Source: a virus. Taken from it: 27,175 bases of DNA. The translations under genes were made by a program, and so were the position numbers. Shown here piece after piece: positions 1-27,175 of the stretch; position 1 is the first letter of the stretch; every line of letters starts with the position of its first letter. The DNA lies in the IMG/VR virus record IMGVR_UViG_3300027996_000135, positions 1 through 27,175 of that record; one strand, 5' to 3'. The notes under the pieces are model-generated. The model made no database searches, had not been told where the DNA came from, and worked only from the letters and a program-made list of their open reading frames with translations.

Positions 1-3
1 CAT
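1..3 (-). other. possible start codon of the next gene, cut by the window edge
   Basis: An ATG reads out of the window at its left edge. It is preceded on the minus strand by an A-rich stretch (ACTAAACCAAAACAAAG) that resembles the leaders in front of several other genes here. Only the start codon is inside the window, so nothing can be said about the product. Confidence 0.45.
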
Positions 4-63
4 CTTTGTTTTGGTTTAGTATGGTTTATTTCTGTGTTATGCGTAATTATGTATTTTCTTTTT

Positions 64-122
64 TATACCTTTACGGGTATAAACACTTACCTATTGGTAG
101 TTAATATACCTTTACGGGTATA
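64..122. promoter_or_regulatory. array of three inverted repeats (operator-like)
   Basis: The 18-mer TATACCTTTACGGGTATA occurs twice without change (64-81 and 105-122). Each copy is an inverted repeat with arms TATACC/GGTATA. Between them, 88-99 reads TACC-TATT-GGTA. All three share TACC/GGTA half-sites, and their centres are 21 and 20 bp apart, close to two turns of the DNA helix. The right-hand copy overlaps the last codons and stop of the 66-residue gene. The array lies just before the next gene start at the window edge. This suggests a set of operator sites or tandem RNA hairpins; no T-run on the minus strand supports a terminator. Confidence 0.5.
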
Positions 123-301
123 ATTCTTTTATCATTCCCTTCTACTCTTTTACTTTTGTTAATAAATCGGTTTGCGAAAAACCTTCTTAGCTTTAAATAC
201 TTTATTCTATTCCTTACATTTACACCGTTAAAATCTGCTTGGCCGGTTTCGTATTCAATCAAAATCATTCGATCAAGATAATCAATTCTTGGCCGTTTCA
301 C
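101..301 (-). CDS. small basic hypothetical protein, GTG start
   Basis: 66 residues, rich in Arg and Lys (MKRPRIDYLD at the start, NRFINKSKRVEGNDKRI near the end), with no signal peptide or membrane segment. I do not recognise a family. The start codon is GTG; it overlaps the stop of the upstream 102-residue membrane protein gene as GTGA, which supports this start over the internal ATG at codon 12. The last codons and the stop lie inside an inverted repeat of the left-edge array, so the end of this mRNA could fold. It looks like the last gene of the operon that begins at the promoter near 4066. The basic charge would suit nucleic-acid binding, but that is only inference. Confidence 0.6.
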   Translation of the reverse strand: MKRPRIDYLDRMILIEYETGQADFNGVNVRNRIKYLKLRRFFANRFINKSKRVEGNDKRIIPVKVY

Positions 302-606
302 GCGCTTAATTTTTCAAAGTACGCATAAATCAATGAATTTAAAGCCGCTACCATAAAAGCAATAATTATCAATTCAGCGTTAAAAGTGTTATTATAGTAA
401 CCTAATTCAATTACTATGGTCCATACTGAAGCCATACAAGTTCCGCATCCAATAACCGGCTTTAATATGTATTTTAATAACTGTGAATGTCTTTGTGACC
501 ATTCATAAGGCATACGTAAAAAATAAAATATCATTCCAGGTGATGAAATTATACGCAATCCAACGCAAAACAATGATATTAATAACGCTTTTAGTAAAAT
601 ATCCAT
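298..606 (-). CDS. small membrane protein with a GCGTCMAS motif
   Basis: 102 residues with hydrophobic segments at about 4-22, 50-68 and 76-97, so probably two or three membrane spans. Residues 53-60 read GCGTCMAS, giving a CxxC pair (Cys54, Cys57) at a predicted membrane edge. Similar small membrane proteins with a G-C-x-T-C-M-A-S-like motif are, from memory, common in Bacteroidota phages; no function is known to me. The start lies three bases after the stop of the 43-residue gene, and the stop overlaps the next gene's GTG. With the two tiny membrane proteins just upstream it forms a membrane-protein cluster at the end of the early operon. Holin-like or host-envelope-modifying roles are possible but unproven. 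Confidence 0.7.
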   Translation of the reverse strand: MDILLKALLISLFCVGLRIISSPGMIFYFLRMPYEWSQRHSQLLKYILKPVIGCGTCMASVWTIVIELGYYNNTFNAELIIIAFMVAALNSLIYAYFEKLSA

Positions 607-608
607 TT

Positions 609-740
609 TTAAAAGAATATATTAAAACACTTTATCCAATACCAAACAACCGGAAAAACAATAAAAGGAACTGATCCAACAATTAAACCAATTGCTAAAA
701 GGCCTTTCATAATATCTGTAAATCTTTTTAATTTGCTCAT
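609..740 (-). CDS. tiny membrane protein (43 residues)
   Basis: The reading frame starts at ATG 740, which overlaps the stop of the preceding 31-residue gene as ATGA, and ends with TAA at 609-611, three bases before the next ATG. The product begins MSKLKRFTDIMKGLLAIGLI and has one long hydrophobic stretch from about residue 13 to 36 (LLAIGLIVGSVPFIVFPVVW), a basic N-terminus (positive-inside rule) and a short Cys-containing tail. It probably spans the membrane once. The tight coupling on both sides is the main evidence that it is expressed. No family recognised. Confidence 0.6.
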   Translation of the reverse strand: MSKLKRFTDIMKGLLAIGLIVGSVPFIVFPVVWYWIKCFNIFF

Positions 741-832
741 TCTTTTATTTTTAATAGTTTTTTTAATATAGGGTTTATTATTATCATTTGAAATAAAACC
801 GTTACAAAGATAATTAAATATATTTCTTTCAT
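737..832 (-). CDS. tiny membrane protein (31 residues)
   Basis: The frame runs from ATG 832 to TGA at 737-739. Its start overlaps the stop of the 79-residue gene (ATGA), and its stop overlaps the start of the 43-residue gene (ATGA). The product begins MKEIYLIIFVTVLFQMIIIN and ends with a Lys-rich tail (PILKKLLKIKE), the shape of a single membrane-spanning microprotein. No homologue is recognised. The two four-base overlaps make a chance frame unlikely, but expression is not proven. Confidence 0.55.
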   Translation of the reverse strand: MKEIYLIIFVTVLFQMIIINPILKKLLKIKE

Positions 833-1068
833 CTGTTTAAATGCTTATCAAGTTCAACAATTATTTTTTTATTGTATATCAATGTCCACATTTCACCATA
901 AAGCGAAATATTTATATTTCCATCTTGATTGATATAATAAGCCGCAACCGCGTTAATATCAAAAGTAAAATCTACATTTTTAAATTCCGGTTCGGGCGGT
1001 GAAATATCCAATTTTAACGCTTGTTCAATATCTTTAAAATTGGCAACAAATTCGGTTTTAGCTTTCAT
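829..1068 (-). CDS. hypothetical acidic protein (79 residues)
   Basis: 79 residues, soluble in appearance, with many Asp/Glu and the stretch PEPEFKNVDFTFDINAVAAY. It starts shortly after the NinG gene ends (stop at 1090) and is coupled to the 31-residue gene by an ATGA overlap. A -7-like element (TATATTTG on the minus strand, 1077-1084) lies just upstream, but no matching -33 element is visible, so an internal promoter is doubtful. I do not recognise the family. Confidence 0.65.
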   Translation of the reverse strand: MKAKTEFVANFKDIEQALKLDISPPEPEFKNVDFTFDINAVAAYYINQDGNINISLYGEMWTLIYNKKIIVELDKHLNR

Positions 1069-1076
1069 ATTGTTTA

Positions 1077-1084
1077 CAAATATA
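1077..1084 (-). promoter_or_regulatory. isolated -7-like element
   Basis: TATATTTG on the minus strand matches the Bacteroidota -7 consensus TAnnTTTG exactly and sits 9 bases before the 79-residue gene's ATG. No TTTG or TTG is found 17-22 bp upstream. It could be a weak or activator-dependent promoter, or chance in AT-rich DNA. Confidence 0.25.
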
Positions 1085-1089
1085 AGTTT

Positions 1090-1734
1090 TTATTTTTGTT
1101 TTAATGTTTTTATTTTGTCTTTAAAGATAATTTTAATTTCTATAAGTTCCGGAATTGAGTATTTTTTTAAAGTGTTTTTCCTTTGCTCTAATTCATCAAA
1201 TCTTTCTTGGCCTATCTTCTTAATCAATCGCGGATAATATTCCGCAAGGTTGCCGGATTTGTTTTTGTTGCAATTAAACCAACATTGGCCGTGTGCGTTA
1301 TCTTCATCAAGTGCAACGCTTTTGTTTTGTCCTTGTGGAAAATAATGACCGGAAGTTAAGCGGTATGTTCCTGGAGCAGCATCGCAAGAAATACATTTTT
1401 CGTTCTTGTCGCGCTCTCTTATGTATGAATTAAACACTTTCAACGCTTCTTGGTAATAATCCATCCAAGTTTTCATTGATTGCTTTAAATCGCGTTTTTC
1501 TTTGCGTTTCTTTTTTTCTTCCAACACCTTTGAATATTCAATTGCACAAATTGGTGAACAAACGGCTTGTAATGGCTTCATTCTTTCAAATGGTGTTTTG
1601 CATTGTTTACATTTATAAAGTCGTTTTGGCTTCTTCTTTGGTTGCTTTTCGGCTTTGTGTTTACACTCGTTTGAACAAAACTTTTGATTGAAATAAACAA
1701 CTTTAAATTTTATGTTGCAATTCTTACACCTCAT
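1090..1734 (-). CDS. ninG: NinG/Rap-like recombination nuclease
   Basis: 214 residues of the NinG (lambda Rap) family, Holliday-junction/D-loop endonucleases used in phage recombination. Two N-terminal zinc-finger-like Cys4 clusters are visible (Cys3, Cys6, Cys20, Cys24 and Cys42, Cys45, Cys59, Cys63), then a Lys-rich linker. The family core follows: KCISCDAAPG (Cys114, Cys117), TSGHYFPQG and NAHGQCWFNCNKNKSGN, an HNH-like metal-binding arrangement, with the usual C-terminal helix (GQERFDELEQRKN). Lambda NinG also carries an N-terminal Cys-rich region. The start overlaps the methyltransferase stop (TAATG). It lies in one operon with NinB-like, nuclease and methyltransferase genes, consistent with DNA recombination and processing. 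Family assignment is strong from the motifs. Confidence 0.92.
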   Translation of the reverse strand: MRCKNCNIKFKVVYFNQKFCSNECKHKAEKQPKKKPKRLYKCKQCKTPFERMKPLQAVCSPICAIEYSKVLEEKKKRKEKRDLKQSMKTWMDYYQEALKVFNSYIRERDKNEKCISCDAAPGTYRLTSGHYFPQGQNKSVALDEDNAHGQCWFNCNKNKSGNLAEYYPRLIKKIGQERFDELEQRKNTLKKYSIPELIEIKIIFKDKIKTLKQK

Positions 1735-2708
1735 TAATCTTTTTTAAATATGAATATTGGTTCATATTTTGCACCTTTTCCGCTTATTGATGATAATTCA
1801 AGTTTTAATGTTTCTACTAATTTAAAACCAATATTTTCAGCAATTTTAATTGTTTCATTCTCCAATGATGACTTTGAAATATTTGCAATATTTACTATCA
1901 TAAACCTATTCTCTTTCAATCCAAAAAAACAATTCTCAAAAGTTTTTTTCAAAAATCCATTTAGCCATTTTTCAATTGTAGGATATTTAATATAAGATTG
2001 TGTTTTTTCATTTGAATATTTTTCAGTATTAAAATAAGGCGGTGAAGTAAAACATAAATCCAAAGAATTTTTTTTTGGAATAAAAACTTCACTTCCTAAA
2101 TTGTGTAATTCAATTATTTTATTACTTGGAAAATCATTGTTTAATTCTTTCAACCCGGTAAATGTTTTAATGCTTGGTTCTACTCCAATATATTTTTTAC
2201 AATTTGAAGATAAGAAGCCGAATAATCTTCCACCCCAACCGCAACTCATATCGTAAACCGCACCATTATTTCCGTATGTATTGTAAATATATTTTGCTAC
2301 GGTTGGTCTAAAATTACTAACTGATTGTTTACTTAAATAAACTTTAGAATTTTGACGTAATCTGTTTGTTGTTATATTTCCATTCCCATATTTACATTCA
2401 TATTCATACGTTTTTTTTAGTAATTTTTTTAATTTTTCATCATCATACCATAAATTTTTTATTGTTTCCTGGTTACCATATTCAACTTCAATCCAATGAG
2501 GAAAATAAGTCCATAAAAAACCGCAACTGTGCATAGTTTGTTTTAATATGTTATTTTTTAAAATATTCTTTTCATCAAAATTTATTAAAGCAATTAATTC
2601 ATTTTTTTTATTATAATTTTCTTTTTTATAATTTGGATAGCCTTTTTTTCTCCAAAAATTAAAATAATCATTTAAAATATCTTCTTTAGTATTTCCGAAT
2701 AAATCCAT
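1734..2708 (-). CDS. DNA methyltransferase, SPPY class (N6-adenine or N4-cytosine)
   Basis: 324 residues. An AdoMet-binding motif is seen at about 151-160 (VYDMSCGWGG, then RLFGFLSS and YIGVEPS), and the catalytic motif IV TSPPY lies at 221-225 within LCFTSPPYFNTEKY. The order motif I before motif IV in one domain, with TSPPY, fits amino-methyltransferases that modify adenine N6 or cytosine N4; the sequence does not show which, nor the target site. The first ~120 residues form an Asn/Lys-rich domain with no recognisable motif, possibly for target recognition. It is coupled to NinG by TAATG and follows a PD-(D/E)XK-like nuclease gene by 21 bases. It could protect phage DNA from host restriction or form a modification pair with the nuclease. 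Confidence 0.88.
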   Translation of the reverse strand: MDLFGNTKEDILNDYFNFWRKKGYPNYKKENYNKKNELIALINFDEKNILKNNILKQTMHSCGFLWTYFPHWIEVEYGNQETIKNLWYDDEKLKKLLKKTYEYECKYGNGNITTNRLRQNSKVYLSKQSVSNFRPTVAKYIYNTYGNNGAVYDMSCGWGGRLFGFLSSNCKKYIGVEPSIKTFTGLKELNNDFPSNKIIELHNLGSEVFIPKKNSLDLCFTSPPYFNTEKYSNEKTQSYIKYPTIEKWLNGFLKKTFENCFFGLKENRFMIVNIANISKSSLENETIKIAENIGFKLVETLKLELSSISGKGAKYEPIFIFKKD

Positions 2709-2729
2709 AGTTTCATTTTTAGTTTTGTG

Positions 2730-3227
2730 TTAATTAAACTTATTCAATTTTCCAATTTGTAAATTATAACAATCATCTTTAAAGGTCCAAACTCCATTGC
2801 CATTTGGATCAATTTCATTCTTCTTGTTAAATGTTGATATATTATAAAAATCAATCGGTTTAATATAGCCGTATAAATACGCGGTTTTTAAATCATCAGC
2901 AACACCAACAAAGAAATAATAATTACATTTTTGCGTTGTATTAAAATCAAATATATTCAAATTCCAATTATTATTCGGTGTGAACCTGGAAGTAAATTTT
3001 TTTGTTTTAACATCAATCTTATAATTATCAATAATTAAATCATAATCATAAGTTGAATTAAAATCTAATTTTGAACCTTTCGCGGTGTAAATATCAAATA
3101 CAACTATTTCACCAATTGCACCGAATAAATTTCCTTTACCTTTTGTTTTTGAACCTTTCAATTCTCCGAATGAATAAAGTTTTTTAGCGCGTTCAATTTG
3201 TTCTTCTGAAATGTTTATTGCTTTCAT
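2730..3227 (-). CDS. PD-(D/E)XK nuclease-fold protein
   Basis: 165 residues. The pattern GAIGEIVVFDIY (Glu40), then YDYDLIIDNYKIDVKTKK (Asp63 and Asp72-Val-Lys74) fits the PD-(D/E)XK core: helix with Glu, a strand carrying Asp, and a strand with D-x-K. A conserved-looking NWNLNIFDF and a C-terminal NGNGVWTFKDDCYNL follow. Proteins like this occur in phages as small endonuclease-like genes of unproven activity; mismatch/repair (Vsr-like), resolvase or restriction roles are all possible. The start overlaps the NinB-like stop (ATGA) and the methyltransferase gene follows 21 bases later, so co-expression with a methyltransferase is clear. Whether the two form a restriction-modification pair is inference. 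Confidence 0.75.
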   Translation of the reverse strand: MKAINISEEQIERAKKLYSFGELKGSKTKGKGNLFGAIGEIVVFDIYTAKGSKLDFNSTYDYDLIIDNYKIDVKTKKFTSRFTPNNNWNLNIFDFNTTQKCNYYFFVGVADDLKTAYLYGYIKPIDFYNISTFNKKNEIDPNGNGVWTFKDDCYNLQIGKLNKFN

Positions 3228-3664
3228 AAATAAAATTTGTTTTCTTCTGCCATTTGTTGAACCAAAAAATAGTTTTGTTTAAATTCATCGGCATCCATTA
3301 AATAAATTCCATTATCTGAAGCAAAATTTCTGAAGCGTTCAATTGCAATATTCATTTCATCTTTGGAAATGTTTTTTGTGCTTTTTAAATCTTCACGAAT
3401 TTCACCGGTTATTTTATTAGTTCTTTCGTAAATAAATAAATCAGCGTTGACCGTTGCCTTGAAAATATTCTGTTTAGTGTACTCTATTGTTTCACCGTAT
3501 TCAACCGCGAAAATTGTTAATATTGCGTGAAGGTATGAATTTTGTTTAACCGATCGCATTGCTTTCTTTTCAGTCAATTCAATTTTCGCTCCTTTTTCAA
3601 TAAGTTGTGAAAGCTTTGTTTGTGCTTTCTTTGCTTCAAATGGTTTTAATAAATCTAACAACAT
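3224..3664 (-). CDS. NinB-like recombination protein
   Basis: 146 residues from the chosen ATG at 3664 (MLLDLLKPFEAKKAQ). An ATG 27 bases further upstream is in frame, but the region before 3664 codes for the end of a small helix-turn-helix protein in another frame, and the two genes then overlap by only 10 bases. The segment RSVKQNSYLHAILTIFAVEY followed by GETIEYTKQ and a C-terminal EMNIAIERFRNFASDNGIYL resembles the NinB (YbcN/Orf) family, which helps load recombinases or annealing proteins on SSB-coated DNA. Phage neighbours NinG, ERF and SSB-like fit this role. The assignment rests on pattern memory, not on a catalytic motif; moderate confidence. Confidence 0.7.
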   Translation of the reverse strand: MLLDLLKPFEAKKAQTKLSQLIEKGAKIELTEKKAMRSVKQNSYLHAILTIFAVEYGETIEYTKQNIFKATVNADLFIYERTNKITGEIREDLKSTKNISKDEMNIAIERFRNFASDNGIYLMDADEFKQNYFLVQQMAEENKFYL

Positions 3665-3834
3665 ACAAGTTCTAAATCTAAAGCGTTGCAAATCTTTTCC
3701 AGGTTGTGGAATCTTATTTGTTTATCACCGTTTATAAAGCCGCTTAAAGTAGCGTAACGAACACCGGAGGTGTTATGTAATTTCATCAAGTTCCAATTTA
3801 ATTCTTTCATTCTGTTTTGAATTGTTTGTTTCAT
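3655..3834 (-). CDS. small helix-turn-helix (Xre/Cro-like) DNA-binding protein
   Basis: 59 residues from ATG 3834 to TAG at 3655-3657. The product begins MKQTIQNRMKELNWNLMKLH and contains the Cro/C1-type pattern SGVRYATLSGFINGDKQIRF followed by HNLEKICNALDLEL: a recognition helix (YATLSGFINGDK) and the usual fourth helix (LEKICNALDLEL). This suggests a small repressor or activator acting on phage promoters. It follows a G-rich/C-rich stem-loop (3847-3867) and overlaps the NinB-like start by 10 bases. It would be a natural candidate to read the repeated promoter boxes or the left-edge TACC/GGTA array, but nothing in the sequence proves its target. Confidence 0.8.
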   Translation of the reverse strand: MKQTIQNRMKELNWNLMKLHNTSGVRYATLSGFINGDKQIRFHNLEKICNALDLELVCC

Positions 3835-3846
3835 AGTTTATAAATT

Positions 3847-3867
3847 AAAGGGGAATTTCACCCCTTT
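3847..3867 (-). promoter_or_regulatory. intercistronic stem-loop, GGGG/CCCC family (copy 1)
   Basis: On the minus strand AAAGGGG-TGAAATT-CCCCTTT forms a perfect 7-bp stem with a 7-base loop. It lies between the stop of the 53-residue gene and the start of the HTH gene, ending 12 bases before that ATG. No T-run follows, so a standard terminator is unlikely. Three further copies are at 6678-6695, 7910-7932 and 10052-10068. Confidence 0.7.
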
Positions 3868-3873
3868 GTTTTT

Positions 3874-4035
3874 TTATAGATACATAATAACTTCAGCCAT
3901 TTTTGAAACTCCGGTATAATAAGCATTAACATAATCAAAATGTTCTTTTACCATTTCAATTGCTCTTTCTTCATTGTTTCCCCATTTTGTTAATCTTGCT
4001 ACAATTTTTGCTTTTAATGTTTCTTCGTTTTTCAT
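3874..4035 (-). CDS. hypothetical small protein, first gene after promoter P1
   Basis: 53 residues from ATG 4035 (MKNEETLKAKIVARLTKWGN). A longer frame to 4068 exists, but it would run into the -7 element at 4066-4073, so the shorter start is chosen. The product is helical, with ERAIEMVKEHFDYVNAYYTG and a C-terminal VSKMAEVIMYL; no family known to me. It is the sole gene between promoter P1 and the first stem-loop, the same position occupied by the 43-residue gene after P2 and the 78-residue gene after P3. The three products are not obviously alike in sequence. Confidence 0.7.
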   Translation of the reverse strand: MKNEETLKAKIVARLTKWGNNEERAIEMVKEHFDYVNAYYTGVSKMAEVIMYL

Positions 4036-4065
4036 AATAATTTGTTTTTTTGTTTTTGTCTGATA

Positions 4066-4098
4066 CAAATATACGCTATTTAGTTTATTACTTCCAAA
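4066..4098 (-). promoter_or_regulatory. Bacteroidota-type promoter P1
   Basis: The -7 element TATATTTG (4066-4073) and the -33 element TTTG (4095-4098) are separated by 21 bp, matching the TTTG/TAnnTTTG consensus of Bacteroidota. The segment around it (TTTGGAAG ... CTAAATAGCGTATATTTGTA) is nearly the same as at P2 (8102-8134). The transcript would start about 25 bases before ATG 4035 and read the recombination/modification operon. Confidence 0.75.
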
Positions 4099-4139
4099 CT
4101 TTTCTTTAATTATTTTCGCTTTTTAGTAAACTTTTTTTA

Positions 4140-4170
4140 ACTTCTCAATGTTTATAGGCTTTTCAAGGGC
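4140..4170 (-). promoter_or_regulatory. conserved upstream box of P1
   Basis: On the minus strand this reads CCTTGAAAAGCCTATAAAC then ATTGAGAAGTT. It aligns with the boxes upstream of P2 (8174-8204) and P3 (10430-10460), with the shared core GAAA-GCCT-TAAA and a final AAGTT. It lies about 43 bp upstream of the -33 element. It may be a binding site for a phage activator or repressor. Confidence 0.55.
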
Positions 4171-4182
4171 AAAGTTTTTTTG

Positions 4183-4506
4183 TTAAATTTTCACATTTTT
4201 CAATAAGCGGTCATTAATTCGCTTCAATTTCTTCAATTCCGCTTCCTGGATTCCTATTTTAACCGCTTGTTTTGTCAGCATCAATTCATTTTTCTTGTGT
4301 TCTTTTGCATAATCATTGTTTAATTCGACAAGTGAACCAATGAATTTAATTGCTTCTGTTATGTCATTAATAACCGTTTGAGCATTGGCCGGAATCGGCT
4401 TCAATGCTTCTTCTTTTGTTTTTGGTGCTTGTATCGTGTATTTCTTTTTCAGTCCTTGTACGATCTTTTCAAGTTTTGCTTTGTTTGTTATTATGTCTAT
4501 TATCAT
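4183..4506 (-). CDS. hypothetical coiled-coil protein
   Basis: 107 residues, rich in Lys, Glu, Leu and Ile. The second half (about 60-105: DYAKEHKKNELMLTKQAVKI and onward) has heptad-like spacing, suggesting a coiled coil. The first part contains KPIPANAQTVINDITEAIKF. No catalytic motif, signal or membrane segment is seen. It follows the helicase gene by 12 bases and is the last gene before the P1 region, so it probably belongs to the replication operon. A structural or accessory role beside the helicase is possible; I do not recognise the family. Confidence 0.7.
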   Translation of the reverse strand: MIIDIITNKAKLEKIVQGLKKKYTIQAPKTKEEALKPIPANAQTVINDITEAIKFIGSLVELNNDYAKEHKKNELMLTKQAVKIGIQEAELKKLKRINDRLLKNVKI

Positions 4507-4518
4507 TTTATTTGTTTT

Positions 4519-5541
4519 TTATTGCCAAAGGTCCAAACCGGGTTCTTCCCATTTTTCAATTTTTCCTTGTGGCTCAATTCTGTTATTAATATCAAAATCT
4601 TTATTCGGTGTTAATTTTATTGGCGGTTTAATTGCTTCAATCTTTGCCGGTTTCTTTCTTTCTGTGGCATAACGTTTCACGTTACCATTGTGCGTTTGTT
4701 CAATTGTGAAATATACTAACTTTTCAACATCAAATTCAAGAGAGGTGAATCCAACATTTCCACAACTTCGCGGTTTAACCTTGTGAACGGTTATGTCTGC
4801 AATTATAGTATCTGTGCTTTCTCTATGCACCGTTATCATTACTTTTCCACTGTTGATCCATTCACTTCCCCCTTTCATATCATATGGGGTTGGACTTTTT
4901 CGAACTCCATTCTCTTTTTCTGTTAGCTTTGGATGAATAACCGTGTGAATATGCAAATTATTATCTTCAGCGGTTTGATTTCTGTAAGGCAATACCGCTT
5001 CTAAATACATTGCATAACCGCCATACTCGTTATAAGGGTGACTCATATCTTTCCAGGAATCAATTGAAGCCGTTTGTATTTCATCTTTCATACTTGCGGC
5101 CATATCGTAAAATTCGAAAGGTGTTAATTTTGCTTTTACATCGGCTTTCGTTAATACTTTGAAGTGTTCCAATAACCATTCAGTTTGCCGATATATTTCT
5201 TGGTCCGAAATAACATTTTTATATTTTGGATTAAAACATTTTGCGGTTTTCTTATGAAGTAAATCAGCAATTATTTCAATATTGCTTCCAACATCCGGAA
5301 AATATACAAGGTGTTTCCAACCGTAATAAAGTGAAGTGTTTAAAAGCAATTCCATTAATACTTGAGTTTTTCCGCTTCTTGGAAAGCCGGTCCAATCTGT
5401 GCAAGTACCTAATTGCATTGTATAAAGATCATTAAGATTCTCAAAGCCTAAATACTTTCCTTTTTCGTTATACGTGTCGCGATATTCAATTAATGCTTCA
5501 GTAACTTCAACCGCTTGTGTTATTTTAAAACCTTTCTTCAT
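4519..5541 (-). CDS. replicative DNA helicase, Twinkle/T7 gp4-like ATPase domain
   Basis: 340 residues. A Walker A motif is at about 52-59 (GFPRSGKT), followed by a helix (QVLMELLLNTSLYYGW). A Walker B-like strand lies at 157-163 (TASIDSW), and the family signature continues with HIHTVIHPKL, SPTPYDMKGGSEW, and VMITVHR before KVKPRSCGNVG. This order matches the RecA-like helicase domain of Twinkle/gp4 and DnaB-type proteins. There is no primase domain at the N-terminus, so priming must come from elsewhere. The start overlaps the stop of the DUF6291-like gene (TAATG), a typical pairing of helicase with its loader or initiator. ATP-driven unwinding at the phage fork is the likely role. Confidence 0.85.
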   Translation of the reverse strand: MKKGFKITQAVEVTEALIEYRDTYNEKGKYLGFENLNDLYTMQLGTCTDWTGFPRSGKTQVLMELLLNTSLYYGWKHLVYFPDVGSNIEIIADLLHKKTAKCFNPKYKNVISDQEIYRQTEWLLEHFKVLTKADVKAKLTPFEFYDMAASMKDEIQTASIDSWKDMSHPYNEYGGYAMYLEAVLPYRNQTAEDNNLHIHTVIHPKLTEKENGVRKSPTPYDMKGGSEWINSGKVMITVHRESTDTIIADITVHKVKPRSCGNVGFTSLEFDVEKLVYFTIEQTHNGNVKRYATERKKPAKIEAIKPPIKLTPNKDFDINNRIEPQGKIEKWEEPGLDLWQ

Positions 5542-6155
5542 TAGTCGAAAGTGTTTAAGCGTTTAACCTTTGCTTTATACGTGCCGTTTAAATCTCTTTT
5601 ATACCAAGTTGATAATCGTGAAGCAATTCCAAAAGTTTTTTCTTTTTCAAATCGCATCTTTTTATCCTTCGGTCCGTGTTCGGTCCAATACATTTCGAAA
5701 TCAATAAAAAGTTGTTTAGGGTATTTATTCAGATTCTCTTTGTTAAAATCTGTTAATGATTGTCGAAAACAAAGTTTTCGTTTTAATATATCATTTACTT
5801 TCTCATTTACACTAACATTAACATTAACACTATCATTAACACTTACAGTTGGATTTGTTGAGTTTTGTTGAACAGATTTAACACTTGTTGCTTTTTTTTG
5901 CTTTCTCGCTTCAGCACTCTTTTTACCGGCTTCGGAACGCTTAACTTTTACATCTTCAAACTTTCTTAAATCGCGTTTTAACGCTTGTTTAATAGATTCA
6001 AAAGCTAATTCCGTAATAAAATCACCTTCCGGTTCTTCATCATTGCAATACGCGTAAATGTGTTTAATTAGCAAACCGGCTTGTTCATCAGTTAGCTTTG
6101 AGAAAATACCGATTTGGTCGGTGTATAATACGAATGATTTTTTGCCATTGGCCAT
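5541..6155 (-). CDS. DUF6291-like replication protein (possible helicase loader)
   Basis: 204 residues. The N-terminal part MANGKKSFVLYTDQIGIFSK, then DEQAGLLIKHIYAYCNDEEP and ELAFESIKQALKRDL, fits the DUF6291 family as I know it, found in Bacteroidota phages and prophages. A basic helix RSEAGKKSAEARKQKK follows, then a Val/Asn/Ser repeat linker (residues about 101-120: TVSVNDSVNVNVSVNEKVND) and a C-terminal domain with FIDFEMYWTEHGP and LSTWYKRDLNG. The two-domain layout with a low-complexity linker resembles DnaD/DnaB-like primosome proteins. It is translationally coupled to the helicase (TAATG). The function as loader is inferred from position. Confidence 0.72.
   Translation of the reverse strand: MANGKKSFVLYTDQIGIFSKLTDEQAGLLIKHIYAYCNDEEPEGDFITELAFESIKQALKRDLRKFEDVKVKRSEAGKKSAEARKQKKATSVKSVQQNSTNPTVSVNDSVNVNVSVNEKVNDILKRKLCFRQSLTDFNKENLNKYPKQLFIDFEMYWTEHGPKDKKMRFEKEKTFGIASRLSTWYKRDLNGTYKAKVKRLNTFD
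5801..5860 (-). repeat. short-period repeat coding a Val/Asn linker
   Basis: The plus strand reads a run of near-repeats of ACATTA/ACACTA units. On the coding strand this gives alternating GTT/GTG/GTA and AAT/AGT codons, i.e. Val-Asn and Val-Ser pairs between the two domains of the 204-residue replication protein. It probably varies in length by slippage. Confidence 0.5.
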
Positions 6156-6157
6156 AA

Positions 6158-6238
6158 TTCAAGTTTTTAAATTCAAGTTTATTAAAAATATAGTAGCAGG
6201 AACTTGAAAACCTCGTTGAACAATATCGCTAAATATTG
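6158..6238 (-). promoter_or_regulatory. intergenic regulatory region with inverted and direct repeats
   Basis: The 105-base gap before the DUF6291-like gene contains CAATAT-CGCTAA-ATATTG, a perfect 6-bp inverted repeat (6221-6238). It also has two direct copies of TTCAAGTTT (6158-6166, 6172-6180; 14 bp apart) and an inverted copy, AACTTGAA (6201-6208). A TATATT element lies between them (minus strand ACTATATTTTTA) but lacks the final G and a clear -33 box. This looks like an operator region controlling the initiator/helicase genes. Confidence 0.4.
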
Positions 6239-6260
6239 ACTACCTAACAAAGATAGAAAT

Positions 6261-6656
6261 TTATTTATACAATTCCATTATTCTTTGCATAATTTTTTTG
6301 TGATGCTCTTTTATTTCAAAATCGTATTCTACCAAATCATTTATTTGCTTAATTGAATAAACAACCGTTGAATGATCTTTATCAAAATAATCACCAATCT
6401 TTTGCAGACTTAATTTGTTAAATTCTTGTCTTAAAAAATACATTGCAAATTGTCTTGCAATTATAATTTCTCTTTTCCTGGATTTCGTTTTACTCAATTC
6501 GAAAGGTATATTAAAATGATGAAATACTAATCTTATTAAATTTTCACAATTTTCATTGGTTGCTTTCTTTCTTTTTAGGTCCAAGAAATGTTGCCTTGAA
6601 ATTGTTGCTTTATATTCTTTAATTCCTTGTTCATTTAAATAATGTGCTTGATACAT
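6261..6656 (-). CDS. DnaA domain IV-like protein (origin or operator binding)
   Basis: 131 residues from ATG 6656 (MYQAHYLNEQGIKEYKATIS). A start further upstream (6707) would run through the stem-loop at 6678-6695, so the shorter start is used. Residues 59-76 (SRKREIIIARQFAMYFLR) and 93-105 (KDHSTVVYSIKQI) match the helix and the D-H-S/T-T-V signature of the DnaA C-terminal DNA-binding domain; the pattern between them (LSLQKIGDYF) also fits. There is no AAA+ domain, so it cannot act as a full DnaA. It may bind DnaA-box-like sites in the phage origin, recruit host DnaA partners, or act as a repressor. It lies among SSB-like, initiator-like and helicase genes. Confidence 0.82.
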   Translation of the reverse strand: MYQAHYLNEQGIKEYKATISRQHFLDLKRKKATNENCENLIRLVFHHFNIPFELSKTKSRKREIIIARQFAMYFLRQEFNKLSLQKIGDYFDKDHSTVVYSIKQINDLVEYDFEIKEHHKKIMQRIMELYK

Positions 6657-6677
6657 AATGTTTTTAGTTTTAAATAA

Positions 6678-6695
6678 AGGGGTTTTTACACCCCT
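6678..6695 (-). promoter_or_regulatory. intercistronic stem-loop, GGGG/CCCC family (copy 2)
   Basis: Minus strand AGGGGT-GTAAAA-ACCCCT, a 6-bp stem. It lies between the SSB-like stop and the DnaA-like ATG, 21 bases before the latter. The loop differs from the TGAAATT of copies 1 and 4. No T-run follows. Confidence 0.6.
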
Positions 6696-6731
6696 AAATT
6701 GGTTCAAATCCTATTTTTTAAATGCAGCTAA

Positions 6732-7070
6732 TCAAAAAGGTAAATCATCAGCACCTTCTTCAACTGGTTGTGGTGCTTCCGTTGTTTCTGCAATATCCTT
6801 AACACATCGCCAAGATGAAAGATTTGTGAAATATTTACCTTCCCATTCCCGGCACTTAATATTAAAATGAACGGTTACTTTATCACCAAGAACGTTGTAC
6901 TTTCTAAATTGCTCTATTTTGTCCGCGCTGAATATTTCAAATGAAATAATATTATCATATTGCTCACCGGTGTCAATGGTATAAAACATTTTTTGCCAAG
7001 TTTTTTCACCTTTGCCGCCTTCAATAGTTTCACCTATTGTTTTAATTGTTCCTTTAATTTCTAAATTCAT
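6732..7070 (-). CDS. single-stranded DNA-binding-like protein (DUF3127 type)
   Basis: 112 residues. The N-terminal MNLEIKGTIKTIGETIEGGK followed by WQKMFYTIDTGEQYDNIISF and VTVHFNIKCREWEGKYF has the OB-fold spacing of DUF3127, a Bacteroidota SSB-like family. The last residues are acidic and end DDLPF, matching the SSB C-terminal tail that recruits partner proteins. It probably coats single-stranded DNA during phage replication and recombination and contacts ERF, NinB-like and helicase partners. It follows the 80-residue gene by 11 bases and precedes the DnaA-like gene. Confidence 0.82.
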   Translation of the reverse strand: MNLEIKGTIKTIGETIEGGKGEKTWQKMFYTIDTGEQYDNIISFEIFSADKIEQFRKYNVLGDKVTVHFNIKCREWEGKYFTNLSSWRCVKDIAETTEAPQPVEEGADDLPF

Positions 7071-7081
7071 AATTCTAATTT

Positions 7082-7324
7082 TTAATTGTTTATATTTTCG
7101 TTTAATATTTCAATAAGATTGCTTAATTCTTCAGCATCTTTAAATTTTATTGATGGATATGTATTGTATATTTCCACAATCCATTCACCGTTTTTTACTT
7201 CATCGTCTGCTTGTGTGATAAAAGTTAGCCCATCTACAACATCTAAATTGTAATAATAAAATGATGGTTCAGATTCTTCAATTTCTTTTTCAAATCCGAG
7301 TTTAATTAATTCTTCTAAATTCAT
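7082..7324 (-). CDS. hypothetical acidic protein (80 residues)
   Basis: 80 residues, strongly acidic, beginning MNLEELIKLGFEKEIEESEP. It contains aromatic runs (SFYYYNLDVVDGLTF) and a WIVEIYNTYPSIKF segment, then a C-terminal helix DAEELSNLIEILNENINN. It has no signal or membrane segment. Small proteins of this look occur in Bacteroidota phages with no known role. It lies between Gp157-like and SSB-like genes, 77 bases after the former with no promoter evident in the gap. Confidence 0.68.
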   Translation of the reverse strand: MNLEELIKLGFEKEIEESEPSFYYYNLDVVDGLTFITQADDEVKNGEWIVEIYNTYPSIKFKDAEELSNLIEILNENINN

Positions 7325-7401
7325 TGTTTATATTATTTGGTTATTATACACTCTTTGAATTGTTGTTTTATTTAATTATATTGTACGATTTTTTTTGATT
7401 A

Positions 7402-7890
7402 TCAGTTAATTTTTAGGTTAAAATGTTCAACTATTAAAACACCTTCTATTTCCTGGCCTTCTTTAATCGCTTTCTTCAATGCTGCTTTATCCGCTTGTTC
7501 AGTTACTTTTACAACCTTAAATTCCTTCGGTAAAGCATTGACATTTTCAACCTCAACCGTTGAACTTTTGCGCGTTCCGAAAGAAGATAATCCGCTTTCG
7601 AAGTCACCAAACAATTTAACTGCATCCAGCAACCTATTTTTTAAATTTGATACAAGTGTATTGTTTCGCTTTTTCATTGCTTGTAAACGCTTAATTTCAT
7701 CGTCTATTTGCGTGTTGAAAGATTCTTTTCCTTTTATAACTGATAAATATGCGATTGATTTGCTTTGAAGTTGGCCTTCATTTATTTCAAGTTGCTCTGC
7801 AATTTCTTCAGTTATTTCACCTTCAGCATTTTCAATTTCGTGCATCAATGCAAGGTGTTCATTTTCGATTTGATAAAGTGATGTTTTCAT
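7402..7890 (-). CDS. Siphovirus Gp157-like protein
   Basis: 162 residues. The helical N-terminus (SLYQIENEHLALMHEIENAE), the region KSIAYLSVIKGKESFNTQID followed by DEIKRLQAMKKRNNTLVSNLKN, and a C-terminal beta part (VEVENVNALPKEFKVVKVTE, QADKAALKKAIKEGQEIEGV) match the Gp157 family. That family is known from streptococcal phages and is widespread in siphoviruses, usually beside ERF or other annealing proteins. Its exact role is not settled. The long central helices suggest a coiled coil. It follows stem-loop copy 3 and is the second gene after promoter P2. Confidence 0.85.
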   Translation of the reverse strand: MKTSLYQIENEHLALMHEIENAEGEITEEIAEQLEINEGQLQSKSIAYLSVIKGKESFNTQIDDEIKRLQAMKKRNNTLVSNLKNRLLDAVKLFGDFESGLSSFGTRKSSTVEVENVNALPKEFKVVKVTEQADKAALKKAIKEGQEIEGVLIVEHFNLKIN

Positions 7891-7909
7891 TGTTATTTGT
7901 TTTTAGTTT

Positions 7910-7932
7910 AATGGGGGAGTTTCACCCCCATT
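7910..7932 (-). promoter_or_regulatory. intercistronic stem-loop, GGGG/CCCC family (copy 3)
   Basis: Minus strand AATGGGGG-TGAAACT-CCCCCATT, a perfect 8-bp stem with a 7-base loop. It lies between the 43-residue gene and Gp157, 19 bases before the ATG, followed by the A-rich leader AAACTAAAAACAAA. Confidence 0.7.
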
Positions 7933-7936
7933 TGTT

Positions 7937-8068
7937 TTATGAATTAGGAAATAAATATTTATCAGCTAAATCAGAAAGTTTAATGTATAATGCTTGTTCT
8001 TCAAAAGTAATTGTTCCGCTCTCTTGTTTTGCTTCTAAAATTTCGATTCTTTTAATTAAGTTTTTCAT
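7937..8068 (-). CDS. hypothetical small helical protein, first gene after promoter P2
   Basis: 43 residues from ATG 8068 (MKNLIKRIEILEAKQESGTI, then TFEEQALYIKLSDLADKYLF). A longer frame to 8155 would cover the core promoter P2 and is rejected. The sequence is Glu/Lys/Leu-rich and probably all helix; no family is recognised. It is the only gene between P2 and stem-loop copy 3. Confidence 0.68.
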   Translation of the reverse strand: MKNLIKRIEILEAKQESGTITFEEQALYIKLSDLADKYLFPNS

Positions 8069-8101
8069 TGTGTTTGTTTTTAGTTTGTTTCTTTGTTGGT
8101 A

Positions 8102-8134
8102 CAAATATACGCTATTTAGTATCAAACTTCCAAA
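8102..8134 (-). promoter_or_regulatory. Bacteroidota-type promoter P2
   Basis: TATATTTG (8102-8109) with TTTG (8131-8134), spacer 21 bp. The stretch CTAAATAGCGTATATTTGTA and the TTTGGAAG around the -33 element are the same as in P1. The mRNA leader (CAACAAAGAAACAAAC type) also resembles that of P3. Confidence 0.78.
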
Positions 8135-8173
8135 TCCTAAAGCAATTATTTTCATTTTTTTTTAAATTAATTT

Positions 8174-8204
8174 CAACTTTGTAGGTTTTACAAGGCTTTC
8201 AGAA
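8174..8204 (-). promoter_or_regulatory. conserved upstream box of P2
   Basis: Minus strand TTCTGAAAGCCTTGTAAAAC then CTACAAAGTTG, nearly the same as the box of P3 (TTCTGAAAGGCCTATAAAC then ACTACAAAGTT). It begins right after the ERF stop, where an AT-rich inverted repeat (AACTAA/TTAGTT) also occurs. About 40 bp separate it from the -33 element. Confidence 0.58.
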
Positions 8205-8708
8205 CTAATTTTTTTTAGTTAATGATTTGTATTTGTTTATTTGTTCGGTTGTTATAATGTATTTCTTTGAAAGTTCTTTTGCATCCGTTCCTTTTAGAAA
8301 TTCCGCATCCGCATCTGTTTTTGTGAAAACTTTCTTTGCAGTTGGTTTTTTTGGAATAGCTTTGTTGGCATCATCATCTTCAGCCTGGAGCGATAAAAGT
8401 GAGGATAATGTATATCTTCTAAAGTATGAAATTTGGCTTCCAATTTTTTGAGGGTCGCGTTCATCTGTTAACTTTATTTCACTTCGGCAATCATTACCGG
8501 TTTCAACATCAATAATTAATGAAACAACTTTTCCCTCAATAATTGGTTGCATAATCATCAAACCGTATTTTTCCATTACCGGTTCAACGTGTTGCAATAA
8601 TTGGTTAATGTCGAAATACTTTGATTTGTAAAATGGATTTTTTGAATCTTTAGAAATTGCACCGATTTCTTTTTTTGCTTGTGCGAGTTTTTGATAAATT
8701 GTTTTCAT
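8205..8708 (-). CDS. erf: ERF-family single-strand annealing protein
   Basis: 167 residues. The N-terminal MKTIYQKLAQAKKEIGAISK, NPFYKSKYFDINQLL and VEPVMEKYGLMIMQP, and especially GSQISYFRRYTLSSLLSLQA followed by EDDDAN (about 90-115), are the hallmarks of the ERF family (P22 Erf, Sak-like annealing proteins). These proteins bind single strands and anneal complementary DNA in phage recombination, and some circularise phage genomes. Erf proteins are often somewhat longer; the C-terminal part here is short and Lys-rich. It follows the 67-residue gene and precedes P2, the Gp157-like gene and the SSB-like gene, a typical recombination neighbourhood. An A-rich leader (AACTAAAAACAAAACAA) sits before the ATG. 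Confidence 0.9.
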   Translation of the reverse strand: MKTIYQKLAQAKKEIGAISKDSKNPFYKSKYFDINQLLQHVEPVMEKYGLMIMQPIIEGKVVSLIIDVETGNDCRSEIKLTDERDPQKIGSQISYFRRYTLSSLLSLQAEDDDANKAIPKKPTAKKVFTKTDADAEFLKGTDAKELSKKYIITTEQINKYKSLTKKN

Positions 8709-8730
8709 TTGTTTTGTTTTTAGTTTTTAA

Positions 8731-8934
8731 TTATGATAACATTTCTTTGTAAAATTCAATGTTTGTTAATTCTTTATATTCTTGCGGTGTAAAAAAACCA
8801 ACTCTTTTAATTTCTTTTGCTTCTTCTAATAATGAAGTCAAATCATTGTTATTTTCAATAGCTTCACAAAGTCTGTTTTCAAAAGTTAATGATTGTGATT
8901 TAATTTGTCGGTCGTAATCTGTTGTAAATGTCAT
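8731..8934 (-). CDS. hypothetical small protein after promoter P4
   Basis: 67 residues from ATG 8934 (MTFTTDYDRQIKSQSLTFEN). The longer open frame up to 9003 would code through the promoter P4 and its T-rich spacer, so it is rejected. The product is acidic and helical (LCEAIENNNDLTSLLEEAKE), ending ELTNIEFYKEMLS. No family known to me. It is followed 22 bases later by the ERF gene and probably is co-transcribed with it. Confidence 0.68.
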   Translation of the reverse strand: MTFTTDYDRQIKSQSLTFENRLCEAIENNNDLTSLLEEAKEIKRVGFFTPQEYKELTNIEFYKEMLS

Positions 8935-8962
8935 AATATTTGTTTTTTTTTGTTTGTTGATA

Positions 8963-8993
8963 CAAATATAAAAAAATATATTTAATAAACAAG
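8963..8993 (-). promoter_or_regulatory. Bacteroidota-type promoter P4
   Basis: TATATTTG (8963-8970) with CTTG (8990-8993), spacer 19 bp. The leader GTATCAACAAAC resembles those of P1-P3, but the upstream box is missing and the HTH gene ends at 9017, only 24 bases above the -33 element. This would start the small gene-ERF transcript. Confidence 0.6.
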
Positions 8994-9016
8994 CATAAAA
9001 CAATAAAAAAATATAT

Positions 9017-9211
9017 TTATTTTTTCTTCAATACAATTTCAGCATCATAACCAAAGAATAAAAATATCTTTTTGATCCTGGAAAGATTTCCATTGTTGCT
9101 TTCTTCAATTGATTTAATTGTTAGAACATCAATTTTGGTCGCGGTTGAAATTTCCTTTCTTGTGACCTTGTGTTCTTTTTTAAGTTGAGTTATTTTATTT
9201 CCTACTTTCAT
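9017..9211 (-). CDS. small helix-turn-helix protein
   Basis: 64 residues. VGNKITQLKKEHKVTRKEIS followed by TATKIDVLTIKSIEESNNGN and LSRIKKIFLFFGYDAEIVLK is the pattern of an Xre-type HTH (helix 2-turn-helix 3 at about 17-38), with the small-protein tail seen in antitoxin-like and phage regulators. It is basic at both ends. It sits directly upstream of P4, so it may regulate that promoter. It follows the 32-residue gene by 10 bases. It could act with, or in competition with, the 59-residue HTH protein at 3655. Confidence 0.75.
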   Translation of the reverse strand: MKVGNKITQLKKEHKVTRKEISTATKIDVLTIKSIEESNNGNLSRIKKIFLFFGYDAEIVLKKK

Positions 9212-9221
9212 TTTATTTTTT

Positions 9222-9320
9222 TTAAATTAATGGTCCGGCACTTCCGGTATAAATTGCCGCTTTAATTCTTTCTTGTTCCAACCATTTTAAATATTTTAAA
9301 AATTTTTTAATTCTTTTCAT
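9222..9320 (-). CDS. tiny basic protein (32 residues)
   Basis: From ATG 9320 to TAA at 9222-9224; the product begins MKRIKKFLKYLKWLEQERIK and ends AAIYTGSAGPLI. The first half is a basic amphipathic helix. It lies in the 112-base gap between the 70-residue gene (stop 9324) and the HTH gene, three bases after the former. No family assigned; similar short KxLKYLKWLExERIKA-like proteins are, from memory, seen in other Bacteroidota phages. Confidence 0.6.
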   Translation of the reverse strand: MKRIKKFLKYLKWLEQERIKAAIYTGSAGPLI

Positions 9321-9323
9321 TGT

Positions 9324-9536
9324 TTAAAATTTTACAGTTAATGAAATACACGCTTTTGATTCGGGTAATCCAGCGAATGAAAAAGATGTTACATTATAGC
9401 CATTCGGCATTGAAAAAACATTCTTTGTCGTTAGCTGAATTGTAAACGTGTTTTTTAAAGTAATTCCTTGTTGAATTTCATAATCTTCAACATCTGATTC
9501 AATTATTGTTTTTTTTAAGTCGTTTAAAGTTTTCAT
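9324..9536 (-). CDS. hypothetical protein (70 residues)
   Basis: 70 residues: a helical N-terminus (MKTLNDLKKTIIESDVEDYE) then a beta-rich part (GITLKNTFTIQLTTKNVFSM, YNVTSFSFAGLPESKACISL, TVKF). No signal or membrane segment. The start overlaps the stop of the 30-residue gene (ATGA). I do not recognise the family. Confidence 0.65.
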   Translation of the reverse strand: MKTLNDLKKTIIESDVEDYEIQQGITLKNTFTIQLTTKNVFSMPNGYNVTSFSFAGLPESKACISLTVKF

Positions 9537-9625
9537 TTGTTTTCGTTTTTAATTTTTAAATATTTATAATAAAGTTTCGTATTAAAATTAGGCCAATAAT
9601 TTTGTAGTGATTCCAAGTTTTTCAT
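9533..9625 (-). CDS. tiny protein (30 residues)
   Basis: From ATG 9625 to TGA at 9533-9535, coupled to the following gene by ATGA; it starts two bases after the stop of the 96-residue gene. It begins MKNLESLQNYWPNFNTKLYY and ends KYLKIKNENK; basic, no membrane segment. The four-base overlap and tight upstream spacing suggest it is real, but no homologue is known to me. Confidence 0.5.
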   Translation of the reverse strand: MKNLESLQNYWPNFNTKLYYKYLKIKNENK

Positions 9626-9627
9626 AA

Positions 9628-9918
9628 TTAATGTATTTCAGATTTGTATTCAATTATTTTCGGGTGAATTTCAAAACAAATTTCATTTAATATATCGCGA
9701 TCAGTTCCGATTGATTCACCAAATAAAACGCTGATTCCTTCAAACTTTTCAATCATTTCAACTTCAAGTAAATCTTCACCTTTAAAATGAAGCGCATAAC
9801 TCCAATCAATAGCAGAATATTCAAGATAAAGTATTGATTTTTTATTGATGAAAATACAACCAATTGATTTTGGTTCATCTGATAATAGTTCTTTTAGTGG
9901 TTCTAATAATAAATTCAT
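9628..9918 (-). CDS. hypothetical acidic protein (96 residues)
   Basis: 96 residues, acidic: LLLEPLKELLSDEPKSIGCI, then beta-like FINKKSILYLEYSAIDWSYA and LHFKGEDLLEVEMIEKFEGI, with a C-terminal GTDRDILNEICFEIHPKI. Globular in appearance, without recognisable motifs. It overlaps the stop of the 39-residue gene by ATGA. Confidence 0.68.
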   Translation of the reverse strand: MNLLLEPLKELLSDEPKSIGCIFINKKSILYLEYSAIDWSYALHFKGEDLLEVEMIEKFEGISVLFGESIGTDRDILNEICFEIHPKIIEYKSEIH

Positions 9919-10034
9919 TTCATTTTGTTTTTAAGTTCAATTATTCTTTTTGTGTGCCATTGATAAAAATGTGATTCGTAACCAAGTGATTTAAATTGTT
10001 CAACCTGGTTTAATAGTTTTTGAAGTTCTTTCAT
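9915..10034 (-). CDS. tiny basic helical protein (39 residues)
   Basis: From ATG 10034 to TGA at 9915-9917; begins MKELQKLLNQVEQFKSLGYE and ends SHFYQWHTKRIIELKNKMK. It follows stem-loop copy 4 by 17 bases, and its stop overlaps the next start (ATGA). Probably two helices. No family recognised. Confidence 0.6.
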   Translation of the reverse strand: MKELQKLLNQVEQFKSLGYESHFYQWHTKRIIELKNKMK

Positions 10035-10051
10035 TTTAGTTGTTTATAAAT

Positions 10052-10068
10052 GGGGGAATTTCACCCCC
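10052..10068 (-). promoter_or_regulatory. intercistronic stem-loop, GGGG/CCCC family (copy 4)
   Basis: Minus strand GGGGG-TGAAATT-CCCCC, with the same loop as copy 1. It lies between the 78-residue gene and the 39-residue gene, 17 bases before the ATG, and no T-run follows. Confidence 0.7.
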
Positions 10069-10081
10069 TTTTAATTTATTT

Positions 10082-10318
10082 TTAATATCCTAAAGCCTCA
10101 ACCATTCCAGCAGCTAAATAATCTAAGTAGTGAAAAACATCACCATTTAAAAAATCAATTTTTACTAAAGTTGTTTTTATTTGGTTGTGGTATTGTGTTG
10201 CTCCGTTTACGTAATCAATTAACATTTCATAAGTCAAGCCAAAATGACCATCTAAGTTTATGCAAGTATCTAAACTTTTTCCTTTTTCTTCGATTAATGT
10301 AGTTAAGTAAGTTTTCAT
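10082..10318 (-). CDS. hypothetical small protein, first gene after promoter P3
   Basis: 78 residues from ATG 10318 (MKTYLTTLIEEKGKSLDTCI). A longer frame to 10360 would run into the -7 element of P3 and is rejected. The sequence contains NLDGHFGLTYEMLIDYVNGA, then TQYHNQIKTTLVKIDFLNGD and VFHYLDYLAAGMVEALGY. It is soluble and not recognised. It is the only gene between P3 and stem-loop copy 4 and would be the first early product. Confidence 0.7.
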   Translation of the reverse strand: MKTYLTTLIEEKGKSLDTCINLDGHFGLTYEMLIDYVNGATQYHNQIKTTLVKIDFLNGDVFHYLDYLAAGMVEALGY

Positions 10319-10357
10319 AATTTTTAGTTTTAATATTTGTTTCTGTCTTTGTTGGTA

Positions 10358-10390
10358 CAAATATATAAAATTATATGTAGCTTTTACAAG
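10358..10390 (-). promoter_or_regulatory. Bacteroidota-type promoter P3
   Basis: TATATTTG (10358-10365) with CTTG (10387-10390), spacer 21 bp as in P1 and P2, and a closely similar leader (GTACCAACAAAG). The core spacer differs from P1/P2, so this copy has diverged more. It lies at the late/early junction and would start the first early operon. Confidence 0.72.
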
Positions 10391-10429
10391 AAATATAAAA
10401 AAATATAGATTTATTTTTAACTTTGTAGT

Positions 10430-10460
10430 GTTTATAGGCCTTTCAGAACGAAAGTTTTTT
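10430..10460 (-). promoter_or_regulatory. conserved upstream box of P3
   Basis: Minus strand TTCTGAAAGGCCTATAAAC then ACTACAAAGTT, with a short CTTTC/GAAAG inverted repeat at its upstream end. It matches the P2 box almost base for base and the P1 box over its core. It lies about 32-40 bp upstream of the -33 element. Confidence 0.58.
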
Positions 10461-10487
10461 TAAAGTTTTTTTGTATAAAAGCAGAAA

Positions 10488-10596
10488 TCCCGGTAACAAG
10501 CCGGGAAATCCTAAACTAAAAACAAATAAATATGAAGAACATATTTGTACAAAAGTAATTAAAATCTTTTACAAAGGATATACATACGTATCTTTT
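10488..10596 (+). ncRNA. possible plus-strand transcript with leader-like sequence and tiny ORF
   Basis: On the plus strand a GC stem (TCCCGG-TAACAAG-CCGGGA, 10488-10506) is followed by CTAAACTAAAAACAAA and an ATG at 10532 opening an eight-codon frame (MKNIFVQK, stop 10556-10558). After it, AAAGGATA/TATCTTTT (10573-10596) and a T-rich tract could serve as a weak terminator. The leader words match those of minus-strand genes. No plus-strand promoter was found, so transcription is uncertain; a truncated gene remnant is an alternative. Confidence 0.25.
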
Positions 10597-10621
10597 ATTT
10601 TTATTTTTTATACATATTCGT

Positions 10622-11806
10622 TTACTTTCTCTTATCGTATTCAATAAAATAATCTGTGTGGCTTACTTCGTTACCAAATTTTGGTATTACTTGGATTGAA
10701 TAACCACTATAAGAATCACCGAAATTATGTTGAATCCAGGAACTTGGCGGTGCGAAAGACATAAAATTTCTATAATCAAACTTCTTTGTTCGTTGGTAGC
10801 CTATTTGGTGCAAGTCACCTTTTTCAACGTGAATAAATTTTGAATTAATGTCATAATGTTCAATGTAATCATTAATTAAACGAATAGCTTTGTCGTTTAA
10901 AACTACCGGAAGGCCGCCTTTCATTTGCTCTTTATCTTTACCGTGCGTTAAAACAAAACAATGATCGCCATACGTTCGGTGTTCAATAAACCTTTCCAAT
11001 ATATCAACTTCAACAATGTCATTTGAGTACATTAAATTGATAATCTTTTGAATACCTTTATTAATTATCAATGCAAAATCTCCGGAGTGATTGTCGTTAC
11101 AGATACACCGAAGAATTATTTTATTTGCAACATTTGCTTCAACTAAAGAGCGAATCAAGTTAACATAAGCATCAACACATACTTCAAAAACTTCAGCGTT
11201 TGACATATTTTGCGGTAAATTATGACCACCTCGCGTTGTATAACCATTCCAACCATCAGCCAAATCACCTAAATCATCAAGTAACAACAAGTCGAAAGTT
11301 CCGAAAGTTGAATGTTCTTTTAAAATACTATTATAAACCTTTTCAATTGATTTATTATAAATTTTTGAATTGTATTCGTATTGGAATAAAGAGTTGTTTC
11401 CTGGATTTGGATTCATTCCAACGTGTGAATCTGTTATGGTAACTTTTAAAGCCTTATTTGATTTGCTTGATGGTTGTGTTCGCTTTATCGGTGTAAAGTC
11501 TTTTAAATGCTTTTCAATTATTGAATCAAATACATCACCAATTTTTACGGTTTGGTCTTGTTTTTCTTCAACAACATTCAAAGAAAAATGTTCTGATTTG
11601 TGCCAATAATGCCGTATTTTTTCCGGTGAAATTCCTTTTTCAATACATTCACCAATTAAAGCCGGATCGTAACCGCGATAAATGTAAAGTTTTTCTAATT
11701 GTTCAGCGGTTATTGTATATTTTGAGTTCCTTGTTCCTTGTTTTGTTTTGATTTCTAAGCCTAAAATTTCGGCTTCTGAATCTGATAATCTTAACCGTTT
11801 TTTCAT
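10622..11806 (-). CDS. calcineurin-like metallophosphoesterase
   Basis: 394 residues. Residues 1-75 look helix-turn-helix-like (ITAEQLEKLYIYRGYDPALI). From 119 on, metal-site motifs appear in the order of the calcineurin-like fold: TITDSHVG (Asp126, His128), LLDDLGDLADGW (Asp181), CICNDNHSGD (Asn239, His240), VLTHGK (His288) and VEKGDLHQIG (His333). This fits phosphodiesterases/nucleases such as Mre11/SbcD-like enzymes, but the substrate cannot be read from sequence. Similar proteins occur in other phages near DNA-processing genes. It is the last gene of the late strand, eight bases after the spanin-like gene, and its end leads into the late/early junction. A role in DNA processing during late infection is an inference. 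Confidence 0.78.
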   Translation of the reverse strand: MKKRLRLSDSEAEILGLEIKTKQGTRNSKYTITAEQLEKLYIYRGYDPALIGECIEKGISPEKIRHYWHKSEHFSLNVVEEKQDQTVKIGDVFDSIIEKHLKDFTPIKRTQPSSKSNKALKVTITDSHVGMNPNPGNNSLFQYEYNSKIYNKSIEKVYNSILKEHSTFGTFDLLLLDDLGDLADGWNGYTTRGGHNLPQNMSNAEVFEVCVDAYVNLIRSLVEANVANKIILRCICNDNHSGDFALIINKGIQKIINLMYSNDIVEVDILERFIEHRTYGDHCFVLTHGKDKEQMKGGLPVVLNDKAIRLINDYIEHYDINSKFIHVEKGDLHQIGYQRTKKFDYRNFMSFAPPSSWIQHNFGDSYSGYSIQVIPKFGNEVSHTDYFIEYDKRK

Positions 11807-11814
11807 TTTATTTG

Positions 11815-12183
11815 TTAAAATAAGAGTTGTGTTGAAACTCCTAAGATTGCGCCAAATATAATAAAAAGTTTCCGATTTCTTTTCATTCTCAAAATATTAA
11901 CCCTTTTATCAATCAATTCTTGGCCTTGTTTTTCAATAACAATTTCTTGGCTTACAATAATATTTGAATCAATTTTAATAACCGAACTTAGCCTTGAAAT
12001 AATTGAATCTTTTAACGGTAATTGTTGAAGGTCTGTAATAATTTGCCGCGCTTCTTCATACGTGAAACATTTTAAACTATCTGTTAAAATAACTTGTGAA
12101 TGAACTGTCAATTTGGTGCTTAGTAGCATTGTGAAAAAAAGCACTATCCAAAAGAATTTTGTCTTTAAACCTTTCGATTTCAT
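11815..12183 (-). CDS. exported spanin-like lysis protein
   Basis: 122 residues. An N-terminal signal peptide is clear: basic MKSKGLKTK, hydrophobic FFWIVLFFTMLL, then STKLTVHSQ. The body (CFTYEEARQIITDLQQLPLK, then DSIISRLSSVIKIDSNIIVS) is helical. A second hydrophobic segment near the C-terminus (KLFIIFGAILGVSTQLLF) follows a basic RMKRNRK. No Cys of a lipobox is seen, so it is not a classical outer-membrane Rz1. The gene starts 107 bases inside the preceding membrane gene, in another frame, like Rz/Rz1 pairs. Together with the endolysin and holin-like genes this suggests a spanin-like role; family not confirmed. Confidence 0.6.
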   Translation of the reverse strand: MKSKGLKTKFFWIVLFFTMLLSTKLTVHSQVILTDSLKCFTYEEARQIITDLQQLPLKDSIISRLSSVIKIDSNIIVSQEIVIEKQGQELIDKRVNILRMKRNRKLFIIFGAILGVSTQLLF

Positions 12184-12352
12184 AATTCAAATATTTTTTA
12201 TCATTTTTTAAAGATTGGATTTCAAGCAAATAATTAACTTCTTGTTGTGTGTACCCTTCAACTCTTACTGAAGTGCCTTTAAATAGGCTTAAAATAAGCG
12301 ACAAGGCTATAATACCCAAAACAACTAAAGCTATTAAATCAAGTTTTCTCAT
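12077..12352 (-). CDS. inner-membrane spanin-like protein
   Basis: 91 residues from ATG 12352, which overlaps the stop of the 60-residue gene (ATGA). A longer open frame to 12475 lies over that gene and is rejected. One membrane segment at about 4-24 (LDLIALVVLGIIALSLILSL) is followed by a helical periplasmic part (EVNYLLEIQSLKNDKKYLNY, EIERFKDKILLDSAFF). N-in membrane anchor plus coiled-coil-like body is the shape of an i-spanin (Rz). The next gene begins inside it. I infer the role from shape and position. Confidence 0.6.
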   Translation of the reverse strand: MRKLDLIALVVLGIIALSLILSLFKGTSVRVEGYTQQEVNYLLEIQSLKNDKKYLNYEIERFKDKILLDSAFFHNATKHQIDSSFTSYFNR

Positions 12353-12531
12353 TCCTTCGGGCCTAATCCAATCAATGAATCTTTTGATCTTAGTAATATT
12401 AATCCAATAGTGCCAACCGCACCGGCTTCTGTTTCTGTATGTTCTTTGCTTATGTATAAAGCAATAGCAATACATAAAATTGTTAATCCAAGCATTGTCG
12501 TAACAATACCATCTTTGAATAATCTTTTCAT
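12349..12531 (-). CDS. small holin-like membrane protein
   Basis: 60 residues. A first hydrophobic segment at 8-28 (DGIVTTMLGLTILCIAIALY) and a second, shorter one at about 36-47 (EAGAVGTIGLILL) are joined by SKEHTETEAG. The end RSKDSLIGLGPKE is charged. Size, two hydrophobic segments and position just after the endolysin gene fit a holin or holin-like protein that permeabilises the cytoplasmic membrane. It is coupled to the next gene by ATGA. No family match can be claimed. Confidence 0.6.
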   Translation of the reverse strand: MKRLFKDGIVTTMLGLTILCIAIALYISKEHTETEAGAVGTIGLILLRSKDSLIGLGPKE

Positions 12532-12543
12532 TTTTCTTTTTTT

Positions 12544-13068
12544 TTATGTTACCGGGTGAATATACCCTTTTAAAACTAAACCATTTTTGCGCGGTTGGAA
12601 ACTTCTACTTCTTTTTTTACCATCTGCAACAATATAACCTTCACGACCTCCTTTATCATTTGTATTTCCATCAACCGTAAAGATATAACTTTCAGTCCAA
12701 TATTCAACAATTGCCGCGTGACCCGAAGAAGTCGCAACTCCATTTCTATATTTTTGCCAAATAGCAATTGAACCAACTTTTGGTTCTTTGGAAGTCCAAC
12801 CGATTTCTTTAAAATGTCTATAAGTACGAACCGCACCACCGGAAAATTCAGCCTTTGCAATTTCAAAACTTTCTGCAAAATCATCATAAGATAATTGCCA
12901 ACATAACCAACAAAAATAAACGCACCAAGCGTGACCATTTTTAAAAGTTGTAAAATGCCGAATTAATGAATCAAAATCTTTATCTTTGAAACCTTTATTT
13001 CCTGGAATTTCTTCTTGACCTAAAAATTCTTTTGCATAACTAAGTGAACACCCTCCGATTGTTTCCAT
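12544..13068 (-). CDS. CHAP-like endolysin (peptidoglycan amidase/peptidase)
   Basis: 174 residues. Cys49 lies in GHAWCVYFCWLCW, the usual N-terminal catalytic Cys context of CHAP/NlpC-P60 enzymes. PKVGSIAIWQ and SSGHAAIVEYW supply the His (His117), and FTVDGNTND (Asp133/Asn135) the third polar position. No signal peptide is present, so release would need the holin. It follows the 314-residue tail gene by one base and leads into the lysis genes. Cleavage of peptidoglycan stem peptides or amide bonds at the end of infection is the likely role; the exact bond cannot be read. The C-terminal KGYIHPVT is short and no cell-wall-binding domain follows. Confidence 0.8.
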   Translation of the reverse strand: METIGGCSLSYAKEFLGQEEIPGNKGFKDKDFDSLIRHFTTFKNGHAWCVYFCWLCWQLSYDDFAESFEIAKAEFSGGAVRTYRHFKEIGWTSKEPKVGSIAIWQKYRNGVATSSGHAAIVEYWTESYIFTVDGNTNDKGGREGYIVADGKKRSRSFQPRKNGLVLKGYIHPVT

Positions 13069-14013
13069 TTATTTTACATTTCGTTTAACTCTGTTTTTCC
13101 TTCTTTCTTCAAACTTAATTTCATCAGCCGCCTTTGTTGATTTGCCGAAATATTCCGTGTCAATTGAAGTTGGAATAACTGAAATATTTTTTAAATTATC
13201 TGTATTATCTAAATTATAATCTGAAATCAAAATTTCATTTGCAAGTAATATTGAATCAATTTCATCGCGTAAACAATGCGGCCAAAAATACGCCTCAACT
13301 GTAAATTCGTGAACAATCGAATCTTGTATTTGTGTTGTGTTTCTATTGCGATCCAAATAATTGTCTTGCTCCAATCTTCTTTGTTTATTTCCAAAGAACC
13401 CAGGAATCCGAATTTGTTCTTTCCAATTAGTACCTAAATAATCCAAACCGGGTGAAATTGTATTTCCGTTTTGAGTAGTTTCAATTCTCACCGTTTCATT
13501 TGCCCTTGCATCTGAATATTGCGATAAATCAAATAAACAAGAACATTCTTCAATTGATTTGAATGATGCCGGAACGGTATTTGAAAGCGTGATTTTTTTA
13601 ATTTTATAACCGCCCGATCCGTGAAGATTTAAAACTTTTTGCCATTCTAATTTATAGCCTAAATAATCATTTTGAAAAAAGGAATAACCGTTAGCAGATG
13701 AAAAAGAGCCGGTTGGAAAATAAGTGCCATAAATAGATGTATTTAATGTAGCTAAAAAATTACAATTTTCATCTAATAATTTAAACGTAACAGTTGTCAA
13801 CGGTTTTTGCCAAGCTAAAAATGAAGTAAAATCATTGTTTTGTAAACTATCAGAAGTTAAATCACCGAACACCGGCAAAGCACCAACACATTCAGAAATT
13901 AAAGTTGTTGGAATTGTAGCAACTTCATCATCTAAAGTTTTTGATATTAATTGGCTTGTCATACCGTTTAAAGTCATCAATCTTGTTCCGGGTACTCTTT
14001 GAATTATTGACAT
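13069..14013 (-). CDS. tail tip/baseplate-like protein
   Basis: 314 residues, mostly beta-rich with several Cys (ECVG, ENCNF, EECSCLFDLS, HCLRDE). It begins MSIIQRVPGTRLMTLNGMTS; I do not recognise a family. A basic tail (RRKNRVKRNVK) ends it. It lies between the 86-residue gene and the endolysin, at the end of the tail module, which suggests a tail tip or receptor-related virion protein. Structure prediction would be needed to say more. Confidence 0.6.
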   Translation of the reverse strand: MSIIQRVPGTRLMTLNGMTSQLISKTLDDEVATIPTTLISECVGALPVFGDLTSDSLQNNDFTSFLAWQKPLTTVTFKLLDENCNFLATLNTSIYGTYFPTGSFSSANGYSFFQNDYLGYKLEWQKVLNLHGSGGYKIKKITLSNTVPASFKSIEECSCLFDLSQYSDARANETVRIETTQNGNTISPGLDYLGTNWKEQIRIPGFFGNKQRRLEQDNYLDRNRNTTQIQDSIVHEFTVEAYFWPHCLRDEIDSILLANEILISDYNLDNTDNLKNISVIPTSIDTEYFGKSTKAADEIKFEERRKNRVKRNVK

Positions 14014-14015
14014 AT

Positions 14016-14276
14016 TTATTCAGTTATTGGAATTTGTTCGGTCCATTTATCGGTTTGCATTAATTCCAAAATAGCGTGGTGATCGTATGTTCCAACCGGA
14101 ATAACCGAAGCATCCATTATAAAAGTAGGTGTATAACCTTCATTCCATTTAATAGCAAACTCTGTATTATCTAAACTTTTACGAATAGTATTTATAGAAG
14201 TTTCTTCTATCTGTGAAAAGTCTATTAACTCTAAGTCTGAAAGGTTAATTACTGCGTATGTTCTATGATTGTGCAT
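14016..14276 (-). CDS. hypothetical small tail-region protein
   Basis: 86 residues: MHNHRTYAVINLSDLELIDF, then SQIEETSINTIRKSLDNTEF and AIKWNEGYTPTFIMDASVIP, ending LELMQTDKWTEQIPITE. Similar small proteins in this position are, from memory, seen in flavobacterial phages and have no known role. It follows the lectin-like gene by nine bases and precedes the 314-residue gene by two. Confidence 0.65.
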   Translation of the reverse strand: MHNHRTYAVINLSDLELIDFSQIEETSINTIRKSLDNTEFAIKWNEGYTPTFIMDASVIPVGTYDHHAILELMQTDKWTEQIPITE

Positions 14277-14285
14277 AATTATTTT

Positions 14286-15044
14286 TTAAGGTACATCCAT
14301 TTGATAAGTAGGCCCATTTATTAAAGTTCCATCGTTTCCACCGCTTCCGCTATCGATTGCAGTAGTTCCGCTTCCTTCCTCGAATCTATACCACCCTAAA
14401 GGGTTTAGGCTTATTAAACTTGTTGGCTGCCCTATGCCGTAAATAGTTGCAGCGTTACCACTTGTTAGCTCTGAATTGAAAAGAGCAAATTCGTCTTGAT
14501 TACCAGGAAAAAAACTACTCGCAAAATTGTTACCCGAAATGTAAGCATTTTGAGCCACTACAATAGTGTTGTTTTGCAAATTGTCTTGAGTTACTGTAAC
14601 CGTTTCTGAAATTCCATTTTTGTAAACATTTATGCCCGTTCCTAATCCGCTTCCATCGTAGGTAATCACTATATTTGTCCAAACACTTGGCAACACAATC
14701 GCTCCCGTATTCGTAGTTATTCTTTTCCTTGTTGCAGTACTACCGCTATTAGTGTTATAAAGATTAAAATACAAAGTATTGCTACCTGCTCCACTTGCTG
14801 AATTAAAATATATTAAAATACCTCTACCTCCCGTGTATTTTGAATAAATATATTTAACACCGCTAACTGAATTTGGATTAACCCAAGTTGACAAAGTAAA
14901 CGCATCCGTATATTCAAAATTAATACCATTGCCTATATCCACATAATCATCTGCACCGTCATAATTTAACGAATATAAATTCTCAAAAGAAGGTGTTCCA
15001 CTTTCTAAAAGATTTGCACGAAATGGAATTATTAAATTACTCAT
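14286..15044 (-). CDS. LamG/concanavalin-type lectin domain tail protein
   Basis: 252 residues. From about 28 onward the sequence matches the LamG-type (Laminin_G_3) beta-sandwich: NYDGADDYVDIGNG, FTLSTWVNP, VWTNIVITYDGSG, INVYKNGISE and the late GNQDEFALFNSEL, ending with LGWYRFEEGSG and GNDGTLINGP. Such domains bind glycans and occur in phage tail fibres and adhesins. The first ~25 residues may attach it to the virion. By eye its base composition and codon use are slightly richer in GC than neighbouring genes, which would fit recent acquisition. It directly follows the 155-residue gene (TAAATG). Confidence 0.8.
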   Translation of the reverse strand: MSNLIIPFRANLLESGTPSFENLYSLNYDGADDYVDIGNGINFEYTDAFTLSTWVNPNSVSGVKYIYSKYTGGRGILIYFNSASGAGSNTLYFNLYNTNSGSTATRKRITTNTGAIVLPSVWTNIVITYDGSGLGTGINVYKNGISETVTVTQDNLQNNTIVVAQNAYISGNNFASSFFPGNQDEFALFNSELTSGNAATIYGIGQPTSLISLNPLGWYRFEEGSGTTAIDSGSGGNDGTLINGPTYQMDVP

Positions 15045-15512
15045 TTAATCAAAATTTAATCCAACACTAACTAAAAAATCGCTTCCTTTTTTAACCCAAG
15101 AAATTGAATCAATTGAACTTGCAGCGGTTGAAAGTGTTATTGCACCAGCACCACCATTTACAACTTTAAAAGAAGCCGGAAGCGTTAATGTATGACTTCC
15201 AACACCATCTTGAATAATTACCAAAGTTCCATAATCACCATCAGAAACGTTTGTTGGCTCGTCTAAAATTCGACTTGCGGTTAATGTCACACCGGCATTA
15301 TATCCAAGTGCATAATCCCAAGAAATATTGGCCGCATCGGTTAAAGTTTGAAATGCTTTAATCGGATCAACAATTAAATTACTCTTTTTTATTGCCTTTG
15401 TCGTGTAGCCGGTTGGCGCACCACCATCAACAATTGCTAAAACTATTATATCATCATCACCGGAAGTTGTTACTTCGTCAGCCGCTAAAATTCCACTATA
15501 TTTAATACTCAT
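15045..15512 (-). CDS. small tail fibre-like protein
   Basis: 155 residues. The N-terminal MSIKYSGILAADEVTTSGDD, the Gly/Asp-rich middle (VDGGAPTGYTTKAIKKSNLI) and the C-terminal beta repeats (DGDYGTLVIIQDGVGSHTLT, LPASFKVVNGGAGAITLSTA, then SWVKKGSDFLVSVGLNFD) are typical of head/tail fibre proteins in Bacteroidota phages; by memory, not by a named family. It lies between the large 823-residue virion protein and the LamG protein, so a fibre or fibre-tip role is likely. Confidence 0.62.
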   Translation of the reverse strand: MSIKYSGILAADEVTTSGDDDIIVLAIVDGGAPTGYTTKAIKKSNLIVDPIKAFQTLTDAANISWDYALGYNAGVTLTASRILDEPTNVSDGDYGTLVIIQDGVGSHTLTLPASFKVVNGGAGAITLSTAASSIDSISWVKKGSDFLVSVGLNFD

Positions 15513-15524
15513 ATCTATACAAAT

Positions 15525-17996
15525 TTACTCAATTATTATTATATCATTTAATTCCGTTTCAATAAAAACTCCTAATTCCGTTTCAATTGCAATATCTCCA
15601 ACATCATCACGTAAGGTTGCTGAAAGGTCATAATTAACCGAAGCATCCAAAAGCGAAGCATCAATTAAACATTCTAAAACAACCGTTGAATTATCATCGG
15701 TTAATTTTGTGTAATTTTCTCCAACTAACGGAATCAACGGATTGTTAACAACTGATTCACGTATTGAAGAAAGTTCAAAAATAGTTTGAATATTACCCCC
15801 GTTTTGGTTTAATCTTATTATTCCGTAAGGATTTGTTAAATTCGTTGAACCACCAACCGGTGTAAAGATTGCGCGAATAGTTGTATTTATAGACGTTTGT
15901 AAAATACCCGAAGTATTCGCATTGTTTTCATCAACTGTAATTATTTCAACGGCCCAATCCGGTGTAATATTGTTATCTAAATTATAATCATAATAGGCGT
16001 GTGGTTGCGAAAGAAATTGATAATTAGTAAAAATATTTGTTGGTATAAATGTCGGTGGATTCTGAACAACAACCGCTGCAACCGAATCAATAAAAATAAC
16101 TAATTCATAACCCTCTTTTAAAGAGTAATTACTTGCTTTTAAATTTAAACCGTTGTTTGGTTCGTTAACATCATAAAAAACAGTATTTGCACCCGGTAAA
16201 GAAACCCACTCTTCAAAATTAGCTTTTATTCCAAGCCTTAATTCGTAATCAATTACGTTAATTGGTCCGCGCATTCCTGGGCCTTGAGTTGTTAAAATTG
16301 CGTTGTTGAATTGGCTTCCATTTACCAAATTAAAACCGCGTGTAGTGTTTATATTATAAATTTTATATTGATTTAAACCGGCCGGATTAACCAAAACACC
16401 ACCCGAAAGGCTGTAATTATAACTTTGTAAATCAAATCTATCATCCGTTGAAGGATTCCAAGCCGAAAAATGAACCGATAAGTTTGATAATCCAGCGGCC
16501 AAATCATTGTTTAATTGAAAAGGTGCAACTATTTCAAACCCATCTTCAATCCAACCTTTGTAATCATCAAAACCATCAGCCAAAACAGTATCGTTTATAT
16601 TGTGCGGAAAATGGTTAATTGTATCAATGAAAATTAAATCTTCAATATCCGGGTTATAATCATAAAGTTGTGTGTCTACTTTTAAAGTAACTCTATCCGT
16701 GCCACCGGCATTTGCCGTTTCATCACAAGTTGAAACAAAAATAACATAGTTTTTATTCTCCAATAAAGGTTCAATTGCGGCTAAATAATCAACATCAAAA
16801 GCAACTGAAGCACTTGCGGCATTGTTAAAAATCACCGTATAATTTGTAATTATTGAACTATCAATAAAAGCTAAATCAACTGTTGTGAAAGCCCTATCAA
16901 GAATAAAATTTTCATCAATTGTATTTGCGTTTTGTTGATAATCTAAAGATTCCGGAAGTATTGCAATTCCAACCGCAACATTTGTGTTAACTGTGAATTT
17001 ATTATCTAAAGACCGCAAATTAAACTCAACTTTTGTTTTTTGTTGTGAATTTATTTCAGATACAACCGCTAAAGTATCTTGATTCGTATAAACTAAATTA
17101 ACGGCATTGTATCGATTAGGATTTCCATTTAAACTTTCATTATACCATCCAACCGAACCAAGCCAATTATCAATTGTTGCCGATTTTGTGCCGTTTGGAT
17201 TTGATAATGTTGTGTTAAATTGTGCATCATATACATATTTTAACGTATTTGTCGAAGTAAATAAAGCCGGTTGAATAAGATTTTGAATATTGGAAAGTTC
17301 ACCATCCAAATAGAAAGGCAAAATTGAAAAATAATGTATAATTTCAAAAACTTGTTCATAATCTTCAATTTGCGTTCCGGTTGAAATAAAAGCAACCGTT
17401 GCTGAATCAAAATCAGATTTCCAAGAATTAACACCGGAAGCCGAATTTAAAGCAACCGGGACTAAAGACCGAACACCGCCACCGGTATCAAATCCAACAC
17501 CCGAAGCGGAAAAAGAATTTTCAGCCGTTCCATCAATTTTTGAAACAAAGTTTGTTGGTTCGTTATTCTCTATTAATCCAAATCGGAAGCGTAAACTTTC
17601 AAGCGGTGTTTTACCGTAAAGTTTTGCATCCGGATAAGAAACCGTTGGAACAACCGCACCATCAAAAATGATTTGTGTCGGTGTTAATGATGTTATTGTT
17701 CGGTCTGTAAATATAAACGCAAGGCCAACATTATCATAAAGTGAAATTATATCACCAAGGGCAAAATCAGAATTAATAAAATTTCCGGTTGTTTGGTTTA
17801 AAGTATTTCCAACAACATCAAAAGTATTTACGGCATCGCTTGAAGAAGTCCAGGAAACCGCTATTGTTTGGCGCGTTCTTATTTTATCGGTAATGTTTCC
17901 AACCAAGTTTTTAGTGAAATCACCAAGATTTTGGTCTAATAATTCACCATTATTGAACTGATTAAAAAATTCTGTATCAATTAATCTAAATGCCAT
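15525..17996 (-). CDS. large tail tip/fibre protein (823 residues)
   Basis: 823 residues, acidic, Asn/Thr/Asp-rich and beta-rich with few Cys. It begins MAFRLIDTEFFNQFNNGELL. The middle and end consist of Asn/Thr-rich beta repeats, such as the SATLRDDVGDIAIETELGVF region at the end. The size, position after the tape measure, and composition fit a baseplate, tail tip or side-fibre protein. No catalytic motif or lectin signature can be named. It is separated from the 75-residue gene by a one-base overlap (17996). Confidence 0.65.
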   Translation of the reverse strand: MAFRLIDTEFFNQFNNGELLDQNLGDFTKNLVGNITDKIRTRQTIAVSWTSSSDAVNTFDVVGNTLNQTTGNFINSDFALGDIISLYDNVGLAFIFTDRTITSLTPTQIIFDGAVVPTVSYPDAKLYGKTPLESLRFRFGLIENNEPTNFVSKIDGTAENSFSASGVGFDTGGGVRSLVPVALNSASGVNSWKSDFDSATVAFISTGTQIEDYEQVFEIIHYFSILPFYLDGELSNIQNLIQPALFTSTNTLKYVYDAQFNTTLSNPNGTKSATIDNWLGSVGWYNESLNGNPNRYNAVNLVYTNQDTLAVVSEINSQQKTKVEFNLRSLDNKFTVNTNVAVGIAILPESLDYQQNANTIDENFILDRAFTTVDLAFIDSSIITNYTVIFNNAASASVAFDVDYLAAIEPLLENKNYVIFVSTCDETANAGGTDRVTLKVDTQLYDYNPDIEDLIFIDTINHFPHNINDTVLADGFDDYKGWIEDGFEIVAPFQLNNDLAAGLSNLSVHFSAWNPSTDDRFDLQSYNYSLSGGVLVNPAGLNQYKIYNINTTRGFNLVNGSQFNNAILTTQGPGMRGPINVIDYELRLGIKANFEEWVSLPGANTVFYDVNEPNNGLNLKASNYSLKEGYELVIFIDSVAAVVVQNPPTFIPTNIFTNYQFLSQPHAYYDYNLDNNITPDWAVEIITVDENNANTSGILQTSINTTIRAIFTPVGGSTNLTNPYGIIRLNQNGGNIQTIFELSSIRESVVNNPLIPLVGENYTKLTDDNSTVVLECLIDASLLDASVNYDLSATLRDDVGDIAIETELGVFIETELNDIIIIE

Positions 17997-18223
17997 TATT
18001 CAATTCGTTTTAAATATTCGTCTTTTAATTTTGTCAATTCTGTAATATCTAAGCCTTTTGCCTTTTCAGAAAATTCATCAACAACTTCTTGTTGACTTTC
18101 GCTGATTTTTGTTTTTGATAAAGTTTTCAACGCTTCCATATTTGGCAAAAATTCTTTTAAACTATCAAGCATTTTATTTGCAGTTATTTCAAAATCTTTT
18201 AATTCCTTATCTTTGTTTTTCAT
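17996..18223 (-). CDS. small helical tail-region protein
   Basis: 75 residues, highly charged and helical (MKNKDKELKDFEITANKMLD, SLKEFLPNMEALKTLSKTKI, SEKAKGLDITELTKLKDEYL). No membrane segment. It could be a coiled-coil linker or chaperone between the two large tail proteins. It follows the 582-residue gene by three bases. Not recognised. Confidence 0.65.
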   Translation of the reverse strand: MKNKDKELKDFEITANKMLDSLKEFLPNMEALKTLSKTKISESQQEVVDEFSEKAKGLDITELTKLKDEYLKRIE

Positions 18224-18226
18224 ATT

Positions 18227-19975
18227 TTAGGCTTCTTCAATATAACTTTCAATCAAGTTGCTTGTGTATTTTGTTTGAACGCTATAATCAAGCAATGCAA
18301 AATCTTTTGAAACATTCCAAGAAATTTGTTTCAATTTACACAAATCTCCATTCTGATTGTAAAAGTACGAATTTTGAGTTAATTGATTAAATTCTTCGAA
18401 GCCAAAAGGAACTTTAACACTTTTATAAATATAATATTGATTTCCAAAGTTGTTTAAAACAAAAGAACCTTTTGAATGATAAAGATTGTATAAATATTTT
18501 GCCGACCAATTATTTCTTTGATTTAACGGAAGTCTTAATTGACTATTTAATTTCATTATCTTTGGAACGTGTAAATAATCCGTTTCAAGAATATTGCAAC
18601 CAATTCTTTGAGAAATAAAGCCGGTTAAATTTGATGAAGAACCGTTGAAAACTCCAATTATTTCTTCAACTTTATCCAATAATTTATAAGCAAAATCTTC
18701 AAAGTTGTTTAATTTGTTTTTTCTGTTTGGTAAATCGTAAGGAATATCAACGCGATCAAATCCATTCATTAAAACATTTCTATTATCTGAAATTGAATTA
18801 GGGCGCGTTCTGATTTCGTAAGTATGGCCAAGAAAGTTTTCAAAGCTATTAACATCTTTTGCATCCGCTTTAAAAGAAATTAATTTATCTGAAACAAGTT
18901 CGTTTGCATTTGTTACAATTGATTCTTGCAATATATCCGGCAAAATGTATGTGCTATTTTGTAACCACCAAGCCGAATTAATTACGTGTTGCTCAACAAC
19001 TCCATTTTTAATTGTAAATTCCGCATAAAATAATTTATTAATCAATCCAAAAACTTCCCCAAGTGTATAACCGTAATCAGAAGCCGAAGGATAGCCAACA
19101 CCGGGTTGAAAAATTGTAGTTGCATTTATAATTTTTACTTGTTGTTCATCTTTATCAATTCCCGTTTTGGTTGGAATTATTGCAATATCCGGCAAATCAT
19201 TTATTGTTGAATTATATGAATAGCCTAAATAAGAACAACCAATTTCAACTAATCTTTGTAATTTAATACCCTTATGATATTTAATCGGTGAAAAAATATA
19301 ACGTACCAACTCGAGAATTAGGTTTGTTAATATAATAACCAATGCAGTGGCAAAAATAACATTTAATGTCAATTGCAAAGAAGCAAGAACAATTGCACCG
19401 GCAGCACCTCCTGGAGGTGTAGCAATTAAGGCGGCAAGATTTGCGGCTTGTTGTGCAACGACTCTAATTTGTGACTGTAAATCTCTTGAAATTGCGTAAA
19501 TAGAAAAAGCTATAAAACTAAATTCAATAAAATTAAATTCCTTTTCAATAACATAAGGAACATTTATGTAATCATTTGGGCCAATTAAATTTTCATCATC
19601 TAAAAAACCAAAAGTTAAACCGTTTGCGCGGTCCTGGAAGTTATCATTTGAATCGTGTTTTTTAATTCTTGAAAGTACCGTTGTTGGATTAACTATTTCA
19701 AAGTCGTTTAAGAAGTCTAAATAGCCATCGAATACATTCACACCGTTTTCTTGTATCTGAAGCGGTAAACCTTCAAAAATACCGTTAGTCGTTCCATTTG
19801 CACCGCCCGAAATATAATCACGAACTAATTGTGCGTATTCATTTACTAAAGTTAATTGTTCGGTTGTAATACTTGCGTTAACATTTCCACGTTCAACACT
19901 TGCAAGAATTTCAAGATCGTGAAGTTCTTTTACCGCTGAAGAATTATCACCGTTTAAAATTATTTCAATTGCCAT
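18227..19975 (-). CDS. baseplate/tail hub-like protein with hydrophobic segment
   Basis: 582 residues. It directly follows the tape measure gene (start 19975, tape measure stop 19976), where distal tail or hub proteins are encoded in siphophages. The start MAIEIILNGDNSSAVKELHD is not diagnostic. Residues about 190-228 form a long hydrophobic stretch (AGAIVLASLQLTLNVIFATA and LVIILTNLILELVRYIF), preceded by an Ala-rich helix. This is unusual for a soluble baseplate protein. The rest is mixed alpha/beta. The role of the hydrophobic part (membrane insertion during DNA entry?) is inference. Confidence 0.62.
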   Translation of the reverse strand: MAIEIILNGDNSSAVKELHDLEILASVERGNVNASITTEQLTLVNEYAQLVRDYISGGANGTTNGIFEGLPLQIQENGVNVFDGYLDFLNDFEIVNPTTVLSRIKKHDSNDNFQDRANGLTFGFLDDENLIGPNDYINVPYVIEKEFNFIEFSFIAFSIYAISRDLQSQIRVVAQQAANLAALIATPPGGAAGAIVLASLQLTLNVIFATALVIILTNLILELVRYIFSPIKYHKGIKLQRLVEIGCSYLGYSYNSTINDLPDIAIIPTKTGIDKDEQQVKIINATTIFQPGVGYPSASDYGYTLGEVFGLINKLFYAEFTIKNGVVEQHVINSAWWLQNSTYILPDILQESIVTNANELVSDKLISFKADAKDVNSFENFLGHTYEIRTRPNSISDNRNVLMNGFDRVDIPYDLPNRKNKLNNFEDFAYKLLDKVEEIIGVFNGSSSNLTGFISQRIGCNILETDYLHVPKIMKLNSQLRLPLNQRNNWSAKYLYNLYHSKGSFVLNNFGNQYYIYKSVKVPFGFEEFNQLTQNSYFYNQNGDLCKLKQISWNVSKDFALLDYSVQTKYTSNLIESYIEEA

Positions 19976-22900
19976 TTATTTCAATTTATAATGTGCGCGT
20001 TTCAAATCACCATTTTGTTCAACCGTTACGATTAAAGCCTTTTGCAAATCATCAAATTTTAAGTCCGAAAGAATTGGTTTATTTCTGATAGTACTTTCCA
20101 AAGAATCGAATTTTTTTAGTATCTCATTGCTATTTTGAAACGGTTGATTTAATGCGTTTACTTGTGGATGTATTAACAAATTTTGGTCAAACATTCCGCT
20201 TGAATACATTTCAGCCGCGCGTGTTATTTCTTCGGTTGTCATATTTCCGGTTCTTGCACTCATATTTGGATTCAATATTTTTTCACTACCATCAACCCGA
20301 ACAATATAATCATCTGTGCCGGTGTTTAATTGTGGTTTGCCAAGTGCAGCACCAACCGTTGTTTCTGTTCCATCTATGAATCCAGGAAGGGCTGCCAAAG
20401 CACCTAATAATCGCGTCATATCATTAAGCGTTGAAGTAACCGCATCTTTTTCACCGTTATCAATTTTTGAACTTAACAAATCCAAACCTTCAATGATTAT
20501 TTGCCTTCTTGCTTTCTTCTTTTCAAGTGCTTCTTTTTGTCTTTCAAGTTCTAATTCTCTTTTAATTTCAGCACTAATTGACTGTTCAGCGGTCAAATTT
20601 CCTTGCGCTGCGAGTGTTTGAAGCTCATCTTGTCTTGTTTTACTTGCGGCAAGTTCTTTGTCAATATTTTCAATTTCCTTATCTGTTTTCGCGTTTGATA
20701 TTTCAATTGCTTTTTGTGCGAATGAACGTAACGCGGTTAATTGGTCTTGTTGTTGTTTCTTTCTTTTTGCTTCAGCAACATCAGCGGCCTTTTTATTTAT
20801 ATCTGCAAGTTTTTCTGAAGTTTCAATTTGTGCATCAATTATTTCATTATTCGCATCATCAATTGTTTCAACTCTCTCTCTTTCGTTTTCTGCAAGTTTA
20901 TTTTTAAACTGAATATCTACAAGTTCGCGTTCTTCAGCGGTTAATTCTTCATTCAAAAGCAATAAATAGCGTTCATCTTCCAATGCTCCTTTTATTAAAT
21001 CGAATCTTTGGTTTAACAAACTTTCAAGTTCATCAATATTAACATCTTCCGGCTTATTTGCTGCTATTTCAAGTTGAAGTTGAAGCTCTTTTTCGGCTGC
21101 AATTTCTTTTAATTTTAAAGATTCATTTATTTGTTCTTGTTCTTGCTCTGCAATTACTTTTGTTGTTTCAAATGCTTTATCCGCTTGTTGTTTCCTAAAA
21201 TCATCTTCAATTTCTGCAATTTCTTTTAATTCCCTCTTTTTTAATTCAATCCGCAAATCCTTTTCAACTTGTGAATTACCTTTAATAGCATCAATATCTC
21301 TTTTAAATTTTCTTTTTGTTTGCTGAATACTTCTTTTTTGTTCGTTTTCGATTGCTTGATCTCGTAAATCTTGCAACCTTATTAAAAATAAACCTAATTC
21401 ATTTCTTCGTTTCTTATTTGCCGCGCTTCTTTCCCTTTCTAGTGCTTCCTTTTTTCTATTTTCTTCTTCTATTTCTTTTGCGTTTGCTAATTCAATTTCC
21501 TTATTCTTCGCATCCAAAGCCTTTTCAAGTTCATCAATTTTTGCTTGTTCTAAAGCCTTTGATTTACTCGCTGCAAGAACTTCGGCTTCAAGCGTTTTAT
21601 TTATTATATCAATACCGTGTTGGGCAAATTTGCTTCTTGTAAGATTTTGTTGTGCGGTTTCTTTTTTCTTGTTCAATTCTCGTATTTTTTCCTCTGACTT
21701 CTCGCTCAAATCATCCATTAAATCAAAAGCATCCAAATATTTTTGTTTCAATTCTTCTGATTCATCTTCTAATAATTGCATCCTTTCCTTTGCGGCTTCT
21801 TCTGAAGTTATTTCACCGGCTTGTTCCCTTAAAGCAATCAATCTTCTTTCTTCATCACCTACTTTACTTAATTCAAGAACTAAATTTGATGCGGCTTCTT
21901 TTCCTTCTTCCAAACCTTCATTAAATGCTTTTTGTGATTTTTCGGCAATTGTTGAGTGGTCCGCAAATAATTGATAAGCCGTTACCGCACCGGCTATTGC
22001 GGTTATTAACAATCCAATAGGATTTAATTTAACCGCAATATTAAACAATCTCATTGCAGCGGTGGCCTTCTTAGTGTTTCCGGTCAATGTTGCTTGAATT
22101 ATTGTAAATCCTATTGTTGCGGCTCTATAAAGTTTCATTGCAACCGCACCGGCCAACATAGTAGCTTTATACGTTACAAAAGCGGTTGTTGCAACAGTTA
22201 CAACTTTTATTATTGTTTTTAAATTCCTTGCAAGAGCAAATAAAATATCTTTAACACCGGCAAAAACTCCGGTTCCACTTTCAAAGCCAAGAACAATCCC
22301 TTCCCATGCGCTTGATAACGCTTTTAATGAACCTTGCAAAGTATCATTGTTTATTTTTTGCTGCTCTAAAGCAATCCCATTTTCATCTAAACTAATTTGG
22401 AACGCTTCCAGTGCTTTAGTATTATTTAATAACTGAATACCGGCAGCATCGTTTTGTTTACCAAACAATTTTATTCTTGTTGCTGCCTTTTCTGCCGGAT
22501 CTTGAATTGCATTTAGCATTTCGTTAGTTTCCGCAATTGCTTCATTAATATTGAATTGACCACTTGCAAAACCTAACCCTTCTTTTTGTAAATTCGCTAA
22601 AATATTACGCATTTTTGTTCCGGCTTCTTCTCCGCTTCCTAAAACCGGTGCAAGTGTTTCAAGAACTGCAACCGTATCGACAAATGAAAGTCCGGCAGCA
22701 TCAGCAGCACCACCAACTTTTAACATTGCACCATTCAAAAAATTAATATCTCCAGCACCTTTTTTTGAACCGGCTGCAAGTACATCAATGAATTTAGACG
22801 CTTCATCCGCACCGGCTCCAAATTGATTCAATGATAATGCCAAAGATTGTGCTGCAATTGGTAAATCAATCCCGGCTGCTTCTGCAAGTATAATTGATTG

Positions 22901-23761
22901 TTCAGTTACTAAGGCCAAAGCCGCTGCATCTTCTAATAGTTCCGGCTTTGCACTTGCAATTAATTTAAAGCCTTCTGCAACCTGGTTTGCGCTCAATGTC
23001 GTACTGCTTCCAAGTTCAATTGCTTTTTCTTTGAAGAAATCCAAATCCTTTCCGGTTGCTCCGGTTATGGAAGAAAGATTTGCCATTGATTGATCGAATG
23101 ATTTTATTGTTGTTGCTATATTTTTAAATATTGCCAAACCTCCAACGGCCAAACCTAAATTCCTCAAAACACCGGTAACTTTTCCAAATGCTTTTCCATA
23201 ATTTCCAACGCTTCTTTGAAATTGACCAACATTTGCATCAACTTGTTTTAGCTTTGTATCTAATGTTGTGATTTCCTTTCTTAACTTTTTTGTTTCTCGT
23301 GTTTCCTTCCCTTGAACAAGTATTAAATCTTTGTACTTTTTACGCAAATCGTTTAATCGTGATGATTGTTTTTGATATTCACCGATCAAACCTTTTTCAG
23401 CAAGAATTTCTTCTTTTACCGCTTTCTTTTTTCTTTGTAGTTCTATTCGTGTTGAAACAAGTGCTTTTGATTCATTCGTTTCAGCTATTGCAAGTTGAGC
23501 AATTGCAGAACTTCTTTGTTTCTCTAATTTCAACATTTCTTTTGAAACTACATTAACAGATTGAACCGCTTGTTGCCTTTTTTTCAAACCTTCAACGCTC
23601 TTTTTATCCGAAGTTTTAACCAATTGTTGCTGGACCTTTAGAACATCTTTCATTTCTGATTCCATTAATTTGATTAATTCAATGATTTCTTTAAAACTTT
23701 TCTTTTGTGGTTCTAAAAAATCCGGACTAAATATATCTTTATTTTCAATCTTTTGTGGCAT
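19976..23761 (-). CDS. tape measure protein, TP901 type
   Basis: 1261 residues. A long helical N-terminus (coiled-coil, about 20-200) is followed by the TP901/PhageMin_Tail region (about 210-460: IATTIKSFDQSMANLSSITG, TGKDLDFFKEKAIELGSSTT, and the later GDINFLNGAMLKVGGAADAA with GTKMRNILANLQ). A hydrophobic stretch at about 500-600 contains VVTVATTAFVTYKATMLAGA and NPIGLLITAIAGAVTAY. The long Glu/Lys/Gln coiled coil from about 610 to 1130 follows. Tape measures set tail length; at about 0.15 nm per residue this one would suit a tail near 190 nm, which is a rule-of-thumb estimate. The start overlaps the upstream gene's stop by 17 bases. Confidence 0.92.
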   Translation of the reverse strand: MPQKIENKDIFSPDFLEPQKKSFKEIIELIKLMESEMKDVLKVQQQLVKTSDKKSVEGLKKRQQAVQSVNVVSKEMLKLEKQRSSAIAQLAIAETNESKALVSTRIELQRKKKAVKEEILAEKGLIGEYQKQSSRLNDLRKKYKDLILVQGKETRETKKLRKEITTLDTKLKQVDANVGQFQRSVGNYGKAFGKVTGVLRNLGLAVGGLAIFKNIATTIKSFDQSMANLSSITGATGKDLDFFKEKAIELGSSTTLSANQVAEGFKLIASAKPELLEDAAALALVTEQSIILAEAAGIDLPIAAQSLALSLNQFGAGADEASKFIDVLAAGSKKGAGDINFLNGAMLKVGGAADAAGLSFVDTVAVLETLAPVLGSGEEAGTKMRNILANLQKEGLGFASGQFNINEAIAETNEMLNAIQDPAEKAATRIKLFGKQNDAAGIQLLNNTKALEAFQISLDENGIALEQQKINNDTLQGSLKALSSAWEGIVLGFESGTGVFAGVKDILFALARNLKTIIKVVTVATTAFVTYKATMLAGAVAMKLYRAATIGFTIIQATLTGNTKKATAAMRLFNIAVKLNPIGLLITAIAGAVTAYQLFADHSTIAEKSQKAFNEGLEEGKEAASNLVLELSKVGDEERRLIALREQAGEITSEEAAKERMQLLEDESEELKQKYLDAFDLMDDLSEKSEEKIRELNKKKETAQQNLTRSKFAQHGIDIINKTLEAEVLAASKSKALEQAKIDELEKALDAKNKEIELANAKEIEEENRKKEALERERSAANKKRRNELGLFLIRLQDLRDQAIENEQKRSIQQTKRKFKRDIDAIKGNSQVEKDLRIELKKRELKEIAEIEDDFRKQQADKAFETTKVIAEQEQEQINESLKLKEIAAEKELQLQLEIAANKPEDVNIDELESLLNQRFDLIKGALEDERYLLLLNEELTAEERELVDIQFKNKLAENERERVETIDDANNEIIDAQIETSEKLADINKKAADVAEAKRKKQQQDQLTALRSFAQKAIEISNAKTDKEIENIDKELAASKTRQDELQTLAAQGNLTAEQSISAEIKRELELERQKEALEKKKARRQIIIEGLDLLSSKIDNGEKDAVTSTLNDMTRLLGALAALPGFIDGTETTVGAALGKPQLNTGTDDYIVRVDGSEKILNPNMSARTGNMTTEEITRAAEMYSSGMFDQNLLIHPQVNALNQPFQNSNEILKKFDSLESTIRNKPILSDLKFDDLQKALIVTVEQNGDLKRAHYKLK

Positions 23762-24239
23762 TGCGTACTTTTTGTTCGTTTGCTTCTTTTTCTAACATCT
23801 TAACATAGGTAAAAAACATTTTTACAGATGTTGTTTTTTGGTCAATTACAAAACCGTTGTGTTTTTGAATAATTGCCAAATCTTCTTCAAATGATTTTTT
23901 AACCCCTTTCGTTGGTAGTATCATTTGCTTCAATACTTGTTCTTCGTGTTTAATAACTCCATTCAAATGTTTTAAATCTTTTATCCAGCGATCACAAATT
24001 AGTTTGGCAATCTTTTCTTCTTGTTCCAAAACCAAAACATACATTTTATTCAATCCAAAAGTTTGCAAATACTGATTATAGCAATTTATCCAAGCGTTTT
24101 CAAGTTTTGAAAGGTGTTTTTTTTTAAACTTTCCTTTGATAATCATATATTTTAAATCACCTTCTTTCATTATTCGCTGAAAATTTCCAATTGGTAAATC
24201 TTCAATTGAAGTGTATATTTCTAATTTATTAAAAAACAT
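23745..24239 (-). CDS. probable tail assembly protein
   Basis: 164 residues, basic and helical: MFFNKLEIYTSIEDLPIGNF, then KFKKKHLSKLENAWINCYNQ and EEKIAKLICDRWIKDLKHLN, and near the end SVKMFFTYVKMLEKEANEQK. It precedes the tape measure gene, the usual place for tail assembly chaperones, and overlaps its start by 17 bases. I looked for a frameshift product (chaperone G/GT style) near A-rich stretches at its end but could not support one. The start overlaps the 148-residue gene's stop (TAATG). Confidence 0.6.
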   Translation of the reverse strand: MFFNKLEIYTSIEDLPIGNFQRIMKEGDLKYMIIKGKFKKKHLSKLENAWINCYNQYLQTFGLNKMYVLVLEQEEKIAKLICDRWIKDLKHLNGVIKHEEQVLKQMILPTKGVKKSFEEDLAIIQKHNGFVIDQKTTSVKMFFTYVKMLEKEANEQKVRNATKD

Positions 24240-24685
24240 TATAAAAAAATCCTTCTAATTATAGCATCTGCAATTTTTGGTCTTAATGCGCTTATAAAGA
24301 TAGTCAAATTTTCATCATTCAGTCCGGTTATATCTTGACCGTACTTTGTAAACAAGTTTGTTGTTTGTCCGGAATCATCTGTTTTCATACCATCCGCATC
24401 AATTAAAAACCCATCATCTAATAAAATAACTTGAAAAGATTTATAAAAAGCACCGGTTTCATATAACTGAATTGGTCCGGGTTCTTTTCCATAATCACGA
24501 ACTGAAGAAGTTGAATAATCACCTAAAAAATCACCATCAGCGGTTAAACCAAATTTCAATTGTTTATCTTGATTTAATTTGATTGCAAGTTTTTCAAGTT
24601 GTGGATTATTTGAAACCGTTCGAAATAGTATTTCCTTTGAATCTAAAGCAATGAAATTATTAGCTATTTTTTTTAACAGTTCCAT
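24239..24685 (-). CDS. hypothetical tail completion/assembly-region protein
   Basis: 148 residues: MELLKKIANNFIALDSKEIL, then QLEKLAIKLNQDKQLKFGLT, ADGDFLGDYSTSSVRDYGKE, the segment LYETGAFYKSFQVILLDDGF and a C-terminal LTIFISALRPKIADAIIRRI. Proteins with a similar LYxTGxFYxSF segment are common in Bacteroidota phages, from memory, without a defined function; the position fits head-tail or tail assembly. A terminator-like stem (24691-24716) lies just upstream, so this gene may begin a new transcript, although no promoter is visible there. Confidence 0.6.
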   Translation of the reverse strand: MELLKKIANNFIALDSKEILFRTVSNNPQLEKLAIKLNQDKQLKFGLTADGDFLGDYSTSSVRDYGKEPGPIQLYETGAFYKSFQVILLDDGFLIDADGMKTDDSGQTTNLFTKYGQDITGLNDENLTIFISALRPKIADAIIRRIFL

Positions 24686-24690
24686 AATAC

Positions 24691-24716
24691 AAAAAAAGCA
24701 CCTTAATTTGGTGCTT
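24691..24716 (-). terminator. Rho-independent terminator after the major tail protein genes
   Basis: Minus strand AAGCACC-AAATTAA-GGTGCTT gives a perfect 7-bp stem with a 7-base loop, followed by a run of T (24691-24697 read as A on plus). The stem overlaps the final codons (Ala-Pro-Asn) and stop of the 63-residue gene. It would end the transcript from promoter P5. Confidence 0.72.
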
Positions 24717-24894
24717 CTTCTTTTGATTGTTTCTTTGGTTTCTTTTCCTTTTTAACTGTTCCGGTTATTTCGTAATAAATACTTTCTGTATTTCCTCCGA
24801 ACCTCACTTGGAAATGTTCCTTGAACTTACTAAGTGACATTTTTTTAATGGAACGCACGTTTAAATGCGTTCCATTTATCAACTTATAATCCAT
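24703..24894 (-). CDS. small basic protein downstream of the major tail protein
   Basis: 63 residues: MDYKLINGTHLNVRSIKKMS, then LSKFKEHFQVRFGGNTESIY and a Lys-rich tail (KKEKKPKKQSKEEAPN). The start overlaps the upstream stop (TAATG). Codons 7-17 lie inside a long inverted repeat (24847-24876), and its end lies inside the terminator. Not recognised; it could be an accessory or chaperone of the tail tube protein. Confidence 0.65.
   Translation of the reverse strand: MDYKLINGTHLNVRSIKKMSLSKFKEHFQVRFGGNTESIYYEITGTVKKEKKPKKQSKEEAPN
24847..24876. repeat. perfect 11-bp inverted repeat inside the start of a gene
   Basis: AATGGAACGCA (24847-24857) and TGCGTTCCATT (24866-24876) are exact inverse complements around the eight-base loop CGTTTAAA. 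It covers codons 7-17 of the 63-residue gene; no T-run follows on the minus strand. It may fold in mRNA and affect translation of that gene. Confidence 0.5.
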
Positions 24895-25811
24895 TAAGGA
24901 ATAGTTATATCATTTGTACCATCTGACATTTCAGCAAAATCAAAGCGATCTTTTGAAGCGGATAATCTTAAAACATCAGCAGAAGTTGCCGCTGGAATAA
25001 CAAAATCATAAACTCCCGGACTTACTTCAGTAACTCCCGAAATTACAATTGCACCCGGTGTTGGTGAAATTTCTGCAAGTGTGAAATCTCCAGGAACTAA
25101 ACCTTCAACCGGCCCACCATAACAAGTTGTTGTTATTGTTGCAGTAAATGAAGTTGTTGTAATTGCAGAATAAATTGCATCAGCATCTAACAAACCGTAT
25201 AAATCGCCACCGGTGTAATCTAAACCACCAACAACTTTTACATCAGCATCTTTTTCCGTTGATTTCCATTGGAAACTTAACATAGTCATTGCCGGTGCAT
25301 CATTCGTTGCTTCAACATACTTACTTCTAAACGTGTCCGAATCAATTAAAATTGGCTTACATTTCGTTGAATCAGTTCCTTTTTTAGTAACCAATTGGTT
25401 TGAATCATCTACGAAGTGAAAACCGAAGTTTTGACAAGCATCAGCATTCAATTTTCCGGTTAATTCTCTTGGCGCGTTGATAATAAAACCTTGAAAAGTT
25501 TTAAATCCTTCGCGAACAAAAGCAGTTTTACCACTGTTTGCAGTCCAAAACACATCATCTTCTCTGTTCTGTTCTACGTTCTCAAATTTTCCTATTGGAT
25601 AAATTCTATCCAAAGGACTAGCCGCGTTAAGTAGTGGCTCTAAATTAGCCCATACGGTTAAATCTGTTTTTAATCTTTCTTTCACCGCACCAGCAGAATC
25701 TTTTGCCATATCCAATAATGGAAATGCGGCAATATCTGCAATAAGTGAACAATCCGGTAACCCGGTGTTTCCTAGTGATATTACATCACAATTACAATTT
25801 TTGTCTGACAT
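24894..25811 (-). CDS. probable major tail (tube) protein with C-terminal Ig-like domain
   Basis: 305 residues. The N-terminal part (MSDKNCNCDVISLGNTGLPD, AKDSAGAVKERLKTDLTVWA and DRIYPIGKFENVEQNREDDV) is followed by VREGFKTFQGFIINAPREL, an arrangement expected of tail-tube proteins. The C-terminal ~85 residues (TTSFTATITTTCYGGPVEGL, then VPGDFTLAEISPTPGAIVIS and VSPGVYDFVIPAATSADVLR) look like an Ig-like domain often added to major tail or capsid proteins. Own promoter (P5) and a terminator after the next gene suggest high, separate expression, which fits a major virion protein. It sits upstream of the tape measure. Confidence 0.7.
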   Translation of the reverse strand: MSDKNCNCDVISLGNTGLPDCSLIADIAAFPLLDMAKDSAGAVKERLKTDLTVWANLEPLLNAASPLDRIYPIGKFENVEQNREDDVFWTANSGKTAFVREGFKTFQGFIINAPRELTGKLNADACQNFGFHFVDDSNQLVTKKGTDSTKCKPILIDSDTFRSKYVEATNDAPAMTMLSFQWKSTEKDADVKVVGGLDYTGGDLYGLLDADAIYSAITTTSFTATITTTCYGGPVEGLVPGDFTLAEISPTPGAIVISGVTEVSPGVYDFVIPAATSADVLRLSASKDRFDFAEMSDGTNDITIP

Positions 25812-25849
25812 TTTTCTTTTTTTTTAAATTTAATTTCTTTTATGAATTA

Positions 25850-25878
25850 CAAATATAAGTATTTTAAAACATATCAAC
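25850..25878 (-). promoter_or_regulatory. promoter P5 of the major tail protein
   Basis: TATATTTG (25850-25857) with GTTG (25875-25878) at a 17-bp spacer; an alternative CTTG at 25884-25887 has a spacer of 26. The -7 element is exact. It overlaps the end of the upstream gene and lies 38 bases before ATG 25811. Confidence 0.6.
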
Positions 25879-26608
25879 TTTTGCAAGTCGCATCTATATC
25901 ACATATTTGCCTTTTAAAAGGTATATCAATGATGTATTCAATGCCGGAAATATCTTCGTCAATCAGTTTTTTAACGTTGTCTTGATTAGAAGGTTTTTTA
26001 CTTGCATTGCTTCCGGACCTTGAAACCCAAACGCCATAATTGGGCCGGTCTGATTTCGTTGCATTTCCTAATTCACCAATATTTGGATCAGTCATTAACG
26101 CTTTTTCGTATTCAAATATTAAATTATCCGTTGGTTGAATTGCGGTTAAATATTGTTGGTCGATTGATTCGGCAAGTTTTCCAGGAAGCATAAAAAGTAT
26201 TCGTACATTTTCAGCGGTGATTCCTATTTTCTCCAAAGAAGATAAACTTCTTGTTTCATTCATCGGCTGAATCAAGTAAGCCATTGGAAGTTTCTTTTTC
26301 CAATCCTTAATCATCATCAAAGCGTTTGAAGTTTGCATTGGAGTACCTCTAAAAAAGTTCGGTGCTTTAATTGTGTAGTGCGTTTCCGTTCCGGTTAATG
26401 TTCCTTTTATCGTAACACTTTCATTAATTTCAAAATCAATAACTTTATAATCAACACCGTTAATTGTAATAATAGACTTCGGGAATATCCAATACGTTTT
26501 GCACGTTTCAAAAGTTGTTTCCGTTGGTCCTGGAATAATGTTTGAAATTTTTTGTGTAAACGTAAGGCTTTCAATTATTCCTTTAATATAGTCAATCGTG
26601 TTGAACAT
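25874..26608 (-). CDS. head-tail connector or tail completion-like protein
   Basis: 244 residues. It begins MFNTIDYIKGIIESLTFTQK. The first half is beta-rich (TCKTYWIFPKSIITINGVDY, KVIDFEINESVTIKGTLTGT, ETHYTIKAPNFFRGTP); the second has QPMNETRSLSSLEKIGITAE and an acidic Cys-containing end (IPFKRQICDIDATCKS). Position before the major tail protein would suit a neck or tail completion protein; no family is recognised. Confidence 0.6.
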   Translation of the reverse strand: MFNTIDYIKGIIESLTFTQKISNIIPGPTETTFETCKTYWIFPKSIITINGVDYKVIDFEINESVTIKGTLTGTETHYTIKAPNFFRGTPMQTSNALMMIKDWKKKLPMAYLIQPMNETRSLSSLEKIGITAENVRILFMLPGKLAESIDQQYLTAIQPTDNLIFEYEKALMTDPNIGELGNATKSDRPNYGVWVSRSGSNASKKPSNQDNVKKLIDEDISGIEYIIDIPFKRQICDIDATCKS

Positions 26609-26614
26609 ATTTAT

Positions 26615-26938
26615 TTATAAGTTGGTGTTGTTTATAAGAATGTCAAGTTTTCCATTGATTGACGAAATGCCAATTTTAACTTCTGCAAGTTCTTTGTTGA
26701 TCGTGTCTAATTCTGTTTTGTTCTTTTCTTCGTTTTTATCCATACGTGTGTGGATGCTTGAAAACTTTTTAAACATTATACCTTCATTTTTATCAATGTC
26801 TTTTTTCATTTGCCCAATTTTTGATTCTTGGCTCTTATCACTTAAAACCATTTTCCAATAAAAAGCTAAACCCGAACCAACTCCAACAACAATATAAATA
26901 ACATCCATTAATCGAAATGTTGCTTCCGTTATATCCAT
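26615..26938 (-). CDS. membrane-anchored coiled-coil protein
   Basis: 107 residues. A hydrophobic segment (about 10-33: LMDVIYIVVGVGSGLAFYWK) is followed by a charged coiled coil from 35 on (DKSQESKIGQMKKDIDKNEG, FSSIHTRMDKNEEKNKTELD, TINKELAEVKIGISSINGKL). This resembles small XhlA-like or holin-associated proteins in shape. It lies in the tail module, far from the lysis genes, which is odd for a holin. Function unknown. Confidence 0.62.
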   Translation of the reverse strand: MDITEATFRLMDVIYIVVGVGSGLAFYWKMVLSDKSQESKIGQMKKDIDKNEGIMFKKFSSIHTRMDKNEEKNKTELDTINKELAEVKIGISSINGKLDILINNTNL

Positions 26939-26949
26939 TTTTTCAATTT

Positions 26950-27174
26950 TTAAAATACTTTATACAACACAAAATTCGCTGAATAAATATCATCACCACC
27001 ATTTAAAACATTCCATTCAATCGTTATATCCAAAGTATTTGCAGCCGTTGTATCAATTGTTTGAACATCCTGGAAGATATATCCGCTCACTTTTCGGTCA
27101 TTATCTTTCACATAGGCAAAATTTCCATTCGTGCAAATTGTTCCGGTTGCACCGATTGCCGTAAATGTAAAATC
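26950..27174 (-). CDS. C-terminal part of a virion protein (cut by window edge)
   Basis: The frame is open from the right edge of the window to TAA at 26950-26952, giving 74 residues: DFTFTAIGATGTICTNGNFA, then YVKDNDRKVSGYIFQDVQTI, DTTAANTLDITIEWNVLNGG and DDIYSANFVLYKVF. The beta-rich, Thr/Asn-rich sequence and the position upstream of the connector-like gene suggest a structural protein. The start lies outside the window. Confidence 0.65.
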   Translation of the reverse strand, partial: DFTFTAIGATGTICTNGNFAYVKDNDRKVSGYIFQDVQTIDTTAANTLDITIEWNVLNGGDDIYSANFVLYKVF

Positions 27175-27175
27175 C

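Follow-up and report, generated by a model that had tools for sequence, protein, structure and literature searches.

Probable exchangeable early-gene cassettes and a candidate T-loop-capped hairpin between cistrons in a Bacteroidota-type phage

The window, by which we mean the whole stretch of DNA analysed here, is a 27,175-base IMG/VR virus record in which all predicted genes lie on the minus strand, as do the boxes, promoters, small genes and hairpins described below. Its early genes encode an ERF recombinase (8205-8708), a Gp157 protein (7402-7890), a DUF3127/SSB-like protein (6732-7070) and a DnaA-C protein (6261-6659), as well as a DUF6291 replication protein and a helicase-like ATPase. 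The ATPase matches 80 phage records, of which 79 are Flavobacterium phages (e.g. FCL-2), at identities below 60%, and the named phages of the phage collection include no near DNA relative of the window. Relatives were taken from ERF-bearing records, most of which are fragments; five close ones (L123-L127) were aligned, together with L040.

Three modules, each composed of an upstream box, a promoter, a small gene and a hairpin, recur in the window. The promoters have the form TTG-N21-TATATTTG and are located at 4066-4097 (P1; conserved in L123 and L040), 8102-8133 (P2; sharing TACAAATATACGCTATTTAG with P1) and 10358-10389 (P3; -7 region conserved in L125 and L126). The small genes encode proteins of 53 residues at P1 (3874-4035; phrog_9411, unknown function), 43 residues at P2 (7937-8068; no family) and 78 residues at P3 (10082-10318; phrog_6004). 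They are followed by hairpins at 3847-3867 (AAAGGGG-UGAAAUU-CCCCUUU; conserved in L123), 7910-7932 (AAUGGGGG-UGAAACU-CCCCCAUU, also of the GGGG/CCCC kind) and 10052-10068 (GGGGG-UGAAAUU-CCCCC; core identical in L125 and L126). Promoters, small genes and GGGG/CCCC hairpins are all present where an earlier note on this DNA had placed them, and its view that a regulatory frame repeats around dissimilar proteins is borne out, the three small proteins being unrelated to one another; the 78-residue protein is scattered over phages of Tenacibaculum, Vibrio, Leptospira, Escherichia and Mycobacterium.

In the window, the pattern TTG-N21-TAHHTTTG occurs four times, where chance would give 1.05. As bare -7 elements are not in excess there (42 versus 41 expected), the promoter calls depend on their position and on being conserved in relatives. 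An additional promoter-like site, TTG-N19-TATATTTG, at 8963-8992, has neither box nor hairpin. The upstream boxes are found at 4134-4181 (P1; near-identical in L040 and L123), 8170-8216 (P2) and 10414-10461 (P3; conserved in L125 and L126). They had been described as conserved, which applies to P1 and P3, with 79% identity over 48 nt, and less well to P2, where a diverged copy is recognisable and matches more poorly. The box core, AAAGCCTTAYAAACATTG, is present in 36 viral contigs. Some of these have it about 70-90 nt upstream of a TAnnTTTG element, the arrangement of the window's relatives; others have it between inverted arms that are followed by repeats and adjoin a primase-helicase-like gene, a layout resembling that of a replication origin or operator array; and several have it as an arm of a terminator-like hairpin. 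The box may form half of an inverted repeat: flanking arms of at least 7 nt occur at 52% of sites versus 15% expected, but the arms are weak in the window. Host sequence was rejected as its source, given that the box is absent from seven genomes and, within one family, occurs in only two of 397, where one copy is part of a hairpin next to an apparent tRNA gene and the other lies inside an ORF.

In relatives the modules are lost, refilled or moved. The P2 cassette, with approximate limits 7905-8213, is flanked by two copies of TTAA(A)CTAAAAA, and in the window the whole box-promoter-gene-hairpin unit is inserted between TTAACTAAAAA and TTAAACTAAAAACAAATAACAATG. The module is absent from L123, L124 and L125, where the empty site reads CATTAACTAAAAACAAATAACAATGAAAACATC or nearly so, and the same slot in L126 and L127 holds a different gene with neither promoter nor hairpin. 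The P1 module is absent from L124, L126 and L127, in which a 107-residue gene is joined straight to a NinB-like gene, and the box, promoter, 53-residue gene, hairpin and a helix-turn-helix (HTH) gene (3655-3834 in the window) are missing as a single block. In L123, the P1 promoter and hairpin are as in the window and enclose several other ORFs, in place of the one small gene per module of the earlier note, and at P3 both L125 and L126 retain the box, promoter region and hairpin and have different small genes. L040 combines two modules: behind its P1 promoter come the leader, 78-residue gene and hairpin of P3, then one more gene and the HTH gene. Here, L040 2597-2936 corresponds to window 10365-10016 with 88% identity over 353 columns, and both the P1 and the P3 leader match the opening 45 nt of this block. 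A search of relatives for the same order, as the earlier note had proposed, recovers the frame in L123, L125, L126 and L040, with modules missing or cargo swapped; the promoter-gene-hairpin order, true of the window's three modules, is not a fixed unit, since P2 or P1 is lacking in the relatives just named. The alignments show that the frame stays conserved where cargo disappears, changes or relocates, and each module is accordingly a frame whose cargo can be exchanged.

Shuffles give an expectation of 0.1 GGGG/CCCC hairpins in the window. A loop-blind scan of the window returned the three module hairpins, a fourth hairpin (6678-6695) and, at 24,876, a single palindrome that overlaps the ORF 24,703-24,894. 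The fourth hairpin precedes the DnaA-C gene and has neither promoter nor small gene ahead of it; the hairpin can thus stand apart from the module, of which the earlier note had made it a part. At this SSB/DnaA-C junction, L123-L127 have a hairpin that differs in sequence from that of the window (GAAGGGAGTTAAACACTCCTTTCTTTTT in L125 and, with a G before the first A, in L124); here the structure has been retained and the sequence replaced. The module hairpins have stem energies of -9.7 to -13.4 kcal/mol, are separated from the upstream stop codon by only 4-13 nt and end 12-19 nt short of a start codon. Past the stem, the coding strand reads AAUUUAUA, AAACUAAA and AUUUAUAA. A terminator scan found all three terminator-like on the opposite strand only, and scored 6695-6678 as terminator-like on the coding strand. 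A further terminator-like hairpin (10488-10506) lies between the gene at 10622-11806 and P3, directly before P3.

The hairpin recurs in many unrelated phages. A scan of a large viral collection with the 15-mer GGGGTGAAATTCCCC (GGGG-UGAAAUU-CCCC) gave at least 120 matches, and 104 sites were left after removal of duplicates. Among the matches listed, 94 of the 104 are intergenic and 69 are followed by a start codon within 45 nt on the same strand (pre-start), with a single site that has one on the other side only; the median gaps are 11 nt from the upstream stop and 24 nt to the start. Several loops had at least 120 matches, and for this reason fractions were compared across loops and match numbers only for complete scans. 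With the same stem and among the matches listed (at least 120 for each loop), pre-start sites account for 44/79 with loop TGTAATT, 31/88 with TGCAATT, for which one checked example outside this position is a permuted tmRNA, and 22/91 (24%) with AGAAATT (T1 to A), indicating that some hairpins without a T-loop share the position. The T-loop was predicted once the first scans had been run, and the last two loop scans, for TGAATTT and TGTAATT, then tested the prediction. In complete scans, the loop-breaking TGAATTT (A5 to T), which lacks the U1-A5 pair of a T-loop, is nearly absent, with 26 matches in the whole collection and 3/22 pre-start, and the scrambled loop ATGTAAT has 47 with 1/37 pre-start. 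TGAATTT and TGTAATT are equal in base composition and in computed energy (-12.1 kcal/mol), yet have 26 versus at least 120 matches and differ in pre-start fraction (p = 0.0005); the T-loop hairpin likewise computes to -12.1 kcal/mol, and the two other control loops are lower.

The outer part of the stem also carries a signal. Outer pairs 1, 2 and 3 are Watson-Crick in 95, 85 and 55% of cases versus 51, 31 and 31% in shuffled sequences, and pair 4 is at chance level; the three outer pairs covary across unrelated phages. The genes that follow are diverse: the 57 downstream proteins have matches in 41 families, and among the families listed none is common to more than two, on which ground a gene-specific leader was rejected. 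In bacterial genomes, by comparison, only 5 of 111 sites with the identical 15-mer are pre-start, and those that were checked belong to FMN riboswitches and group II introns. A loop-unbiased scan of four regions from cultured phages detected no G4/C4 T-loop hairpin, and a scan of the fetched loci for other T-loop hairpins found 6 among 37 pre-start loops of 7-9 nt, a small number of cases. Statistically, the phage hairpin is shown to consist of an inner G4/C4 stem, two to three covarying outer pairs and a 7-nt loop UGNAAUU on the coding strand. The covarying outer pairs, the sense orientation and the loop specificity support the view that it behaves as a selected RNA element.

The loop fits the 7-nt T-loop pattern U-N-N-R-A-N-N closed by a stem and, judged by sequence, the controls agree on a need for U1 and A5; the statistics show that the hairpin depends on those loop bases that would form a T-loop. 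A precedent is provided by loop L2 of the FMN riboswitch, in which UGAAA forms a T-loop and accommodates an intercalated base (PMC3764141). The same 15-mer, GGGGUGAAAUUCCCC, is found in the FMN riboswitch family RF00050, identical to that of the phages, where the T-loop hairpin is one arm of a large aptamer, whereas the phage hairpin stands alone. Rfam 15 has no family above gathering in the window or in 14 phage loci, most of which contain the hairpin, and we found no literature that describes it.

At the level of the cassette, several described systems come close. Promoter early stem-loops (PeSLs) of T4-like phages are recurring promoter and stem-loop motifs that border shuffled genes (Arbiol 2010, Comeau 2014, as cited in PMC4503421 and PMC5931544). 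PeSLs resemble the modules in that promoter/stem-loop elements recur in the genome and border genes shuffled between relatives, and differ from them in phage group and promoter type and in that the window hairpin has a T-loop, directly precedes the next start and also occurs without a promoter. Gene shuffling at the motif is found in L040, L123, L125 and L126; the phage is not T4-like, its ATPase matching Flavobacterium phages and ERF, Gp157 and DUF3127 genes being present. The terminator of a PeSL stands before the promoter. Promoter and hairpin of the window flank the gene and are not joined, except for the terminator-like hairpin at 10506-10488 just before P3. Morons, known from lambdoid and other phages, are accessory genes with their own promoter and hairpin between genes that are adjacent in relatives (PMC4378225). 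The modules are similar single accessory genes with promoter and hairpin: the extra gene lies between genes that adjoin at the empty P2 site of L123-L125 and the empty P1 site of L124, L126 and L127, and each has, by sequence, its own TTG-N21-TATATTTG promoter. In contrast to morons, the hairpins of the three modules, though present, score poorly as intrinsic terminators when read on the coding strand, and the frames are common to several cassettes and placed before core operon genes. Finally, start-associated sequences (SAS) and extended SAS (ESAS) of Cluster K mycobacteriophages are repeated, oriented elements of unknown function, partly inverted repeats, directly before many starts of unrelated genes (PMC3203893). 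This placement and build are shared by the window hairpin, whereas SAS have a fixed 13-bp sequence, ESAS have arms of 17 bp, and these elements have no T-loop and are rare outside Cluster K; neither the SAS consensus GGGATAGGAGCCC (PMC3203893) nor its inverted-repeat extension occurs in the four hairpin-leader sequences examined. Given this resemblance, the earlier statement that no equivalent had been described does not hold for the cassette; the hairpin is the new part.

We consider the modules to be, probably, exchangeable early-gene cassettes in which the frame is kept and the cargo swapped, with the T-loop hairpin acting as punctuation. Each cassette would comprise a Bacteroidota-type promoter, the upstream box that the modules have in common and an accessory small gene, which a T-loop-capped hairpin would close while opening the A-rich leader of the next gene. 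Crossovers would fall in short sequences common to the frames, namely the promoter leader and the hairpin with the start leader, as the five close relatives and L040 suggest. In the transcript, the hairpin, judging by its position, may end or protect the upstream cistron and insulate the downstream start region, and new cargo could thereby be expressed early without upsetting its neighbours. In Flavobacterium, translation preferentially starts behind A-rich leaders that are free of structure, and folding close to the start reduces initiation (PMC6847099); the distance of 12-19 nt from hairpin to start would leave the A-rich leader free, and the short gap of 4-13 nt between stop and stem could allow a terminating ribosome to cover the 5' arm. 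For the hairpin at large, we lean slightly towards a widespread unnamed punctuation element between cistrons of unrelated phage operons, selected for loop fold and not for stability, which would also serve as a cassette border in some Bacteroidota-type phages.

The hairpin could instead be a weak intrinsic terminator, at which some transcripts would stop after the small gene and others read through, so that the first gene would be made in excess; among the explanations considered, this one comes nearest to that of the earlier note. We regard it as unlikely, although the stable stem immediately after the stop codon favours it, as do tails with at least five T in eight positions at 29 of 69 UGAAAUU sites (about 42%; among the matches listed), the U-run that follows the hairpin in relatives at the fourth site and the coding-strand score of 6695-6678. 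Against it, the module hairpins are terminator-like only on the opposite strand, and U-rich tails occur at only 8 of 44 UGUAAUU sites (among the matches listed). At the pre-start position, hairpins of greater stability but with a different loop are less common, and for this reason a generic terminator hairpin was rejected as a complete account. As the terminator scan gave no strong coding-strand termination for the three modules, punctuation or insulation is favoured, and partial termination comes second. Somewhat less probable than a weak terminator is a docking site, at which the T-loop would take a base from another RNA or bind a host protein that reads tRNA-like elbows, for instance in translation or RNA processing. 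T-loops do accept an intercalating base (PMC3764141) and the loop requirement matches a T-loop and not stability, but the downstream genes are diverse.

Frames kept solely as patches of homology for recombination, with promoter leader, hairpin and start leader as the patches and a hairpin that has no RNA function, would account for exchange borders within these three sequences, for the gene leader AACTAAAAACAAATAANAATG that flanks the P2 insertion and for the gain by L126 and L127 of a P2-slot gene lacking promoter and hairpin. This is improbable, however, as such patches need neither covarying outer pairs nor a selected orientation and loop, both of which are seen across unrelated phages. Look-alike short G/C runs in AT-rich phage DNA, arising by chance or shared composition, are barely credible as an explanation: the inner stem is just 4-5 bp and the window AT-rich, yet the expectation in the window is a small fraction of one hairpin and composition-matched loops contrast strongly across the collection, and the shuffles and control scans led us to reject it.

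These observations bear on how compact phage operons take up accessory genes with their expression intact; the acquisition of morons has been called mysterious (PMC4378225). In this phage and its relatives an empty site, a filled site and the move of a block are all directly readable. The hairpin itself has a simple sequence signature and comes with a negative control of matched composition, in which only the order of the loop bases differs; it suggests an uncatalogued use of tRNA-like T-loops in phage messenger RNA.

Immediately ahead of P3, one of the three modules composed of an upstream box, a promoter, a small gene and a GGGG/CCCC hairpin, and after the gene at 10622-11806, lies a terminator-like hairpin, CCCGGCTTGTTACCGGG, on the minus strand (10488-10506). 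The 78-aa protein of P3 (phrog_6004; gene 10082-10318) occurs in Tenacibaculum, Vibrio, Leptospira, Escherichia and Mycobacterium phages, and its gene is an accessory gene that travels widely.

On the same strand, a promoter-like site, TTG-N19-TATATTTG (8963-8992), is found ahead of a 67-aa gene without box or hairpin, and a fourth GGGG/CCCC hairpin (6678-6695), with neither a promoter nor a small gene in front of it, precedes the DnaA-C gene. A hairpin is also present at the DnaA-C junction in relatives, where its sequence differs from that in the window. Several early genes are preceded by copies of a leader, AACTAAAAACAAATAANAATG (7905-8220 and other minus-strand starts). This leader also delimits gene gain at the P2 slot, the place of the P2 cassette.

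In bacterial genomes (L488, L506), group II introns (RF00029) contain within their 3' portion the identical T-loop 15-mer, that is the GGGG/CCCC hairpin with a 7-nt UGAAAUU loop. Other structured RNAs encountered were a permuted tmRNA and a glutamine-II riboswitch, on viral contigs L338 and L348, respectively.

In eight other phage sequences (L573, L574, L581, L582, L587, L602, L603 and L604), the box core AAAGCCTTATAAACATTGA is flanked by inverted arms and iteron-like repeats, the latter varying in sequence between phages, and a primase-helicase-like gene lies nearby. With its arms and repeats, the box core is possibly a replication origin or an operator array.
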